Part shown: piece by piece, positions 1 through 64,000 of the stretch
How positions within the stretch are numbered: the first letter of the stretch is position 1
Layout: every line of letters begins with the position of its first letter
Program-made: the position numbers and the translations under genes
The notes under the pieces: model-generated
Told to the model about the DNA's origin: nothing
Seen by the model: only the letters and a program-made list of their open reading frames with translations
The model's database searches: none
Assembly: GCF_036127095.1 (NCBI RefSeq)
Contig: NZ_CP108006.1
Span: 5,137,501 to 5,201,500, forward strand
Origin: Streptomyces sp. NBC_00335
GTDB taxonomy: Bacteria > Actinomycetota > Actinomycetes > Streptomycetales > Streptomycetaceae
DNA: 64,000 nt
Reading direction: 5' to 3'

Positions 1-338
1 CCGTCGAGCTCGATGTGCGCGGCGAGTGCTCCGCGTACCTGGCGGAGGTGGAACAGACCGCCTACCGGGTGGTGCAGGAGGCCCTGACCAACTGCCACAA
101 GCACGCCGCGGGCGCCCGGGTCGTCGTACGGCTGGCGCACCGGGAGGGCGAGGTGGCCATGCAGGTGGAGAACGGCCCCTGCGACGGCAAGGCGGCCGAA
201 CCGGGACTGCCGAGCGGCGGGAACGGCCTGGTCGGCATGCGCGAGCGGGTCCTCGCCCTGGGCGGGGTGTTCGTGTCCGGCCCGACGGACGAGGGCGGCT
301 TCAAGGTCTCGGCGGTCCTGCCGAGCGGGCGGGGGTAG
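1..338 (+). CDS. Sensor histidine kinase, C-terminal fragment (cut by window edge)
   Basis: Only the end of the gene is present; the frame is open to base 3 at the left edge. The visible part is the HATPase_c domain of the NarX/DesK/LiaS class. An N-box region reads EALTNCHKHA and a G-box reads GNGLVGMRERV, both typical of kinases that pair with NarL-type response regulators. The C-terminus ends shortly after the ATP-binding fold, as usual for this class. The gene just downstream is not a response regulator, so the partner must lie upstream, outside the window. The domain assignment is firm; ligand and partner cannot be seen. Confidence 0.85.
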   Translation, partial: VELDVRGECSAYLAEVEQTAYRVVQEALTNCHKHAAGARVVVRLAHREGEVAMQVENGPCDGKAAEPGLPSGGNGLVGMRERVLALGGVFVSGPTDEGGFKVSAVLPSGRG

Positions 339-343
339 CGGGG

Positions 344-880
344 ATGGCCTGGGATCCGGTGGCGGAGCTGACGGACGAGGAGCGGAAGAGCTTCCGGCGG
401 GGCGGGGAGGACTCCGCGCGGTTGTGGCTGAACGTGCCGGGGCCGTTCTGGACGGGCGAGACGGACAACTGCTGGACGGGCCGGATGGAGGCCCCGGCCA
501 ACGTGCTGTACACGGCGGAGAGCGCCTACTGCACCGAGTACGTGTTCCGGCAGCCGAGGGATCCGGCGGAGGTCCGGGCGGTGGCCGAGGCCGCCTGGGC
601 CGAACCCATCGGGGAGTACCACTGCGACGGGGACCTGCGGTGGACGCCGGCCGAGGTGCGCGCGTGGTGGGCGGACCGGGGGCGGGTCGCCCTGCACCTG
701 GCCGAGTCGCTGGCGGACTTCGGGAAGGGCGGCTCGGTCGCCGACGCCGATGCGGCCGCCGGCGTACGGGACTTCCAGGCGTATCTGGACGGTGGCCTCG
801 CCGTCGATCTGCGGGCGTATCTTTTCCGGCTGGAGGAAGGCCGCTACCCGGAGGCCGGGGAGCGGCTCCCGCGGTTGTGA
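344..880 (+). CDS. Conserved hypothetical protein, first of a tandem paralogous pair
   Basis: The product is a 178-residue acidic, Trp-rich protein starting MAWDPVAELTDEE, with no signal peptide or membrane segment. Shared with the next gene are the blocks LWLNVPGPF, TGETD, CWTGR, YVFRQPR and LRAYLFRLEEGRYP, so the two arose by tandem duplication. The ATG lies 6 bases after the kinase stop and is preceded by a GGGG tract. I do not recognise a characterised family. Because SUKH immunity genes follow immediately, an immunity-like or toxin-associated role is a possible inference from context only. Confidence 0.75.
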   Translation: MAWDPVAELTDEERKSFRRGGEDSARLWLNVPGPFWTGETDNCWTGRMEAPANVLYTAESAYCTEYVFRQPRDPAEVRAVAEAAWAEPIGEYHCDGDLRWTPAEVRAWWADRGRVALHLAESLADFGKGGSVADADAAAGVRDFQAYLDGGLAVDLRAYLFRLEEGRYPEAGERLPRL

Positions 881-906
881 CGCGGGGCGACAGGGGGGAA
901 GCGGGG

Positions 907-1449
907 ATGACGGTGGGCTGGGATCCGGTGGCGGAGCTGACGGACGAGGACCGGAAGCTGTTCCAGGGGCGATGGGAGAAGCGGCTCTGGCTGAACGTGC
1001 CGGGGCCCTTCTACACGGGCGAGACCGACACGTGCTGGACCGGGCGGCTGAACGCGCCCCGCAACGTGATGTACGCGGCGAGTACCGAGGGCACCCTCGA
1101 ATACGTCTTCCGGCAGCCGCGCAGCCCGATCGAGGTGCGCGAGGTGGTCGACGCGGCGGACGAGGAGCCCTTCCAGGAGTACGCGTACGACGGGGACCGC
1201 TGGTGGACCCCGGAGACGGTGCGCCGGTGGTGGGCCGGGCGGAGCCGGGTCGAGGAGCACCTGGTGCTCACGCTGGCCGAGTACGGGGACAGCGTCCACC
1301 CCGCCGACCTGGACGCCGCCGAGGGGGCGCGGGAGTTCCGGGCATACCTGGAGGGCGGGCTCGCCGCCGATCTGCGGGCGTACCTCTTCCGGCTGGAGGA
1401 GGGCCGCTACCCGGGAGAAGGGGAGCGGCTTCCGGAGCTGGGCGGCTGA
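907..1449 (+). CDS. Conserved hypothetical protein, second of the tandem pair
   Basis: This 180-residue paralogue of the gene at 344-880 starts MTVGWDPVAELTDEDRK. It keeps the same order of conserved blocks: LWLNVPGPF, YTGETDTCWTGR, EYVFRQPR, a WW pair near the middle and the C-terminal LRAYLFRLEEGRYPGEGERLPEL. The ATG is preceded by an AGCGGGG tract that can serve as ribosome-binding site, and the gene starts 26 bases after its twin, so they are probably co-transcribed. No catalytic motif or export signal is visible. Function unknown; the duplication next to polymorphic-toxin genes resembles the way immunity genes are often multiplied, but this is inference. Confidence 0.75.
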   Translation: MTVGWDPVAELTDEDRKLFQGRWEKRLWLNVPGPFYTGETDTCWTGRLNAPRNVMYAASTEGTLEYVFRQPRSPIEVREVVDAADEEPFQEYAYDGDRWWTPETVRRWWAGRSRVEEHLVLTLAEYGDSVHPADLDAAEGAREFRAYLEGGLAADLRAYLFRLEEGRYPGEGERLPELGG

Positions 1450-1481
1450 AGGGTGCCGCGACGCAGGCCGTCCCCGACGGC

Positions 1482-2006
1482 CTACCCCGTCGTCAGGCGC
1501 GTCGGCTGGAGGCCGGTCAGCAGGAGGGTGAGGGCCTCGTCGAGGCTCCCGCCGAGGTACCAGTCGCCGGTGTGGTCCACGCAGTAGACGCGGCCCTCGC
1601 GGTCGAGGGCGAGGTGGGCGCCGCCCCCGGCCGGGTCCGTGTCGGCCTCGACGCCGAGCGGGCAGAGCTGCGTGGAGAGGGCGCGGCCCAGGTCCGCGAA
1701 GGTCCGGGCGAGGTGCAGGCCCGTGAGGGGGTCCAGGCGTATCGCGGTGGGCGCGATCTGGCGGCCGGGGCCCGGGGCCGAGACGGTGAGGTTCCCGAAC
1801 TCCGCCCAGGCCTCGACGGCGGCCGGGAAGACGGTGTGCCGGTGCCCGGCCGGGGTGGTGTGGTCGCGCAGGGCGTCGGCCCAGTACTCGGCCTGCTTGA
1901 TGTCCCAGCGGCCCGGCTCCCAGCCGGCGGTGCGCAGGGCGGAGTCCACGGCGACGGGGAAGCGGGTCGCCGAGGAGCGGGCGTACGAAGCGGAGGTCGT
2001 GGTCAT
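1482..2006 (-). CDS. SUKH-3 family immunity protein
   Basis: A 174-residue cytosolic protein matching the SUKH-3 layout: an N-terminal helix with FPVAVDSALRTAGWEPGR, a central AVEAWAEFGNLTV strand segment, then DLGRALSTQLCPLGVE and the end block VYCVDHTGDWYLGGSLDEAL. SUKH proteins are the SMI1/KNR4-like immunity superfamily that neutralises nucleic-acid-targeting toxins. The gene follows the deaminase-family gene at 2012-2665 on the same strand with a gap of only 5 bases, giving the classical toxin-then-immunity order. I infer that it protects against that neighbour. Family call is strong; specificity is inferred. Confidence 0.88.
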   Translation of the reverse strand: MTTTSASYARSSATRFPVAVDSALRTAGWEPGRWDIKQAEYWADALRDHTTPAGHRHTVFPAAVEAWAEFGNLTVSAPGPGRQIAPTAIRLDPLTGLHLARTFADLGRALSTQLCPLGVEADTDPAGGGAHLALDREGRVYCVDHTGDWYLGGSLDEALTLLLTGLQPTRLTTG

Positions 2007-2011
2007 GGCGG

Positions 2012-2665
2012 CTACTCGGGGTGAGTGAGGTCGACGGGGCGTACGCCGAAGTGGGCGAGGAGGGCCTCGCAGGAGCGGCAGGGAGGTGCGTAGCTGCCGT
2101 GGAGCGGGTCGCCGTCCTCGCGGATGCGGCGGGCGGTGATCTTGGAGTGCTTCAGCGAGCGGCGCGCCTCGCTGGGCGTCAGGGGCTTGCGCGAGGCGCG
2201 CTTGCTGCGGGCGCCCTCGACGGTGGCGAGGTGCCGGGAGAGCAGGATCGCCTCCGGACATCGGCCGGTGAAACGTTCGCGCTGGCCACTCGTGAGGGTG
2301 TCGAGGAAATCCTGTACGAGGGCGTGCAGCACGGGGGGCAGGTCGGCCTTGCCGGCGGTCCCGGTGAGGGTCTCGCCGCGCACGGACAGGGCGGCGGCCA
2401 CGGTGGGCAGGATCCCGTCGCGGCGGAAGCGGAGCGTGGGCACGTCGGGACGGCCGTCCCCGCCGCCCCAGCGCAGCCGGGGATCGCCGGGGCCCTGCTC
2501 GGCCGCGGCGCGGGCCTGCCCGGGGACGGCCGCCGGGTCACCGGTTCCCGCGGGACCGGCGGGGTCCGCCGGTCCGTGGGCGCCCGCGGGGCCCGTGGAT
2601 CCCTGGGCTCCCGCCCCTCCTGAGTGGGCGTCGGCCGCGTCTGTGCGTGTTGCCGTGTTCTGCAT
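2012..2665 (-). CDS. YwqJ-related putative deaminase (toxin-like)
   Basis: A 217-residue protein. Residues 1 to about 70 form a low-complexity Ala/Gly/Pro tail. The rest carries a deaminase-type zinc signature: Cys136-Pro-Glu138 in RFTGRCPEAILLS, and Cys196/Cys199 in a PPCRSC motif followed by EALLAHFGV. This C-x-E plus PC-x-x-C arrangement is the pattern of YwqJ-like deaminases found in polymorphic toxins. There is no signal peptide, WXG100 or other export domain, so it should act inside the cell. The ATG at 2665 was chosen because upstream codons give low-quality sequence. It is co-oriented with the SUKH-3 gene directly downstream. Nucleic acid or nucleotide deamination is a family-level inference. 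Confidence 0.78.
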   Translation of the reverse strand: MQNTATRTDAADAHSGGAGAQGSTGPAGAHGPADPAGPAGTGDPAAVPGQARAAAEQGPGDPRLRWGGGDGRPDVPTLRFRRDGILPTVAAALSVRGETLTGTAGKADLPPVLHALVQDFLDTLTSGQRERFTGRCPEAILLSRHLATVEGARSKRASRKPLTPSEARRSLKHSKITARRIREDGDPLHGSYAPPCRSCEALLAHFGVRPVDLTHPE

Positions 2666-2895
2666 GGTTGCGCTTTCCCTCCCGTGGCCGCGGTGCTGAC
2701 CGCTGTCGCGCACGCCCCCGTGCTGTGGGGACAGCCTGTCAAATGTCCCGTGGCATGTGGAAGCGGGGTCGAATATTCGTATCAATTCGGATCTTCCCGG
2801 CCGTCCCGCGGGGTCCCCGCGCACGCGCGGGTGAGGCCCTTGCCGGAGCACATAGGCTGTGGTGAACCAGCCAGATCCAGCAGGGGGCTACCGCC
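2666..2895. promoter_or_regulatory. Divergent promoter region with an AT-rich palindrome
   Basis: This 230-base gap separates the deaminase gene (leftward) from the nuclease-SUKH fusion (rightward), so promoters for both should lie here. Around 2769-2795 there is a conspicuous AT-rich stretch in otherwise GC-rich DNA. It contains the perfect 10-base palindrome CGAATATTCG at 2770-2779, followed by a similar half copy. I infer a regulator-binding site but recognise no known operator. No -10/-35 pair is convincing. Confidence 0.35.
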
Positions 2896-3957
2896 ATGAC
2901 GACAGGTCGGCTCGGGCATCAGGCCGCGCCACCCAACGCCGCTTATTCGGGGCAGGTCGTGCATTTCCCGGACCCCGTCCGGGCCGCGCGCCATCCCCAC
3001 GGAGTCCGCATCGACGCGAACGGGCACCCCGACTTCGCGCTGTACGCCCGTGCGGCCGTCGAGATCGCCGAGCCCCCCGAGGGCTTCGGCGTGGACGAGC
3101 TGCGGCTGACGGACTGCGTGTCCGCGAACGCGGCCATGCGGGCGACCGGCCACGAACTGTGGGACACGGTCGGCCCGGTGTCGACCCCGCACGGCTGGAC
3201 CTGGCACCACGTGTCCGGCACCCGCCGCATGGAGCTGGTCCCGGTCGAGGTGAAGTCGCTGCTGAGGCACCACGCCGGTCTGGCGACGGCGGCGGTGGAC
3301 CACGGCAAGCGCGGGACGCGGGCCCTGCAGGAGGTGCGCCCGGTGCACCTGGGACTGCCCAAGACGGTGGTCTCGGTCTCCGAGCAGCAGGTCCAGGGCG
3401 TCGAGGAGGACCTCGGCTACCGGCTCCCGGAGGCGTACCGCTCCTTCCTGAAGGCGGCGGGCGGCTGCGCGCCGGTGGGCACCGGGCTCGACGTGGAGCT
3501 GGGACTGCTGGTGGACCAGCCGTTCTTCACGGTGCGCGAGGAGGCGGCGGTCAACGACCTCGTCTACGTCAACAAGTGCCTGCGGGACCACCTGACGAAG
3601 GACTACCTGTGCGTGGCCTTCGCGCAGGGCGGGCTGCTCGCGGTGAAGGTGCGCGGTGAGGGAGTCGGCTCGGTCTGGTTCTCCCCGTACGACGATGCGC
3701 GCGACCAGGACGGCTGGTCGGTCCAGGAACGCGTGGAGCGGTTGCTGCTGCCGTGCGGTGCGGATTTCGACGCCTTCCTGGAACGGCTGGCGGGCAATCC
3801 GCCGGAACTGGAAACGGTGGCCGGTCTGATGGTGGACGGCGGATTCGCGCGCTCGGTTCCCGTGACGGGTCAGGGTGAGGGAGCGGGGCCGGGAGCGGCT
3901 CCGGCAGGGCGTTCGGTTCCGGGTGCCGGTCCGGCAGCGGCACCGGTGGAAGGGTGA
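2896..3957 (+). CDS. WHH-type nuclease-like domain fused to a SUKH (SMI1/KNR4) immunity domain
   Basis: A 353-residue protein with two recognisable halves. Residues about 30-135 hold HPHGVRIDANGHPDF and a GWTWHHV core with Trp103-His104-His105, then RRMELVPVEVKSLLRHHAGLA; this is the HNH/endonuclease VII-like WHH signature of polymorphic toxins. Residues about 158-300 form an SMI1/KNR4 domain with LGYRLPEAYRSFLKAAGG, the typical LP-x-x-Y-x-x-FL start. The last 45 residues are Gly/Ala/Pro-rich. Toxin-like and immunity-like folds in one chain, without an export signal, suggest a cis-neutralised or repurposed nuclease. The fold assignments come from motifs; activity is not proven. Confidence 0.8.
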   Translation: MTTGRLGHQAAPPNAAYSGQVVHFPDPVRAARHPHGVRIDANGHPDFALYARAAVEIAEPPEGFGVDELRLTDCVSANAAMRATGHELWDTVGPVSTPHGWTWHHVSGTRRMELVPVEVKSLLRHHAGLATAAVDHGKRGTRALQEVRPVHLGLPKTVVSVSEQQVQGVEEDLGYRLPEAYRSFLKAAGGCAPVGTGLDVELGLLVDQPFFTVREEAAVNDLVYVNKCLRDHLTKDYLCVAFAQGGLLAVKVRGEGVGSVWFSPYDDARDQDGWSVQERVERLLLPCGADFDAFLERLAGNPPELETVAGLMVDGGFARSVPVTGQGEGAGPGAAPAGRSVPGAGPAAAPVEG

Positions 3958-3964
3958 CGGCGCG

Positions 3965-6457
3965 ATGGTGACGTTTGCGCAGGCGCAGGAGCGCGCCGAG
4001 GAATGGATCAACGGGGACGTGCCCGGGTACCAGCACCGCGAGGTGCGCGTACGGGAGTTCGGACTCGGTTTCGTGGTGTGGGCGGAGGACCGCCCGGCGG
4101 GCCCGGTGTCCGGGGGCGGCCGGCAGCGGCTCGTCATCGCGCGGGACAGCGGGGAGGTGACGCTCTGGCCCGGCCTGCCGGTGGGTGAGGTGATCCGCCG
4201 CTACGAGGAGGAGTACGGGGCGTCGGCCGCGCAGGCCGAGGCTTCGGTGCCGGTGCCGCGCATCGACTCGGAACAGACCTCGTTCATGCTGAGCCCGCCG
4301 GAGTGGCTCCAGGAGGCGGCGGACCGGGCGGGGATCCCGGCGGCTCCGGCCGCTCCGGTGACGCCCGCCGCTCCGGTGACGCCGGTGGCTGCTTCGGCGC
4401 CGGCCGCTTCCGGCGCGGGCTCCTCGGAGCCGGTGCCGGAGCCGGTTCCGCTGCGGCGCGGGGGAGAGGTCCCCTACGAGCCGACCGCCAACGACGGGGT
4501 GCCCGCCGCCGTCCCGACCGGGGCCACGCCCTGGGCCGGCACCGACGTGAACCCCGGTGCGGACTCCGTGTCCGTGCCGCTGCCGGCGACGGTGTTCGCG
4601 CCGCCGCTGTCCGGCACGGACCTGGACGACGCCCAGGCGCCGTCGGGGCCGGGCCCGGAGGCGCGCACGACCCTGATGCCCCGGGGCAGTGAGCTGCCGA
4701 AGACCGCCGTGGTGCCGGCGCTGGACCCGGAGTCCTCCCGGTCGGGGCAGGGGCAGGGGCGGGGCTCCGGTTCCGGTTCCGGTTCCGGTCAGGCTTCCGG
4801 TTCCGGTTCCGGCGGAGACATCGCCGACGCGCCGACGAGCAAGGCCCGGGTCAACCGGTCCGGGGCCCCCGGGCCCGTGACCCCGCCGGGTCCGCCCGGT
4901 GCGCCGGGCGGGGGTGCGGAGTCGCCCTCGTACGCCGCCACGATGCTGGCGGGCCCCGGCGGGCCGCAGCAGCCCGCGCCGCCCGGCCCGCCCGGAGCTC
5001 CGGGGGCTCCCGGTGCACCCGGTGGCGGGCTGGACCATGCCGCGACGATGCTGGCGGGTCCGGCCGTGACCGGGCAGCCGCCCGCGCCTCCCGGTCCGCC
5101 GGGGTCTCCCGGGTCGTCCGGCGGGCGCGGAGACGCCTACGCCGCGACCATGCTGGCCGGTCCCGGCGTACCCCAGCCGCCCGGTCCCCCCGGGGTGCCT
5201 GGCGCCGGGCAGCCGCCCGCACCGCCCGGTCCTCCCGGCGTGCCCGGGGGCGGCGCGCACCACGCCGCCACGATGCTGGCCGGTCCCGGCGTACCGCAGC
5301 CGCCCGGTCCGCCGGGGGCTCCCGGCGCTCCCGGTGGCGGGCTGGACCATGCCGCGACGATGCTGGCGGGTCCGGCCGTGACCGGGCAGCCGCCCGCGCC
5401 GCCCGGCCCGCCCGGCCCCGCGCCGCAGTCGCCCGTACACGCGTCGCAGGCACCCGCGCCGCAGGCCTCCGCCCCCGGGGTCCCCACGGTCGGCCCCGGA
5501 TACCAGGCCGTGCTGCGCTACCGCGCGCCCGACGGCTCCGAGCAGCAGCTCATCCGCCGCTCCGCGCCCGGCACCCCGCACCCGGAGTGGCAGATCCTGT
5601 ACGAACTGCGGGCCATGAACGTGCCCCCGCAGCAGGTGCTGGAGCTGCACACCGAGCTGGCCTCGTGCGAGCTGCCCGGCGGCTACTGCGCGCGCATGAT
5701 CCGGGAGACCTGGCCGCAGGTCCGGATCACCAGCGTGGCCCCGTACGGGACGGACCACGCGGGCCGCCAGCAGGGCATGCGGCACCTGCTGACCCACCAG
5801 GGCGAACTGCACCAGGTGGCGGACGGCCCGGCGCGCCCCGCGCCGGTGCGCGCACCGCTCCCGCAGGTGCCCTTGCAGCCGGCGATCCCGCTGGACGCGA
5901 TCGCGCAGGAGCTGGCGGGGGCCTTCGGGCCGCAGGGCGTGTTCCGCTTCGAGCAGCGCGCGGTGTCCCGGCAGGGCGTGCCGGAGATCGTGGCGCAGAC
6001 GCTGATGTGGTCGGGCCTGCCCGTCGACTTCGGGCCGTTCTTCTGGGCCCAGGCCGTACCGGGCGCCCCGCTGCCGACGCTGGCCGAGCTGGCGGCGCAG
6101 CGGCAGGTGCAGCCCGCCTCGGACGCGGGCTCGTACCTGGTGGTGGGCAGCGACTTCGGCAAGGCGCTGTGCGTGCAGTACGGCACCGCGCACATCGTCG
6201 CGGTGCCGGTGGAGAGCGGTCCGGGCGGGGCGCCGGTGCCCCCGCAGTTCGTCAACTCCTCGCTGCCGCAGTTCGTACGGTCCCTGGCGATGCTGGGTCA
6301 CATGTGGCGGCTGCGCCAGCATCTGACGCCGGAGCAGGCGGGCCGCTGGACCGTCGATTTCCAGGCGAACCTGGCGGGGCTGGACAGTGCGGCGCTGGCG
6401 TCGCCGGAGAACTGGTGGTCGGTGCTGCTGGAGCAGATGTGGGACGGGCTCCTCTGA
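3965..6457 (+). CDS. Large fusion: Imm-like N-domain, Gly/Pro repeat linker, deaminase domain, SUKH-4 domain
   Basis: An 830-residue protein starting at ATG 3965 with MVTFAQAQ. Residues 1-85 form a compact domain resembling small immunity domains (YrhB/Imm35-like). Residues about 100-510 are disordered and collagen-like, with five copies of the block AATMLAGP (Thr at 326, 361, 395, 436 and 465). Residues about 515-620 look like a toxin deaminase of the XOO_2897 type: His539-x-Glu541, then a TEL block with Cys568 and Cys575. Residues about 637-825 match SUKH-4, with FDFGPFFW-like and SYLVVGSDFG blocks and a C-terminal ENWWSVLLEQMWDGL. No export signal. The gene begins 7 bases after the preceding fusion gene, so they are co-transcribed. 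Confidence 0.8.
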   Translation: MVTFAQAQERAEEWINGDVPGYQHREVRVREFGLGFVVWAEDRPAGPVSGGGRQRLVIARDSGEVTLWPGLPVGEVIRRYEEEYGASAAQAEASVPVPRIDSEQTSFMLSPPEWLQEAADRAGIPAAPAAPVTPAAPVTPVAASAPAASGAGSSEPVPEPVPLRRGGEVPYEPTANDGVPAAVPTGATPWAGTDVNPGADSVSVPLPATVFAPPLSGTDLDDAQAPSGPGPEARTTLMPRGSELPKTAVVPALDPESSRSGQGQGRGSGSGSGSGQASGSGSGGDIADAPTSKARVNRSGAPGPVTPPGPPGAPGGGAESPSYAATMLAGPGGPQQPAPPGPPGAPGAPGAPGGGLDHAATMLAGPAVTGQPPAPPGPPGSPGSSGGRGDAYAATMLAGPGVPQPPGPPGVPGAGQPPAPPGPPGVPGGGAHHAATMLAGPGVPQPPGPPGAPGAPGGGLDHAATMLAGPAVTGQPPAPPGPPGPAPQSPVHASQAPAPQASAPGVPTVGPGYQAVLRYRAPDGSEQQLIRRSAPGTPHPEWQILYELRAMNVPPQQVLELHTELASCELPGGYCARMIRETWPQVRITSVAPYGTDHAGRQQGMRHLLTHQGELHQVADGPARPAPVRAPLPQVPLQPAIPLDAIAQELAGAFGPQGVFRFEQRAVSRQGVPEIVAQTLMWSGLPVDFGPFFWAQAVPGAPLPTLAELAAQRQVQPASDAGSYLVVGSDFGKALCVQYGTAHIVAVPVESGPGGAPVPPQFVNSSLPQFVRSLAMLGHMWRLRQHLTPEQAGRWTVDFQANLAGLDSAALASPENWWSVLLEQMWDGLL

Positions 6458-6478
6458 CCGGTTCCTGCTGATCTCGCA

Positions 6479-6520
6479 CGGATCCTCTGCGGATCCTCCG
6501 CGGATCCTCCGCCGATCCGG
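6479..6520. repeat. 11-base direct repeats
   Basis: Three consecutive copies of CGGATCCTCYG (6479-6489, 6490-6500, 6501-6511) and a decayed fourth copy follow the stop codon of the deaminase-SUKH-4 gene. They sit directly before a nested hairpin. Each copy contains a GGATCC core. They are probably non-coding; no function is assigned. Confidence 0.7.
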
Positions 6521-6563
6521 ATGGCCGGGTCGTGACCCCCGAACGGGGTCTCGGCCCGGCCAT
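6521..6563 (+). terminator. Nested hairpin terminator after the toxin-immunity genes
   Basis: A 9-base stem (6521-6529 with 6555-6563) encloses a second 6-base stem (6534-6539 with 6545-6550). There is no T-tract, as is common for Streptomyces terminators. It ends the rightward unit whose last gene stops at 6457. Confidence 0.6.
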
Positions 6564-6626
6564 TCGGGCTTCCGCGATCAAATGACGCATCCTTGGCAGG
6601 AACCCCGCGAGAGAGGCGCTTCCAGG

Positions 6627-7499
6627 ATGAGTGCACCCTTTACGACCGTGCGTGGCCGTGGCTACCGGGCGGAAGAGGTGGACCGGTACCTCGCCCGGCT
6701 GTCGGGGAGCCGGGACGAGGCCTGGGAGCGGGTGGCCCGGCTGACCGTGCTGGCCAAGCAGATGGAGGCGGAGGCGGAGCGGCTGCGCGTGGAGGTCTCC
6801 GGACTGGCCCCGCAGACGTACGAGGAGCTCGGCGAGCGCGCCCGCCGGATCCTGCTGCTCGCCGAGGAGGAGTCCGAGACGCTACGGGGCGACGCGCGGG
6901 CGGACGCGCTGGCGGCGGCGGGCGCCGCCGAGGCGCACGCCGACCGGGTGGCGGAGCTGGCGCGCGGCGACGCGCAGGCGGTGCGGGACCAGACCGAGGT
7001 GCGGGCCCGGCAGGGGCTGCTGCGGGCGGGGCGCGAGGCGGACGACGCGCGGACGGCGGCGCGGGACGACGCGGCGGCGTGGCGGGCGGAGGCGCAGGCG
7101 GCGCTGGCGGACACGGCCCGCCGGGCGGACGCGCTGCTCGCGGAGCGCGAACAGGAGCACGCGGAGCGGTGGGACGCGGCGGAGCGGGAGTTGGCTGCGC
7201 GGGAGGCGGAACTGGCTGCGCGGGAGGCGGAGCTGGAGCGGTACGCGCAGTCGCGGCTGGCGGAGGCGAAGCGGACGTTCGCGCAGACCCAGGAGGCGGC
7301 CCGGCACGGGCAGGAGGACGCGGAGGCGAAGGCGGCGGAGCTGATCGCGGAGGCGCGGGTGCGGGAGGAGCGGGTCGGGCGGGAGACGGAGCGGATCCTG
7401 CGGGAGCACGGGGAGTCGCAGGACGAGATGCGGGCCCACATGAACCACGTCCGCTCCAGCCTGGCCGCCCTGACGGGCCGGGCTCCGGCGGAGGGTTGA
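6627..7499 (+). CDS. Coiled-coil DivIVA-like protein (annotated in streptomycetes as cellulose-binding protein)
   Basis: A 290-residue protein. Residues 1-25 (FTTVRGRGYRAEEVDRYL) match the DivIVA-type N-terminal motif of a short hairpin followed by a coiled coil. From about residue 30 to 275 the sequence is almost continuous Ala/Glu/Arg heptad-rich coiled coil, including the near-perfect repeat ELAAREA. No membrane segment or signal peptide. Such proteins (Scy/FilP-like class) assemble as filaments at hyphal tips or septa; that role here is an inference. The start ATG at 6627 has an AGGCGCTTCCAGG stretch upstream. The gene is monocistronic, bounded by hairpin repeats on both sides. Confidence 0.8.
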   Translation: MSAPFTTVRGRGYRAEEVDRYLARLSGSRDEAWERVARLTVLAKQMEAEAERLRVEVSGLAPQTYEELGERARRILLLAEEESETLRGDARADALAAAGAAEAHADRVAELARGDAQAVRDQTEVRARQGLLRAGREADDARTAARDDAAAWRAEAQAALADTARRADALLAEREQEHAERWDAAERELAAREAELAAREAELERYAQSRLAEAKRTFAQTQEAARHGQEDAEAKAAELIAEARVREERVGRETERILREHGESQDEMRAHMNHVRSSLAALTGRAPAEG

Positions 7500-7591
7500 G
7501 CCTGCGCGGCGCCGTTGCCGGTCCCCGGGCCCCTGCGCCTCAAGCGCCGGCGGGGCTGGGGGTGGGCCGGCTGCGGGTGGGGGTCGGTGCC

Positions 7592-7721
7592 GGGGGCGGG
7601 GTGGGGTGTCGGCCTGGACTGCATGATTTAGGCGCCCTCTCCTGAACTCCGACAGGGTTTGGGCTTGTGCCTGCGCCACAAATCACGCTCTACGTCCAGG
7701 CCGACACCCCACCCCGCCCCC
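7592..7721. repeat. Long inverted-repeat element (28-base perfect arms), MITE-like
   Basis: Bases 7592-7619 and 7694-7721 are perfect reverse complements over 28 bases. The pairing continues imperfectly inward (7620-7637 against about 7672-7693, sharing a GATTT core) and a little outward. About 35 unpaired bases remain in the centre. The element lies in the convergent gap between the coiled-coil gene and the membrane-protein gene. It is far longer than a normal Streptomyces terminator. It may be a MITE-like mobile remnant or a very strong bidirectional hairpin. No coding capacity is evident inside it. Confidence 0.8.
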
Positions 7722-7810
7722 GTCCCCGACCCGGGCCGCCCCTGCCGACCCCGGCCGGGCGATTGTTTCAGCCTGGCCGCCTTATCCAGACCGGGCCGCG
7801 CCAATTCAGC

Positions 7811-7909
7811 CGTCCGGCGTTTGAGGACCGGGGTCTGGGGCGGAGCCCCAGGGGTCCGGGCGCAGTCCGGTGCCCCGCTTGTAGCCCGTCCGGCGTTTGA
7901 GGACCGGGG
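7811..7909. repeat. Two copies of a scattered Streptomyces intergenic repeat
   Basis: The block CCGGCGTTTGAGGACCGGGG occurs at about 7813-7833 and 7888-7909. The first copy is followed by the stem-forming TCTGGGGCGGAGCCCCAG segment. A reversed, diverged relative (CCTCAAGCGCCGGC) lies at 7536-7549, on the other side of the long inverted repeat. Such GTTTGAGGAC elements are scattered between genes in streptomycetes; a role in transcript ends is suspected but not settled. Confidence 0.65.
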
Positions 7910-7945
7910 CAGGGCCGGCCCTGGGAACGGTGGAAGGGCGGGTAG

Positions 7946-8119
7946 GGGAACTCGGCCCCGCGCACCGGCACGGGTCGCAGCGGGGAACTCCGCCCCGCGC
8001 ACCGGCACGGGTCGAAGTGGGGAACTCCGCCCCGCGCAGCGGCACGGGTCATGGCCGGGGCTCCGGCCTGCGCAGCGGTACGGGTCACAGTGCGGGCTCC
8101 GGACCGTGCAGTGGCGGGG
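7946..8119. repeat. 37-base tandem repeats running into a coding 3' end
   Basis: Repeat units start at 7946, 7983, 8020, 8058 and 8094 (units of 37, 37, 38 and 36 bases and a partial last one). They share GGGAACTCCGCCCCGCGCA-like starts and a CGGCACGGGTC core. The last units overlap the 3' end of the leftward membrane-protein gene, whose stop codon is at 8085-8087, so its C-terminal residues are encoded by repeat DNA. The remaining bases of the 7500-8084 gap hold only the repeats listed here. Confidence 0.75.
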
Positions 8120-8915
8120 TGTGGGGGGCCGGGTCGCTGCGGAGGCCGTGGGTGGTGACCACCACCTCGAAGGCGGGCGGCGCCGTCGCGGGGAGGGGCG
8201 CGGTCAGGGTCCCGTCCGGGACGACCGTGGTCGGGAGGGCCGTGCCGTCGACCTCGACCCGCGGGTTGTCCCCGAAGCCGCCGCCCGAGACGGTGAGCAG
8301 ACCCTCCGTCACGGAGACTCCGGTGATCACCGGGATGCCCCGCACCGCCACCTTGTTCAACAGGTACGCCCCGGCCGGCGCCCCGGTCAGCGCCCACATC
8401 TCCGCGGGCAGCTTCGGCAGCCCGCCGCCCACGTCCGCCAGGAAGAACGCCACCACGTACAGCATCGTGACCGCGCTCAGGGCCACGTACTGCAGGTCGA
8501 CGAGGTCGGTCCGCCCGCCGTCGTTCGAGATCAGGTCGTGCACCGGGCGCCGCTCCGTGCCCTTCGGCGCCGGTTTGGCCATGGAGCCCCGCTCGACCCG
8601 CATGCCGACCACCGCCTTCGCCGCGATCAGGGCGGCGTAGGGGCCGCCGAGCAGCGGGAGGTAGACGGTCGTCAGGGTGGACAGGGGGCCCTCGGGGCCC
8701 TGGAACCAGTCGACGCCGCCGCCCGCGGTGAGCCCGTAGCCGAGGGTTGCCAGGAGGAGCCAGATCAGGATCACCGTCCAGGCCAGGGCGAGCGTGATCG
8801 AGGTGGAGAGGCGTCCGTCGCGGCCGGTGACGAAGCCGGGGCGGCGCATCAGGCGCAGGACGATCGGGGCCGCCAGGGCGGCGAGTAACGCGAGTGCGAA
8901 GAGTGCGGACGTCAT
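8085..8915 (-). CDS. Membrane protein with C-terminal TIG/IPT-like domain; contains a TTA codon
   Basis: A 276-residue protein. Hydrophobic segments lie at about residues 3-20, 38-60, 85-105 and 135-158, giving about four membrane passes. The C-terminal 100 residues start with IPVITGVSVTEGLLTVSGGGFG, resembling an IPT/TIG immunoglobulin-like strand domain. Leu10 is encoded by TTA (8888-8886), a codon very rare in Streptomyces that needs the bldA tRNA, which lies at 48150. A TTA so near the start is typical of bldA-controlled developmental or secondary-metabolism genes. The function of the protein is unknown. The 3' end runs into the 37-base tandem repeats. Confidence 0.78.
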   Translation of the reverse strand: MTSALFALALLAALAAPIVLRLMRRPGFVTGRDGRLSTSITLALAWTVILIWLLLATLGYGLTAGGGVDWFQGPEGPLSTLTTVYLPLLGGPYAALIAAKAVVGMRVERGSMAKPAPKGTERRPVHDLISNDGGRTDLVDLQYVALSAVTMLYVVAFFLADVGGGLPKLPAEMWALTGAPAGAYLLNKVAVRGIPVITGVSVTEGLLTVSGGGFGDNPRVEVDGTALPTTVVPDGTLTAPLPATAPPAFEVVVTTHGLRSDPAPHTPPLHGPEPAL

Positions 8916-8989
8916 GTGTGGCCCCCCGGGAGTGCGGTGTCTCCGAAGAGGGTTACCGTTTCGGCCCGGGCATGACAAGTTGCCCGCCC

Positions 8990-10585
8990 TCAGCCCTCCC
9001 GCTGCTCCGGCAGTACGGGGAACCGCCGCGGCGCCACCAGCAGCAGCACCAGCGCCGACGCGGCCGCCGCCAGGGTCGCGCCGAGGAAGATGTGGTCCCC
9101 GGCGGCGGCCACGGCCCGGCGCAGGTACTCGCCGGCTTCCGGGGAGAGGAGGCCGGGGTGGGTCAGGGCCCTGGACACGTCGTCCAGGGTCGCGGGGAGC
9201 CCGGGCACCGGGGCCTGTGCCAGCCGGTCGGCGATGGTGGCGTTGGCCACGGCCCCCAGCAGCGCCGCTCCGACGCTCTGCCCGACGTTGCGGCAGAACA
9301 GCACCGAGGCCGTCGTGGTTCCGCGCTCCTCCCAGCCCACCGTGGACTGGACCCCGACGATCAGCGGGAGCTGGAAGAGGCCGAGGGCCCCGCCCAGCAG
9401 CAGCATGATCAGTACGGGCTGCCAGACCGGGGCGGGGTAGGGGAGCAGGGTGAAGGAGCCGAGGATGAGGGCGGCCAGGGCGACCCCGGTGGCGGCGGTG
9501 TTGCGGAAGCCGATGCGCCGGTAGACGTGCTGGGCGAGGGCGGCGCTGATCGGCCAGCTCAGGGTCATCGCGGAGGTGACCAGGCCGGCGCCGGTGGGGC
9601 CGAGGCCGAGTACGGACTGGGCGTACGTCGGCATGAACAGCATCGGGGCGACCATCAGCAGGCCGAGCCCGGCCATGGCCAGGTTGACGGCGGCGATGGT
9701 GCGCCGGCGCCACACCCAGCCGGGCAGGATGGGCTGCTCGGCCCGGCGCTCGATCCAGACGACCAGCACGCCGAGTGCGACGGAGGCGGCGAACAGTCCC
9801 AGCGAGGGCGCCGACAGCCAGGGCCAGGCGACCCCGCCCTGGACCAGCGCGAAGAGGAGCAGCCCGCCGCAGGCGAAGACGGCGAGGGCTCCCGCCCAGT
9901 CGACGGGGCCGGTACGGCCGGGGGCCCGGGTGGGCTCGACCAGGTGGCGGCCGATGATCCACAGGGCGGCGGCGGCCAGCGGCAGGTTGATCAGGAAGAT
10001 CCAGCGCCAGTCGGTGTACGTGGCGATCAGCCCGCCGAGCGCGGGGCCGGCCAGTGCCGAGGTGGCCCAGACCACGGACATCCGGGCCTGGATGCGCGGC
10101 CGGTCCTTGAGCGGGTAGAGGTCGGCGGCCAGGGTCTGGACGGTCCCCTGCAGGGCGCCGCCGCCGAGGCCCTGGAGGATCCGGAAGGCGATGAGGGCGG
10201 CCATGCTCCAGGCGGCCGCGCACAGCAGCGAGCCGAGCAGGAAGAGGCTGATGCCGAGGAGCAGGACGGGCTTGCGGCCGTAGGTGTCGGAGAGCTTGCC
10301 GTAGACGGGCAGGGTGACGGTTCCGGCCAGGATGTAGCCCGAGAAGATCCAGGAGAAGACGGCGAAGCCGCCGAGGTCGCCGACGATCTGGGGGACGGCG
10401 GTGGCGACGACGGCGCCGTCGAGGGCGACGAGCCCCATGGTCAGCATCAGGGCGGCGACGACGGCCGTACGGGGCCGGCCGGGCGGTGAGGCCGCCCGCG
10501 TACCCGTACCGGCGGCCGGGTCGTCCCCGGGTATGCCGCCGGCGCTGCCCTCGGTACTCGCGCCCGTGCTTTCCCCTGAGCCCAT
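8990..10585 (-). CDS. MFS transporter, DHA2 family (EmrB/QacA type)
   Basis: A 531-residue integral membrane protein. After a 40-residue Gly/Ser/Pro-rich cytosolic tail come about 14 hydrophobic segments. The first loop carries the MFS motif A segment GKLSDTYGRKPVLL, and motif C-like GPALGGLIATYTDWRW is present, as in drug:H+ antiporters of the DHA2 group. The ATG at 10585 is preceded on its strand by GGGGAGAAGGG, a good ribosome-binding site. It diverges from the ABC transporter genes at 10917. Drug or metabolite export is expected; the substrate is unknown. Confidence 0.9.
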   Translation of the reverse strand: MGSGESTGASTEGSAGGIPGDDPAAGTGTRAASPPGRPRTAVVAALMLTMGLVALDGAVVATAVPQIVGDLGGFAVFSWIFSGYILAGTVTLPVYGKLSDTYGRKPVLLLGISLFLLGSLLCAAAWSMAALIAFRILQGLGGGALQGTVQTLAADLYPLKDRPRIQARMSVVWATSALAGPALGGLIATYTDWRWIFLINLPLAAAALWIIGRHLVEPTRAPGRTGPVDWAGALAVFACGGLLLFALVQGGVAWPWLSAPSLGLFAASVALGVLVVWIERRAEQPILPGWVWRRRTIAAVNLAMAGLGLLMVAPMLFMPTYAQSVLGLGPTGAGLVTSAMTLSWPISAALAQHVYRRIGFRNTAATGVALAALILGSFTLLPYPAPVWQPVLIMLLLGGALGLFQLPLIVGVQSTVGWEERGTTTASVLFCRNVGQSVGAALLGAVANATIADRLAQAPVPGLPATLDDVSRALTHPGLLSPEAGEYLRRAVAAAGDHIFLGATLAAAASALVLLLVAPRRFPVLPEQREG

Positions 10586-10916
10586 GCAAAACCCTTCTCC
10601 CCGCGCTTACCTGCGCGGACACCATCTCACTGCGGGATTACGGGGCGGTATCCCCTCAGGGCGCCTCGTCCCAACGAGCGAGATCCCCTAGGGGTTGGTC
10701 CTCATAAGGATCCAGGGACGGTTCGTCCCGGGGGAGGAGGAGGAAAGGCCCCGGGGCTCCTTAACTGGTTACTACAGGGCGGGAGTCCGGGGGGTAGGGC
10801 TAGCACCCCTATGGATACGGCGATTGGCACCAGCGCGCCGCGGTACCCCCGGCCAGCAGACTTCGGATGAAGCGCATCACTGCTTCGAGCCACGCATCGA
10901 CACGAGGGGAAACACC
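10586..10916. promoter_or_regulatory. Divergent control region between DHA2 exporter and ABC genes
   Basis: A 331-base gap with several symmetrical sites: the perfect palindrome CCCCTAGGGG at 10685-10694, a GGGAC-GGTTC-GTCCC hairpin at about 10714-10728, and GGGGT/ACCCC arms around a CTAGC core at 10791-10809. One regulator could act on both exporters. No clear -10/-35 pair was found. Confidence 0.4.
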
Positions 10917-11705
10917 GTGACAACGGCTATGACCGAAACCAGGCACGGGGGTACTGGAGGGCATGAGGCCGTCGCGGCGCGGGCGCGGAAGGTCGTCAAG
11001 GCCTACGGCTCCGGCGAGACGCGGGTCGTCGCCCTCGACGCGGTGGACGTGGACATCCGGCGCGGCCAGTTCACCGCGATCATGGGGCCCTCGGGCTCCG
11101 GCAAGTCCACGCTGATGCACTGCCTGGCCGGTCTGGACACGGTCACGAGCGGCCAGATCTTCCTGGACGACACCGAGATCACCGGTCTGAAGGACAAGAA
11201 GCTCACGCAGCTGCGCCGGGACCGGATCGGCTTCATCTTCCAGGCCTTCAACCTGCTGCCGACGCTCAACGCCCTGGAGAACATCACGCTCCCCATGGAC
11301 ATCGCCGGCCGCAAGGCCGACGCCCAGTGGCTGAACCGGGTCGTGGAGACCGTGGGTCTGGCGGGCCGCCTCAAGCACCGTCCGACCGAGCTCTCCGGCG
11401 GCCAGCAGCAGCGCGTGGCGGTCGCCCGCGCCCTGGCTTCCCGGCCCCAGATCATCTTCGGCGACGAGCCCACCGGAAACCTCGACTCCCGGGCCGGCGC
11501 GGAGGTCCTCGGATTCCTGCGCCGTTCGGTGAACGAGCTGGGCCAGACCATCGTCATGGTCACCCACGACCCGGTCGCCGCCTCCTACGCGGACCGCGTC
11601 ATCTTCCTCGCGGACGGCCGGATCGTGGACGAGATGCACACGCCCACCGCCGACCAGGTCCTGGACCGCATGAAGGACTTCGACGCCCGTGGGCGGACGT
11701 CATGA
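10917..11705 (+). CDS. ABC transporter ATP-binding protein, MacB/LolD type
   Basis: A 262-residue ATPase. It contains Walker A (GPSGSGKST), Q-loop (FIFQAFNLLP), the signature LSGGQQQRVAVARAL, Walker B (IIFGDEPTGNLDS) and the H-loop (MVTHDP). The NLLPTLNALEN block is typical of MacB/LolD-like ATPases that pair with FtsX-type permeases. GTG 10917 is chosen because AGGGGA lies 6 bases upstream; ATG 10929 is an alternative. The stop overlaps the permease start as ATGA. It closely resembles the ATPase at 46817-47590. Likely role: mechanotransmission-type export of a lipoprotein, peptide or antibiotic. Confidence 0.93.
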   Translation: MTTAMTETRHGGTGGHEAVAARARKVVKAYGSGETRVVALDAVDVDIRRGQFTAIMGPSGSGKSTLMHCLAGLDTVTSGQIFLDDTEITGLKDKKLTQLRRDRIGFIFQAFNLLPTLNALENITLPMDIAGRKADAQWLNRVVETVGLAGRLKHRPTELSGGQQQRVAVARALASRPQIIFGDEPTGNLDSRAGAEVLGFLRRSVNELGQTIVMVTHDPVAASYADRVIFLADGRIVDEMHTPTADQVLDRMKDFDARGRTS

Positions 11706-14275
11706 CCGTCATGAAGACCGCGCGGCGCAACTTCTTCGCGCACAAGGGGCGGATGGCGCTCTCCGCCGTGGCCGTCCTGCTCTCCGTCGCCTTCGTCTGC
11801 GGGACGCTGGTGTTCACGGACACCATGAACACCACCTTCGACAAGCTGTTCGCGGTCACCAACTCCAATGTCACGGTCACCCCGAAGGAGGCCGAGAACA
11901 GCGGGGAGACCCCCGACACCGGCAAGCCGCAGGCGCTGGCCGCCTCGGTCGTCGAGCAGGTCAAGAAGGCCGAGGGCGTGAAGTCCGTCGAGGGCGGCGT
12001 GTCCTCGATGGCGGTCACCGTCGTCAACTCCAAGAACGAGAACCTCGGCTCGACCACCGGAGCCCCGACCTTCGCGGGCAACTGGACCGAGAACGAACTG
12101 CGCTCGATGAAGATCATCGAGGGGCAGGCCCCGCGAGGCCCCACCGACGTGATGATCGACGCCGACACCGCGAAGAAGCACCACCTGGTGCTCGGTGACG
12201 ACATCCGCACCATCGCCGTCACCGGCGACATCCGGTCCAAGATCACCGGTATCGCCGCCTTCACCGTGACCAACCCCGGCGCGACCGTCGTCTACTTCGA
12301 CACCGCCACCTCGCAGCAGAAGCTGCTCGGCGCCCCGGACGCCTTCACGCACCTGAACGTCACCGCCAAGGACGGGGTGAGCGACGCCCAGCTCAAGCAG
12401 AACGTCGCTTCGGTCCTCGGCGCCGACACCTACACGCTGCAGACCGCCAAGGAAGCCGCGGACGCCAACCGCAAGAACATGGACTTCCTCGACATCATGA
12501 AGTGGGTGATGCTCGGCTTCGCCGCGATCGCCTTCCTCGTCGGAATCTTCCTGATCTTCAACACCTTCTCGATGCTGGTCGCCCAGCGCACCCGGGAGAT
12601 CGGCCTGATGCGGGCCATCGGCGCCAACAGCGGCCAGGTCCTCAAGTCGGTGGTCATCGAGGCCTTCCTGCTCGGCGTGGTCGGTTCCCTCCTCGGCGTC
12701 GCCGCCGGAATCGGCCTGGCCATCGGCCTGATGGAGCTCATGAGCGGGCTCGGCATGAGCCTGTCCACCGAGGACCTGACCATCGCCTGGACCACCCCGG
12801 TCATCGGCATCGTCCTCGGCGTCGTCGTCACCGTCGTCTCCGCCTTCATACCGGCCCGCCGGGCCGGCAAGGTCTCCCCGATGGCCGCCCTGCGCGAGTC
12901 GGGCACCCCGGGCGACAAGAAGGCCGGCCGGATCCGCGCCGCCCTGGGCATCGGCCTCACCGGAATCGGCGCCGCGGCCCTGTACCTCGCGGGGACGGCC
13001 GACGCCGCCGGCACCGGAGCGCAGTGGCTCGGTCTGGGCGTGCTGTTCACCCTCATCGGCTTCATCGTGATCGGCCCGCTCCTCGCGAGCGTCGTGGTCC
13101 GGGCCCTGTCCGCTCCGGTGCTGCGGCCCTTCGGCTCCATAGGCCGCCTCGCCGAGCGCAACGCGCTGCGCAACCCGCGCCGCACCGGTGCCACCGCCGC
13201 CGCGCTGATGATCGGCCTCGCGCTGGTCGCCTGCCTGTCGGTGGTCGGCTCCTCGATGGTGGCCTCGGCCACCGACGAGCTCGACAAGTCGGTCGGGGCG
13301 GACTTCATCGTCCAGTCCCAGACCGGGCAGCCGGTCGTACCGCAGGCCGAGGAAGCACTGCGGGCGACGCAGGGCCTGGCGCACGTCACCGCCTACCGGG
13401 ACGTCGATGCCAAGATCACCGCCCCCGACGGCACCACCGAGATGGACGGACTCGGGGTCCAGGACCCCACGTACGCCCAGGACGTGCGCCGCAAGACGAT
13501 CGCCGGCGAGCACGCGGACGCGTACAAGCCGGGCTCGATGTCGGTGGGCTCCGAATACGCGACCAAGCACCGGGTCAAGCTCGGTGACGAGCTGACGGTC
13601 GCCTTCACCGGCGGCAAGACCGTCAAGCTCAAGGTCGCGGCGATCACCAGCGACGAGGGCAACCTCGACAAGGGCATGAAGTACGTCAGCACGGCAGTCG
13701 CCGAGGCGAACCTGCCGGCCGACAAGCTGCCCCGGCCGTTCATGGTGCTGGCCACCGCGAAGGACGGCCAGGACGACGCCGCCTACGCGGCGGTCAAGTC
13801 GGCGCTGGCCGAGTACCCGCAGTACCAGGTGCTCAACCAGACGGACTACAAGCAGGCGCTCAAGGACCAGGTCGGCCAGCTGCTGAACGTGGTCTACGCC
13901 CTCCTCGCCCTCGCGATCATCGTCGCGGTCCTGGGCGTGGTGAACACCCTGGCCCTCTCGGTGGTCGAGCGGACCCGCGAGATCGGCCTGATGCGCGCCA
14001 TCGGCCTCTCCCGCCGCCAGCTGCGCCGCATGATCCGCCTGGAGTCGGTGGTCATCGCCCTCTTCGGCGCCCTGCTCGGCCTCGGCCTGGGCATGGGCTG
14101 GGGCGCCACCGCCCACCAGCTCCTCGCACTGCAGGGCATGAAGATCCTCGAGATCCCGTGGCCCACCATCCTCGGCGTGTTCGCCGGCTCCGCCCTGGTC
14201 GGCCTGCTGGCCGCACTGGTCCCCGCCTTCCGGGCGGGCCGGATGAACGTCCTGAACGCGATCGCCAGCGAGTAA
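11702..14275 (+). CDS. ABC transporter permease with two FtsX-type domains
   Basis: An 857-residue membrane protein. It begins MTVMKTARRNFFAHKGRMALS, then the first membrane helix. A long extracytoplasmic region follows (about residues 40-270), then membrane helices with the FtsX block VAQRTREIGLMRAIGA, a second cluster with NALRNPRRTGATAAALMIG, a second soluble region, and a last FtsX block VVERTREIGLMRAIGLSRRQLRRMI near the end. This two-FtsX arrangement fits the ABC3/MacB-like transporters of Gram-positive bacteria. Its ATG overlaps the ATPase stop, giving tight coupling. The pair is paralogous to 44203-47590. Confidence 0.92.
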   Translation: MTVMKTARRNFFAHKGRMALSAVAVLLSVAFVCGTLVFTDTMNTTFDKLFAVTNSNVTVTPKEAENSGETPDTGKPQALAASVVEQVKKAEGVKSVEGGVSSMAVTVVNSKNENLGSTTGAPTFAGNWTENELRSMKIIEGQAPRGPTDVMIDADTAKKHHLVLGDDIRTIAVTGDIRSKITGIAAFTVTNPGATVVYFDTATSQQKLLGAPDAFTHLNVTAKDGVSDAQLKQNVASVLGADTYTLQTAKEAADANRKNMDFLDIMKWVMLGFAAIAFLVGIFLIFNTFSMLVAQRTREIGLMRAIGANSGQVLKSVVIEAFLLGVVGSLLGVAAGIGLAIGLMELMSGLGMSLSTEDLTIAWTTPVIGIVLGVVVTVVSAFIPARRAGKVSPMAALRESGTPGDKKAGRIRAALGIGLTGIGAAALYLAGTADAAGTGAQWLGLGVLFTLIGFIVIGPLLASVVVRALSAPVLRPFGSIGRLAERNALRNPRRTGATAAALMIGLALVACLSVVGSSMVASATDELDKSVGADFIVQSQTGQPVVPQAEEALRATQGLAHVTAYRDVDAKITAPDGTTEMDGLGVQDPTYAQDVRRKTIAGEHADAYKPGSMSVGSEYATKHRVKLGDELTVAFTGGKTVKLKVAAITSDEGNLDKGMKYVSTAVAEANLPADKLPRPFMVLATAKDGQDDAAYAAVKSALAEYPQYQVLNQTDYKQALKDQVGQLLNVVYALLALAIIVAVLGVVNTLALSVVERTREIGLMRAIGLSRRQLRRMIRLESVVIALFGALLGLGLGMGWGATAHQLLALQGMKILEIPWPTILGVFAGSALVGLLAALVPAFRAGRMNVLNAIASE

Positions 14276-14302
14276 TCGCGGGCCGGTCGTACGGGGGAGC
14301 CC

Positions 14303-14338
14303 CGGCCCCGCCTCACCCGTTCGGGTGGGGCGGGGCCG
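14303..14338 (+). terminator. Terminator after the ABC operon
   Basis: A near-perfect 17-base stem (14303-14319 with 14322-14338, one G-T wobble) closes with a GTTC turn just after the permease stop at 14275. No T-tract follows. Confidence 0.7.
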
Positions 14339-14518
14339 CGGTCGTCGGGGGGAGGACCGGGTGTCCCGCCGCCATCACCGCCGGCCGTCCGAATCCCACG
14401 CGCGGCTGTCGGACCCGCGTCGTAGGGTGGGAACCCCCGGCCCGTTCGACGTGTCGGGTCCTTCGCGTTGCCGCCCCGCGGGAACTCGCCGCACCTCACC
14501 GGACGGAAAGCCGCCTTC

Positions 14519-17500
14519 ATGAGCCTGCACGGACTGCTCGACGCCGTCACCCGGGACCCCGCACTCGCAGAGGCGCTCACCGCGGCCGGGGACGGCAACC
14601 GCATGCACGTGGACCTCGTCGGCCCGGCCGCCGCGCGGCCCTTCGCCATCGCCGCGCTGGCCGCCCGCACCGGGCGCACCGTGCTCGCCGTCACCGCCAC
14701 CGGGCGGGAGGCGGAGGACCTGGCCGCCGCACTGCGCTCGATGCTCAACCCCGACGAGGTCGCGGAGTACCCGTCCTGGGAGACGCTCCCGCACGAACGC
14801 CTGAGCCCGCGCAGCGACACCGTCGGCCGCCGCATCGCCGTACTGCGCCGCCTCGCGCACCCGAGCAAGGACGACCCCGCCGCGGGCCCGGTCTCCGTGG
14901 TCGTCGCACCGATCCGGTCCGTGCTCCAGCCGCAGGTCAAGGGGCTCGGAGACCTGGTCCCGGTGAGCCTGCGCCAGGGCGAGAGCGTGGACCTCGGCGC
15001 GGTGACGCAGGCACTGGCCGCCGCCGCGTACTCCCGTGTGGAGCTCGTCGAGAAGCGCGGCGAGTTCGCGGTCCGCGGCGGCATCCTCGACGTGTTCCCG
15101 CCCACCGAGGAGCACCCGCTGCGCGTGGAGTTCTGGGGCGACGAGGTCGAGGAGATCCGTTACTTCAAGGTCGCCGACCAGCGCTCCCTGGAGATCGCCG
15201 AGCACGGCCTGTGGGCCCCGCCCTGCCGGGAGCTGCTCCTCACGGACCAGGTGCGCGAGCGCGCCGCGGCCCTCGCCGAGCTCCACCCCGAGCTCGGGGA
15301 GCTGCTGCACAAGATCGCCGAGGGGATCGCCGTCGAGGGCATGGAGTCCCTGGCCCCCGTCCTGGTCGACGACATGGAGCTGCTGATCGACGTACTGCCG
15401 GCCGGTTCGATGGCCGTCGTGTGCGACCCGGAGCGGGTGCGGACGCGGGCCTCCGACCTGGTGGCGACCTCGCAGGAGTTCCTGATGGCCTCCTGGGCCG
15501 CCACCGCCGGCGGTGGCGAGGCCCCCATCGACGTGGGCGCGGCCTCGCTCCGCGGGATCGCCGACGTACGAGAGCACGCGCGCGAGCTCGGCATGATGTG
15601 GTGGTCGGTGTCCCCGTTCGCCGCCGACGAGGACGCAGCGATCGGCCGCGACACCCTCTCCCTCGGCATGCACGCCCCCGAGGCCTACCGCGGCGACACC
15701 GCCCGCGCGCTCGCCGACACCAAGGCCTGGCTCGCCGACGGCTGGCGCACCGTCTTCCTCACCGAGGGCCACGGCCCGGCCGCCCGTACCGTCGAGGTGC
15801 TCGGCGGCGAGGGCATCGCGGCCCGCCTGGAGGCGGACGTCACCGTCCTGGAGCCCTCGCTGGTCCACGTCTCGTGCGGCTCCCTCGACAACGGCTTCGT
15901 CGACCCGGTCCTCAAGCTCGCCGTCCTCACCGAGACCGACCTGACCGGCCAGCGCACCGCCACCAAGGACCTCGGCCGGATGCCGACCCGGCGCCGCAAG
16001 ACGATCGACCCCCTGACCCTGGAGGTCGGCGACTACATCGTCCACGAGCAGCACGGCGTCGGCCGCTACATCGAGATGGTGCAGCGCACCGTGCAGGGCG
16101 CCACCCGCGAGTACCTGCTCGTCGAGTACGCGCCGGCCAAGCGCGGCCAGCCCGGCGACCGCCTCTACATCCCCACCGACCAGCTGGAGCAGGTCACCAA
16201 GTACGTCGGCGGCGAGGCCCCGACCCTGCACCGGCTCGGCGGCGCCGACTGGACCAAGACCAAGGCGCGCGCCAAGAAGGCGGTCAAGGAGATCGCCGCC
16301 GACCTGATCAAGCTCTACAGCGCCCGCATGGCGGCCCCCGGCCACACCTTCGGCCCCGACACCCCCTGGCAGCGCGAGCTGGAGGACGCCTTCCCGTACG
16401 CGGAGACCCCCGACCAGCTCACCACCATCGCCGAGGTCAAGGAGGACATGGAGAAGTCGGTCCCCATGGACCGCCTGATCTGTGGCGACGTCGGCTACGG
16501 AAAGACCGAGATCGCGGTGCGCGCCGCCTTCAAGGCCGTCCAGGACGGCAAGCAGGTCGCCGTCCTCGTCCCGACCACGCTGCTGGTGCAGCAGCACTTC
16601 GGCACCTTCTCCGAGCGGTACGCGCAGTTCCCCGTCAAGGTGAAGGCGCTGTCCCGCTTCCAGAGCGACACCGAGTCCAAGGCGACGCTGGAGGGCCTGC
16701 GCGAGGGCTCCGTCGACATCGTCATCGGCACGCACCGGCTGTTCTCGCAGGAGACCAAGTTCAAGGACCTGGGCCTGGTCATCGTCGACGAGGAGCAGCG
16801 GTTCGGCGTCGAGCACAAGGAGCAGCTCAAGAAGCTGCGCGCCAACGTCGACGTGCTGACGATGTCCGCGACCCCCATCCCGCGCACCCTGGAGATGGCG
16901 GTGACCGGCATCCGCGAGATGTCCACGATCACCACCCCGCCCGAGGAGCGCCACCCGGTCCTGACCTTCGTCGGCCCTTACGAGGAGAAGCAGATCGGCG
17001 CCGCGATCCGCCGCGAGCTGCTCCGCGAGGGCCAGTGCTTCTACATCCACAACCGGGTCGAGTCCATCGACCGGGCGGCCGCCAAGCTCCGCGAGATCGT
17101 GCCCGAGGCGCGCATCGCGACGGCGCACGGCCAGATGTCCGAACAGGCCCTGGAGCAGGTCGTGGTGGACTTCTGGGAGAAGAAGTTCGACGTCCTGGTC
17201 TCCACGACGATCGTCGAGTCCGGCATCGACATCTCCAACGCCAACACCCTCATCGTCGAGCGCGGCGACAACTTCGGCCTCTCCCAGCTCCACCAGCTGC
17301 GCGGCCGCGTGGGCCGTGGCCGCGAGCGCGGGTACGCGTACTTCCTGTACCCGCCGGAGAAGCCGCTGACCGAGACCGCGCACGAGCGGCTCGCGACGAT
17401 CGCCCAGCACACCGAGATGGGCGCGGGCATGTACGTGGCGATGAAGGACCTGGAGATCCGCGGCGCGGGCAACCTGCTCGGCGGCGAGCAGTCCGGGCAC

Positions 17501-18055
17501 ATCGCGGGCGTCGGCTTCGACCTCTACATCCGGATGGTCGGCGAGGCCGTGGCCGACTACCGCTCGGCCGTGGACGGCGGAGTCGAGGAGGAGCCGCCGC
17601 TGGAGGTCAAGATCGAGCTGCCGGTCGACGCGCACGTCCCGCACGACTACGCGCCGGGCGAGCGGCTGCGCCTCCAGGCGTACCGGTCCATCGCGGCGGC
17701 CAACTCCGAGGAGGACGTCAAGGCGGTCCGCGAGGAACTCACCGACCGCTACGGCAAGCTGCCGGAGCCGGTGGAGAACCTGCTGCTGGTGGCCGGACTG
17801 CGGATGCTCTCCCGCGCCTGCGGGGTCGGAGACATCACCCTCCAGGGCCCCAACATCCGCTTCGGGCCGGTGGAGCTGCGCGAATCGCAGGAGCTGCGGC
17901 TGAAGCGGCTCTACCCGGGTTCGGTGATCAAGCCGGCCGCCTCGCAGGTGCTGGTGCCGCGGCCCAAGACGGCCCGGGTGGGCGGGAAGCCGCTGGTCGG
18001 GCGGGAACTGCTGGGCTGGACCGGGGAGTTCCTCGCCACGATCCTCGGCTCGTAA
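14519..18055 (+). CDS. mfd: Transcription-repair coupling factor Mfd
   Basis: A 1178-residue SF2 translocase, normal length for Mfd. The N-terminal third is UvrB-like (LPHERLSPRSDTVGRRIAVL region). The RNA-polymerase interaction domain is near residue 507 (VGDYIVHEQHGVGRYIEM). Motor motifs include GDVGYGKTE near residue 656, DEEQRFGV near 757, SATPIPRTL and the second RecA lobe with VSTTIVESGIDISNANT. The TRCF C-terminal domain follows. It displaces stalled RNA polymerase and recruits UvrA to lesions. The start MSLHGLLDAV matches the family; an upstream in-frame extension is ignored. A hairpin follows the gene. Confidence 0.97.
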   Translation: MSLHGLLDAVTRDPALAEALTAAGDGNRMHVDLVGPAAARPFAIAALAARTGRTVLAVTATGREAEDLAAALRSMLNPDEVAEYPSWETLPHERLSPRSDTVGRRIAVLRRLAHPSKDDPAAGPVSVVVAPIRSVLQPQVKGLGDLVPVSLRQGESVDLGAVTQALAAAAYSRVELVEKRGEFAVRGGILDVFPPTEEHPLRVEFWGDEVEEIRYFKVADQRSLEIAEHGLWAPPCRELLLTDQVRERAAALAELHPELGELLHKIAEGIAVEGMESLAPVLVDDMELLIDVLPAGSMAVVCDPERVRTRASDLVATSQEFLMASWAATAGGGEAPIDVGAASLRGIADVREHARELGMMWWSVSPFAADEDAAIGRDTLSLGMHAPEAYRGDTARALADTKAWLADGWRTVFLTEGHGPAARTVEVLGGEGIAARLEADVTVLEPSLVHVSCGSLDNGFVDPVLKLAVLTETDLTGQRTATKDLGRMPTRRRKTIDPLTLEVGDYIVHEQHGVGRYIEMVQRTVQGATREYLLVEYAPAKRGQPGDRLYIPTDQLEQVTKYVGGEAPTLHRLGGADWTKTKARAKKAVKEIAADLIKLYSARMAAPGHTFGPDTPWQRELEDAFPYAETPDQLTTIAEVKEDMEKSVPMDRLICGDVGYGKTEIAVRAAFKAVQDGKQVAVLVPTTLLVQQHFGTFSERYAQFPVKVKALSRFQSDTESKATLEGLREGSVDIVIGTHRLFSQETKFKDLGLVIVDEEQRFGVEHKEQLKKLRANVDVLTMSATPIPRTLEMAVTGIREMSTITTPPEERHPVLTFVGPYEEKQIGAAIRRELLREGQCFYIHNRVESIDRAAAKLREIVPEARIATAHGQMSEQALEQVVVDFWEKKFDVLVSTTIVESGIDISNANTLIVERGDNFGLSQLHQLRGRVGRGRERGYAYFLYPPEKPLTETAHERLATIAQHTEMGAGMYVAMKDLEIRGAGNLLGGEQSGHIAGVGFDLYIRMVGEAVADYRSAVDGGVEEEPPLEVKIELPVDAHVPHDYAPGERLRLQAYRSIAAANSEEDVKAVREELTDRYGKLPEPVENLLLVAGLRMLSRACGVGDITLQGPNIRFGPVELRESQELRLKRLYPGSVIKPAASQVLVPRPKTARVGGKPLVGRELLGWTGEFLATILGS

Positions 18056-18105
18056 GCGCGGTCCGTACGGGCAGCTCTTGAGGCACGGCGCGCGCGGGCA
18101 CGGCG

Positions 18106-18146
18106 ACGGCCGCGACGGGGACCTTCCGGTCCCGGGTCGCGGCCGT
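18106..18146. terminator. Bidirectional terminator between mfd and the small antitoxin-family gene
   Basis: An 11-base perfect stem (18106-18116 with 18136-18146) encloses a second GGGACC/GGTCCC pairing. It lies between converging genes and can serve both. Confidence 0.65.
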
Positions 18147-18163
18147 TCACGTTTTCGCGGGGG

Positions 18164-18325
18164 TTACTTGTTCGGGTCGTCGTCGATGCCGAGCTTCTCT
18201 TCCATCTGCTGTTGGGCCTTGTCGACTTGGTCGGCGTACTTGTTGCCGGTCTTCTCGTTGACCTCTTGTTCGAGGTTGTCCGAGATGTCCTTGCCCTTGT
18301 CCTTGAACCTGTCGAAAATCCCCAT
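18164..18325 (-). CDS. Small antitoxin-family protein (MT0933-like)
   Basis: A 53-residue charged protein starting MGIFDRFKDKGKDIS and ending GIDDDPNK, with a continuous amphipathic helix and the motif EKTGNKYADQVDKAQ. This matches the MT0933-like antitoxin family, small actinobacterial proteins starting MGIFDKxKDKA and named after a Mycobacterium tuberculosis antitoxin. No toxin gene is adjacent: the neighbours are mfd and a lipoprotein. In streptomycetes such orphans may have other roles, so antitoxin activity is only a family-level guess. An AAGGAGCC ribosome-binding site precedes the ATG. Confidence 0.75.
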   Translation of the reverse strand: MGIFDRFKDKGKDISDNLEQEVNEKTGNKYADQVDKAQQQMEEKLGIDDDPNK

Positions 18326-18448
18326 GCTCGGGCTCCTTCCGTAATCCCTTTTGCGACGTTACGCCGCTTTTGGGCCATTCGCTCGCCGGGAGGCGGTCGA
18401 GGATCGGTGCCCGGAGAGCAGGAAGGACGGGCAGGTCGGCGGGGTGGC

Positions 18449-19177
18449 TCAGCCCAGCTTGTCCGCGTCTATGACGTCCTTGCCGGTCGGGGCGTCGGCC
18501 TGGACCGGCTTGTTGATGCCGCTGAAGGTGAGCTCCGAGGGCTCCTTGCCGCCCGTGGTCGCCTTGAGCAGGTACGGCTCGCCCTGGGTGGCGACCAGCA
18601 GGGTCTCGGTGCCGTCGGTGGTCTCCGTGGTCAGCGTGAGGGCCTCCTGTCCGTCGACCGTGGTGACCTTGCCCTTCTCCGCGCCCTGGCTGTCGTCGAA
18701 CTCCTTGAGCAGCTCGTCCTGGTCGCACAAGGCGGACAGTTCCTTCATGTCCGGGTCCGAGGCCTTCGACTTCAGCCAGTGGCCCGCCAGCTGCTTGACC
18801 GCCTCGTCCGCCTGCTCCTTGGGCAGGTCCTTCATCTGGGCGCGATAGAAGGGCTCGTCGGCCTTGATGAACACGGAGTCGGTGTTGCGGATCAGCTCGA
18901 AGGAGCCGTCCGCGTTGGACATCGTGCCCCTGCAGTCGCCGGTCTTGCTGACCGCCATGTTCAGCTGCATGGGCTTGCCGTCGTCCCAGACTCTCCCGCT
19001 CACCGTGAGCGAGGACGCGCCGCGCAGGGCGGTCACGGACTTGTCGGCGACCTGCGAGCCGGACAGCTCGGGGAACGGTCCCGACGGGCCGGACGTGAGG
19101 CCGAGGCATCCGGTGAGCCCGAGGGCGGCGGCACAGGTGAGGGCGGCGGTGGCGGTCAGGCGGTGAACGGTGCGCAT
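18449..19177 (-). CDS. Lipoprotein, LppX/LprG-like
   Basis: A 242-residue secreted lipoprotein. The signal peptide MRTVHRLTATAALTCAAALG ends in the lipobox LTGC. The mature part contains alternating strands typical of the LppX/LprAFG fold (SSLTVSGRVWDDGKPMQLNMAVSK, then GEPYLLKATTGG). This fold binds lipids in mycobacteria; a lipid- or glycolipid-carrier role on the outer membrane face is a family inference. The long leader upstream (19178-19324) contains purine-rich G-tract repeats on the plus strand. Confidence 0.8.
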   Translation of the reverse strand: MRTVHRLTATAALTCAAALGLTGCLGLTSGPSGPFPELSGSQVADKSVTALRGASSLTVSGRVWDDGKPMQLNMAVSKTGDCRGTMSNADGSFELIRNTDSVFIKADEPFYRAQMKDLPKEQADEAVKQLAGHWLKSKASDPDMKELSALCDQDELLKEFDDSQGAEKGKVTTVDGQEALTLTTETTDGTETLLVATQGEPYLLKATTGGKEPSELTFSGINKPVQADAPTGKDVIDADKLG

Positions 19178-19186
19178 GGGGGACTC

Positions 19187-19260
19187 TCTGCTGCGGGGGA
19201 GGGAAAGGGGACTGCGGGGGAGGGAAGGGGACTGCGGGGGAGGGGGGACTGCGGGGGGAA
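19187..19260. repeat. G-tract tandem repeats in the lipoprotein leader
   Basis: Four units of roughly 20 bases share ACTGCGGGGGAGGGAAGGGG-like sequence, directly upstream of the leftward lipoprotein start at 19177. The plus strand has many runs of four or more G, so it could form a G-quadruplex; the mRNA of the lipoprotein gene would be C-rich here. Confidence 0.65.
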
Positions 19261-19324
19261 CGGTAGCCGGGGCCGGGAGGGCAACCGGAGCCGGGTGCTC
19301 CGCAAGCGGGGTGGACCGGGAAGG

Positions 19325-20035
19325 TCAGCCGGACTTCTTCCAGTCCTGGCAGTCGACGGTCGCGAAGAAGCCGTCCCCGGCGGCGATCGTCACGACGGCC
19401 TGGCCCTCGGGGTTCTCGTTGGCGATGATCGTGTCGATGCTGCCCGACGCGTCCTTGGTGCGCTCCCAGTAGCAGCCGCTGCCGTCTTCGGTGGAGCCGG
19501 CGGACTTGTAGGTGCCCGGGGCGATGTCGACGCCGATCTTGAGCATGCCGGCCTTGCCGGAGATCTCGGCCTTCGGGGTGCCGGTGGCCTTCGGGTCCAC
19601 GAGCTCCCAGCCCTTGCAGCCCTCGGTCTTGAAGATCTTGTCGGTGGCGGCGATGGCCACGTACGAGAGGCCCACGACGTTGGAGTTGTCGAGGATGGAA
19701 TCCGCCTCGCCCTTGGAGTCCTTGGCGCGCTCCCAGTAGCAGTTGTCGTCGGCCTTGTTGCCGGCCGAGCGGTAGAGGCCGGGCTGGACGTCGGAGCCGA
19801 CCTGGAACGTGCCGGAGCCCTTGATGGCCGCCTTCGACTTGCCCGTGTCGGCGGCGGGGGCGCTGCTGCTCGCCTTCGGCGGCTTCGAAGCGGCCGTGCC
19901 GGCGCCCTTGTCGGCGGTGGTCTCGGCGCCGCCGCACGCGGTGAGCGTCACCAGGGCGATGGCCGCGCCGCAGCCCGTCAGGATCTTGGTGCGGGAGGTG
20001 CGGGCGATCCAACTGGTGCGCGTGGTGTGGGACAT
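19325..20035 (-). CDS. Lipoprotein with two tandem repeat domains
   Basis: A 236-residue lipoprotein. A long N-terminal basic stretch is followed by ILTGCGAAIALVTLTACG with lipobox LTAC, then a Ser/Ala/Pro/Lys-rich linker. Two homologous domains of about 75 residues follow: the first has QVGSDVQPGLYRSAG and NCYWERAKDSKGE, the second has KIGVDIAPGTYKSAG and GCYWERTKDASGS. Each ends with a Cys-containing block (EGCKGWE, VDCQDWK). Internal duplication is therefore clear. Cys pairs suggest a disulfide in each domain outside the cell. Function unknown; similar domains occur in many actinobacterial secreted proteins. Promoters for this gene and for 20178 share the 20036-20177 gap. Confidence 0.8.
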   Translation of the reverse strand: MSHTTRTSWIARTSRTKILTGCGAAIALVTLTACGGAETTADKGAGTAASKPPKASSSAPAADTGKSKAAIKGSGTFQVGSDVQPGLYRSAGNKADDNCYWERAKDSKGEADSILDNSNVVGLSYVAIAATDKIFKTEGCKGWELVDPKATGTPKAEISGKAGMLKIGVDIAPGTYKSAGSTEDGSGCYWERTKDASGSIDTIIANENPEGQAVVTIAAGDGFFATVDCQDWKKSG

Positions 20036-20177
20036 GTGTAACTCCTGCCTGATCGGACTGCCTGTTCGGTGCGATCATCACAGCAGAGCCTGTGAACCGA
20101 GTCAACAAGTTTCTGAGAGATTGTTAAATTCACACTGTGAATGGGTCTCTCCTCTTTGCAGCTGTATGCTCGCGCAC

Positions 20178-22307
20178 ATGCCGGAGCAGAAGCCCCCCAC
20201 CGAGGCCCCAGCCGCCCCGTCCACCCCGTCCCCCCCTGAAGCCGCCGCCGAAGTCACCACCCCCGAAGTCACCGCCGCCGAGATCGCCCGCCTCGCGGGA
20301 GTCGGCCGCGCCGCCGTGAGCAACTGGCGCCGCCGGCATGCCGACTTCCCCCGCCCCGTCGGCGGCACCGAGACCAGCCCCTCCTTCGCACTGGCGGAGG
20401 TCACCGACTGGCTCCGGGCCCAGGGCAAGCTCGCCGAAGTCCCGCTGCGCGAACGCGTCTGGCAGTACGTCGCCTCCCACCCCGGCGGCTCCGTGGCCGC
20501 GCTCGTCAAAGCCGGGAGCGCGCTGCTGCTCGTACGGGACCGGCCCATGGAGTGGCTGGAGGTCTCGGCCGTCTCCGACGCGCGGATGGCCACCCTGCTG
20601 GCGCCCGCCGTCGACCGGGTGCTCGCCCTGCGGTTCGGGCCCGGGCACCCGCTCGGAGCCACCGGACCCCTGCGGCCCGCCGCGATGCCCTTCCTGCGGG
20701 CCGCCGCCGAGCTCGCAGCCGAACTCGGCACCAAAGGGGCCTTCGAGTTCCTGCTCGGCCGCCATCTCGAAGCCAACCCCCGGCAGTACACGCTCACTCC
20801 GGACGGGCTCGCCACCCTCATGGCCACCCTCGCCGGACCCTCCGTCCGGACCGTCCTGGACCCCGCCTGCGGCACCGGCACCCTGCTGCGTGCCGTCCCC
20901 GAGGCCACCGCCCGCCACGCGCAGGACAGTTCGCCCGAGCTCGCCTCCCTCGCCGCCCTGCGCCTCGCCCTGCAGTCGGACGCACCGGTCCGCGCGGCGG
21001 CCGCCGACAGCCTGCGCGCCGACGCCTTCGCGCCCCCCGCCGCCGAACCGGTCGACGCCGTGCTCTGCCACCCGCCGTTCAACGAACGCAACTGGGGCCA
21101 CGAGGAACTGGCCTACGACCCGCGCTGGGAGTACGGACTGCCGCCCCGCGCCGAATCCGAACTCGCCTGGGTCCAGCACGCCCTGGCCCACCTGCGCGAG
21201 GGCGGTACCGCCGTCCTGCTGATGCCGCCCGCCGCCGCCGCCCGCCGCTCCGGCCGCCGCATCCGGGCCGACCTGCTGCGCCGGGGCGCCCTGCGGGCCG
21301 TCGTCGCCCTCCCGGCCGGCGCCGCGCCCCCGTACGGGATCCCGCTGCACCTGTGGGTGCTGCGCAGGCCCGCCCCGTACGCGGCGCCCCCCGCCGGGCT
21401 GCTCCTCGTGGACACCGCCGCACTCGCCGACGGGCCCGGAACGGGTCCCGGGCGGGCCGGCTGGGCCGCCGTGCACGGCGCGGTGGAGGAGGCCTGGACG
21501 GCGTACGAGCGCGGCGGCCCGGCCCCCGACGTCCCGGGCGTGCGCCGCGTGGTGCCCGTCGTGGACCTGCTCGACGACGATGTGGACCTGACCCCGGCCC
21601 GCCACCTGCCGCCGCCCGCCGCCGGCGGCGGCGTGGCCGAGCTGACCGCCGTACGGGACCGCCTGGACTCGACGCTGACCCGCGCGGCCCGGCTCACCCC
21701 GCCGGCCCCGCCCGCCGCCTCCCCGGACCGGACCGCCGCGGCGCCCGCCCGGCTGCCGATGACCACCGTCGGCGAACTCGCCCGCGCCGGAGCCCTGCTC
21801 CTGTACACGGGCAACGGCAGCGGCGCGGGCCGGGCCCCCGTCCTGACCGAGCACGACGTGAGCGCCGGGACCGGACCCTCCGGCACCCTGGCCGACGCCA
21901 CGGAGACGCCGCTGCTCACCGCGCCCGGCGACGTCGTCGTCCCGCTCACCGGAGGCGCGGGCGTGGCCCGCGTCGTCGACGCGGCCACCGCCGGGGCGGC
22001 GCTCGGCCGGGGCCTGCAGCTGCTGCGGCCCGACCCGGCCGCGCTGGACCCCTGGTTCCTGGCCGGCTTCCTGCGCGCCACCGCCAACAACCGCCGCGCC
22101 AGCAGCCACGCCTCCACCACGACCCGGCTCGACGTGCGCCGCCTCGAACTGCCCCGGCTGCCACGGACCGAGCAGGAGGTCTACGGGGCGCGGTTCCGGG
22201 CGCTCGCCGAGTTCGAGGACGCCCTGAGGCTGGCCGCCCGGCTCGGGGAGCAGCTCGTACAGGGGCTGTACGACGGGCTGTCGGACGGTACGGTCCGGCC
22301 GGAATGA
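20178..22307 (+). CDS. Orphan N-6 DNA methylase-like protein with N-terminal helix-turn-helix
   Basis: A 709-residue protein. Residues about 30-85 form a MerR/Xis-like helix-turn-helix (AAEIARLAGVGRAAVSNWRRRH). The central part is a type I (HsdM-like) methylase fold with motif I DPACGTGTLL at residue 228. The usual motif IV (N/D/S)PP(F/Y) reads HPPF, with His298 at the first position, in VLCHPPFNERNWGHEELAYD. The C-terminal 200 residues resemble a HsdS-type specificity region (GDVVVPLTG, LRATANNRRASS). No restriction subunit is near. It may be a regulatory or degenerate methylase. ATG 20178 (MPEQ) was chosen; 20166 is an in-frame alternative. Confidence 0.8.
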   Translation: MPEQKPPTEAPAAPSTPSPPEAAAEVTTPEVTAAEIARLAGVGRAAVSNWRRRHADFPRPVGGTETSPSFALAEVTDWLRAQGKLAEVPLRERVWQYVASHPGGSVAALVKAGSALLLVRDRPMEWLEVSAVSDARMATLLAPAVDRVLALRFGPGHPLGATGPLRPAAMPFLRAAAELAAELGTKGAFEFLLGRHLEANPRQYTLTPDGLATLMATLAGPSVRTVLDPACGTGTLLRAVPEATARHAQDSSPELASLAALRLALQSDAPVRAAAADSLRADAFAPPAAEPVDAVLCHPPFNERNWGHEELAYDPRWEYGLPPRAESELAWVQHALAHLREGGTAVLLMPPAAAARRSGRRIRADLLRRGALRAVVALPAGAAPPYGIPLHLWVLRRPAPYAAPPAGLLLVDTAALADGPGTGPGRAGWAAVHGAVEEAWTAYERGGPAPDVPGVRRVVPVVDLLDDDVDLTPARHLPPPAAGGGVAELTAVRDRLDSTLTRAARLTPPAPPAASPDRTAAAPARLPMTTVGELARAGALLLYTGNGSGAGRAPVLTEHDVSAGTGPSGTLADATETPLLTAPGDVVVPLTGGAGVARVVDAATAGAALGRGLQLLRPDPAALDPWFLAGFLRATANNRRASSHASTTTRLDVRRLELPRLPRTEQEVYGARFRALAEFEDALRLAARLGEQLVQGLYDGLSDGTVRPE

Positions 22308-22331
22308 GCGCGCGGGCTCAGGGCGTGTCCC

Positions 22332-22385
22332 CGGATCGGGCCGGGCCCGCGGTGTCCGCCGCCGCGGCCGGTCCGGCCCGATCCG
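22332..22385 (+). terminator. Terminator after the methylase-like gene
   Basis: A perfect 13-base stem (22332-22344 with 22373-22385), extended outward by a GGCGTGT/GACGCGCC pairing. It lies just past the stop at 22307. Confidence 0.6.
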
Positions 22386-22558
22386 AAAGACGCGCCCCGG
22401 CCCGGGCCCGGCCGGGCTGCGACCGTACAACGGTTGAGCGCATCCCCTCACTCCCGGACGGGAACGCTGTATACCCTCAGAGCCGGAATCCTCCGCACTT
22501 CCCAGCCCTTCTCAGCCCCTTCTCCGCCCTTCCTCCGCACGGCCCGTCAGGAGCAGCG

Positions 22559-23179
22559 ATGCACGGCCCCGGCACCCCGCCGCCCCACGGTCACCAGCCC
22601 AGTACCGGGGGCGTGGTGGCGCTGCGCGTACTGTTCGCGCTGCTGCCCATCCTGAGCTGCGGGTTCCTCGCCTGGGGGACGATGCTGCGGCTCGCGCTCG
22701 TGACCCGCAAACCCCGGGACTGGTGGCTGCTCGCGGCCTGTGGCGCGGCCGAGGTCCTGTCGCTGGCCCTGATCGGCGCGGACCCGACCCCCGACGCCAG
22801 CGCCTGGCAGGGCAACGCGGGAGCCTTCGGCACGCTCCTGAACGGCCTCGCGGTGTGCATCTACTACCTCGTCGCCGACATCCGGCACTTCGAGGCGCAG
22901 AAGGCGCAGCCCGCCGCCGGCTGGTACCCGCCGCCCGCCTCCCCCTACGTACCGCCCCAGCAGCAGACCGGGCCCGCCTACGGATACCCGCCGATGGCCC
23001 AGACCACCCCGCAGCACCACCCGCTGCAGCCGCAGCAGCCCGCCCCGCAGCAGGCCCCCGAGTCCGCGCCCGCCCCGACCCCGCCCCCGCGCATCGGGCA
23101 GGTCCGCGCCGAACTCGACGAGCTCAGCGAGCTCCTGCGCAAGCAGCAGCCGCCCCACAACGAGGGCCCCCGCCCGTGA
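22559..23179 (+). CDS. Small membrane protein with Gln/Pro-rich tail
   Basis: A 206-residue protein. Hydrophobic segments at about residues 20-45, 55-75 and 90-110 are followed by a cytosolic tail rich in Pro, Gln and Tyr (PPPASPYVPPQQQ) and a short C-terminal helix (IGQVRAELDELSELLRKQQ). Its stop overlaps the GTG of the Ser/Thr kinase gene by four bases, so the two are translated together. It could anchor or present the kinase, which has no membrane segment of its own. No known family is recognised. Confidence 0.78.
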   Translation: MHGPGTPPPHGHQPSTGGVVALRVLFALLPILSCGFLAWGTMLRLALVTRKPRDWWLLAACGAAEVLSLALIGADPTPDASAWQGNAGAFGTLLNGLAVCIYYLVADIRHFEAQKAQPAAGWYPPPASPYVPPQQQTGPAYGYPPMAQTTPQHHPLQPQQPAPQQAPESAPAPTPPPRIGQVRAELDELSELLRKQQPPHNEGPRP

Positions 23180-24684
23180 CGGAACGGCTCATCGGCGACC
23201 GCTACCAGCTCGCCACCATCCTCGGCCAGGGCGGCATGGGCCAGGTCTGGACGGCGTACGACCGGCGACTGGACCGCCGCGTCGCCGTCAAACTGCTGCG
23301 CCCCGACAAGGTGGCGGGCCCCGGCTCCGTGGCCGAGGAGCTGCGCCGGCGCTTCGTGCGCGAATGCCGGGTCACCGCCCAGGTGGACCACCCCGGGCTG
23401 GTCACCGTGCACGACGCGGGCAGTGACGGGGACGAGCTGTACCTCGTCATGCAGTACGTGGAGGGCGCCGACCTCGCCGACCACCTCGCCGAGCACGACC
23501 CGTACCCGTGGCCCTGGGCGGTCTCGGTGATCGCGCAGCTGTGCTCGGTGCTGTCGGCGGTGCACGCGGTGCCGATCGTCCACCGGGACCTGAAGCCGCG
23601 CAACGTCATGGTCCGCCCCGACGGGACCGTGCTGGTCCTGGACCTCGGTGTCGCCTCCGTGATGGACACCGACACCACCCGCCTCACCAGCACCGGTTCG
23701 CCGATCGGCAGCCCCGCGTACATGGCCCCCGAACAGGCCATGGGCGGGGCCGTCGGCCCGCACACCGACCTCTACGCGCTCGGCGTGGTCCTGTACGAGC
23801 TGCTGTCCGGCAACGTCCCCTTCGCCGGCTCCACCGCGCTCGGGGTGCTCCACCGCCACCTGTACGAACCCCCGCTCCCGGTGCGCCAGTTGCGCCCCGA
23901 GGTCCCGCAGCAGCTGGAGGCCGTACTCCTGAGCCTGCTGGCCAAGGACCCGCAGGACCGGCCCGCCTCCGCGCAGGCGGTGTACGCCTCCCTCGTGCCG
24001 CTGCTGCCCCACCACGGCTCGGGCGCCCCCACCGGCCCCCTCGACCCGACCCGGCCCTTCCTGCGCCCGCAGGCCCCCTGGCCCGACCGCGCCCACGTGA
24101 TCCCGCCCCGGCCGGCCACCCCGCCCCCGCCGGCACGGCCGGACGTCCCGGCGGCCGTGGAGGAGGCCAAGAAGCTCCTCGACCAGGGCAGGCTCACCCA
24201 GGCGGTCGACATCCTCGGCGGCATCCTCCCGGCGGCGGCCGAGCAGCACGGCGCGCACTCGCCGGTGGTGCGCTCCCTGCGCAAGCAGTACGCGGCCACG
24301 CTGATGGACGACGGCCAGTACCGCCGCGCCCTGCCCGAACTGCGCCGGCTCGCGGAGGAGTTCCCGGCCGGCGACCCGCAGTCCCTGCGCTTCCGCTACG
24401 ACGCGGCCCAGTGCCTGGAACAGCTCGGCGAACCGGGGGCCGCCCTCGCCGAGTACCGCGCGCTGCTGCCGCTCTTCGAGAACCACTACGCGAACCCGGA
24501 CCCGGGCCTCCCGCTGGAGGTCCGCCGCCGCATAGCGCACCTGCTGCTCTCCCTCGGCGACCGCCCGGCGGCCCACGACACCCTGGCCCGCCTCCTCTTC
24601 GACGCGGAACGCCTGCACGGCCCGAACCACCCCTTCACCGAGGAGGTCCGGCGCACCCTGCTCTGGCTGGGTCAGGTCCGCTGA
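23176..24684 (+). CDS. Soluble Ser/Thr protein kinase with TPR-like C-terminus
   Basis: A 502-residue Hanks-type kinase. The glycine loop is GQGGMGQVW, the catalytic lysine is Lys39 (VAVKLL), the catalytic loop is HRDLKPRN with Asp138, and the metal motif is DLG with Asp156; GSPAYMAPEQ follows. All key residues are present. Residues about 290-325 are Pro-rich, and the C-terminal 170 residues show paired helices of TPR type (VEEAKKLLDQGRLTQAVDIL, LPELRRLAEEF, AALAEYRALLPLFE). There is no transmembrane helix or PASTA domain. GTG at 23176 overlaps the stop of the membrane-protein gene, with which it forms an operon. Confidence 0.92.
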   Translation: MTERLIGDRYQLATILGQGGMGQVWTAYDRRLDRRVAVKLLRPDKVAGPGSVAEELRRRFVRECRVTAQVDHPGLVTVHDAGSDGDELYLVMQYVEGADLADHLAEHDPYPWPWAVSVIAQLCSVLSAVHAVPIVHRDLKPRNVMVRPDGTVLVLDLGVASVMDTDTTRLTSTGSPIGSPAYMAPEQAMGGAVGPHTDLYALGVVLYELLSGNVPFAGSTALGVLHRHLYEPPLPVRQLRPEVPQQLEAVLLSLLAKDPQDRPASAQAVYASLVPLLPHHGSGAPTGPLDPTRPFLRPQAPWPDRAHVIPPRPATPPPPARPDVPAAVEEAKKLLDQGRLTQAVDILGGILPAAAEQHGAHSPVVRSLRKQYAATLMDDGQYRRALPELRRLAEEFPAGDPQSLRFRYDAAQCLEQLGEPGAALAEYRALLPLFENHYANPDPGLPLEVRRRIAHLLLSLGDRPAAHDTLARLLFDAERLHGPNHPFTEEVRRTLLWLGQVR

Positions 24685-24697
24685 GGCTCAGGCCGCT

Positions 24698-27154
24698 TCA
24701 GGTCCGCTGACGCTCCGGCCGGGGCAGGTCGTGCCGGTGCCCGGGCCGGGGCAGGTCGAGCCGGCCCTCCGGCAGGGCCGGCCCGCGCCGACGCCGCCGG
24801 CCCGCCGCGAGCGGTCCGGGTCGGCCGGGCAGCCCCAGCAGGGCCGCCAGGACCAGCAGGGCCGCCGCGGCGACCGCTGCGCCCGCGACGAGGCCCGGGG
24901 GCCGGAAGGTGCAGTTCACGCTGGTGGTGCGGCCGTCCAGCGGGATCGCGACCAGACCCAGCCGGGAGGCGGCCGGGCGTCCGTTGCAGGTCCAGCCCGC
25001 GATCGCGGGGGCGGAGAGCACCGCCGTGCCCGTGCTGCCCGGCGGGAGCACCGCACGGACGCCCGAGGACCCGACCCGCACGGACACCGCCGCCGTGGCG
25101 CGCAGCCGGTCGACGGCCGCCGTCAGCAGGGAGCGGTCCAGACAGGACAGCTGCCACTGCGCCGGCGCCGCCTCCCCGAAGACCAGCGCCGAGGCCGCGC
25201 CGCGGGAGACCCCCAGGGGTTGCAGGGCGGCCCTGTTGCGCGACGTGTGGGCGCTCAGCCGGAAGGCCGGGCCGTCCGCGCGGCGGGCCGTCCCGTTGTA
25301 CTCGGGAGCCCACAGGAAGGCCTCCGTCCCCGCCCGGCAGACCCCGGGGGAGAGCGGATCCTCGTAGACCCGCGCGCCCAGCAGCAGCTCCTGGTTGGCG
25401 AGGGGCGAGGCCCCGTACACCGGTTCCGGGCCCGGCGGGCGGACCGTGACCAGCGGCGGGACCTCGGCGCGGGTCACCGTGCCGTCGGGCTGCAGCCGGG
25501 CGCCGACGGAGAACACGGCGTCCGTCACCGGGTTGTCGATGCTCTGCACATTGCGGCCGCGCGAGGTCCAGCCCGCCCCGAGGGCCGCCATGGTCCGCGT
25601 GAACAGGTCCGGGGTGTGGCTGCTGTAGTACGCGCCGCCCTCCCCGCCCAGCAGCATCGGGTCGTTGCCCGTCAGCGCCGGCCGCCCGGCGTCCGTGCGG
25701 TACGCGGGCCAGCCCTCGGCGTCCTCCAGGGCCCCGGCGCGCGCGGAGTGCGCCGCGCCCCACACCGGGTAGTCGTCCAGGTCCCCCAGCTTGCCCCGAT
25801 GCCCCTGGGCGGTGGTCGCCGCCGCCTGGGCCAGCAGGACCAGCGCCAGCACGGCCGCCGCCGGCAGGACCAGGCGCCGGTGGCGCAGCGCCCACCAGGC
25901 GCAGCCCGCCAGGGCCAGGCCGCCGCCGAAGAGGGCGAGCCCCCACGAGGTCGTGAGCGTGCTCCCGCTCGCCGCGAGCAGCACGACCGCCAGGACCGCC
26001 GCGCCGCCCGCCAGCGCCCGCGCCCCGGGCGGGCCGGCCGCCAGCCCCGCCCAGGCGGCCATCACCACGATCCCGGCCAGCACGAAGGTCTGCCGGTACG
26101 CGCTGCCGTTGGGCGTCGCGAAGAGGTGCCAGGCCAGGTGCGTCGGCATCCACTGGAAGGACAGCAGCACCAGCAGGACGAGCCCCGTCCACACCAGCCG
26201 ATCCCGCCCCGCCAGAGCCCGGTGGAAGGGCAGGGCCGCCACGAGCAGCAGGGTCCCGGTGCCGATGAACAGGGCGGGGGAGGAGAAGGAGTAGGTGGCG
26301 GGCAGCAGCCGGGACAGCAGGTCCTCGGTCGCCACCGGCTCGAACGGCCTGGACCACCCCGGGTAGGCCTGCTTCGAGCTGAGGAAGAGGGGGACGAGCA
26401 CCGGCGCCGACAGGGCGACGCCCAGCGTGGTCGTCAGCGCCGCCCGCACCAGGACCCGTAGCTGCCGCGCCGCACCCTTCCGGGTGAGGAGCAGCCGGAC
26501 CAGCAGCACCAGGACCGCGCCCAGCGTCGCCATGTAGGCGGTGTAGAAGTTCGCCGTCCAGCAGAGCGCCACCACCACGACGGCCACCACCGGCCGGCGC
26601 GAGCGCAGCGCCCACTCACCCGTCAGACACAGGAGCGGGAAGGCGATCAGCCCGTCCAGCCACATCGGGTTGTACGAGGCCTCGATCACCGACCAGCCGC
26701 ACAGCGCGTACGAGGCCCCGAGCAGCCCCGCCGCCCACGCCGGCCCGCGCCGCTGGGTGCGCAGCAGCCAGGCCATCGCGGCGGCGGCGGCCGCCGTCTT
26801 GACCACCGTGACCACGTACACCGCGAGGTCGATGTCCTGGCGCGGGAACAGCCCCACCAGGACCGCGAACGGGCTGGTCAGATAGGTCCCGAAGTCGGGC
26901 AGGAAGCTGGTCCCGTACCCGGACTGCCAGTTCAGCAGCAGCCCGCCCCCGGCCCGCCCGTGCAGCAGGTCCCACAGGTGCGCGTGGAACGGCACGAACT
27001 GATTGCCGAGGTCGTTGATGCTGCGGTGACGCGGCCCGTACGGGAAGACGCGCGCCACGGCGTCTCCGGCGCACACGGCCACCGTCGTGACGAGGGCGGC
27101 GAGTGCCGAGCCGAGCAGGCCGGGGCGGCGCGGGGAGCGGTGCGGAGTCGACAT
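24698..27154 (-). CDS. YfhO family membrane protein
   Basis: An 818-residue protein with a cytosolic N-terminus, about 12 membrane helices over the first 470 residues, and a large exported C-terminal part, then a last helix and a Gly/Arg-rich tail. The first extracytoplasmic loop contains YGPRHRSINDLGNQFVPFHAHLWD, typical of YfhO/GT-C type glycosyltransferases. Members glycosylate teichoic acids or other envelope polymers in Firmicutes. A matching role in Streptomyces envelope modification is an inference. Start MSTPHRSPRR was chosen over longer in-frame options. It is convergent with the kinase gene, only 13 bases apart. Confidence 0.85.
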   Translation of the reverse strand: MSTPHRSPRRPGLLGSALAALVTTVAVCAGDAVARVFPYGPRHRSINDLGNQFVPFHAHLWDLLHGRAGGGLLLNWQSGYGTSFLPDFGTYLTSPFAVLVGLFPRQDIDLAVYVVTVVKTAAAAAAMAWLLRTQRRGPAWAAGLLGASYALCGWSVIEASYNPMWLDGLIAFPLLCLTGEWALRSRRPVVAVVVVALCWTANFYTAYMATLGAVLVLLVRLLLTRKGAARQLRVLVRAALTTTLGVALSAPVLVPLFLSSKQAYPGWSRPFEPVATEDLLSRLLPATYSFSSPALFIGTGTLLLVAALPFHRALAGRDRLVWTGLVLLVLLSFQWMPTHLAWHLFATPNGSAYRQTFVLAGIVVMAAWAGLAAGPPGARALAGGAAVLAVVLLAASGSTLTTSWGLALFGGGLALAGCAWWALRHRRLVLPAAAVLALVLLAQAAATTAQGHRGKLGDLDDYPVWGAAHSARAGALEDAEGWPAYRTDAGRPALTGNDPMLLGGEGGAYYSSHTPDLFTRTMAALGAGWTSRGRNVQSIDNPVTDAVFSVGARLQPDGTVTRAEVPPLVTVRPPGPEPVYGASPLANQELLLGARVYEDPLSPGVCRAGTEAFLWAPEYNGTARRADGPAFRLSAHTSRNRAALQPLGVSRGAASALVFGEAAPAQWQLSCLDRSLLTAAVDRLRATAAVSVRVGSSGVRAVLPPGSTGTAVLSAPAIAGWTCNGRPAASRLGLVAIPLDGRTTSVNCTFRPPGLVAGAAVAAAALLVLAALLGLPGRPGPLAAGRRRRRGPALPEGRLDLPRPGHRHDLPRPERQRT

Positions 27155-27330
27155 GGTGGGCCGACCCTGGCACTCCCGATGGGCCGAAGGATGACCATCG
27201 GTGGACGCGAACCCCAACACCCCCGGAATCGTTGGTCGAACCAGTGGCTCTGATCACCCCGACTGCATAACATCGATCACCGCACGGCCCTTGTGCACCG
27301 AAGCACAATCTCCCGGCCCTGGAGGCTCCT

Positions 27331-27951
27331 TTGCACCGTCGCACAGCGCTCTCCGTTTCCGCCGCCCTGCTCCTGGCGGCCCCTCTGCTGTCCGCGTGCT
27401 CGGGCGAAGCCCGCCCCGGCACCGCGGCCGTGATCGGCGGCGAACGGATCACCACCTCCGCGCTCCAGGCCCAGGTGAACGACGTCCGCACCGCACAGAA
27501 CCGCTCCGAACACGCGGCCGAGCTCATCGCGGCCGTCCCGCAGCTCGACCGGGTCAAGCTCAGCACCATGCTGCAGAGCCGGATCCTCGACCGGATGGCG
27601 AAGGACGCCGGGATCACCGTCACCCCCAAGGACCTCCAGGAGGCCCGCAAGGCCTACGACGAGGGCAACCGCGGGGCCGCGGCCTTCGAGGAGGCGATCT
27701 TGCAGAAGGCCGCCGTCGCCCCCGACCAGATCGAGCGCTGGGTCCGCGACCAGGTGCTCTTCGAGAAGCTGAACGCCAAGTACGGCGAGGGCAAGCTCGC
27801 CGAGCCCGCCGCGAAGGCCGCGGCCAAGCTCGGCATCGAGGTCAACCCGCGCTACGGCGTCTGGGACCCCCAGCGGGTCACCCTCGGCGAGCACTCGACC
27901 CCGTGGATCACCCAGGTCACCCGGCCCGAGCAGCCCCCGGCCGGCGCCTAG
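27331..27951 (+). CDS. SurA N-domain-like lipoprotein
   Basis: A 206-residue lipoprotein starting at TTG 27331, with GGAGG six bases upstream deciding the start. The signal peptide ends at lipobox LSAC. The mature part (GTAAVIGGERITTSALQAQVNDV, then LDRMAKDAGITVTPKDLQEARKAY) resembles the helical N-terminal chaperone domain of SurA/PrsA proteins. No parvulin domain follows, so it should be a chaperone-like protein rather than an isomerase. It lies 30 bases upstream of mazG on the same strand, so an operon is likely. Confidence 0.85.
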   Translation: MHRRTALSVSAALLLAAPLLSACSGEARPGTAAVIGGERITTSALQAQVNDVRTAQNRSEHAAELIAAVPQLDRVKLSTMLQSRILDRMAKDAGITVTPKDLQEARKAYDEGNRGAAAFEEAILQKAAVAPDQIERWVRDQVLFEKLNAKYGEGKLAEPAAKAAAKLGIEVNPRYGVWDPQRVTLGEHSTPWITQVTRPEQPPAGA

Positions 27952-27981
27952 CCGCTCGCCCGGGGGAGGTAGGTTCGGAGG

Positions 27982-28971
27982 GTGACTGACGACGTGTCCT
28001 CCGAGCCCACCGGCCGCATCGTGCTGCTGACCACCAGCCACCGGGTGGCCCCCGGCATGCTGTCCTGGCCCGCCTGGCAGACCCTGCACGCCGCGGACCG
28101 GGTGCTGTGCGCCGACCCGGGCCACGTCCAGCTCCCCTACCTCCGCGAGGCGGGCGTCGACGTGGCCCTGGAGACGCCGGACGCCCAGGCGCTGATCGAG
28201 GAGTGCGCCGGCGGGCAGACGGTCGTCGTCCTGCTCAGCGGCGAGGGAGACCGGCGGCTCACCGACGGGCTGGCCCGCTTCGCCGGCTCGGGCCGGGTCG
28301 CCGTACCGGACCTGGAGCTGCTGCCGGGCTCGTACGATCTGCCGGGCGCGCGCCTGCTCGACCTCGTCCAGGTCATGGACCGGGTCCGGCGCGAATGCCC
28401 CTGGACCTCGGAGCAGACGCACGAGGGACTGGCGAAGTACGCCATCGAAGAGGCCTACGAGCTGGTCGAGGCCATCGAGGCCGGGGACCGCGAAGAACTG
28501 CGCGAGGAGCTCGGCGACGTCCTGCTCCAGGTGGTCTTCCACGCGCGCATTGCCGAGGAGGGCGGCCCCGGTGAAGAGGACGAGCCGTTCTCCATCGACG
28601 ACGTGGCAGGGGCCCTCGTCGAGAAGCTGATCCACCGGCACCCGCACGTCTTCGGCGACGCGACCGCGGAAACCCCGGAGGACGTGAACGCGCACTGGCA
28701 GCGCACCAAGCAGGTGGAGAAGCAGCGGGAGTCGGTGACCGACGGGATCCCGCTCGGCCAGCCCGGTCTCGCGCTCGCGGCCAAGCTGGCGGGCCGTGCC
28801 CGTGCGGGGGAGGTGCCCGTGGAACTGCCCCGCGGGGAGGGCGTCGGGTACGAACTGCTGGATCTGGCGGCGCGCGCCGAGGCGGCGGGGACCGACCCCG
28901 AGACCGCGCTGCGCGCGGCGGCCCGGACCTACCGGGACGCGATCCGTGCGGCCGAGGGCGTCGGCGAGTAG
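27982..28971 (+). CDS. mazG: Nucleoside triphosphate pyrophosphohydrolase MazG
   Basis: A 329-residue protein. The catalytic MazG module starts near residue 130 with LVQVMDRVRRECPWTSEQTHEGL and contains EEAYELVEAI and EELGDVLLQVVFHARI, the EExxE and ExxD metal-binding motifs. The first 120 residues look like a decayed tetrapyrrole methylase fold similar to the YabN-type fusion, without an obvious SAM loop. MazG hydrolyses non-canonical or excess NTPs to NMP and pyrophosphate. Start is GTG 27982 with GGAGG just upstream. Downstream lies the TnpB insertion. Confidence 0.92.
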   Translation: MTDDVSSEPTGRIVLLTTSHRVAPGMLSWPAWQTLHAADRVLCADPGHVQLPYLREAGVDVALETPDAQALIEECAGGQTVVVLLSGEGDRRLTDGLARFAGSGRVAVPDLELLPGSYDLPGARLLDLVQVMDRVRRECPWTSEQTHEGLAKYAIEEAYELVEAIEAGDREELREELGDVLLQVVFHARIAEEGGPGEEDEPFSIDDVAGALVEKLIHRHPHVFGDATAETPEDVNAHWQRTKQVEKQRESVTDGIPLGQPGLALAAKLAGRARAGEVPVELPRGEGVGYELLDLAARAEAAGTDPETALRAAARTYRDAIRAAEGVGE

Positions 28972-29005
28972 CCGTTGCTTTGATCATCAAGTGATCTCAG
29001 CAATC

Positions 29006-29037
29006 CCGGTGTTTCCACCGGAATGGTCCGTAACGGG
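29006..29037 (-). ncRNA. Candidate guide (omega) RNA scaffold end of the TnpB element
   Basis: In TnpB elements the guide RNA overlaps the 3' end of tnpB and the right end of the element. Here the bases after the tnpB stop form a clean hairpin (29006-29021) and then run to the element border. The RNA itself is inferred from family knowledge; its guide would be the DNA just beyond about 28976. Confidence 0.3.
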
Positions 29038-30495
29038 TCACCAGAGTGCGAGTTGCGCGCTGGCGTCCTGTTGACGGTCACCCGTTTCCTTCCCGGCCCG
29101 GGGGCTGGGGATTGCGCCACCTGCCCGCCCCGGTCCGGCCTTGCGGCGCGGGCGGGTGGTGCGGGTCTTGCGGTTGGCTCCACGGGGCTTCGACTCCGAC
29201 TTGGCGGGGTCCAGGTCTCCGGCCGCTCCGGTACCTGTCGTGCGGGCCGCTAGAGCGACCAAGTTACGTCCGGCGTTCGTGTCCCGGTCGAGGACGAGGC
29301 CGCAGTTGTCGCACTCGAAGACGCGCATGCTGAGGGGCAGCTTGGCTTTCACCACACCGCAGCGGGAGCAGGTTTTCGAGGAGGGGTACCAGCGGTCGGC
29401 CACGACGAGGCGGGTGCCGTGCCGACGGGTTTTGTAGGTGAGCTGGCGTCGGATCTCGCCGAACGCGGCGTCCGCTATACATCGGGACAGGCGGCGGTTG
29501 CGGCCCATGCCGGCGACGTTGAGGTTCTCGACGACGATCGTGCCGTACTTGGAGGCGAGGCGGGTCGTCATCTTGTGGAGGGTGTCCTCGCGGAGGTTCG
29601 CGACCCGGTGATGGATCTTGTTTCGGGCCTGGTTGGCCTTCTCCCAGCGCTTCGACGCCTTCTGCCCGGAGTGCCGGTCGGGGCCGCGCCGACGGGAGGC
29701 GATCCGGCTGGCGCGGCGCAGCTGTTTCTGGGCGCGGTCGAGGTGGCGTGGGTTGGGTTCCTCGCTGAGGACACCATCGCTGTCCGCGAGGACGGCCAGC
29801 GTTTTGATACCGAGGTCGATACCGACCGCCGTGTCCGGGCGAGCCACCTTCCCGAGCTGGTGTTTCTGCTCGGCCTGAAGGGACACGAACCAGCGGCCTC
29901 GGTCCAGACATGCGGTCGCGGAGAGGATCCGCATGTCCCCCGCGTCGATGAGGGCTCGCAGGTCGGCTCGGTTCTCGTGGATGCGGACGGTGCCGATCCT
30001 GGGCAGAGTGACGTGCCGGCCGTCAGGCTCGATGCGGATCGTGCCCGTGGTGAACCGGCAGGTCAGGCGTGCCTTCCGTTTCAATTTGAAGCGAGGGACA
30101 CCCATCTTCGGGCCCCTGCGCTTGCCGCTCTTCGACTTCGTGAAGTTGTCGAACGCAGCTGAAGCGTTGGCTAGGCCCGTGTTGTACGCCTCTTTGGAAT
30201 TCTCCTCCCACCAGTCGGCGAAGTGCGGGTTGCTGTGCTTGTCCTCGTTGAACGCCTTCCGCAGCGAGGGCAGCGACCACGATCGCCACGGAGTCAGCTC
30301 GTCCTCGGGGATGCCGTACGACTGCTCAGCCTTACGCTGCCACCACACAGTGGTGACGTACACGACCGCCCAGTTGTATGCGGCCCGCGCCCCACCTCCG
30401 TGTGAATGCAGGCGGCGGTTGGCCGTTGCGTTCGGGTCCAGGGCGAGCTTGTGCGCGCGGACGGTGAAGCCCAGCTGCGGCTTGAACTTCTTCAC
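29038..30495 (-). CDS. tnpB: RNA-guided endonuclease TnpB
   Basis: The product has 485 residues from GTG 30495; 506 if started at 30558. The RuvC-like nuclease residues are all present: Asp in VGIDLGIKTLAVL (RuvC-I), Glu in IVVENLNVAGM (RuvC-II) and Asp in DRDTNAGRNL (RuvC-III). The zinc finger CSRCG...CDNCG lies between II and III. The basic C-terminal tail is long (PRGANRKTRTTRPRRKAG). There is no internal stop, so the enzyme may be active. TnpB proteins cut DNA guided by an RNA from the element end and help retain the transposon. No TnpA is present, so the element would be non-autonomous. Confidence 0.9.
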   Translation of the reverse strand: MKKFKPQLGFTVRAHKLALDPNATANRRLHSHGGGARAAYNWAVVYVTTVWWQRKAEQSYGIPEDELTPWRSWSLPSLRKAFNEDKHSNPHFADWWEENSKEAYNTGLANASAAFDNFTKSKSGKRRGPKMGVPRFKLKRKARLTCRFTTGTIRIEPDGRHVTLPRIGTVRIHENRADLRALIDAGDMRILSATACLDRGRWFVSLQAEQKHQLGKVARPDTAVGIDLGIKTLAVLADSDGVLSEEPNPRHLDRAQKQLRRASRIASRRRGPDRHSGQKASKRWEKANQARNKIHHRVANLREDTLHKMTTRLASKYGTIVVENLNVAGMGRNRRLSRCIADAAFGEIRRQLTYKTRRHGTRLVVADRWYPSSKTCSRCGVVKAKLPLSMRVFECDNCGLVLDRDTNAGRNLVALAARTTGTGAAGDLDPAKSESKPRGANRKTRTTRPRRKAGPGRAGGAIPSPRAGKETGDRQQDASAQLALW

Positions 30496-30565
30496 AGCAT
30501 CAGGATATTTGCTGAGAATACGAGATATCCACTGGAAGAAATGGGAACTGTTGTTCAATCCTCGT

Positions 30566-30588
30566 CGCGCTGGAAAACGTCCAGCGCG
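30566..30588 (-). terminator. Hairpin after the flavohaemoglobin gene
   Basis: A perfect 9-base stem (30566-30574 with 30580-30588) with a 5-base loop begins immediately after the stop codon (30590). It could end the flavohaemoglobin transcript or belong to the left end of the TnpB element. Confidence 0.5.
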
Positions 30589-30589
30589 C

Positions 30590-31885
30590 TCAGTACTCCC
30601 GTGGGGCGCGGCCCGACGGGTTGTGCCAGTGCGGGTCGGGCCGGTTCAAGAACCACTCCCCGAAGCCCATCGGGCGGTTTCCCGGCTCGTGGCTCTTGCC
30701 ACTGGCAGGTACGGAGTCGTAGAAGATCCGGTCGGGGCGGGCGCCGAGCTCCTCCAGGAGGTACGAGGTCTCCCGGATGAACTGCGGCGGACCGCTGAGG
30801 TAGACGTCCTGGTCGGGCCAGAGCCCGCGGTTGCTGAGCGCGGTCGCCAGCCGGTCGGTGGCCTGGTTGCGGTGCTGACCGGGGGCGGGGGTGATGTAGG
30901 TGACGCTCAGCCAGGCCAGCGAAGCCGCGTACTCGTCGATGAGCGGGCGGTCGTAGAGGTGGGCGGCGTCCCGGGCGACCACGAAGAGCCGCACGTCCTG
31001 ATCGGGAGGGTGCTCCGCGAGGTCCTCCATCATGGCGCGGACCGGGGCCCAGCCGGTGCCGGCGGCGATGAAGCTGACCGGGCGGTCCTCGCGGCGGAAG
31101 GTCATCTGCCCGCCGGCCGCGCCGAGCCGCAGCACGTCCCCGGGCTGTGTCTCCCGGATCAGGGCGGTGCTGAGGCGGCCCCCCTCGATCCGGCTGACGT
31201 GCAGGTCGAGCGTCCCGTCGGCGCGCGGCGCGTTCCCCAGGGAGTACGTGCGCCAGGTCGTCGGGACCCGGTCGCTGCTCACGCTCGCGTACTGGCCGGG
31301 GAGATGGGGGAAAGGGGTGTGCGGGCGGAGGGTGAGGACGCCGATGTCCTGCCCGTACAGCAGGTGGCGTACCACTTCCGCGTCCCACCAGGGCGGGTCG
31401 TCGCTGTCGGCGGCGCCGGCCATCATCGCGTCGGCGATCACCTGATATGCCTCTGACCAGGCCTTTTCTGCCTGGGGGTGCCAGGCGGACCCGGAGGCCT
31501 CGGCGAGCGCGGCGATGAGGCTGGTGCCCACGGCCGCGTAGTGCTCGGGCCCCGCCAGGAACTTGCGGTGGTCGCGGCCGAGGTCGCGGAGATAGGGGAC
31601 GAGCGTTTCGTTCTCCAGGTGGGCGATCACATGGGTGAGGGCGGCGAAGAGCCGGTCCCGCTGTCGTTCCATGTCTTCGAAGGAGGCCGGGAAGAGATCA
31701 CGGACTCCGGGGTTGTGCCAGAACAGGTGGGAGTAGAAGAACTTGACCGCATGCTCGGCCCGTCTCTCCACCACCGCGAAGCTGCTTTTCAAGATCCTCA
31801 CATCCACAAAACCGAAAGTAGGAACGCCGGGGAACGTGAGGTCAAGCCAGAGCCGATCTACGGACAGCCGCGATAAATAGGCCAT
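30590..31885 (-). CDS. Flavohaemoglobin (nitric oxide dioxygenase type)
   Basis: Up to 431 residues. The globin part starts VDVRILKSSFAVVERRAEHAV, with the distal Tyr in VKFFYSHLFW and the proximal His in LAGPEHYAAVG. The reductase part has the FAD motif RTYS, the NAD-binding FIAAGTGWAPVRAMM and a C-terminal YLSGPPQFI. It should oxidise NO to nitrate or reduce oxidants. The start is uncertain: ATG 31885 (MAYLS) has no ribosome-binding site and would include a TTA codon at 31876-31874; GTG 31807 starts at the globin domain. It diverges from the P450 gene, with 37 bases between ATG 31885 and GTG 31923. Confidence 0.85.
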   Translation of the reverse strand: MAYLSRLSVDRLWLDLTFPGVPTFGFVDVRILKSSFAVVERRAEHAVKFFYSHLFWHNPGVRDLFPASFEDMERQRDRLFAALTHVIAHLENETLVPYLRDLGRDHRKFLAGPEHYAAVGTSLIAALAEASGSAWHPQAEKAWSEAYQVIADAMMAGAADSDDPPWWDAEVVRHLLYGQDIGVLTLRPHTPFPHLPGQYASVSSDRVPTTWRTYSLGNAPRADGTLDLHVSRIEGGRLSTALIRETQPGDVLRLGAAGGQMTFRREDRPVSFIAAGTGWAPVRAMMEDLAEHPPDQDVRLFVVARDAAHLYDRPLIDEYAASLAWLSVTYITPAPGQHRNQATDRLATALSNRGLWPDQDVYLSGPPQFIRETSYLLEELGARPDRIFYDSVPASGKSHEPGNRPMGFGEWFLNRPDPHWHNPSGRAPREY

Positions 31886-31922
31886 ATGGGGTGATGGGCG
31901 GCGGGCGGGATACGGTCTCCGG

Positions 31923-33230
31923 GTGCACGAGCAGACCTCCGCAGCCCCCGAAGAACCCGCCGCCGACCAGTCCGTGGACGGAGCCGCCCCGCCGCCGACC
32001 CTGTTCGACTGGGAGTTCGCGACCGACCCGTACCCGGCGTACGCCTGGCTGCGCGAGCACGCGCCCGTGCACCGCACCACGCTCCCCAGCGGGGTCGAGG
32101 CCTGGCTCGTCACCCGGTACGCCGACGCCCGCCAGGCCCTCGCCGACCAGCGGCTCAGCAAGAACCCGGCCCACCACGAAGGCTCCGCGCACGCCAAGGG
32201 CCGGACCGGGATCCCGGGCGAGCGCAAGGCCGAGCTGATGACCCACCTCCTCAACATCGACCCGCCGGACCACACCCGGCTGCGCCGCCTGGTGTCGAAG
32301 GCGTTCACCCCGCGCAGGGTCGCCGAGTTCATCCCGAGGGTGCAGGGGTTGACCGACCACCTCATCGATCAGTTCGCGGAGAAGGGGGAGGCTGACCTCA
32401 TCCACGAGTTCGCCTTCCCGCTCCCCATCTACGCCATCTGCGAGATGCTCGGTGTACCGCGAGAGGACCAGGACGACTTCCGCGACTGGGCGGGCATGAT
32501 GATCCGCCACGGCGGCGGGCCGCGCGGCGGAGTGGCCCGGTCCGTGAAGCAGATGCGCACCTATCTCGGGGAGCTCATCCACCGCAAGCGCGACGACCTC
32601 GGCGACGACCTGATCTCCGATCTGATCCGGGCCAGCGACCACGGCGACCACCTGACGGAGGCCGAGGCCACCGCGATGGCCTTCATCCTGCTGTTTGCGG
32701 GGTTCGAAACCACGGTCAATCTCATCGGCAACGGGGTCCACTCCCTCTTCATGAACCCGGAGCAGCGCGAACGCCTCCAGCTCTCCCTCGCCGCCGGCGA
32801 GAGCGGGCTGCTCGCCACCGGCGTGGAGGAGCTGCTGCGCTACGACGGCCCCGTGGAGCTGGCCACCTGGCGGTTCGCCACCGAGCCCTTCGAGCTCGGG
32901 GGCCAGGCCATCGCGGCGGGAGATCCCGTACTGGTGGTCCTGGCGGCAGCCGACCGGGACCCCGAACGGTTCGAGGACCCGGACACCCTGGACCTCTCCC
33001 GGGCCGACAACCAGCACCTCGGTTACGGGCACGGCATCCACTACTGCCTGGGTGCCCCGCTCGCCCGGCTCGAAGGGCAGACCGCGCTCGCGACCCTGCT
33101 GACGCGGCTGCCCGATCTGGAACTGGCCGTGCCCGTCGGGGAGCTGCGGTGGCGGGGCGGGCTCATCATGCGGGGGCTGCGGACGCTTCCGGTCCGCTTC
33201 ACGGCCGAATCAAAGCACCAAAACAGCTGA
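31923..33230 (+). CDS. Cytochrome P450, CYP107-like
   Basis: A 435-residue P450. The I-helix oxygen-binding block is ILLFAGFETTVNL (Glu rather than the usual Asp before TT). The ExxR pair is Glu303-Arg306 in VEELLRY, and the haem-thiolate Cys375 lies in GYGHGIHYCLGAPLAR. The N-terminal 25 residues are Ala/Pro-rich with no membrane anchor, as in soluble bacterial P450s. The start is GTG 31923. It is divergent from a flavohaemoglobin gene, which has its own reductase domain; a functional link is possible but not shown. No ferredoxin gene is adjacent. Substrate unknown. Confidence 0.93.
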   Translation: MHEQTSAAPEEPAADQSVDGAAPPPTLFDWEFATDPYPAYAWLREHAPVHRTTLPSGVEAWLVTRYADARQALADQRLSKNPAHHEGSAHAKGRTGIPGERKAELMTHLLNIDPPDHTRLRRLVSKAFTPRRVAEFIPRVQGLTDHLIDQFAEKGEADLIHEFAFPLPIYAICEMLGVPREDQDDFRDWAGMMIRHGGGPRGGVARSVKQMRTYLGELIHRKRDDLGDDLISDLIRASDHGDHLTEAEATAMAFILLFAGFETTVNLIGNGVHSLFMNPEQRERLQLSLAAGESGLLATGVEELLRYDGPVELATWRFATEPFELGGQAIAAGDPVLVVLAAADRDPERFEDPDTLDLSRADNQHLGYGHGIHYCLGAPLARLEGQTALATLLTRLPDLELAVPVGELRWRGGLIMRGLRTLPVRFTAESKHQNS

Positions 33231-33266
33231 AACCACCCTGACCGGAAGTCAGTTCGCTGCCCAAAC

Positions 33267-33296
33267 TTGTGACTGGCGTTCGAAGGCCGCTAGGTT
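33267..33296 (+). promoter_or_regulatory. Vegetative-type promoter of the first rpf gene
   Basis: TTGTGA (33267-33272), an 18-base spacer and TAGGTT (33291-33296) form a good principal-sigma promoter 39 bases before the ATG at 33335. Confidence 0.65.
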
Positions 33297-33334
33297 CTGC
33301 CGTTACCCCGCCGTTATGCGAAAGGTGCAGCCTC

Positions 33335-34459
33335 ATGCGTTCCGGGAACGGCCGCCACAGACGCCCCCGACAAGTGCCCGCACTTGTCGTCACTGCCGGA
33401 GTCACCGGCACCGCACTCGCCCTGCCGCTGCTCGCGGCCACCGGCGCGAGCGCCGCGGAGACCTCCACATGGGACAAGGTCGCCGAGTGCGAGAGCGGTG
33501 GCACATGGAGTGCCAACTTCGGAGGCGGCGCGTACGGCGGGCTGCAGTTCAGCCAGGAGCAGTGGAAGAGCGCCGGCGGACTGGACTTCGCCGAGCGCGC
33601 CGACCTCGCCAGCCGCTCCCAGCAGATCGCCGTGGCCGAACGGGTCCTGGCGTCCCAGGGCCCCCAGGCGTGGCCGCTGTGCGGAGTGCAGGCCGGTCTG
33701 ACGCAGGACGCGCCCGCCGCCGTGGTGGACCCGGGCCTGCCCGGTGGTTCCGGATCCGTCGCCCCCGCTCCGTCCCGCCCGGACGACGCGGTGCCCCACA
33801 CCGGTTTGGGCAGCACGTCCACGGACTTCGGGGCCCCGTCGCAGGAGGGTCCGAGCTCCTCGGCCTCGGTCCTGCCCGAGTATCCGATCGGCGTGCCGGG
33901 CGAACTGCCCGTCATGCCCACGCCGGACCTCCAGACGCCGACTCCCGGCCTCCCGGGCGACCCGACGGCTCCCACGAGCCCGGCGGACCCCACCACCCCC
34001 GCGCCGCCGTCCGTGGACCCGACGCTGCCGGTCGATCCGACCCTGCCCGTGGATCCGACCCTGCCGGTCGACCCGACGGCTCCGGTCACCCCGTCCGACC
34101 CGGGGAACTCGGCAGACCCGACGAACCCGGCAAATCCGGTCAACCCGGTTGATCCCACGGCCCCGACGACTCCGGCCGCACCCGGCGAGTCCGCCTCCCC
34201 GACCGCTCCGGCGACCCCCGGAGCGACCGAGGGCGGCGGCAAGCACCGCGGCGCGGCCGCCGTCGAGACGCCCGCCGCCGCTGACGCCGCGTCGGAACCG
34301 ACGTACACCGTGCAGGAGGGCGACAGCCTGATCGAGATCGCGGACGCCAACGGAGTGAAGGGCGGCTGGAAGGGTCTCTATGCGGCCAACGAGCAGGTCA
34401 TCGGCGGCGATGCGGACCTGATCAAGCCCGGTCAGAACCTGGATCTAACGCAGCAATAG
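33335..34459 (+). CDS. Resuscitation-promoting factor with Pro-rich linker and LysM
   Basis: A 374-residue secreted protein. The signal peptide (LPLLAATGASA) precedes the Rpf catalytic domain: TWDKVAECESGGTWSANFGGGAYGGLQFSQ with the catalytic Glu in AECES. A Pro/Thr/Asp-rich linker follows, with PVDPTL repeats encoded by 18-base tandem DNA repeats (about 34012-34083). The C-terminus is a LysM peptidoglycan-binding domain (TYTVQEGDSLIEIADANGV). Rpf enzymes cleave peptidoglycan and promote spore germination and regrowth. It lies next to rpfA, giving a tandem of two rpf genes. Confidence 0.95.
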   Translation: MRSGNGRHRRPRQVPALVVTAGVTGTALALPLLAATGASAAETSTWDKVAECESGGTWSANFGGGAYGGLQFSQEQWKSAGGLDFAERADLASRSQQIAVAERVLASQGPQAWPLCGVQAGLTQDAPAAVVDPGLPGGSGSVAPAPSRPDDAVPHTGLGSTSTDFGAPSQEGPSSSASVLPEYPIGVPGELPVMPTPDLQTPTPGLPGDPTAPTSPADPTTPAPPSVDPTLPVDPTLPVDPTLPVDPTAPVTPSDPGNSADPTNPANPVNPVDPTAPTTPAAPGESASPTAPATPGATEGGGKHRGAAAVETPAAADAASEPTYTVQEGDSLIEIADANGVKGGWKGLYAANEQVIGGDADLIKPGQNLDLTQQ

Positions 34460-34615
34460 GGACACTTGAGGCGCCCGGAACCAGCTGATTGTCCGTTTTC
34501 TGTAAGTGAGACATGTGTCTCTTCAGGTCAACTGGCGTGTCCGGCCCGCAGGGTTCCGCAAACCCCGCCCTCACCTGCGCAAACGCCCTTTCGGGGAGCG
34601 CAAGTAGGCACGTTT

Positions 34616-34647
34616 CCCCCCGATGTCGCTCGTTGAACATCGGGGGG
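34616..34647. promoter_or_regulatory. 11-base perfect inverted repeat overlapping the rpfA -35 region
   Basis: Arms 34616-34626 and 34637-34647 are perfectly complementary, with a 10-base centre. The right arm overlaps the proposed -35 of the rpfA promoter, so it may be an operator; it could also be a weak terminator for the upstream rpf gene. Confidence 0.5.
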
Positions 34648-34662
34648 AGACCTGTCTACCTT
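34633..34662 (+). promoter_or_regulatory. Promoter of the riboswitch-rpfA transcript
   Basis: TTGAAC (34633-34638), an 18-base spacer and TACCTT (34657-34662) match a principal-sigma promoter. Transcription would start near 34668, just before the riboswitch aptamer. Confidence 0.55.
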
Positions 34663-34689
34663 CTGAATCGCTCGCCACCGCGGGCTCCT

Positions 34690-34900
34690 TCGACCGCATC
34701 GCCGAATCCTGCCGGCGGACGGAGGGAACACTCGTCGCGTAAAGCGCCGAAGGCAGGAGCGGGGGAACCAAGGTAGGCGCCGGAACCGGCCGTTGAGAGA
34801 CGGTCACGGAACCGGCTAGGGGTTAAGTCGAGCGCTAGGTCGCTCGGCCGGGCACTCACTCGCCCGAACCCGACAGCTCACCTCGTAGGCGTCGGTGAGG
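34690..34900 (+). ncRNA. c-di-AMP riboswitch (ydaO-yuaA type) in the rpfA leader
   Basis: The leader carries the conserved ydaO landmarks in order: GCCGAATCCTGCC near 34703, the GCGGGGGAACC block near 34758, GGCTAGGGGTTAAGTCGAGC near 34815, and a final GAACCCGACAG. Streptomyces rpfA genes are known to be controlled by this riboswitch, linking c-di-AMP to Rpf production. After the aptamer, CTCACC (34877-34882) can pair with GGTGAG (34894-34899), which overlaps the start of the ribosome-binding site GAGGAG; this may be the expression platform. Confidence 0.88.
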
Positions 34901-34908
34901 AGAACTCC

Positions 34909-35610
34909 ATGCTGCTTTCGGGCAAGGGCAAGCACCGTCGTGGCTCCAAGGCCGTCCGCATCGTCACGCTCGCCGGCGTCGCCGGTGTCGCCGTGGCCGC
35001 GCCGCTGATGGCCGCGGGTACCGCCTCGGCCGCGACCGCTTCCGAGTGGGACCGCGTCGCCTCGTGCGAGTCCGGCGGCAACTGGTCCATCAACACGGGC
35101 AACGGCTACTACGGCGGCCTGCAGTTCTCGTCCTCCACGTGGGCCGCGTACGGCGGCAAGGCGTACGCCTCGCAGGCCAACCAGGCCTCGAAGTCCCAGC
35201 AGATAGCCATCGCCGAGAAGGTCCTCAAGGGCCAGGGCAAGGGCGCCTGGCCGTCCTGTGGCGTGGGCCTGTCGAACTCCTCCTACACCGGCGGCTCGGC
35301 GGAGGCACCCTCCAAGCCGAAGACCCAGCCGAAGCAGGAGAAGAAGCAGGAGAAGAAGGTCGAGTCGAAGAAGGCGACCGAGCGCGTCGAGGCTCCGACC
35401 ACCCGCTCCGAGCGTCCGGCCGCCGCGCCGAAGACCGAGGCCCCCAAGACGGGCAACGGCTCCTACGCGGTCAAGTCCGGCGACACGCTGGGTGCGATCG
35501 CCGACGCGAACAACGTGACCGGTGGCTGGGAGAAGCTCTACGAGCTCAACAAGGACATCGTCTCGGACGCCGACCTGATCTTCCCGGGCCAGAAGCTCAA
35601 GCTCAGCTGA
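34909..35610 (+). CDS. rpfA: Resuscitation-promoting factor RpfA
   Basis: A 233-residue secreted protein. The signal peptide ends near MAAGTASA. The Rpf domain reads EWDRVASCESGGNWSINTGNGYYGGLQFS with the catalytic Glu in SCES. A Lys/Glu-rich linker follows (KQEKKQEKKVESKK) and a LysM domain ends the protein (YAVKSGDTLGAIADANNV). It is a muralytic enzyme that acts on spore and vegetative walls. The GAGGAG site six bases before ATG 34909 fixes the start. Expression is under the c-di-AMP riboswitch directly upstream. Confidence 0.96.
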   Translation: MLLSGKGKHRRGSKAVRIVTLAGVAGVAVAAPLMAAGTASAATASEWDRVASCESGGNWSINTGNGYYGGLQFSSSTWAAYGGKAYASQANQASKSQQIAIAEKVLKGQGKGAWPSCGVGLSNSSYTGGSAEAPSKPKTQPKQEKKQEKKVESKKATERVEAPTTRSERPAAAPKTEAPKTGNGSYAVKSGDTLGAIADANNVTGGWEKLYELNKDIVSDADLIFPGQKLKLS

Positions 35611-35738
35611 ATCCGGACTCCGGCCGAAGTCGGACTCGGGCCGAGGCCGGACCACGGCCGAAGCTGAACCCCGGCTGAAACCTGCGAGAACGGTCGTGTC
35701 CGCTTTCGCGACGCGCAGTAGTTCCACCACGCAATTCC

Positions 35739-35774
35739 ACCGCCCGGCGCGCAACCCCCTTCGCGCCGGGCGGT
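35739..35774 (+). terminator. rpfA terminator
   Basis: A perfect 13-base stem (35739-35751 with 35762-35774) with a 10-base loop, 129 bases after the rpfA stop. Confidence 0.65.
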
Positions 35775-35846
35775 GCTGTGTGCGGATGCCTCCGGTCTGA
35801 CGGAGCCTCCGAAAGACCGATGATCAAGGGTCCTATGTCCTGTAAG

Positions 35847-35867
35847 AGGGGCATTCAGGCCCTTTTT
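35847..35867 (+). terminator. Small T-tailed hairpin upstream of eno
   Basis: A 6-base stem (AGGGGC with GCCCTT) is followed by TTTTT (35863-35867), a rare classical intrinsic terminator shape in this genome. It lies between rpfA and the eno promoter. Confidence 0.45.
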
Positions 35868-35891
35868 CGTCCCAGCCTCCGGGCGGTCGGC

Positions 35892-35919
35892 TGGCCGAGT
35901 GCCCGGAGACGGTTAGGCT
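35892..35919 (+). promoter_or_regulatory. Probable eno promoter
   Basis: TGGCCG (35892-35897) and TAGGCT (35914-35919) with a 16-base spacer lie 73 bases before the eno start. The -10 is good and the -35 is weak. Confidence 0.45.
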
Positions 35920-35923
35920 CTAA

Positions 35924-37273
<1,350 letters not shown>

Positions 37274-37298
37274 TCAGTCCTTTAGGGCGCAAGCCTCC

Positions 37299-37341
37299 CT
37301 ACGTCCCCGCACTCGGTCCCGTACCGTGTGCGGGGACGTAG
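37299..37341 (+). terminator. Hairpin between eno and divIC
   Basis: A perfect 14-base stem (37299-37312 with 37328-37341) and a 15-base loop follow the eno stop at 37273. It probably ends or dampens eno transcription before the septation gene. Confidence 0.65.
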
Positions 37342-37372
37342 TGCGTCGTGCGCATATAGGGGAGGCGGATCA

Positions 37373-37861
37373 ATGGCCGGGAACCGGGACCGGTTCGCCA
37401 CGTTCTCGACCGCGACCAGGCTCAAGCAGCTCGGTGAGCGGACCGCGGCGCACGTGTACCGCTCGCAGTCCCGCCGGCAGGTCCGCCGCAGCCGGCTCAC
37501 CGGCCGGGCCGCCCTGCTCGTCCTCGTCCTCTGTACCCTGGTCGTCGCCCTCGCGTATCCGATGCGCCAGTACGTGTCCCAGCGCTCGGAGATCGCGAAG
37601 CAGCAGAAGGAGGCCGTCGCCGCGCGGGACCGGCTGGAACGGCTGCGCGACGAGAAGGCCCGCTGGCAGGACAACGCGTACGCCGAGCAGCAGGCGCGCA
37701 AGCACCTGCACTTCGTCCGGCCGGGGGAGATCAGCTACATCATGACCGACCCCGGAGCCGACGGCGCCGACAAGCGCCGCAGCGGACAGGCCGCCACCGA
37801 CCGGCCCTGGTACTCCAACGTCTGGGACGGCGTCGACAAGGCCGACCGCCCGGGCGACTGA
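37373..37861 (+). CDS. divIC: Septum formation initiator DivIC/FtsB-like protein
   Basis: A 162-residue bitopic membrane protein. A basic cytosolic N-terminus (about 45 residues) is followed by one membrane helix (AALLVLVLCTLVVALAYPM) and an extracytoplasmic coiled coil (YVSQRSEIAKQQKEAVAARDRLERL) with DNAYAEQQARKHLHFVRPGE, typical of the DivIC/FtsB family. It stabilises the divisome with FtsL and FtsQ and is needed for sporulation septa in Streptomyces. GGAGG lies 8 bases before ATG 37373. Confidence 0.92.
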   Translation: MAGNRDRFATFSTATRLKQLGERTAAHVYRSQSRRQVRRSRLTGRAALLVLVLCTLVVALAYPMRQYVSQRSEIAKQQKEAVAARDRLERLRDEKARWQDNAYAEQQARKHLHFVRPGEISYIMTDPGADGADKRRSGQAATDRPWYSNVWDGVDKADRPGD

Positions 37862-37901
37862 GTCCCACCCATCCACGAGAACGAAAAGACTTCCTCCAGG
37901 C

Positions 37902-38492
37902 ATGCAGACGCCCCCGCCCCAGACCGACCGGACCGAGCCGACCGCCGCCGACATCGAGGCGTTCGAACAACAGCTCGGCCGCCCCCCGCGCGGGCTGCGC
38001 GCGATCGCGCACCGCTGCCCCTGCGGGCAGCCGGACGTGGTGGAGACCGCCCCGCGGCTCCCCGACGGCACCCCCTTCCCGACGCTGTACTACCTGACCT
38101 GCCCGCGTGCCGCCGGTGCGATCGGCACGCTGGAGGCCAACGGCGTGATGAAGGAGATGCAGGCCCGCCTCGCCGTGGACCCGGAGCTGGCCGATGCCTA
38201 CCGGGCCGCGCACGAGGACTACATCACCCGCCGCGACGCCATCGAGGTGCTCCAGGGCTTCCCGAGCGCCGGCGGCATGCCGGACCGGGTGAAGTGCCTG
38301 CACGTGCTGGTCGGCCACTCCCTGGCCGCGGGCCCGGGCGTGAACCCGTTCGGCGACGAGGCCCTGGCGATGCTGCCCGAGTGGTGGGCCAAGGGCGCCT
38401 GCGTCACCCCGTGCGGCGAGAAGAAGGCCGAAGAGAAGACGGACGAAGAGAAGACGACCGAAGGGAACGCGGCGCAGGAGGCCGGCGCGTGA
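37902..38492 (+). CDS. DUF501 domain protein
   Basis: A 196-residue protein of the DUF501 family. Conserved Cys/His positions appear in HRCPCGQPDVV, LTCPRA and VKCLHVLVGHSLA with NPFGDEAL, suggesting metal binding. The last 25 residues are Lys/Glu-rich. It occurs next to eno, divIC and ppx throughout actinobacteria, but no function has been assigned that I know of. Its stop overlaps the ppx start by four bases (GTGA), so translation is coupled. Confidence 0.9.
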   Translation: MQTPPPQTDRTEPTAADIEAFEQQLGRPPRGLRAIAHRCPCGQPDVVETAPRLPDGTPFPTLYYLTCPRAAGAIGTLEANGVMKEMQARLAVDPELADAYRAAHEDYITRRDAIEVLQGFPSAGGMPDRVKCLHVLVGHSLAAGPGVNPFGDEALAMLPEWWAKGACVTPCGEKKAEEKTDEEKTTEGNAAQEAGA

Positions 38493-39430
38493 CCCGCGTC
38501 GCGGCCGTCGACTGCGGTACGAACTCCATCCGGCTCCTCGTCGCGGACCTCGACCGCGCCACCGGCGAGCTGATCGAACTGGACCGCCGGATGATCGTCG
38601 TCCGGCTCGGCCAGGGCGTCGACAAGACGGGCCGGCTGGCCCCGGAGGCCCTGGAGCGCACCTTCGCGGCCTGCCGCGAGTACGCGGCGGTCATCAAGGA
38701 GCTCGGCGCCGAGCGGGTGCGCTTCGTGGCGACCTCGGCCTCCCGGGACGCCGAGAACCGCGACGAGTTCGTCCGGGGCGTCCTGGACATCCTGGGCGTC
38801 GAGCCCGAGGTGATCAGCGGCGACCAGGAGGCCGAGTTCTCCTTCACCGGCGCCACCGGTGAGCTGACCGGCCGCACCGATCTTGAGCGCCCCTTCCTGG
38901 TGGTGGACATCGGCGGCGGCTCCACGGAGTTCGTGGTCGGCGCCGAGCACGTCGGGGCGGCCCGCTCCGTCGACGTGGGCTGTGTCCGGATGACCGAGCG
39001 CCACCTGACGGTGGACGGGGTCGTCACCGACCCGCCGACCGGGGAGCAGATCGCCGCGATACGGGGCGACATCGAGGCGGCGCTGGACCTGGCCTCCGAG
39101 ACCGTCCCGCTGGCCGAGGCGCGCACCCTGGTGGGCCTGGCCGGCTCGGTGACCACGGTCGCCGCGATCGCGCTGGGCCTTCAGGCGTACGACTCGGCGC
39201 GGATCCACCACTCCCGGATCCCCTACGAGACGGTCCGCGAGGTCAGCGAGCGGATGCTGACGCTGACGCACGCGGAGCGCGCGGCCATCCCGGTGATGCA
39301 CCCGGGCCGGGTCGACGTGATCGGCGCGGGCGCCCTGGTCCTGCTGGCGATCATGGAGCGGGTCGGCGCCTCGGAGGTCCTGGTCTCGGAGCACGACATC
39401 CTCGACGGAATCGCCTGGTCCATCGCCTGA
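38489..39430 (+). CDS. ppx: Exopolyphosphatase, Ppx/GppA family
   Basis: A 313-residue phosphatase of the sugar-kinase/Hsp70 fold. It has VAAVDCGTNSIRLLVAD (phosphate 1 loop), VVDIGGGSTEFVVG (phosphate 2) and VGLAGSVTTVAAIALG. It hydrolyses terminal phosphates of polyphosphate or the gamma phosphate of pppGpp. At about 310 residues it is the short actinobacterial form, lacking the C-terminal HD-like domain. GTG 38489 is coupled to the DUF501 stop. Confidence 0.93.
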   Translation: MTRVAAVDCGTNSIRLLVADLDRATGELIELDRRMIVVRLGQGVDKTGRLAPEALERTFAACREYAAVIKELGAERVRFVATSASRDAENRDEFVRGVLDILGVEPEVISGDQEAEFSFTGATGELTGRTDLERPFLVVDIGGGSTEFVVGAEHVGAARSVDVGCVRMTERHLTVDGVVTDPPTGEQIAAIRGDIEAALDLASETVPLAEARTLVGLAGSVTTVAAIALGLQAYDSARIHHSRIPYETVREVSERMLTLTHAERAAIPVMHPGRVDVIGAGALVLLAIMERVGASEVLVSEHDILDGIAWSIA

Positions 39431-39493
39431 CGACGGGCTCGAACGCACGAACCCACGAACGTACGAACGCGCGCACGCGCTCGCGCGCGAGCA

Positions 39494-39526
39494 CGGTGCC
39501 CCCGGCGGATCCCGCCGGGGGCACCG
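39494..39526. terminator. Bidirectional terminator between ppx and the MerR/beta-clamp gene
   Basis: A perfect 15-base stem (39494-39508 with 39512-39526) and a 3-base loop lie between converging stops at 39430 and 39541. It is preceded by short CGAAC repeats (39440-39470). Confidence 0.85.
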
Positions 39527-39540
39527 TCACGTCCGGACGA

Positions 39541-40707
39541 TCACACGTCCAGCCGGACCGGCATCAGGAGCGAGAACGCCTCCTCGTCGTCGGGGCGGCG
39601 GATCACCACGGGGGCCTTCGGGGCGCCGAGCTCCAGGATCAGCCGGTCCCGGTCTGCGGCGGCGAGGGCGTCGAGCAGGAACGTGCGGTTCAGGCCGACC
39701 GCGGCCGGATCTTCCTCACCGTCGTCGCAGAGGGACACCCCGCCCCCGTCGGTCACCTTGAGCACGCTGACGTCGCCGGTCGCGCCGTCCTGCTCGCGCT
39801 CGGCCGGGCGGACGGGGCCGGTTTCCAGGGCCTTGCGGAAGGCCGGTACGTCGACGGGGACGCGGCGCCCCGCGGGCAGCGTGACGAGGCGGCGGTAGTC
39901 GGGGAACTCGTGGCCCAGGCACCGGCCGGCCGCCTGGCGGTCCGCCGACTCCGTCTCCAGGGCCACCCGGTCGCCGTCCACGGTGAGCCGGACCGGGGCG
40001 TCGTCGCTCAGCAGCGCCCGCATCGCGTCCGCGAGCGGGGCGGGTACGAGGAGCTGGAGGCGGGGTCCGGTGTGGCCGGTGACCCCGGCGCGGGCGACGG
40101 CCAGCCGGTACCGGTCGGTGGCCACCACGCGCAGCGCCCCGTCCTCGATGTCGAAGAGGATCCCGCCGAGCACCGGCAGCGTCGGGTCGGCGGCGACGGC
40201 GAAGCGGACCGCGTCCAGGGCGGCGGCCAGCTCGGGTCCGGACACGGTGAGCCGGGCGGTCGGGGCGGCGGCGGCACGGGGCGTGCTCACGGACGCGCCG
40301 CCGGACGAGTCGATGGACGTGCCGGTGGAGGCGTTGTTGGACGAGCCGATGGACGTGATCACGGGGTTCTCCCTGCGGTCGAGTAGTGCGCGGATCGCGG
40401 AGAACTCGCCGCGCGCATCGGACAGGCCCCGTTCGAGCCGGTGCAGGTGCGCCCGGAGCAGACCGCGGACCAGGTCGGTGTCCGCGCCGGCCCAGCCGGC
40501 CAGCACCAGCCTGATGTCCGCCACGGGCATCCCGGCCCGCCGGAGCCGGGCCAGCAGCCGGGCCTCCTCGACCTGCTCGGGCCCGTACCAGCGGTACCCG
40601 CTCGCCGGATCCACGCGTACGGGAACCAGCACGCCGGCCCCGTCGTAGAACCGCAGGGCACTCACGCTCAGGCCGCTGTCGCGGGCCGTCTCGCCGATAC
40701 TGCGCAT
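39541..40707 (-). CDS. MerR-type regulator fused to a DNA polymerase III beta-clamp-like domain
   Basis: A 388-residue protein. Residues 1-70 form a MerR winged helix (MRSIGETARDSGLSVSALRFYDGAGVLVP and GYRWYGPEQVEEARLLARLRRAGMP). A coiled-coil helix follows to about 115, then a Ser/Ala-rich linker. The C-terminal 230 residues resemble two domains of a sliding clamp: ELAAALDAVRFAVAADPTLPVLGGILFDIEDGALRVVATDRYRLAVA and HEFPDYRRLV match DnaN blocks. A third clamp domain is not evident as a full unit. A regulator that senses or mimics the clamp is an inference. ATG 40707 was chosen for its GGAGAACGAG upstream. Confidence 0.88.
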   Translation of the reverse strand: MRSIGETARDSGLSVSALRFYDGAGVLVPVRVDPASGYRWYGPEQVEEARLLARLRRAGMPVADIRLVLAGWAGADTDLVRGLLRAHLHRLERGLSDARGEFSAIRALLDRRENPVITSIGSSNNASTGTSIDSSGGASVSTPRAAAAPTARLTVSGPELAAALDAVRFAVAADPTLPVLGGILFDIEDGALRVVATDRYRLAVARAGVTGHTGPRLQLLVPAPLADAMRALLSDDAPVRLTVDGDRVALETESADRQAAGRCLGHEFPDYRRLVTLPAGRRVPVDVPAFRKALETGPVRPAEREQDGATGDVSVLKVTDGGGVSLCDDGEEDPAAVGLNRTFLLDALAAADRDRLILELGAPKAPVVIRRPDDEEAFSLLMPVRLDV

Positions 40708-40824
40708 CTCGTTCTCCACGCCCCAGACCCTGGCGCCTCGACCAGGTCGAGGGTCAACAGCGGGGGGCAAAAGCGGTCCCGGAGGGCCGTTCGGGGGTCT
40801 TAGGTCCCGTCGTCCACATGAACT

Positions 40825-40842
40825 TCGTGAAGTTCTTCACAA
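40825..40842. promoter_or_regulatory. Rex-like operator, distal
   Basis: TCGTGAA-GTTC-TTCACAA differs from the Rex consensus TTGTGAA-N4-TTCACAA at a single arm position. Rex senses NADH/NAD+ and is known to control ndh and cytochrome bd genes in Streptomyces. The site is about 320 bases before the ndh start. Confidence 0.65.
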
Positions 40843-41109
40843 GGAAAAGGTGCCTGTGAGGGGTCCAGAGGAGCCTTTTGGGCGAGTCCGGAGCCCCTCG
40901 GGCCTTCTTTTTGCTCGAGTTCGTGTGATTGGCGGACGCCGCGAGCCTCTGGCGGTAGGTATCCACGAAGGCTGTGGTCTACTCCGCTTGAGGGCCTGGA
41001 GGCCAGGTCGGGACTGGTGTTCAACGACTCCCGTTACACCCTGGTTCCCGCTTCGCGCCATGACCTCGGTCACGTGGGCCGCGGAGTGTAGCAGAGGGTC
41101 CTCAGGTCC

Positions 41110-41127
41110 TTGTGAAGGGGCTCACGA
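41110..41127. promoter_or_regulatory. Rex-like operator, proximal
   Basis: TTGTGAA-GGGG-CTCACGA has a perfect left arm and two mismatches in the right arm against the Rex consensus. It lies 33 bases before the ndh ATG, a position that would block initiation. Confidence 0.5.
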
Positions 41128-41160
41128 GCGTCACCCCTTGGGGTGCTGGATACTCGTTCC

Positions 41161-42549
41161 ATGAGCACCACGGAGCGTCCCAGGATCCTCGTTGTAGGAG
41201 GTGGGTACGTAGGCCTGTACGCAGCCAAGCGCATCATGAAGAAGATGCGTTACGGCGAGGCGACCGTCACGGTCGTCGACCCGCGCTCGTACATGACCTA
41301 CCAGCCCTTCCTCCCCGAAGTGGCCGCAGGCAGCATCTCGCCTCGGCACGTCGTCGTACCGCTGCGACGCGTGCTGCCCAAGGCTGAGGTTCTCACCGGC
41401 CGGGTCACGAACATCGACCAGGACCGCAAGGTCGCCGTCGTCACGCCGCTGGTCGGCGAGGCGTACGAGCTGCCCTTCGACTACCTGGTGATCGCGCTCG
41501 GCGCCATCTCCCGCACCTTCCCGATCCCCGGCCTCGCCGAACAGGGCATCGGCATGAAGGGCGTGGAAGAGGGCATCGGCCTGCGCAACCACGTACTTGA
41601 GCAGCTCGACAAGGCCGAGTCCACGACGGACGAGGACGTCCGCCGCAAGGCCCTCACCTTCGTCTTCGTCGGCGGCGGCTTCGCCGGCGCCGAGACGATC
41701 GGCGAGGTCGAGGACATGGCCCGCGACGCCGCGAAGTACTACACCAGCATCAAGCGCGAGGACATGCGCTTCATCCTGGTCGACGCGGCGGACAAGATCC
41801 TTCCCGAGGTCGGGCCCAAGCTCGGCACCTGGGGCAAGGAGCACCTCGAGTCCCGCGGCATCGAGATCTACCTGAACACCTCCATGGACTCCTGCGTGGA
41901 CGGCCACGTGGTGCTGAAGAACGGCCTCGAGGTCGACTCCAACACCCTCGTGTGGACCGCCGGCGTCAAGCCCAACCCGGTGCTGGCCCGCTACGGCCTG
42001 CCGCTGGGCCCCCGCGGCCACGTGGACGCCGAGCCGACCCTCCAGGTCAAGGGCACGGACTACATCTGGACCGCCGGCGACAACGCCCAGGTGCCCGACC
42101 TCGCCGCCCGCAAGGCCGGCGTGGAGAACGCCTGGTGCCCGCCGAACGCCCAGCACGCGCTGCGCCAGGCCAAGGTCCTCGGCGACAACGTCATCTCCGG
42201 GATGCGCGGCTTCCCGCAGAAGGAGTACGCGCACTCCAACAAGGGCGCGGTGGCGGGCCTCGGCCTCCACAAGGGCGTGGCGATGATCGTCATGGGCGGG
42301 ATGAAGATCAAGCTCAAGGGCCGGCTCGCCTGGTACATGCACCGTGGCTACCACGGCATGGCCATGCCGACCTGGAACCGCAAGATCCGCGTCTTCGCCG
42401 ACTGGACCCTCGGCATGTTCCTCAAGCGCGAGGTCGTCTCCCTCGGCGCCCTGGAGACCCCCCGCGAGGAGTTCTACGAGGCCGCCAAGCCGGCGCCGGC
42501 TCCGGCCGCCGTCGCCGCGGCCCCGGCCGAGAAGGCCAAGGCCTCCTGA
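41161..42549 (+). CDS. ndh: Type II NADH dehydrogenase (NDH-2)
   Basis: A 462-residue flavoprotein of the respiratory chain that oxidises NADH and reduces quinone without pumping protons. The first dinucleotide fold is ILVVGGGYVGLYAAKR (FAD) and the second is FVFVGGGFAGAE (NADH). The C-terminal FAD block is YIWTAGDNAQVPD, and the quinone/membrane-binding part includes RGYHGMAMPTWNRK. It ends in an Ala/Pro/Lys-rich tail. ATG 41161 (MSTTERPR) was chosen over GTG 41143; neither has a strong ribosome-binding site. Rex-like sites upstream suggest redox control. Confidence 0.95.
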   Translation: MSTTERPRILVVGGGYVGLYAAKRIMKKMRYGEATVTVVDPRSYMTYQPFLPEVAAGSISPRHVVVPLRRVLPKAEVLTGRVTNIDQDRKVAVVTPLVGEAYELPFDYLVIALGAISRTFPIPGLAEQGIGMKGVEEGIGLRNHVLEQLDKAESTTDEDVRRKALTFVFVGGGFAGAETIGEVEDMARDAAKYYTSIKREDMRFILVDAADKILPEVGPKLGTWGKEHLESRGIEIYLNTSMDSCVDGHVVLKNGLEVDSNTLVWTAGVKPNPVLARYGLPLGPRGHVDAEPTLQVKGTDYIWTAGDNAQVPDLAARKAGVENAWCPPNAQHALRQAKVLGDNVISGMRGFPQKEYAHSNKGAVAGLGLHKGVAMIVMGGMKIKLKGRLAWYMHRGYHGMAMPTWNRKIRVFADWTLGMFLKREVVSLGALETPREEFYEAAKPAPAPAAVAAAPAEKAKAS

Positions 42550-42622
42550 CCCCGTAGGACCGGCAGGGCCAGCGGTACGAGCAGGAACAGCAGTACGCGT
42601 ACGAGTACGACCCAGCGTGTCC

Positions 42623-42666
42623 CCGAAGGGGCCGCCCGCCATCCGTGGTGCGGGCGGCCCCTTCGG
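42623..42666 (+). terminator. ndh terminator
   Basis: A perfect 17-base stem (42623-42639 with 42650-42666) with a 10-base loop, 73 bases after the ndh stop. Confidence 0.85.
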
Positions 42667-42705
42667 CATATTCGAGGCCGGATCCGGGTATGCCGTGCGG
42701 TCGGA

Positions 42706-42776
42706 ACTTGTCTGAGCTCGCCTGAGGTTGTCTGAGCTTGTTGTCGCTTGTTGTTGCTTGTCGTCGCTTGTCGGAG
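42706..42776. repeat. Short degenerate tandem repeats upstream of cfa
   Basis: CTTGTCTGAG/CTTGTTGTCG/CTTGTYGTCG-like units repeat with 10-base periodicity up to the ribosome-binding site GGAGG of the next gene. The sequence is T-rich compared with its surroundings. Confidence 0.55.
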
Positions 42777-42784
42777 GTTCTTGC

Positions 42785-44110
42785 ATGAACGACGCCGCGC
42801 CGCGGCTGGCCGCTTTAGCCGAAACCCTGCTGGGAGCACCTCTCCCCGTGCGCATCCGGGCCTGGGACGGCAGCGAGGCCGGCCCGCTCGGCGGACCCGT
42901 CCTGGTCCTGAACAACCGGCGCGCCCTGCGCCGGATCCTGTGGAAGCCGGGCGAGCTCGGCCTGGCCCGCGCCTGGGTGGCCGGGGACATCACCGCCGAC
43001 GGGGACCTGTTCGATCTGCTGGACCGGGTCGGCGGACTGCTCTGGGAGCGGGACCGCGAGCCCGCGCCCGAGGCGGAGGCCAAGGAGAAGGGGACCGCCG
43101 CCCTGCTCCGCGATCCCCGGGCCCGGGCCGCCGTACGGGGCCTCGTGGGCATGGCGCGGCCGTGGACCAAGCCGGCCCCGCCGCCGGAGGAGGCCGGCCG
43201 GCGCGGCGGACCCCGGCAGCCCCGGCACACGAAGGTCAGCGACCGGCGGGCCATCAGCCACCACTACGACGTGGGCAACACCTTCTACGAGCGGGTGCTC
43301 GGCCCGTCGATGGTGTACTCCTGCGCCTACTGGACCCCCGGCGGGAGCCTGGAGGACGCCCAGCGGGACAAGCTGGACCTGGTCTGCCGCAAGCTCGCCC
43401 TGCGCCCGGGGGACCGGCTCCTGGACGTCGGCTGCGGCTGGGGCTCGATGGCCCTGCACGCGGCCCGGGAGTACGGGGCCAAGGTCACCGGGATCACGCT
43501 CTCCCGCGAACAGGCCGCCTACGCCCGCAAGCGGGTCGCGGAGGAGGGTCTGGCCGACCTCGTGGAGATCCGGGTCCAGGACTACCGCGACGTCAAGGAC
43601 GGCCCGTACGACGCCGTCTCCTCCATCGGGATGGCCGAACACGTCGGCGCCGAGCGCTACCGCACGTACGCCCACACGCTGTACCGCCTGCTGCGGCCGG
43701 GCGGGAGGCTGCTCAACCACCAGATCGCGCGGCGCCCCGAGCCCGACGAGGAGGCCTACCGGATCGACGCCTTCATAGACGCCTACGTCTTCCCCGACGG
43801 GGAGCTGTCCCCGCTGGGCACCACCGTCGGCGAGCTGGAGCGGGCCGGCTTCGAGGTCCGCGACGTGGAGGCCCTGCGCGAGCACTACGCGCTCACCCTG
43901 CGGGCCTGGGTGGCCCGGCTGGAGGAGCACTGGGAGGAGGCGGTACGGCTGACCTCGCCCGGGCGGGCCCGGGTCTGGCAGCTGTACATGGCCGCCTCGG
44001 CGCTCGCCTTCGAGCACAACCGGCTCGGGGTCAACCAGGTGCTCGCGGTGCGCACCGGGACCCGCTCGGCCTCCGGGATGCCGCTGCGCGCCCGGGAGTG
44101 GCCGGCGTAG
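42785..44110 (+). CDS. cfa: Cyclopropane-fatty-acyl-phospholipid synthase family methyltransferase
   Basis: A 441-residue SAM-dependent enzyme. The first 140 residues are the Cfa N-terminal domain (SEAGPLGGPVLVLNNRRALRRILW, LGLARAWVAGDI). The catalytic part has HHYDVGNTFYERVLGPSMVYSCAYW, the SAM loop LLDVGCGWGSMALHAA and AEHVGAERY. It adds a methylene or methyl group to unsaturated acyl chains of phospholipids (CFA or 10-methyl products). The start ATG 42785 has GGAGG seven bases upstream. A strong hairpin follows. Confidence 0.92.
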   Translation: MNDAAPRLAALAETLLGAPLPVRIRAWDGSEAGPLGGPVLVLNNRRALRRILWKPGELGLARAWVAGDITADGDLFDLLDRVGGLLWERDREPAPEAEAKEKGTAALLRDPRARAAVRGLVGMARPWTKPAPPPEEAGRRGGPRQPRHTKVSDRRAISHHYDVGNTFYERVLGPSMVYSCAYWTPGGSLEDAQRDKLDLVCRKLALRPGDRLLDVGCGWGSMALHAAREYGAKVTGITLSREQAAYARKRVAEEGLADLVEIRVQDYRDVKDGPYDAVSSIGMAEHVGAERYRTYAHTLYRLLRPGGRLLNHQIARRPEPDEEAYRIDAFIDAYVFPDGELSPLGTTVGELERAGFEVRDVEALREHYALTLRAWVARLEEHWEEAVRLTSPGRARVWQLYMAASALAFEHNRLGVNQVLAVRTGTRSASGMPLRAREWPA

Positions 44111-44129
44111 CCCGTACGGGCCGGGAAAC

Positions 44130-44170
44130 GCCGCAGGGCCCCGCGACGGGATGTCGCGGGGCCCTGCGGC
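44130..44170. terminator. Bidirectional terminator between cfa and the ABC permease gene
   Basis: A perfect 17-base stem (44130-44146 with 44154-44170) and a 7-base loop lie between the converging genes ending at 44110 and 44203. Confidence 0.85.
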
Positions 44171-44202
44171 TTCGTACGGATGCGCTCCTACGGCTGTCCC
44201 GG

Positions 44203-46755
44203 CTACTCCGTCTTGATCGCGGTCAGCATGTTCAGCCGGGCCGCGCTGCGGGCGGGCCACATGGCCGCCAGGGCGCCGACGATGCCGGCCAGCAGCATGA
44301 AGATCGCGATCCGGTCGAAGGGGATCACCAGGGCGTAGTTCGGGATCGAGCCCTTGATGGTCTCGCCGACGGCCCAGGCGATGAAGGTGCCGAGGGCCAC
44401 GCCGATGACCGCGCCGAAGAGGGAGATCACGATGGCTTCCAGCCGGATCATGTTCTTGACCCGGCCGCGGTCCAGGCCGATGGCGCGCAGCATGCCGATC
44501 TCCTGCGTCCGCTCGTAGACGGACATCGCCAGGGTGTTGACGACGCCCAGGACCGAGATGATCAGCGCCATGGCCAGCAGGCCGTACATGATGTTCAGGG
44601 CGGTGTTGATCATGCCGCCCATCTCGTTGCGGATGTCCTGCTGGGTGGCGAAGGTGATCGCCGGGTTCTTGCCGAGGGCGTCGACGAGGGCCTTCTCGCC
44701 CTTCTCGGAGGCGCCGCCGTCCATCTTGACGAAGACCTCGCGGATGTACGGCTCCTCGCTGTGCTTGCCGAGGATGTTGTAGTCGATCACGTAGGGGGAG
44801 AGCATGCCCTCCATGTCCTTGTAGATCGCGCCGACCTTCAGGTCCGCCTTCTTGTTGTCGTCGAAGGTGGTCTTGAGGGTGGAGCCCACCGACAGGCCGT
44901 TCTCCTTCGCGGTCTTCTCGGCGACCGCCACTTCGCCCTTGGCGAGGCTGGTCAGCTGCCCGCTGACCACGTCGAAGTTGAGGAGCTGCCCGATGGTGGC
45001 CGGGTTGACGCCGGAGACGGACTGGTAGTCGTCGCCGTCGCCGGTCCGGATGCCGCCGGCCATTTGCGGGGAGACGGCCTTGACGCCCGGGGCCTTCTCC
45101 AGGGCGGGGAGCACCGAGGGGTTCATGCTGCCGAAGGCTTCGCCCATGGAGACCTTGTAGTCGGCCTTGAGGTTGTCCGTCGTCATCCGGTCGATGGCCT
45201 TGCCCATCGTGATGCCGAGCACGGACAGGGCGGTGACCAGGGTCAGGCCGATGGCCAGCGAGGCGGCGGTGACGGCGGTGCGGCGCGGGTTGCGGACCGC
45301 GTTCTGCGCGGCCAGCTTGCCGGCGACGCCGAAGGCCTTCTCCAGCAGCGGGCGGACCGCCGCGATGACCGGGCGGGAGAGGGCCGGCAGCAGGATGATG
45401 ATGCCGATCATGGTGAGGAAGGCGCCGGCGCCGATGAGCATCTTGCCGTCCTTGCCCGTCATCGCGCCGCCGAGGATGCCCAGCAGGCCGAGCAGGGTGA
45501 CGGCGCCGCCGATGCTGTTGCGCAGCACCAGGGACTTGGCGGAGGCCGGCAGGTGGGCGCTGCCCATGGCGGCGACCGGGGAGATCTTGGCGGTACGGCG
45601 TGCGGGCAGCCAGGCGGCGAGCATCGTGACGACGATGCCGATGCCGATCGCGGCGGCGATGGTGGCCGGGGCGACGACCAGCGGACCGGCCGGGATCTTG
45701 ACGTCGAAGGCGTTCATCGCGGAGCGCATGGCGACGGCCAGTCCGACACCGGCGATCAGGCCGATGGCGGAGGAGATCACGCCGACGACCAGGGCCTCGG
45801 CCAGGACCGAGCGCTTGACCTGGCCGCGGTTGGCGCCGACGGCGCGCAGCAGGGCCAGCTCCTTCGTGCGCTGGGCGACCAGCATGGTGAAGGTGTTGTA
45901 GATCAGGAAGATGCCGACGAAGAGCGAGATCAGCGCGAAGGTCAGCAGCATCTGGTTCATGCTGCCCATGCCGGCTTCGATGTCCTTGGCCTGCTCGGCC
46001 GCGAGCGCCGCGCCGGTCTGGGCCTTGGCGTCCTTGCCGACGATCGGCTTGATCTCGGCGAGCAGCTGGTCGGCGGAGGCGCCGGCCTTGGCGCTGACCG
46101 CGAGCTCGTCGTAGTAGCCGGGCTGCAGGTAGAGCTGCTGGGCGGTCGGGGTGTCGAACAGGACGAGCGAGCCGCCCGCGTTGACCGCGCCGTCCTCGGT
46201 GGTGAAGACGCCGGCGAGCGTGTACTCCTTGGCCGGGCCGTTGTCGGCCACCCGGACCTTGTCGCCCACCTTGTACGCGCCGCGCTTGGCCGTGTCCTTG
46301 TCGAGGGCGATCTCGCCGGCCTTGGCCGGGCCGTTGCCCTCGGTGAAGGCGTAGCGGGGGTCCTTGCCGTCCTTGAGGGGGACGAAGTTGGCGCCGGTGT
46401 TGGACCAGCCGTTGCCGATCAGCTTGCCGTCCTGGTCGCCCACGGCGGCGAAGCCGTGGACGCGGCCGGAGGCGCTGTCGACGCCGCTCAGTGCCTTGAC
46501 CTTGTCGAGGGACTGCTGGCTGATGCCCGGCTCGCCCTCCTTGACGCCCGCCTCGTTGCGGGAGGGGCCGTGGGAGGTGACCGAGACGGCCACGCCGTCG
46601 AAGCTCTTGGCGGACTGGTTCGACATCGCCTTGCCGACGGTGTCGGTGAAGACGAGCGTGCCGGAGACGAAGGCGACGCCGAGGACGACGGCGAGCACCG
46701 TCATCAGCAGCCGGGCCTTGTGCGCGAGCACGTTGCGCAGGGCGGTACGGAACAT
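44203..46755 (-). CDS. ABC transporter permease with two FtsX-type domains (second system)
   Basis: An 850-residue membrane protein, paralogous to the permease at 11702-14275. It starts MFRTALRNVLAHKARLLMTVLAVVLGVAFVSGTLVFTDT, has an extracytoplasmic domain (about residues 40-260), a first FtsX block with LVAQRTKELALLRAVGANRGQVKRS, a middle cluster with NAVRNPRRTAVTAASLAIG, a second soluble domain and a last block YERTQEIGMLRAIGLDRGRVKNMIRLE. It should work with the ATPase encoded 61 bases upstream. Substrate unknown; MacB-like export or cell-envelope signalling is expected. Confidence 0.92.
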   Translation of the reverse strand: MFRTALRNVLAHKARLLMTVLAVVLGVAFVSGTLVFTDTVGKAMSNQSAKSFDGVAVSVTSHGPSRNEAGVKEGEPGISQQSLDKVKALSGVDSASGRVHGFAAVGDQDGKLIGNGWSNTGANFVPLKDGKDPRYAFTEGNGPAKAGEIALDKDTAKRGAYKVGDKVRVADNGPAKEYTLAGVFTTEDGAVNAGGSLVLFDTPTAQQLYLQPGYYDELAVSAKAGASADQLLAEIKPIVGKDAKAQTGAALAAEQAKDIEAGMGSMNQMLLTFALISLFVGIFLIYNTFTMLVAQRTKELALLRAVGANRGQVKRSVLAEALVVGVISSAIGLIAGVGLAVAMRSAMNAFDVKIPAGPLVVAPATIAAAIGIGIVVTMLAAWLPARRTAKISPVAAMGSAHLPASAKSLVLRNSIGGAVTLLGLLGILGGAMTGKDGKMLIGAGAFLTMIGIIILLPALSRPVIAAVRPLLEKAFGVAGKLAAQNAVRNPRRTAVTAASLAIGLTLVTALSVLGITMGKAIDRMTTDNLKADYKVSMGEAFGSMNPSVLPALEKAPGVKAVSPQMAGGIRTGDGDDYQSVSGVNPATIGQLLNFDVVSGQLTSLAKGEVAVAEKTAKENGLSVGSTLKTTFDDNKKADLKVGAIYKDMEGMLSPYVIDYNILGKHSEEPYIREVFVKMDGGASEKGEKALVDALGKNPAITFATQQDIRNEMGGMINTALNIMYGLLAMALIISVLGVVNTLAMSVYERTQEIGMLRAIGLDRGRVKNMIRLEAIVISLFGAVIGVALGTFIAWAVGETIKGSIPNYALVIPFDRIAIFMLLAGIVGALAAMWPARSAARLNMLTAIKTE

Positions 46756-46816
46756 GGTGGAGGGATCCAGGTCTGTGGGGTCAGCGGGGAGGGACGGCTG
46801 CGAGGGGGCGCGTCCC

Positions 46817-47590
46817 TCAGCTGGTGCGGCCCTTGGCGTCGAAGGCCTTCATGCGGTCGAGCACGCCGTCCGCGGTGGGCTGGATCATCTCGTCGACGAT
46901 GCGGCCGTCGGCGAGGAAGATGACGCGGTCCGCGTAGGAGGCGGCGACCGGGTCGTGGGTGACCATGACGACGGTCTGGCCGAGCTCGCGCACGGAGTTG
47001 CGCAGGAAGCCGAGGACCTCGGCGCCGGAGCGCGAGTCGAGGTTTCCGGTGGGCTCGTCACCGAAGATGATCTCGGGGCGGGAGGCCAGGGCGCGGGCCA
47101 CGGCCACGCGCTGCTGCTGGCCGCCGGAGAGCTGGGTGGGGCGGTGGGAGAGGCGGTCGGAGAGGCCGACCATGTTGATCACCGAGTCCAGCCACTGCTT
47201 GTCGGGCTTGCGGCCGGCGATGTCCATGGGGAGCGTGACGTTCTCCAGGGCCGTCAGGGTCGGCAGCAGGTTGAAGGCCTGGAAGATGAAGCCGATCTTG
47301 TCCCGGCGCAGCTGCGTGAGCTGCTTGTCCTTCAGGGTGGACAGCTCGGTCTCGCCGATGCGGACGGACCCGGCGGAGAAGGTGTCCAGGCCGGCGACGC
47401 AGTGCATCAGCGTGGACTTGCCGGAGCCCGAGGGGCCCATGATCGCGGTGAACTGGCCCTGCGCGAAGTCCACGGAGACGTTGTCCAGAGCGACCACCTG
47501 GGTCTCGCCCTGGCCGTACACCTTGGAGAGCCCGGAGGCGCGCGCGGCGACGGCCTGGGCGGTGTGCGGGGCGTAGTTCATGGTGGTCAC
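46817..47590 (-). CDS. ABC transporter ATP-binding protein, MacB/LolD type (second system)
   Basis: A 257-residue ATPase with Walker A GPSGSGKST, FIFQAFNLLPTLTALEN, signature LSGGQQQRVAVARAL, Walker B IIFGDEPTGNLDS and MVTHDPVAASYADR. It is strikingly like the ATPase at 10917-11705. GTG 47590 is chosen with AGGAG upstream; ATG 47581 is an alternative. It precedes the permease gene, with which it forms an operon. Confidence 0.93.
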   Translation of the reverse strand: MTTMNYAPHTAQAVAARASGLSKVYGQGETQVVALDNVSVDFAQGQFTAIMGPSGSGKSTLMHCVAGLDTFSAGSVRIGETELSTLKDKQLTQLRRDKIGFIFQAFNLLPTLTALENVTLPMDIAGRKPDKQWLDSVINMVGLSDRLSHRPTQLSGGQQQRVAVARALASRPEIIFGDEPTGNLDSRSGAEVLGFLRNSVRELGQTVVMVTHDPVAASYADRVIFLADGRIVDEMIQPTADGVLDRMKAFDAKGRTS

Positions 47591-48149
47591 GGGGGCGACT
47601 CCTGTCGGGGGCGGGGCATGCGGACCTGGCTCACGGTCCGCGGTCGGCGGGACCCCTCCATCGTCGCGGCGCCCACCCCCGCTCCGGATCAGCCGTGATG
47701 CCCGTTCTCCGGGCCACCGGAGTCTGACCGCGGAGGGCCGCGCCTCCTCCTTTGGTATGACAGCCGCCCGGTGCGAGTACGGGGGAGGCCGTCGGCCGGG
47801 CGGCCCCGGGGGCGGCTGGTGGAGGCCCGAGCGAAGGCCTCGGCGGAGGCCGGAGCGGGGACGGGACCGGAGGCGGGGAGGAGGCGGAACGGGGGCGGAA
47901 ACGGAGCCGGGCCGAGGGGGTGGCGCACGGGGTGGCGTGCGGGGTGGCGCGGGCCATCGAAATCCCGTCAATCCCGCGGCGGCCATGATCGACGCCCGGA
48001 ACGTGCCGACCGCGCCTTCTGTCCCCTGACGTGCCATCAATCGCCAATAAAATCAGACAACATCGGCGAGACGCCCAGGTGAGGGCGCAAGTGTTCCGGA
48101 TAGGCTCGGCGCAGCGTTCAAGGCTTTTCCTACGGGGCCGCTACGCCCT
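47591..48149. other. Gene-free region upstream of the ABC operon and the tRNA
   Basis: No credible gene is seen in these 559 bases. The left part is extremely GC-rich and contains three GGGGTGGCGYRC units (about 47928-47960). An AT-rich stretch (48048-48064) and a TAGGCT -10-like box lie before the tRNA. Promoters for both the leftward ABC operon and the rightward tRNA must be here. Confidence 0.5.
48102..48107 (+). promoter_or_regulatory. -10 box of the tRNA-Leu promoter
   Basis: TAGGCT lies 43 bases before the tRNA. The matching -35 (GTGAGG at 48079, 17-base spacer) is weak. Confidence 0.4.
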
Positions 48150-48231
48150 GCCCGGATGGTGGAATGCAGACACGGCGAGCTTAAACCTCGCTGACCCTCG
48201 GGTCGTGCCGGTTCAAGTCCGGCTTCGGGCA
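48150..48231 (+). tRNA. bldA: tRNA-Leu (UAA), bldA type
   Basis: The cloverleaf is complete. A 7-base acceptor stem starts GCCCGGA and ends TTCGGGC with discriminator A. The anticodon stem GCGAG/CTCGC holds the loop CTTAAAC with anticodon TAA. A class II variable arm is followed by the T arm GCCGGTTCAAGTCCGGC. CCA is not encoded. A tRNA reading UUA is the bldA tRNA of streptomycetes, which controls development and antibiotics because TTA codons are rare. A -10-like TAGGCT lies upstream and a hairpin follows. Confidence 0.95.
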
Positions 48232-48274
48232 CGATGATGGTGACGATGTTCCGATTCAGGCCGGAACGCGTGAG

Positions 48275-48301
48275 GGCGGGGGCGCCACGGGTACCCCCGC
48301 C
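48275..48301 (+). terminator. Hairpin after the tRNA
   Basis: An 8-base GC-only stem (48275-48282 with 48294-48301) lies 44 bases past the tRNA. Confidence 0.5.
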
Positions 48302-48422
48302 TGTACCCGCGGAGCGGGCCCGTACCGGCGGGGAAAGATCCTCCTCCAGCAGTAGGGCGATTCCTTTGCGTTCGCATTACTCTTGATTCCAAGGCCGCGC
48401 ACGGTGGCCATGGAGGAGTGAG

Positions 48423-49280
48423 ATGAGGAGCAGCAACCCGGTCTTCTCGCGACGGGGATTCAGCCGCGACAACGGTGCTAACGCGGGCTTCGGCACGCAG
48501 CAGCCCCAGGCCCAGGCCGGGACCGCCACCAACCCGTACGCGACCAACCCCTACGCGACCGACCCGGCCACGGGTATGCCGCAGGCGCCGGTCCGCGGCA
48601 ATGCGATGACCATCGACGACGTCGTGAGCCGTACGGCTCTGACGCTCGGCACGGTCGTCCTGACGGCGGCCATCTCCTGGATCGCGCTTCCGGTCGACCC
48701 GGCCAACATCAACAAGTCGTACGGCATCGCCATCGGCGCCGCGCTCATCGCGTTCGTCTTCGCGATGATCCAGTCGTTCAAGGCCAAGCCGGTCCCCGCG
48801 CTGATCCTGGCGTACGCGGCGTTCGAGGGTGTCTTCCTCGGCGTCATCAGCTCGGCCGTGAGCACCTACGTCAGCCCCGGTACGGTCGTCCAGGCCGTCA
48901 TGGGCACGATGTGCGTCTTCGCCGGCGTGCTGGTCGCCTACAAGATGCGCTGGATCAGGGTGAACCGCCGCTTCGTCGGCTTCGTGATGGCCGCCGCCAT
49001 GGGCTTCATGCTCCTGATGGTCGTCAACCTGCTGTTCTCCGTCTTTGCCGGCGGCGACGGCCTCGGCTTCCGCAGCGGCGGCCTCGGCATCCTCTTCGGT
49101 GTCATCGGCATCCTGCTCGGTGCCGCCTTCCTCGCCATGGACTTCAAGATGGTCGAGGACGGCGTGGCCTACGGCGCCCCCCGCGAGGAGTCCTGGCTGG
49201 CGGCCTTCGGCCTCACCATGACCCTGGTGTGGATCTACATGGAGATGCTGCGCCTGATCTCCATCCTCAAGGGCGACTAG
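48423..49280 (+). CDS. Bax inhibitor-1/YccA family membrane protein
   Basis: A 285-residue protein. The cytosolic N-terminus is rich in Gln, Asn and Ala (repeat TNPYATNPYATDP). Seven membrane helices follow, with the family blocks ALILAYAAFEGVFLGVIS and AFLAMDFKMVEDGVAYGAP and the C-terminal IYMEMLRLISILKGD. BI-1 proteins form pH-sensitive calcium leak channels; the bacterial role is not settled. GGAGGAG precedes ATG 48423. A strong hairpin ends the transcript. Confidence 0.93.
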   Translation: MRSSNPVFSRRGFSRDNGANAGFGTQQPQAQAGTATNPYATNPYATDPATGMPQAPVRGNAMTIDDVVSRTALTLGTVVLTAAISWIALPVDPANINKSYGIAIGAALIAFVFAMIQSFKAKPVPALILAYAAFEGVFLGVISSAVSTYVSPGTVVQAVMGTMCVFAGVLVAYKMRWIRVNRRFVGFVMAAAMGFMLLMVVNLLFSVFAGGDGLGFRSGGLGILFGVIGILLGAAFLAMDFKMVEDGVAYGAPREESWLAAFGLTMTLVWIYMEMLRLISILKGD

Positions 49281-49300
49281 TACGCACTGCTTGAGCAGAG

Positions 49301-49334
49301 GAAGGCCCCGCGAGCACATGCTCGCGGGGCCTTC
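49301..49334. terminator. Terminator after the BI-1 gene
   Basis: A perfect stem of 14 bases or more (49301-49314 with 49321-49334) sits 20 bases after the stop, between converging genes. Confidence 0.8.
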
Positions 49335-49410
49335 CCGCATGTCGGGGGTCAGCGGATCGAGTGATCGGACGGTCGGGACGTCGGGGCTGCGGACGGGGGC
49401 AGGGGCCGGC

Positions 49411-49641
49411 TCAGCCGAACTTGCGGGCGGCCCTGCGCAGGTCGTGCTCGTGGATGATCGCCTTGGCCTGGCCGTACGACAGCTCGTGCGCGCCGAGCAG
49501 CCAGCTGACCTTCTCTTCGAACCGGACGAGGGAGGGGCCGTCGTCCACGGCCCGGAGCCAGTCGGAGAGTTCACGACCGGTGGTCTGGGGGATTCTGTCG
49601 ATCATGTTGCGGTGGGTCTGTTCGGAGAACTCGACGGACAT
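49411..49641 (-). CDS. DUF4287 small protein
   Basis: A 76-residue helical protein with the DUF4287 pattern: MIDRIPQTTGRELSDWLRAVDD, then SWLLGAHELSYGQAKAIIHEHDLRRAARKFG. No catalytic residues are known for the family, which often occurs next to SRPBCC or DUF5655 domains. The ATG at 49641 is divergent from the next small gene. Function unknown. Confidence 0.85.
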   Translation of the reverse strand: MSVEFSEQTHRNMIDRIPQTTGRELSDWLRAVDDGPSLVRFEEKVSWLLGAHELSYGQAKAIIHEHDLRRAARKFG

Positions 49642-49748
49642 GGGCGCCTCCGGGGGTTATCGCCGTGCTGTGCTGTTCTCTTCACGCCACCGTGCCGGAG
49701 AGTTCGCCCGTTGGCAATGGCGCCGCGGCGGCGCGTAAGGTCGGCCGG

Positions 49749-50147
49749 GTGCTCGATACCTCACCCCTGACCGCCGCCGTGGAACGTTTCGCCGACCGGC
49801 TGCGGGCGGCGCCGCAGAGCCGCCTCCAGCAGGGTGCCGCCGAGGTGGCGCTGGACCTGGCCCGGGAGCTCTCGCTGCGCGCGCAGCGGCTGGAGGCGGC
49901 CGTCACGGCCGTCACGGCCGCCGGGGACGGCGCGGGGGCGGCTCCGGCGCGGACGATGCCCGACGCCGGGATCTTCGTGGTGGGCGACCAGCTCGCCGTG
50001 GCGGGGCTGGACCTCGCCGAGGCCCTGCACGCCGCTGCGGGCGGCCCCGGTGGCGCTACGGCTGCGGACATGGCGAAGGCCCCGTCCGAGATGCTGGACG
50101 AGGCCGTTCGGCTGGTGGATCAGGCGGAAGCCGGGGCGCTGCGGTGA
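49749..50147 (+). CDS. Small Ala-rich hypothetical protein
   Basis: A 132-residue protein starting at GTG 49749 with AAGGTCGG upstream. It is predominantly helical and Ala/Asp-rich (SRLQQGAAEVALDLARELSLRAQRLE, GDQLAVAGLDLAEALHAAAGG), with no signal peptide or membrane helix. It is convergent with the gene at 50167. I recognise no family; similar proteins seem to be restricted to actinobacteria. Confidence 0.7.
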   Translation: MLDTSPLTAAVERFADRLRAAPQSRLQQGAAEVALDLARELSLRAQRLEAAVTAVTAAGDGAGAAPARTMPDAGIFVVGDQLAVAGLDLAEALHAAAGGPGGATAADMAKAPSEMLDEAVRLVDQAEAGALR

Positions 50148-50166
50148 CGCGAACCGATGCGCTGGA

Positions 50167-51000
50167 TCAGAGCGATGCGATGACGCGGTCGGCGAGGATG
50201 TAGACGTTGCTGTCCGGGTCCTCGGAGTCGCCGCAGGAGAAGGTCAGCGCGTAGGCGCCGGAGATGCCCGAGCCGCCCAGCAGGACCGGTGCGCTGCCCG
50301 AACGCAGGGCGTCGGCGAGCCGCTCGGCGGTCTCCCGGTGTCCCGGGGTCATGCAGAGCGTGGTGCCGTCGGTGAAGACGTACACGTCCAGGGTGCCCAG
50401 CGGGCCGGGGCGGACGTCCGCGAGGGCCGTACGGGCCTGCGCGAGCTCCTCCAGGCGGTTGACCGTGCGCTCGTGGTCGGCGCCGGGGTGCGAGGCCTGC
50501 ACGGGGACGAAGTCCGGGTGCGAGGGGTGGCGCCGGCGGGCGGCGGCCAGCTCGGCCGAGTCCTCCGGGTAGGTCTGGTAGTCCTCGGCGTCGTCGCCCA
50601 GGAGCGGCTCCAGGCCGACCATGTCCGCCTGCCGGGGCAGGAAGACGGGGCTCTCGAAGACGGGGCTCTCCTCGCCGAGGGCGGACAGGCCGCCCAGCAG
50701 CGAGGGGGCGTCGGCGGCGTCACGCGCCTCCTGAGCGGCCCAGAAGGCGCGCGCCTCGGCGAGCTCGCGCTCGCGCTCCTCGGCGAGGGCCTCGGCGACG
50801 GCGGCTCGTATCTCGGCGGCGGGGGACTCCACGGCGCTGCGGGCGTGCGGGACGGTGGCACCACGGGGATGCGTCACCGTCAGCTCACCGCGCAGTGCGG
50901 TGACCTGCTTGCGCAGGCCGTGGACGGCGTGCAGCGCAGCAGCGCCGACGGCCGTGGCAGCGGCCGTGGTCAGCAGTAGGGCAAGAGACATGGCGCTCAC
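50167..51000 (-). CDS. Hypothetical protein with N-terminal membrane anchor
   Basis: A 277-residue protein. Residues 3-25 form one hydrophobic helix (LALLLTTAAATAVGAAALHAV), then a charged helix (AEIRAAVAEALAEERERELAEARAFWAAQEARDA) and a C-terminal globular part with TLDVYVFTDGTTLCMTPGHRETAERL and a final NVYILADRVIASL. GTG 51000 is chosen because AGGAG lies seven bases upstream; ATG 50991 is in frame. No known family is recognised. Confidence 0.75.
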   Translation of the reverse strand: MSAMSLALLLTTAAATAVGAAALHAVHGLRKQVTALRGELTVTHPRGATVPHARSAVESPAAEIRAAVAEALAEERERELAEARAFWAAQEARDAADAPSLLGGLSALGEESPVFESPVFLPRQADMVGLEPLLGDDAEDYQTYPEDSAELAAARRRHPSHPDFVPVQASHPGADHERTVNRLEELAQARTALADVRPGPLGTLDVYVFTDGTTLCMTPGHRETAERLADALRSGSAPVLLGGSGISGAYALTFSCGDSEDPDSNVYILADRVIASL

Positions 51001-51406
51001 TGACTAACTCCTGATTGATTCGATCCCCCGACTTCCTACATCAGCTTGTCCTGCCCTGGGAATGGCTTGCAGTGCATTACGTCATGAATTGGACAGGCCT
51101 TTCGTCCCGAGCGCCCCACCCGAACCAGGCCTGACCTGCAAAAACAACGGTCCCCCAGGACTAAGGTCACATCCTGGGGGACATTTGGTCACAGAATGGC
51201 CGCGACAGGGTTAGATTCGGTGTCAGCACGGCGTACGGGATCAAGCGGATCCCTTACGGCGCCTGGCCTCGGCTCTTGATCCCGACGGCCTTGCCCGGCG
51301 AAACCTAGCTGAGACGCTCGATCCTGTGGTCGCGCTGAGCTTCGCCTCCGCGGCGGGCAGGTGCCGTCCTTCGTGCCTCAGGACGACCCCTACCCGCCGC
51401 TCCGGC
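51001..51406. other. Structured gene-free region, possible small RNA
   Basis: No credible gene occurs in these 406 bases. Beside the terminator at 51150-51182, there is a 9-base inverted repeat (51237-51245 with 51275-51283) enclosing 29 bases, and further GC-rich self-complementary segments up to 51400. The right part could be a structured 3' tail of the thiolase transcript or an independent small RNA. The left part (51001-51149) should hold the promoter of the leftward gene at 51000. Confidence 0.35.
51150..51182 (-). terminator. Intrinsic terminator on the minus strand
   Basis: A perfect 11-base stem (51150-51160 with 51172-51182) is followed on the minus strand by CGTTGTTTTTG, a real T-tract, which is rare in this genome. 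It would end transcripts arriving from the thiolase gene or from a small RNA at 51183-51406. Confidence 0.7.
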
Positions 51407-52627
51407 TCAGCTCAGCCGCTCGATGATCATGGCCATGCCCTGACCGCCGCCGACGCACATGGTTTCGAGGCCGAACTGCTTGTCGTGGAACTGCAGGCTG
51501 TTGATCAGCGTGCCCGTGATGCGCGCGCCGGTCATCCCGAACGGGTGACCGATGGCGATGGCCCCGCCGTTGACGTTCAGCTTCTCCAGCGGGATCTCCA
51601 GGTCCCGGTAGGAGGGGATCACCTGGGCCGCGAAGGCCTCGTTGATCTCGAACAGGTCGATGTCGCCGACGGTCAGGCCCGCCCGCTTCAGCGCCTGCTT
51701 GGAGGCCTCGACCGGGCCCAGGCCCATGATCTCGGGGGACAGGCCGGTGACGCCGGTGGAGACGATGCGGGCCAGCGGGGTCAGGCCCAGCTCGCGCGCC
51801 TTGGTGTCGCTCATGACGACCAGGGCAGCGGCGCCGTCGTTCAGCGGACAGCAGTTGCCGGCCGTGACCAGGCCGTCGGGGCGGAAGACGGGCTTGAGGC
51901 CCTGGACGGCCTCCAGGGTGACCCCGGCGCGGGGGCCGTCGTCCTGCGAGACGACCGTGCCGTCCGGGGTGGTGACCGGGGTGATCTCGCGGGCCCAGAA
52001 GCCGTTCTTGATGGCTTCCTCGGCCAGGTTCTGCGAGCGCACGCCGAACTCGTCCATGTCGGCGCGGGTCACGCCCTTGAGCCGGGCCAGGTTCTCCGCG
52101 GTCTGCCCCATCCCGATGTACGCGTCGGGGGTGCGGCCGTCCTCGCGCGGGTCCTGCCAGGAGGAGCCGGTGGACTCGCCGACCTCCTTGGTGCGGGCCT
52201 CGGACTCGGCGAAGAGCGGGTTGTGCGTGCCCGGGATGCCGTCGGAGGAGCCGTTCACGGACCGGGAGACCATCTCGACGCCCGCGGAGATGAAGACGTC
52301 GCCCTCGCCCGCCTTGATGGCGTGCAGCGCCATCCGGGAGGTCTGGAGCGAGGAGGCGCAGTAGCGGGTGATCGTGGTGGCGGGCAGGTGGTCCATGCCC
52401 ATCTGCACCGCGACGATCCGGCCGAGGTTGTGGCCCTGCTCGCCGCCCGGCAGGCCGCAGCCCAGCATCAGGTCGTCGATCTCGCGCGGGTCCAGCCCGG
52501 GGACCTTGGCGAGGGCGGCCTGGATGATCGTGGCGGTCAGATCGTCCGGGCGGACGTCCTTGAGGGATCCCTTGAAGGCGCGACCGATCGGCGAACGGGC
52601 GGTGGAAACGATGACGGCTTCGGGCAT
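51407..52627 (-). CDS. Acetyl-CoA acetyltransferase (thiolase)
   Basis: A 406-residue thiolase. The acyl-accepting Cys90 is in TRYCASSLQT; the catalytic His is in GGAIAIGHPFGMTGAR and the second Cys in ETMCVGGGQGMA. The start MPEAVIVSTARSPIGRAFKG is typical; GGAG precedes ATG 52627. It condenses or cleaves acyl-CoA units, in fatty-acid degradation or precursor supply. It is probably single-gene, as its upstream neighbour (52695-53768) is on the same strand 67 bases away and unrelated. Confidence 0.94.
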   Translation of the reverse strand: MPEAVIVSTARSPIGRAFKGSLKDVRPDDLTATIIQAALAKVPGLDPREIDDLMLGCGLPGGEQGHNLGRIVAVQMGMDHLPATTITRYCASSLQTSRMALHAIKAGEGDVFISAGVEMVSRSVNGSSDGIPGTHNPLFAESEARTKEVGESTGSSWQDPREDGRTPDAYIGMGQTAENLARLKGVTRADMDEFGVRSQNLAEEAIKNGFWAREITPVTTPDGTVVSQDDGPRAGVTLEAVQGLKPVFRPDGLVTAGNCCPLNDGAAALVVMSDTKARELGLTPLARIVSTGVTGLSPEIMGLGPVEASKQALKRAGLTVGDIDLFEINEAFAAQVIPSYRDLEIPLEKLNVNGGAIAIGHPFGMTGARITGTLINSLQFHDKQFGLETMCVGGGQGMAMIIERLS

Positions 52628-52694
52628 CGGGGCTCCAAGGGAGGTGGTGTCGTACCGGGACCGCATGCGAAGTTACCGCCCCGTACCGTCGAGG

Positions 52695-53768
52695 TCACTG
52701 CCCTTGCGATGTGACTCCGGTCGCTCTGGGCGCCTCCGCGCTGCCGCCCGCCGCGCCGCCGGCCGGCGCGGCTCCTCCAGTCTGCTCCGTGAGGTCCTCG
52801 CCCGGCACCCGGCGCCTGCGCCGGTATTTGAGCAGGGCCCACGGGCCGCGGGCCCCGGTCACCTCCGTGCCGGCCTGGCCCGCCGCGGCCGAGGCGGCCT
52901 TGGCCACCGGGAGCATGTCCTCGTTGCGCGAGACGTCCAGCCGGTCGGACTCGGGCCAGACGCCCAGGGCGGCGCACAGGGTCGGCAGTATGGCCATCGC
53001 GGCGGTCGCGTACCCCTCCGCCGACGGGTGGTAGGAGTCCGGTCCGAACATCTCGCGGGGGTTCGCCGCGAACTCCGTTCCCATCAGGTCGCCGATCGAG
53101 ACGGTACGGGCGCCCAGCGCGAGCACCCCGATCGTCTGGGCGGCGGCCAGCTGGCGCGAGACCCGGCGGGCCAGCCACCGCAGCGGCTGGTACACCGGCT
53201 CGATGGTGCCGAGGTCCGGGCAGGTGCCGACCACCACCTCGGAGCCCGCGAGCCGCAGCCGGCGTACGGCCGCGGTCAGCAGCCGCACCGACTGGGTGGG
53301 CGGCATCCGGCGGGTCACGTCATTGGCGCCGATCATGATCACGCACACGTCGGGGGCCGGGCCGTCACCATCCAGCAGCAGCCCCGTCTGGCGGTCCAGG
53401 TCGTCCGACATGGCACCCGAGAGCGCCACGTTGCGCAGCTCGACCGGCCGCTCGGCCACCGCCGCCAGCCCCGAGGCCAGCAGGGCGCCCGGAGTCTGCC
53501 GGGCCCGCCGCACCCCCAGCCCGGCGGCCGTGGAATCGCCCAGCACGCCGAACCGCAGCGGGCCCGGACTCAGCTCGGGGCCGCCGAACTCGCTCCCGTA
53601 CAGCCCGTCCGCGCGCGGCGGATCCGGCAGGCCGGTGCCGACGGTCCGCTTGGCGAACTGCATCTCCGCCACCACCAGGCCCACCGCGGCCGCTCCGACG
53701 AGCCCGAGCCCGCCACCGCCGTACGCCGCTCCCGCCGCGATGCGGCGGGCCGTCCTCGCCCTGGACAC
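52695..53768 (-). CDS. SGNH/GDSL-family hydrolase with membrane anchor
   Basis: A 357-residue protein from GTG 53768. An N-terminal hydrophobic helix (about residues 12-36) is followed by an SGNH domain: catalytic Ser in FGVLGDSTAAGLGV, oxyanion Asn in MIGANDVTRR and the Asp-His pair in FGPDSYHPSAEGY. The last 70 residues are Arg-, Gly- and Ala-rich. Esterase or deacetylase activity outside the membrane on a lipid or polysaccharide ester is likely. It is divergent from the cystathionine beta-synthase gene. Confidence 0.88.
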   Translation of the reverse strand: MSRARTARRIAAGAAYGGGGLGLVGAAAVGLVVAEMQFAKRTVGTGLPDPPRADGLYGSEFGGPELSPGPLRFGVLGDSTAAGLGVRRARQTPGALLASGLAAVAERPVELRNVALSGAMSDDLDRQTGLLLDGDGPAPDVCVIMIGANDVTRRMPPTQSVRLLTAAVRRLRLAGSEVVVGTCPDLGTIEPVYQPLRWLARRVSRQLAAAQTIGVLALGARTVSIGDLMGTEFAANPREMFGPDSYHPSAEGYATAAMAILPTLCAALGVWPESDRLDVSRNEDMLPVAKAASAAAGQAGTEVTGARGPWALLKYRRRRRVPGEDLTEQTGGAAPAGGAAGGSAEAPRATGVTSQGQ

Positions 53769-53935
53769 CCTTCAAGCCACCTTCTCGGTCCCTTGGCCGG
53801 ATCCCTGCGTCGCATTCGCCGACCCCGCCGTCCTGTTGACCTACCTGCCCCGTACGGCCGGTCGGCCAATCCCTTTCCGCATAGTCTGGCCGTGCCTCCC
53901 GGAGAACCCGTGGAGTCCCCTCCTTGGAGAACATG

Positions 53936-55321
53936 GTGCAATTCCACGACTCGATGATCAGCCTCGTCGGCAACACCCCGCTGGTGAAGCTCAACCGTGT
54001 GACCGAAGGCCTCCAGGCCACCGTGCTGGCCAAGGTCGAGTACTTCAATCCCGGCGGATCCGTGAAGGACCGGATCGCCGTCAGGATGATCGAGGCCGCC
54101 GAACAGAGCGGAGCCCTCAAGCCCGGCGGCACCATCGTGGAGCCCACGAGCGGCAACACGGGTGTAGGACTCGCCATCGTGGCCCAGCAGAAGGGCTACA
54201 AGTGCATCTTCGTCTGCCCCGACAAGGTCTCGGCTGACAAGATCAACGTGATGCGCGCGTACGGCGCCGAGGTCGTGGTCTGCCCGACCGCCGTCGACCC
54301 CGAGCACCCGGACTCGTACTACAACGTGTCCGACCGCCTCGTGCGCGAGACCCCGGGCGCCTGGAAGCCCGACCAGTACAGCAACGCGAACAACTCGCGC
54401 TCGCACTACGAGACCACCGGCCCCGAGCTCTGGGAGCAGACGGCGGGGAAGATCACCCACTTCGTCGCCGGCGTCGGCACGGGCGGCACGATCTCGGGCA
54501 CCGGCCGGTACCTCAAGGAGGCCTCCGACGGCCGCGTGAAGATCATCGGCGCGGACCCCGAGGGCTCGGTCTACTCCGGCGGCTCGGGCCGCCCGTACCT
54601 CGTCGAGGGCGTCGGCGAGGACTTCTGGCCGACCGCCTACGACCCGACCGTGACCGACGAGATCATCGCGGTGTCCGACAAGGACTCCTTCCAGATGACC
54701 CGCCGCCTCGCCAAGGAGGAGGGCCTGCTCGTCGGCGGCTCCTGCGGCATGGCGGTCGTCGCCGCGCTGCGGGCGGCCGAGGGCCTCGGCCCGGACGACG
54801 TGGTCGTCGTCTTGCTCCCGGACAGCGGGCGCGGCTACATCAGCAAGATCTTCAACGACGAGTGGATGGCCGGACACGGCTTCCTGGAGGACGCGGGCCC
54901 CTCGGCCCGCATCCGGGACGTGCTCGCGGACAAGGCGGGCGGCATTCCCTCCCTGGTCCACATGCACCCCGAGGAGACCGTCGGGGAGGCCATCGAGGTG
55001 CTGCGCGAGTACGGCGTCTCGCAGATGCCGATCGTCAAGCCGGGCGCCGGTCACCCCGACGTGATGGCGGCCGAGGTCATCGGCTCCGTGGTCGAGAAGG
55101 AGCTGCTGGCGGCGCTGTTCGCGGGCGGCGCCTCCCTCGGTGACCCGCTGGAGAAGCACATGAGCGCGCCGCTGCCGCAGGTCGGCTCGGGCGAGCCGGT
55201 CTCCGAGCTGATGGCGGTGCTCGGCGAGGCCGACGCGGCGATCGTGCTGGTCGAGGGCAAGCCGACCGGTGTGGTGAGCCGTCAGGACCTGCTGGCGTTC
55301 CTGGCCAAGGGCGCCAAGTAG
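53936..55321 (+). CDS. cbs: Cystathionine beta-synthase
   Basis: A 461-residue PLP enzyme. The PLP lysine is Lys44 in NPGGSVKDRIA, the substrate loop is PTSGNTGVGLA, and the phosphate-binding loop is GVGTGGTISGTG. Two CBS domains at the C-terminus (from about residue 340: LVHMHPEETVGEAIEVLREYGVSQMP, then GEPVSELMAVLGEADAAIVLVEGKPTGVVSRQDLL) suggest allosteric control. It condenses serine and homocysteine to cystathionine. GTG 53936 fits the GGAG site (spacing 6); ATG 53933 is too close. Confidence 0.94.
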   Translation: MQFHDSMISLVGNTPLVKLNRVTEGLQATVLAKVEYFNPGGSVKDRIAVRMIEAAEQSGALKPGGTIVEPTSGNTGVGLAIVAQQKGYKCIFVCPDKVSADKINVMRAYGAEVVVCPTAVDPEHPDSYYNVSDRLVRETPGAWKPDQYSNANNSRSHYETTGPELWEQTAGKITHFVAGVGTGGTISGTGRYLKEASDGRVKIIGADPEGSVYSGGSGRPYLVEGVGEDFWPTAYDPTVTDEIIAVSDKDSFQMTRRLAKEEGLLVGGSCGMAVVAALRAAEGLGPDDVVVVLLPDSGRGYISKIFNDEWMAGHGFLEDAGPSARIRDVLADKAGGIPSLVHMHPEETVGEAIEVLREYGVSQMPIVKPGAGHPDVMAAEVIGSVVEKELLAALFAGGASLGDPLEKHMSAPLPQVGSGEPVSELMAVLGEADAAIVLVEGKPTGVVSRQDLLAFLAKGAK

Positions 55322-55692
55322 CCCGTACGAGGCTGCGTTCGAGTCCGCGTTCGGGTCCGGGTACGGGCCCGCGCGCGGACGACGCGCAAACGGTACGGGC
55401 CCGACACGTGACGGCAGCACCCGCTTAACAAGGCTCCGGCACAGTGGTGGTTGTCGGCAGGGAAGCCCGGGAAACCGGGACCCGGCCGGCACCACGAACG
55501 GCGTCGGCGCACCTCCGGAGCGGCTCCCGGACCGCGTTGGACGCCACGGACGCGCGGACGGCCCTGACCCGGCCCGTGTCCTGCGCGGGGACCGCCGTCG
55601 TCCCGCCCCCGGGAAACCGGGGTGCGGCGGTCCCCGCGCATAAACATGTCCGCGGGCGGCCAGCCGGGTTTTCTCTCCGCGCTGTCTGCCCG
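55322..55692. other. Gene-free region between cbs and a small membrane-protein gene
   Basis: 371 bases without a credible gene. GCCCGTAC at 55321-55328 can pair with GTACGGGC at 55361-55368 or with a second copy at 55393-55400, so alternative hairpins could end cbs transcription. The rest shows only short GC-rich direct repeats. Confidence 0.45.
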
Positions 55693-56082
55693 TCAGTCCA
55701 GCTGATCGGTACCGCGCTCGCCGCGGAGGAGCCCGCGGAACTTCGCCGCGTGGACGTAGTTGACGCCCAGGATGCCGAGCCAGGCCACGACCAGGCCGCT
55801 CAGACCGGCCTGTGCGGCGCCGATCGCGGACAGCGGGATCGCCAGCACCAGGGTGATGATCGCGAAGCCGAAGCGCTCGCCGAAGTTGCCTTCCGCGGAG
55901 TCCGCCGCGCCCGGACCGGTGCCGCGGGCCGCGGAGAGCCGCTCCTCCGCGAGGCGCCGGCGCACCTGCGTGTCGACCTTCTCCACGAACGAGTCCACCA
56001 GCGCGGCCTCGTACTCCGCCCCCAGCTCCCGCCGGGCGTCGAGCGTGGCGGAGAGTTCCTTCTTCAGCTCTTGCGACTCCAT
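55693..56082 (-). CDS. Small membrane protein
   Basis: A 129-residue protein. The first 65 residues form charged helices (MESQELKKELSATLDARRELG, VDSFVEKVDTQVRRRLAEERL). Two hydrophobic helices follow (GFAIITLVLAIPLSAIGAAQ, LSGLVVAWLGILGVNYVHAA). It starts 9 bases after the MFS gene stop on the same strand, so the two are co-transcribed. It resembles actinobacterial proteins of integral membrane type with no assigned role. Confidence 0.78.
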   Translation of the reverse strand: MESQELKKELSATLDARRELGAEYEAALVDSFVEKVDTQVRRRLAEERLSAARGTGPGAADSAEGNFGERFGFAIITLVLAIPLSAIGAAQAGLSGLVVAWLGILGVNYVHAAKFRGLLRGERGTDQLD

Positions 56083-56091
56083 CCCGTCACC

Positions 56092-57354
56092 CTAGGAGCC
56101 GCCGTCCTTGCCGGCACTGGGGATAGCCCCCGTATCGCGCCGCACGAGCCCGCGGACGGGCCGGACGACGATGAGGGCGAGGGCGCAGCCGAGGCTGATC
56201 GCGGCGCCGGCCAGCAGGAGCGGGCGGACGCCGAAGAGGCTGCTCGCCGGGCCCGAGAGGACCTGGCCGAGGGGGATGGCGAGGATCGAACCGCCCACCT
56301 CGTACGCCGTCACGCGGTTGAGCCGGTCCTCGGGGATCTGGGTCTGCACCGTGGTGGACCACTGGACGCCCCAGAACGCCCAGCCCACACCGCTGATCGC
56401 GTAACCGAGCATGAGCAGCGGCAGGGCCGGAACCAGGGCCGCGGCCAGCGGCATCATCGGGAACAGGAACATCGCGAAGCCGCCGCCGAGCAGCGGGCGG
56501 GCCGGGCGGAGCCGGATCGCGACGAGCCCGCCGAGGACGCAGCCGGCCCCGAAGGCGCCCTCCGCGTACCCGAAGGCGGCCTTGCCGTGCTCGGCGATGA
56601 TCGAGGCCGCGCCGAGCGGGGTGAGCGGCCCCCAGACGAAGACCCCGAGCACCCACCAGATCAGGATCACCGTCCACAGCCAGGACCTGGAGCGGAACTC
56701 GTCCCAGCCCTCCCGCAGGTTCGTGAGGGTGGACTGCGAGCGGTCGGGTGCGAAGCGGGGGAGCCGCAGCGCGAGCAGGCAGACCCCGCTGATCGCGAAG
56801 GTGGCGGCGTCGATCACGAAGACCCAGGCCGTCGAGGTGGCGGCGACGAGGACGCCGGCGAGCGCCGGCCCGGCCATCGTGGCCATCCCCTGGCTCACCC
56901 GCAGCACCCCGTTGGCCTGGGTGGGGTCGGTGGAGACCTGGGGGACGAGGCTGGAGGTGCCCGGCTGGAACATCGCGGTCGCGATGCCGCCGAGGACCGA
57001 TCCTCCGATGACGAACCACAGGGTGGGGTGGCCGAGCCAGAGGTACACGGCGAAGGAGCCCTGCGCCACGCACCGGACCGCGTCGGCGCCGATCATCTGC
57101 GGCAGGGGGTGGAAACGGTCCGCGATCACCCCGCCGAACACGATGAAGAGGGCGAAGGACCCCATCCAGGCGCCCAGCGCGTACCCGATGCCGCTCACCC
57201 CGTAGCCGAGGGAGATCATCGCGACGGCCAGGGCGACCGGCATCATCATGTCGCCCAGCATCGACACGATGCGGGCGGTGAAGAACAAGCCGAAGTTCCT
57301 GGTCCACAGGCGGGTTCCGGGCAGGGGTGGGGCGGAGACGGACGAAGTCACCAT
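56092..57354 (-). CDS. MFS transporter, EntS/MFS_3 type
   Basis: A 420-residue protein with 12 membrane helices. MFS loop blocks are seen in VFGGVIADRFHP and in the second half GGLVAIRLRPARP. The sequence pattern (FGLFFTARIVSMLGDMMMPVALAVAMISLG, SLVPQVSTDPTQANGVLRVSQGMATMAGPALAG) fits the MFS_3/enterobactin-exporter-like group, often linked to siderophore or macrolide efflux. ATG 57354 is chosen; TTG 57363 is in frame. It is transcribed before the small membrane-protein gene. Confidence 0.88.
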   Translation of the reverse strand: MVTSSVSAPPLPGTRLWTRNFGLFFTARIVSMLGDMMMPVALAVAMISLGYGVSGIGYALGAWMGSFALFIVFGGVIADRFHPLPQMIGADAVRCVAQGSFAVYLWLGHPTLWFVIGGSVLGGIATAMFQPGTSSLVPQVSTDPTQANGVLRVSQGMATMAGPALAGVLVAATSTAWVFVIDAATFAISGVCLLALRLPRFAPDRSQSTLTNLREGWDEFRSRSWLWTVILIWWVLGVFVWGPLTPLGAASIIAEHGKAAFGYAEGAFGAGCVLGGLVAIRLRPARPLLGGGFAMFLFPMMPLAAALVPALPLLMLGYAISGVGWAFWGVQWSTTVQTQIPEDRLNRVTAYEVGGSILAIPLGQVLSGPASSLFGVRPLLLAGAAISLGCALALIVVRPVRGLVRRDTGAIPSAGKDGGS

Positions 57355-57473
57355 GAGGGCCAATTCACTTGAATTCGGTGGGGGTTGACCGGGTGGAGCT
57401 CGGCGGCCGGCCCTTGAGGATCAAGCGCCGGCCGCGGGCCGGTCAAGCGAATTGAGCCCCGGTGGCGTCTTCG

Positions 57474-58592
57474 TCAGGCGCCGCTTCCCGCCCGCGAGGC
57501 GCGGATCGCGTTCACCAGCCCGGTCACGAGGTTCGCCCGTTCCGCCATGGACCCGATCACGAGGTACTCGTGGTCGGCGTGGGCGCCGCCCCCGACCGCG
57601 CCCAGGCCGTCGAGCGTCGGCACCCCCAGGGCCGCCGTGAAGTTGCCGTCGCTCCCACCGCCGACCGCCGTGCCTTCGAGGCCGGGAAGCAGGTCCAGCG
57701 CCATGGCGAACAGCTCGGTCGACGCCGACTCGGGCATCGGGGGGCGGCCGACCGCACCCTGAACCGTGATCTCCGCCTCTGCGAGATGCGGAGTCAGGGC
57801 TGCGAACGCGGACTCGATCCGGGCCTTCTCGTCGGACGACTCGACCCGGACGTCGACGATCAGGGAAGCCTCTGCCGGAACGACGTTGTCCAGGGTTCCC
57901 GCGGACGCGACGGTCGGAGTGACGGTCGTGCCGACCTCGGGCCGCCCGAGCGCTGCGATGTCCAGCACCTGGTGCGCCGCTTCGATCAGGGCGTTGACTC
58001 CGGCCGCAGGCTCAAGGCCCGCGTGCGATGCCCGGCCCTTGACGGTGACCTGGAACGTTCCGCAGCCCTTCCTGCCGGTCTTCAGCGCGCCGCCGTCCGC
58101 CGCACCCTCGAAGACGAGCACGGCGCCGCAGGCGCGCGCCCGTTCCTCGATGAGAGCACGCGAAGTGCGGGAACCGACCTCTTCGTCGGCGGTCACCAGG
58201 ATCTCGACACCCGATCGGTCATCGAGTGCCGCAAGTCCGTGGACGGCCTGCACCAGACCGCCGAGCATGTCGAAGACCCCCGGACCGGTCGCGTGCCCGC
58301 CCTCCACCTTGAAGGGGCGGCGTTCCAGGGTCCCGAGCGGAAACACCGTGTCGTGGTGTCCGAGAATCAGAACCCTCGGGTCGCCGCCGCCGGACCAGTG
58401 GACGTGGGGCCCGGCATCGCTGTGGACGAGAACGGCCTGCCCGCCGAGCCGACTCTCGATGAGACCGGCGACTACCTTGGCCGATGAGCTCAAGGCTTCG
58501 AGATCACGCGAGGGAGATTCGACCTCGACGAGTGTCCTGAGATCTTCGAGCATCGTCTCGACATTCACGGCCATGGCCTTGCGCATCGTCAT
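57474..58592 (-). CDS. M20 family metallopeptidase (CPG2/ArgE-like)
   Basis: A 372-residue dizinc peptidase. The metal motifs are LGHHDTVFPLG, a bridging Asp in GPGVFDMLGGL, TADEEVGSRTSR (Glu-Glu) and the C-terminal GGGAHADHEYL. The dimerisation domain has KGRASHAGLEPAAGVNALIEAAHQV. It is like glutamate carboxypeptidases and deacetylases of the M20A group. Its ATG overlaps the stop of the upstream ATP-grasp gene, so it belongs to the five-gene cluster. It may remove a protecting group or degrade the product for self-resistance; this is inference. Confidence 0.88.
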   Translation of the reverse strand: MTMRKAMAVNVETMLEDLRTLVEVESPSRDLEALSSSAKVVAGLIESRLGGQAVLVHSDAGPHVHWSGGGDPRVLILGHHDTVFPLGTLERRPFKVEGGHATGPGVFDMLGGLVQAVHGLAALDDRSGVEILVTADEEVGSRTSRALIEERARACGAVLVFEGAADGGALKTGRKGCGTFQVTVKGRASHAGLEPAAGVNALIEAAHQVLDIAALGRPEVGTTVTPTVASAGTLDNVVPAEASLIVDVRVESSDEKARIESAFAALTPHLAEAEITVQGAVGRPPMPESASTELFAMALDLLPGLEGTAVGGGSDGNFTAALGVPTLDGLGAVGGGAHADHEYLVIGSMAERANLVTGLVNAIRASRAGSGA

Positions 58593-60004
58593 ACCGGGAG
58601 GCTACCTGCGATGAGAACGGTGTTCATGGCCGAGCCCTGCAGGGCATTGATGACCTGCCCGCCGCCGGGGCAACTGTGCCGGACGAAGATGTTGGAGATC
58701 TGCCGGCCGAAAAGGAACGGTCCCAGCACGAAGGGCACCGATTCGCTGCGCACCGTGCCTGTTCGATCGTCGTAGAACGCCATGTCCGTCCGGTCGGCCT
58801 GTACGAAGCGCTGGAGGACGTGGCCGCCCTTGGCCACGGCGCGGCGCAGGGCGGTTCGCCAGGTCTCGTCATCCACGGCCCGGCCCAGAACGACCCCGTC
58901 ACCGCCGTGTCCGTTCGCGGGCTTCAGCACCCAGTCCTGCCGGTCGGGGATCACTTGACGAACGGTGTCCTCCTGCTCCGGGGTGACTGCGACGGTCAGC
59001 GGCAGATGCGTGTGAACGAACTGCCGGTCCTCCGGTGCGAGGCGCTCGATGTCCTCCCAGAGCCAGGCGAGTACGGCCTTGTTGCTCAGCAGCCAGCTCG
59101 CCTCCGGGGTATGCATCTGAACGGCTCCGTGCTGGACGGAGTTGATCAGTGCGGTGAAACCCGCCGAGGGCGGCTCGACGGCTGTGATGAACAGCCGCAG
59201 TACGGCATCGAAGCGCGTTTCACCGGAAACCAGCCGGAAGTCGGCATCGTTGCCCAACTCGCGCCACGGGCAGGGAACCGCGACGATGCCGAGACGCCGG
59301 GCACTGTCGACCATCGGCTGGTGACGGCGGATCCGATCGGCCTCGGTGGCCGCGCCGGGGAGAATTCCGTGCGCGTACATCGGAATGGCGAGGTGCACCT
59401 CCCCCGCTCCGTCGAACTGAGCCCGGATCTGCGCGAACCGCGAGTCGACCGCGGACGGTGGAACGGTGAGGCTCAATTCGGGCAGCTCGGCTTCGAGCAC
59501 CGAATGGAAACGGCTGGAGACCAGGTCGGCCTGTGCCGTTCCGCCGACGGCACCATCGATGTTGATCTCTACGAACTTGGGTATGCCCCGTTCCAGCACC
59601 ACATCGGGACGAGTCGCCTCGATGAGGTGGTCGCCGAGCGGCTCGTCCTTCCGAAGGAGTGGCATCTGCTCGGCCGGAACGCCGAGCAGGTCCAGCAGCT
59701 CTCCGGCCGTACCGGCCCGTCGCCGGCAAGCCTCCAGGACCAGCACGGCGAGGCGGTCGCTGAGCTCTCCGAGTTCCTGGTGGAATGCCGCGCTGAACAC
59801 CATGGGCCGCAGCGGCCACCACGGCCCGGCGGCTCCCGCAACGCCGTCGAAGACATGGCCATAGCGCTGCTGTGCTGCGCCATGAGCGCGGTCCTGCCAC
59901 GATGCAGGAAGCCGAGGCCACAGGTCGGCGCCGAGATGGGGCGAACTCTTGAGCTCCACGGGTCTGTTGATCTCCTCGTCGTTGTCAGCGTGGCCGATGG
60001 CCAC
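58589..60004 (-). CDS. ATP-grasp ligase, circularly permuted/glutathionylspermidine-synthase-like
   Basis: A 471-residue protein from GTG 60004, which has GGAG nine bases upstream. An ATP-grasp core lies in the second half: DRQDWVLKPANGHGGDGVVLGRAVDDETW with the ATP-binding Lys. A metal-ligand-like FVEINIDGAVGG appears earlier, suggesting permuted order. Conserved His and Arg blocks (IRRHQPMVDSARR, LQRFVQADRTDMAFYDD) follow. It probably forms an amide bond between a carboxylate and an amine. It is translationally coupled to the M20 gene downstream, and 67 bases follow the MFS stop. Confidence 0.8.
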   Translation of the reverse strand: MAIGHADNDEEINRPVELKSSPHLGADLWPRLPASWQDRAHGAAQQRYGHVFDGVAGAAGPWWPLRPMVFSAAFHQELGELSDRLAVLVLEACRRRAGTAGELLDLLGVPAEQMPLLRKDEPLGDHLIEATRPDVVLERGIPKFVEINIDGAVGGTAQADLVSSRFHSVLEAELPELSLTVPPSAVDSRFAQIRAQFDGAGEVHLAIPMYAHGILPGAATEADRIRRHQPMVDSARRLGIVAVPCPWRELGNDADFRLVSGETRFDAVLRLFITAVEPPSAGFTALINSVQHGAVQMHTPEASWLLSNKAVLAWLWEDIERLAPEDRQFVHTHLPLTVAVTPEQEDTVRQVIPDRQDWVLKPANGHGGDGVVLGRAVDDETWRTALRRAVAKGGHVLQRFVQADRTDMAFYDDRTGTVRSESVPFVLGPFLFGRQISNIFVRHSCPGGGQVINALQGSAMNTVLIAGSLPV

Positions 60005-60071
60005 GGCACGTGCTCCGGCCGGTTCTGTCGGCCGGCATTCGTGTATCCAGGGGTTTCCACACCTGCCGATG

Positions 60072-61304
60072 TCAGGAACTCGTGGCCATCGCGGGCAGGT
60101 CACGCATGGTGCGCAGCGGCGATGCGAGGACCCACAGAGTGGACAGGGCCATTCCTGCCACGGCTACGGCCACTGCCAACCGCACGCCGCCCCATTCGCC
60201 AAGGGCGCCGCCGATGAGCCCGCCGAGCGGGAGGACGCCCCAGATCAGGAAGCGAACGGTGGCGTTCATCCTGGACAGCATCTCCGGGGGGCAGATCCTC
60301 TGGCGGAAGCTGACCTGCGCCACGTTGTAGATGACCAGCCCGAAATTCACGATGAACCACGAAACGCCGAACAGCACGGTTCCCCAGCCACCTGATCCGA
60401 GCGGAAGCAAGAAGCCGAAGGGCATGCAGGCGGCGAGGGACAGCCAGATCACCCGGGCGGGCCCGGCCCAGTCGGATATCTTGCGGGCGGATATCGCACC
60501 GACGAATCCGCCGATCCCGCCGGAGGCCATCAGAGCACCGGCCGCCCAATCCGGCTGGTTCATGGCATCGACGAGCAACACCACCAGCAGCGGCGAAGCA
60601 ACTGCGTAGAAGAAGTTGAACGTTGCTGAAGTGCCGGTGAGCGCCCGCATGAGCGGGTCGCCGAGCACATAGCGCAGACCGGCCTTGATCTCGGGAATCA
60701 TGGGCTTGCGGGCGCGTGCTGCCGGTGGCGGGGATTCTTCCCGGATGCGGTTCAGGCTGGCGGCAGACACGAGGTAGCACAAGGCCTGTACCCCCACCGC
60801 GTTCGCCGAGGACATCAGGCCGGTCAGGCCGCCTCCGGCCGCGGGGCCGGCTACCTGGGCCACCGTGCGACTGCTCTCCAGACGTGCGTTGCCCTCCGTC
60901 AGATGGGCCGGGCCCACCAGCGGTACCAGGTAGGACTGGTAGGCGACGTCGAAGAAGACCGTGGCGCAACCGCCGAGCAGGCCGATGACCAGCAACTGGC
61001 TCAAGGTCAGGCAGTCCAGCCACCATGCCAAGGGGACGCTGAGCAGCAACAGCGCCCGGACGACGTCCGAGAGGACCATGACCGTGCGAGGCGGCATCCG
61101 GTCGACCAGGACACCGGCCGGCAGCCCGATGACCAGGAAGGCGACGGACTGTACGGCGTACAGCAGGCCCATCTCGAACGGCGTCGCGGCCAGCGCGGTC
61201 ATCGCGACCAACGGCATGGCCACCCGGTTGACATGCGTACCGAACTGGCTCGCGGTCTGCCCGACCCACAGGCAGCGGAAGCCCTGGTGCCGCAGCAGGC
61301 TCAT
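60072..61304 (-). CDS. MFS exporter of the cluster
   Basis: A 410-residue protein with 12 membrane helices. The first half has FRCLWVGQTASQFGTHVNRVAMPLVAMTAL and the loop GLPAGVLVDRMPPRTVMVLSD; the second half has GGFVGAISARKISDWAGPARV. This is the MFS_3-type efflux pattern. Its ATG overlaps the stop of the upstream ATP-grasp gene (61301-61304), fixing it in the operon. Export of the cluster product is the natural inference. Confidence 0.88.
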   Translation of the reverse strand: MSLLRHQGFRCLWVGQTASQFGTHVNRVAMPLVAMTALAATPFEMGLLYAVQSVAFLVIGLPAGVLVDRMPPRTVMVLSDVVRALLLLSVPLAWWLDCLTLSQLLVIGLLGGCATVFFDVAYQSYLVPLVGPAHLTEGNARLESSRTVAQVAGPAAGGGLTGLMSSANAVGVQALCYLVSAASLNRIREESPPPAARARKPMIPEIKAGLRYVLGDPLMRALTGTSATFNFFYAVASPLLVVLLVDAMNQPDWAAGALMASGGIGGFVGAISARKISDWAGPARVIWLSLAACMPFGFLLPLGSGGWGTVLFGVSWFIVNFGLVIYNVAQVSFRQRICPPEMLSRMNATVRFLIWGVLPLGGLIGGALGEWGGVRLAVAVAVAGMALSTLWVLASPLRTMRDLPAMATSS

Positions 61305-62554
61305 ACGATCGCCGCGTACAGGTCGTTCTTCTCCAGGTCCCGGATCCGCTGGTAGTCGTCGTGAACCTGGCCGGCATCAGGGTGGGCCAGGTAGACCGAC
61401 CCGAAGGAGCTGACCAAGTCACGCGTCTTGCGGACGGGCCCGACCGCACCCTTGAGGCGCATGGAGTGGAAGGACGGAAGTTCCCGGACCTCGCGGAGGT
61501 CCAGGTCGGCCTTCAGCACACCATCGCGCGGGCAGTGCAGCGCCACCTGTGCCAGCGTCGCCCGGTGGGGGAGGGGCTGCTCGGTGGCGGCCAGGAAGTG
61601 GTCGGGGGCGGTGTACGCGGCCGCTGTCATCAGCGCAAGGTTCGAGCCGTAGACCGGGAGGGTGATGCCCGGGGCGATGCCGCCGTGCAGCCGAGCGCCG
61701 AGTTCGATGAGCACGGGGCCGGACTCGGTGAGCATCACCTCGGTGTGGGTGGGGCCCCAGCTGATGCCGAAGGCGTCCAGCACCGTGGTCACGTAGTCGG
61801 TGAGTACCGGCCACACCGGACTGTCAGGCGCGATGAGAGCGCTCAGATCGTAGATCCGGGAGCCGTCGACCACGCTCTTGTCGGCCCGCCACACCTCGAT
61901 GACGCGATGGTGACCGCTCACGGAGACCACGTCCACCATGTACTCCTCGCCCACTAGCATCTCCTGGGCAAGGAAGGCCTCGTTGGAGTTGCCCCACATG
62001 TCGGTGGTGCCGAGCCTGCGGGCGAAGTAGGCATCGCTCTCGGCAGCCGAGTGCACCAACTCGACACCGTTCGTCGCCGCGCTCTGCAGCGGCTTCAGCA
62101 CGATCGGGTAGCCCTCGCCCGCGGCAGCGAAGACGCGTGCCTCCGCGGCCGTGGTGACCTGCGCCGAGCGAGCGTGCCGGATTCCGGCGTTGCGCACCAC
62201 TTCGACCATCGCTGCCTTCTCGCGCTTGGCCGCAGTCAGCTCGATGCCATTTCCCGTAGGTACACCAAGGAGGTGGGCCAGGTGGTCGGCCACGTAGACG
62301 CCGCTTTCCAGGCCGGACACCACGTGTGCGACGTGGTAGGAATCGAGGCGGGCCGTCACGCCTTCGTAGTCACCGTGGAAGTCGATGACTTCGATCACCC
62401 CTGCCGCCCGTTCGGGGTGCGCCCACGGGGCATATTCCTCAACGCGGTTGCGCACATGCACCGTCGGGAGGCCGTAGGCGTGGAATGCTGCGGGCAACAA
62501 CGCTCCGCTGCTGTAGGCATCGACAATCACACAGACGGTTTCTTTGTTCTTCAT
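61301..62554 (-). CDS. ATP-grasp amino-acid ligase-like enzyme
   Basis: A 417-residue protein with a full ATP-grasp fold of the L-amino-acid ligase/PurK-like group. The N-terminal part is VCVIVDAYSSGALLPAAFHAYG. The ATP lysine region is YPIVLKPLQSAATNGV; the hinge is FLAQEMLVGEEYMVDVVS; the metal site is GPVLIELGARLHGG. It should activate a carboxylate as acyl-phosphate and join it to an amine. ATG 62554 has AGGA upstream. It lies 77 bases after the aminotransferase-like gene and overlaps the exporter start. Confidence 0.88.
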   Translation of the reverse strand: MKNKETVCVIVDAYSSGALLPAAFHAYGLPTVHVRNRVEEYAPWAHPERAAGVIEVIDFHGDYEGVTARLDSYHVAHVVSGLESGVYVADHLAHLLGVPTGNGIELTAAKREKAAMVEVVRNAGIRHARSAQVTTAAEARVFAAAGEGYPIVLKPLQSAATNGVELVHSAAESDAYFARRLGTTDMWGNSNEAFLAQEMLVGEEYMVDVVSVSGHHRVIEVWRADKSVVDGSRIYDLSALIAPDSPVWPVLTDYVTTVLDAFGISWGPTHTEVMLTESGPVLIELGARLHGGIAPGITLPVYGSNLALMTAAAYTAPDHFLAATEQPLPHRATLAQVALHCPRDGVLKADLDLREVRELPSFHSMRLKGAVGPVRKTRDLVSSFGSVYLAHPDAGQVHDDYQRIRDLEKNDLYAAIV

Positions 62555-62631
62555 GGGCTTCCTCCCGAGGTGGTGTGCGCCCGCCGGCCGGGCGGACATC
62601 GAGGCCGTACGAAACCGGCCCGCGACGCGTT

Positions 62632-63978
62632 CTAGGCGAGTCGCGGACTGACGGCCGAGACGGCCTGCATGGCGCTCTCCAGGGCAGTCAGGAAGGACTC
62701 GTCGGTCTCTGTTGTCTGCGGCAGCGACAGGGTGACGAAGCCGCTCTTGCCGATGTAGATGCCGCGTTCCAGCAACTCGTGGAACAGGAGCTCCACCGGC
62801 CGCCGGTCCGTGCCGGCCAGGTCCGAGGCGCGGTCGACGGACACGTCGGTGGGGTGGATCCCCATGAGGGACCCCCAGCCGGTGGCCTGGAATCCGTGGC
62901 ACCGCAGCAGGGTGTCGGCACGCTTCCGCAGCTCTTCGCCACGCTCGAACAGCCCGTCGAGGGCCGCCCGCGTCAGTACGGTGCCCAGCATGGCCGAACT
63001 GGCCGCCATGGAGAACCGGTTGTTGTTGAAGGTGCCCGAGTGGTCGTAGGACCGCTCCCCGCCCCGCGCGATCTGAAGCATCAGCTTCTCCGCACCACCG
63101 ACCACGCCGAATCCGAACCCGCCGCCGATGTACTTGCCCAGAGTCGTCAGGTCGGGGCGGACACCGAGCAGCGACTGGGCCCCGCCGTACGACATGCGGG
63201 AGGTCTGAACCTCGTCGAAGACGAGCACGGACCCGTTCTCGTCACAGAGCGCCCTGAGCCCCTTCAGGAAATCCGGAGCTGCCTGGATGCGCCCCCCGGA
63301 ACCCAGCATCGGCTCCACCAGCACGCACCCGATCTGCTCGGGCCACTGACGGAATGCCTCGCGCACGGACTCGAGGTCGTTGTAGTCGCAGATGACGGAG
63401 TCGAAGGGAACGTTCAGGGACGGGCGCCCACGGCTGAAGCTGAGGAAGCCACCGTGGTATCCGCCGTCGAACACCAGGAGCTTGTTCCGCCCGGTCGACT
63501 TCAGGGCGAGTGAGATCGCCGCCAGATTGGCCTCGGTGCCCGAGCTGGTGAACCGGACGAGGTCCATCGATTCGAAGCGCTCGCACAGGAGCCGCGCGAC
63601 TTCGGCCTCTTCCGCTGCGACCGCCCCGAACGACCAGCCGTTCTCCAGGACCGATGCGACAGCTTCTCGTACCGCTTCGGGATTGTGCCCTGCGAGGCCG
63701 ACGCTGTAATCGCCCAGGTAGTCGAGGTACACCTGGCCGTCGATATCCGTGAGATGACAGCCGGCCGCGGAGGCGACGGTGAAAGGGAAAGGATCGAAGT
63801 CCAACACGGACCGCGTTGTGCCCGAAGGGAGGAACATTCTGGCGTGTGCATGCTGCTTCTCGCTGAGCGGACGCTTCACGGCGTACCGCTGGTAGGAGCT
63901 TTCCAGCGCATTATTGATCATGGCACTCTTCATCATCGTCTCGGGTCCACGAGAACCCGACAAGCCTGTTTTTGACAT
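62632..63978 (-). CDS. GSAM-like class III PLP enzyme (aminotransferase or aminomutase)
   Basis: A 448-residue PLP enzyme similar to glutamate-1-semialdehyde 2,1-aminomutase. The PLP lysine is Lys282 in TLGKYIGGGFGFG; cofactor blocks are FTSSGTEANLAAISLA and VLVFDEVQTSR, and FDGGYHGGFLSF is present. The heme-pathway hemL normally sits with other heme genes, which are absent here, so a role in making an unusual amino acid is likely. The start is unsure: ATG 63978 is at the edge of the visible region; ATG 63936 and 63921 are in frame. It is the first gene seen of the cluster, and 63979-64000 holds nothing recognisable. Confidence 0.88.
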   Translation of the reverse strand: MSKTGLSGSRGPETMMKSAMINNALESSYQRYAVKRPLSEKQHAHARMFLPSGTTRSVLDFDPFPFTVASAAGCHLTDIDGQVYLDYLGDYSVGLAGHNPEAVREAVASVLENGWSFGAVAAEEAEVARLLCERFESMDLVRFTSSGTEANLAAISLALKSTGRNKLLVFDGGYHGGFLSFSRGRPSLNVPFDSVICDYNDLESVREAFRQWPEQIGCVLVEPMLGSGGRIQAAPDFLKGLRALCDENGSVLVFDEVQTSRMSYGGAQSLLGVRPDLTTLGKYIGGGFGFGVVGGAEKLMLQIARGGERSYDHSGTFNNNRFSMAASSAMLGTVLTRAALDGLFERGEELRKRADTLLRCHGFQATGWGSLMGIHPTDVSVDRASDLAGTDRRPVELLFHELLERGIYIGKSGFVTLSLPQTTETDESFLTALESAMQAVSAVSPRLA

Positions 63979-64000
63979 GTGAATTGCGGTAGACGCGCTA

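What the first reader, a model, noticed from the sequence alone, without database searches (positions are those of the whole stretch)
57474..63978. Uncharacterised ATP-grasp/GSAM gene cluster, candidate amino-acid or peptide natural product
Five genes in one direction, three coupled by overlapping start and stop codons: GSAM-like PLP enzyme, ATP-grasp ligase, MFS exporter, a second unlike ATP-grasp ligase, M20 peptidase. GC is visibly lower than in the surrounding core and intergenic spacing is compact. Two different ligases plus an amine-introducing enzyme, an exporter and a peptidase fit synthesis of a small peptide-like compound with an unusual beta- or diamino acid. No NRPS, PKS or RiPP precursor is visible, so standard cluster finders may miss it. 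The cluster may continue past the right edge.
Basis: partly seen in the sequence, partly recalled or inferred. Interest (0 to 1): 0.8.

Follow-up and report, generated by a model that had tools for sequence, protein, structure and literature searches.

The report
Uncharacterised Streptomyces peptide-type biosynthetic gene cluster
A Streptomyces chromosome carries a block of eight genes, five of them at the edge of the window, that looks like a factory for an unknown small peptide-like compound, and its two-gene core recurs in distant bacteria, including on plasmids of Pantoea and Klebsiella.

Summary
The five genes are real, on the minus strand, and are the downstream part of an eight-gene run (window 57474 to about 67308). 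Beyond the edge lie an opine-dehydrogenase-like enzyme (C), a clavaminate-synthase-like Fe/2-oxoglutarate oxygenase (B) and a TauD-type oxygenase (A). The "GSAM" is beta-transaminase-like, not hemL; a separate true hemL exists. One ligase is an L-amino-acid ligase, the other has the YgiC/glutathionylspermidine-synthetase fold. GC is lower (66% against 72-74%), and two of four relatives examined have an empty site.

All eight genes recur in S. samsunensis, seven in S. violaceusniger. S. pathocidini and a Pseudonocardia keep A, B, C, D, H but use another ligase plus a FemAB-like transferase. B and C also occur, with other partners, in a Hyphomicrobiales MAG and on Pantoea and Klebsiella plasmids.

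Best reading: an NRPS-independent pathway in which A-D make an unusual, probably beta-amino or opine-type, amino acid that ligases turn into a small peptide; F exports it, H (M20) hydrolyses an amide. The chemistry is inferred and the product unknown. My searches of open papers showed no description of this cluster. A link to Pantoea antibiotic PNP-3 is unproven, with evidence against.

The parts
57474..58592 (-). H: M20 metallohydrolase, nearest to carboxypeptidase G2 / glutamate carboxypeptidase
   Evidence: Pfam PF01546 + PF07687; PRK06133 246 bits, below its cut-off of 349; best solved relative 1cg2; 66-76% identical partners in 4 of 6 loci
58589..60004 (-). G: circularly permuted ATP-grasp ligase of the YgiC/YjfC/glutathionylspermidine-synthetase/eukaryotic GSH-synthetase fold
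60072..61304 (-). F: MFS transporter, probable exporter (TIGR00900-like, below its cut-off)
   Evidence: Pfam PF07690/PF05977; TIGR00900 211 bits, cut-off 320; 67.6 and 68.0% identical partners in L020 and L022
61301..62554 (-). E: ATP-grasp L-amino-acid ligase, PRK07206/DdaF branch
   Evidence: PRK07206 328 bits over cut-off 302, DdaF 192 under 840; PDB 30vh 'L-amino acid ligase' 210 bits; 70% identical partner in L020
62632..63978 (-).
   Evidence: K282 conserved in 4 of 4 cluster members aligned
63998..64000 (-). C: octopine/nopaline (opine) dehydrogenase family protein; only its stop codon lies in the window, the gene runs to 65206 in extended window coordinates (L002:7999-9207). Two more genes follow outside the window: B, clavaminate-synthase-like Fe(II)/2-oxoglutarate oxygenase, extended 65224-66144 (L002:9225-10145), and A, TauD-type oxygenase, extended 66343-67308 (L002:10344-11309), both minus strand

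Best explanation
A probably acquired eight-gene biosynthetic operon for a small, NRPS-independent, peptide-like natural product. Shown: gene content, recurrence in other genomes, conserved metal- or PLP-site residues in A, B and D, folds of C and G by prediction, and empty sites in two relatives. Inferred: D (beta-transaminase type), the opine-type dehydrogenase C and the oxygenases B and A build an unusual amino acid. I commit to this order, at about 0.3 on its own: D makes or uses a beta-amino acid; C joins an amine to a 2-oxo acid by reduction, giving a secondary-amine (opine-type) core; B and then A oxidise that core. E (L-amino-acid ligase) and G (YgiC-fold ligase) add one amide bond each. 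F exports the product. H cuts an amide bond, either to finish the compound or to protect the cell. The confidence given is for the general reading, not for this order.
For: The core A, B, C, D, H recurs in 4 of 6 loci found through C (L019-L022). The amide-forming parts come in two sets: E+F+G here and in L020 (L022 has F+G; E was not found in the flank held), or another L-amino-acid ligase plus a FemAB-like transferase in L019 and L021. That suggests a constant building block and two amide bonds. B and C travel together: B is present in 5 of the 6 C loci, and in the protein tables 18 of 24 distinct longest-contig lengths (8 kb or more) of B hits equal those of C hits (lengths typed; the C table scored only the 7,997 best candidates); the host contig, a 19th, carries both by direct reading. 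Fold of C: the top 12 structural rows are all opine-type dehydrogenases. Second ligase fold; a ligase of that fold makes the first amide bond of E-64 (Cp1B, passages of PMC12568646). D is not hemL. Island: GC and empty sites. MFS gene F, and an AbgT-family transporter beside L021 (PF03806 456 bits).
Confidence: 0.72

Rival explanations
1. Same general reading, different chemistry: C does not make an opine. It is a beta-hydroxy/keto or ketopantoate-reductase-like oxidoreductase. B hydroxylates an amino acid at C3, C oxidises the alcohol, D transaminates the ketone, giving a 2,3-diamino acid that E and G ligate.
For: B is nearest to amino-acid beta-hydroxylases and clavaminate synthase, all weakly. 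D is of the beta-transaminase type. The ketopantoate-reductase fold is the next structural neighbour of C. This order would explain why B, C and D sit side by side in L020-L022.
Confidence: 0.3
2. The operon makes a compound of an antibiotic class already described from Pantoea: the Pantoea plasmid cluster with B and C is PNP-3, and the Streptomyces cluster is its actinobacterial relative.
For: The Pantoea cluster has eight genes, 7,778 bases and 49.1% GC; PNP-3 is reported as eight genes, 8,487 bases, 49.06% GC, and found only in Pantoea in the authors' BLAST survey (passages of PMC11350110).
Against: PNP-3 is described as having four predicted biosynthetic genes and as lying, in strain 3581, within a region that antiSMASH called phosphonate/NRPS (passages of PMC7744662), while the Pantoea cluster here has about six enzyme genes and two transporters. 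The PNP-3 sequence and its own paper were not available.
Confidence: 0.15
3. A catabolic or scavenging operon: oxygenases, transaminase and M20 hydrolase degrade an imported peptide or amino-acid derivative.
For: H is nearest to carboxypeptidase G2; an AbgT-family transporter lies beside the L021 cluster and, by eye, the L020 cluster; TauD-type oxygenases are often catabolic (recalled).
Against: Two amide ligases would spend ATP to make bonds; the distribution is sporadic and island-like; ligase sets differ while the core stays.
Confidence: 0.08
4. An opine-type metallophore made without nicotianamine synthase, exported by F.
For: The nearest folds of C include staphylopine, pseudopaline and yersinopine dehydrogenases, whose products I recall to be metallophores, staphylopine exported by an MFS protein.
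Against: By eye, none of the genes in the island and its immediate flanks looks like a solute-binding protein, ABC uptake or metal-receptor gene, and none looks like a nicotianamine synthase; no dedicated search for these, nor for metal-responsive promoter boxes, was made.
Confidence: 0.07

Closest known systems
Dapdiamide-type ATP-grasp dipeptide clusters (DdaF), with bacilysin (BacD) as a more distant case
   Same: NRPS-free ligation; L-amino-acid ligase E is in the PRK07206/DdaF branch; an Fe/2-oxoglutarate oxygenase and an MFS exporter are part of such clusters (recalled)
   Different: E is far below the DdaF cut-off (192 against 840 bits) and matches BacD only weakly (27 bits); the opine-type dehydrogenase, beta-transaminase and second YgiC-fold ligase are not part of those clusters as I recall them
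E-64 pathway of Aspergillus (cp1/cp2)
   Different: Fungal and cyanobacterial; different second ligase (ANL type); no dehydrogenase or transaminase in the cluster as described in those passages
Pantoea and Klebsiella plasmid clusters L027, L028, L029
   Same: Share B (48 and 42% identity) and C (38 and 36%) side by side, plus an ATP-grasp protein and an MFS transporter
   Different: PhyH oxygenase, DapD-like acyltransferase, SDR and LysE instead of A, D, G and H; their ATP-grasp is only about 22-25% identical to E over part of its length
Beta-phenylalanine aminotransferase (4ao9) and beta-transaminases (2yku, 6iz9)
   Same: Best solved relatives of D; the Arg of the TRSVL-type motif is kept
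   Different: The PRG motif is KSG or RSG in 4 of 4 cluster members examined
Opine dehydrogenases (1bg6, octopine, staphylopine, pseudopaline)
   Same: Whole-length predicted fold of C and its Octopine_DH domain
   Different: 11-16% identity; substrates unknown; paired with an Fe/2-oxoglutarate oxygenase

Membership tests
hemL / GSAM | Score over the curated hemL cut-off (TIGR00713, 527.3 bits) | tested here: not met
   D scores 262 bits; a separate gene in the genome scores 588
Beta-transaminase / beta-PAT | Nearest solved relatives are beta-transaminases | tested here: met
   4ao9 344 bits, 6iz9 327, 2yku 327, against 237 for the best GSAM (60 of 177 matches shown)
Beta-transaminase / beta-PAT | Both substrate-binding Arg residues kept (their roles are recalled, not from a call) | tested here: not met
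   First Arg (TTRSVL) kept; second (PRG in 4ao9 and 2yku) is KSG or RSG in 4 of 4 members
Opine dehydrogenase family | Octopine_DH domain and whole fold | tested here: met
Opine dehydrogenase family | Reductive coupling of an amine to a 2-oxo acid | not testable with these tools
   Needs enzyme assay; invariant His and Asp residues are present in 7 of 7 aligned but were not mapped onto a solved active site
L-amino-acid ligase (PRK07206) | Score over the curated cut-off of 302 bits | tested here: met
   E 328 bits
Dapdiamide A synthase DdaF | Score over the equivalog cut-off of 840 bits | tested here: not met
   E 192 bits
Glutathionylspermidine-synthetase-type ligase | Fold of the circularly permuted ATP-grasp family | tested here: met
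Glutathionylspermidine-synthetase-type ligase | Pfam GSP_synth (29.3) or CP_ATPgrasp_2 (32) gathering score | tested here: not met
   20.5 and 24.3 bits (20.9 and 24.6 for a shorter reading); the protein table nevertheless lists PF14403 for P0001
Clavaminate synthase | Score over the equivalog cut-off (NF043003, 450 bits) | tested here: not met
   B 28.6 bits; only 'clavaminate-synthase-like' in the broad sense
Carboxypeptidase G2-type M20 | Score over the glutamate carboxypeptidase cut-off (PRK06133, 349 bits) | tested here: not met
   H 246 bits, though 1cg2 is the nearest solved protein
PNP-3 cluster (through the Pantoea relative) | Sequence identity to MN807451 | not testable with these tools
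   Sequence not held; gene number and GC agree, 'four predicted biosynthetic genes' does not

The most novel reading that the evidence does not exclude
The B-C pair (clavaminate-synthase-like oxygenase plus opine-type dehydrogenase) is a portable module that makes a reactive or target-mimicking opine-derived amino acid, a warhead class that I do not know to have been linked to opine chemistry. It has spread between Actinobacteria, a Hyphomicrobiales bacterium and enterobacterial plasmids, where it is combined with different ligases into a family of small peptide antibiotics that standard cluster finders may miss.
Probability: 0.3. Interest if true: 0.8.

Novelty: new variant of a known kind. 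Interest (0 to 1): 0.58.

Why it matters
Small ligase-made peptides without NRPS, PKS or a ribosomal precursor are easily overlooked, and several known ones are antimetabolite antibiotics (recalled). This cluster offers a conserved enzyme core with differing ligase sets, so the building block and its attachments can be told apart by comparison. Its two-gene heart recurs on enterobacterial plasmids, which points to a useful activity that moves between phyla. If the opine-type reading is right, it would add opine chemistry to the ways bacteria make peptide antibiotics.

Tried and rejected
HemL/porphyrin gene: rejected by score, nearest relatives and a separate true hemL. No tree was built.

Phosphonate, NRPS, PKS or RiPP: no listed Pfam or NCBIfam row of the eight proteins points to such a pathway (for D 25 of 68 and for H 25 of 37 NCBIfam rows were listed). 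D does match the aminotransferase part of mycosubtilin synthase (115 bits) and of PigE (116 bits), far below the beta-transaminases. I made no dedicated search for a short precursor peptide.

Isonitrile formation of the ScoE type: a TauD protein in the Hyphomicrobiales locus L023 matches ScoE weakly (66 bits, cut-off 400) but taurine dioxygenase better (211 bits, itself below its cut-off of 313). A and B list no ScoE match, so I dropped it.

Fumarate epoxidation as in E-64: the word TauD does not occur in that paper's text, so no link between Cp1A and A was made.

Upstream ORF L002:11670-12587: no Pfam match; not counted as a gene.

tRNA or flanking long repeats as an insertion mark: no tRNA in L002; the four direct-repeat families are short and imperfect and none has its copies at both ends of the island.

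Literature: searches returned no papers. Searches (15 of 17 listed; 15 of 31; 15 of 167; 1 of 1) returned papers; no listed title or abstract start describes this gene set, and I opened only the ones cited. Papers seen: passages of PMC11350110, PMC4010436, PMC7744662, PMC9570785 and PMC12568646; a term search with no hit in PMC9641835; nothing of the PNP-3 paper. 'No description found' rests on these searches of open papers only.

Not used: viral contigs and metagenome scans, further phylum-level genome samples. I did not predict structures of A, B, D, E, F or H.

Weak points: the PNP-3 idea rests on size and GC only. Contig-length matching uses each protein cluster's longest contig, so a non-match does not show absence; besides the host contig, 5 B lengths and 13 C lengths had no partner. 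Two searches scored only the candidates sharing most words. In one search I found an ATP-grasp gene in L021 that the ORF picker had missed. For the empty site I fetched 4 of the 11 same-genus relatives with a close RpiR match.
Full report
Where it is. The window is bases 5137501-5201500 of a contig of 8,706,292 bases in a 9.0 Mb genome. The genus is Streptomyces by inference: a same-genus genome of the tool (G008) carries a contig identical, reversed, to the named S. pathocidini locus L019. Fetching the next stretch showed three more genes in the same direction. In order of transcription (lengths): A, TauD-type oxygenase (321 aa); B, clavaminate-synthase-like oxygenase (306 aa); C, octopine/nopaline dehydrogenase family (402 aa); D, PLP enzyme (448 aa); E, ATP-grasp (417 aa); F, MFS (410 aa); G, second ATP-grasp (471 aa); H, M20 hydrolase (372 aa). 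In extended window coordinates A is 66343-67308, B 65224-66144 and C 63998-65206. E and F, and G and H, overlap by four bases. The starts of B and G follow the database versions P0149 and P0001; the start of D is uncertain. That the eight genes are one operon is inferred from strand and spacing.

Is it an island? GC of the eight-gene stretch is 66.2%, against 72.0% for window 1-57000, 74.1% for the 7.5 kb beyond the cluster and 72.1% for the 20 kb after that. I compared the flanks in 4 of the 11 same-genus relatives with a close match to the flanking RpiR-type regulator. In one (L066) the regulator and a small conserved gene that flank the cluster are 186 bases apart, with the cystathionine beta-synthase gene next. 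In the one with the most similar flanks (L063; CBS 98.5%, RpiR 93% identical) they are 379 bases apart, with two fragments matching the MFS gene of window 56092-57363 between them. L064 and L065 keep the two ends but have about 6-7 kb of other DNA between them, which I did not read. None of the eight proteins matched any of the four at E 1e-10. No tRNA lies in L002.

The PLP enzyme. It scores 262 bits with the hemL model, whose cut-off is 527, and the genome has a separate gene at 588 bits. The nearest solved proteins are beta-phenylalanine aminotransferase 4ao9 (344 bits) and beta-transaminases (327 bits), ahead of the best GSAM (237 bits). The GKYIGGG stretch with the PLP lysine and the first Arg are kept, but the second Arg (PRG) is KSG or RSG in 4 of 4 cluster members. 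So it belongs near, but not squarely in, the beta-transaminases.

The oxygenases and hydrolase. B keeps H152, D154 and H295 (numbers of the 332-aa reading) in 7 of 7 aligned proteins; A keeps H109, E111 and H305 in 4 of 4. The only solved match of B at E 0.001 is an L-lysine 3-hydroxylase, weak; of A the best are a plant TauD-like protein 1y0z and 9yut. H is nearest carboxypeptidase G2.

Does the set recur? A scan of one genome per species through an alignment of C returned 6 loci. B is present in 5 of 6, A, D and H in 4 of 6 (A also has a 26% match in L023), F and G in 2 of 6, E in 1 of 6. S. samsunensis (L020) has all eight, with E reversed and about 4 kb away. S. violaceusniger (L022) has seven (E not within the flank held). 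S. pathocidini (L019) and Pseudonocardia sp. ICBG1293 (L021) have A, B, C, D and H with a different L-amino-acid ligase (LAL_C2 domain; 52% identical between the two) and a FemAB-like transferase (38% identical); in L021 the H gene lies about 5 kb before B. L023 (a Hyphomicrobiales MAG) has B and C with a carbamoyltransferase, an AMP-binding enzyme, a TauD protein and a DapD homologue. L024 (Nocardia) has C only, at 36%. The family is rare: C occurs in 2 of 392 sampled genomes of the genus, the host included (E 1e-20), and in 1 of 394 of the class, the host itself (E 1e-15). G is commoner (14 of 392, host included, E 1e-30); of the 14 short loci fetched for G outside the host, 10 also carry an F-like MFS match and none a match to the other six proteins, so G alone does not mark this cluster.

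Plasmid relatives. Three plasmid records hold C-like genes: two Pantoea agglomerans and one Klebsiella pneumoniae. In all three B and C lie side by side, followed by a PhyH oxygenase, a DapD-like acyltransferase, an SDR, an ATP-grasp protein, an MFS and a LysE transporter, the last three in another order in Klebsiella. A further Pantoea plasmid keeps only part of it. I considered whether this is the antibiotic cluster PNP-3 (eight genes, 8,487 bases, 49.06% GC; passages of PMC11350110); the Pantoea cluster is eight genes, 7,778 bases, 49.1% GC. But PNP-3 is said to have four predicted biosynthetic genes and to lie in a region that antiSMASH called phosphonate/NRPS in one strain (passages of PMC7744662), and its own paper is not held. 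I leave this as an unproven lead.

How it most likely works. Constant core A, B, C, D, H; variable amide-forming parts. That pattern fits a constant unusual amino acid made by D, C, B and A, extended by E (or another L-amino-acid ligase) and by G (or a FemAB-like transferase), exported by F, and hydrolysed at an amide bond by H. Shown: genes, recurrence, predicted folds of C and G, conserved metal and PLP residues. Inferred: every reaction. The opine-type core is my preferred chemistry for C; a 2,3-diamino acid made by hydroxylation, oxidation and transamination is the main rival and about as likely.

Novelty. Ligase-built peptides are a known kind. The combination of an opine-type dehydrogenase with a clavaminate-synthase-like oxygenase and a beta-transaminase is not one I know, and searches of open papers by such gene names listed no description of it. 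I rate it a new variant of a known kind.

Noticed in passing
L020:4952-6793 and L021:5162-6742: An AbgT-family transporter (PF03806 456 bits in L021; the L020 protein looks alike by eye) and an XRE-type regulator (66% identical between the two loci) lie beside the core in S. samsunensis and Pseudonocardia, suggesting shared transport and control.
   Followed up: partly
L063:18428-18680: The relative with the most similar flanks keeps two fragments matching the MFS gene at window 56092-57363, so that MFS varies near the same spot; its best match in the 20 relatives is about 50% or less.
   Followed up: partly
L067:7001-10278 (Pantoea agglomerans TH81 plasmid): A partial copy of the Pantoea cluster at 87% identity: the DapD-like and ATP-grasp genes are present, the DNA match begins after C, and C gave no match in this record. 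A second matching place in the record was not looked at.
   Followed up: partly
L029:1541-9442 (Klebsiella pneumoniae plasmid pFF979_2 from a bat): An eight-gene B-C-type cluster sits on a plasmid typed as conjugative, IncFIB/IncFII.
   Followed up: partly
L033:4362-15988 and L034:2863-10735: By eye, G-like ligases also occur in quite different clusters: one with SbnA/SbnB-like genes (diaminopropionate type), PIG-L and another ATP-grasp; one with homoaconitase-like and FemAB-like genes.
   Followed up: no
protein tables, contig of 46,581 bases (P0111, P0122, P0153, P0167, P0004): One contig length recurs for two different C, two different B and one G-like protein, perhaps two related clusters on one contig.
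   Followed up: no
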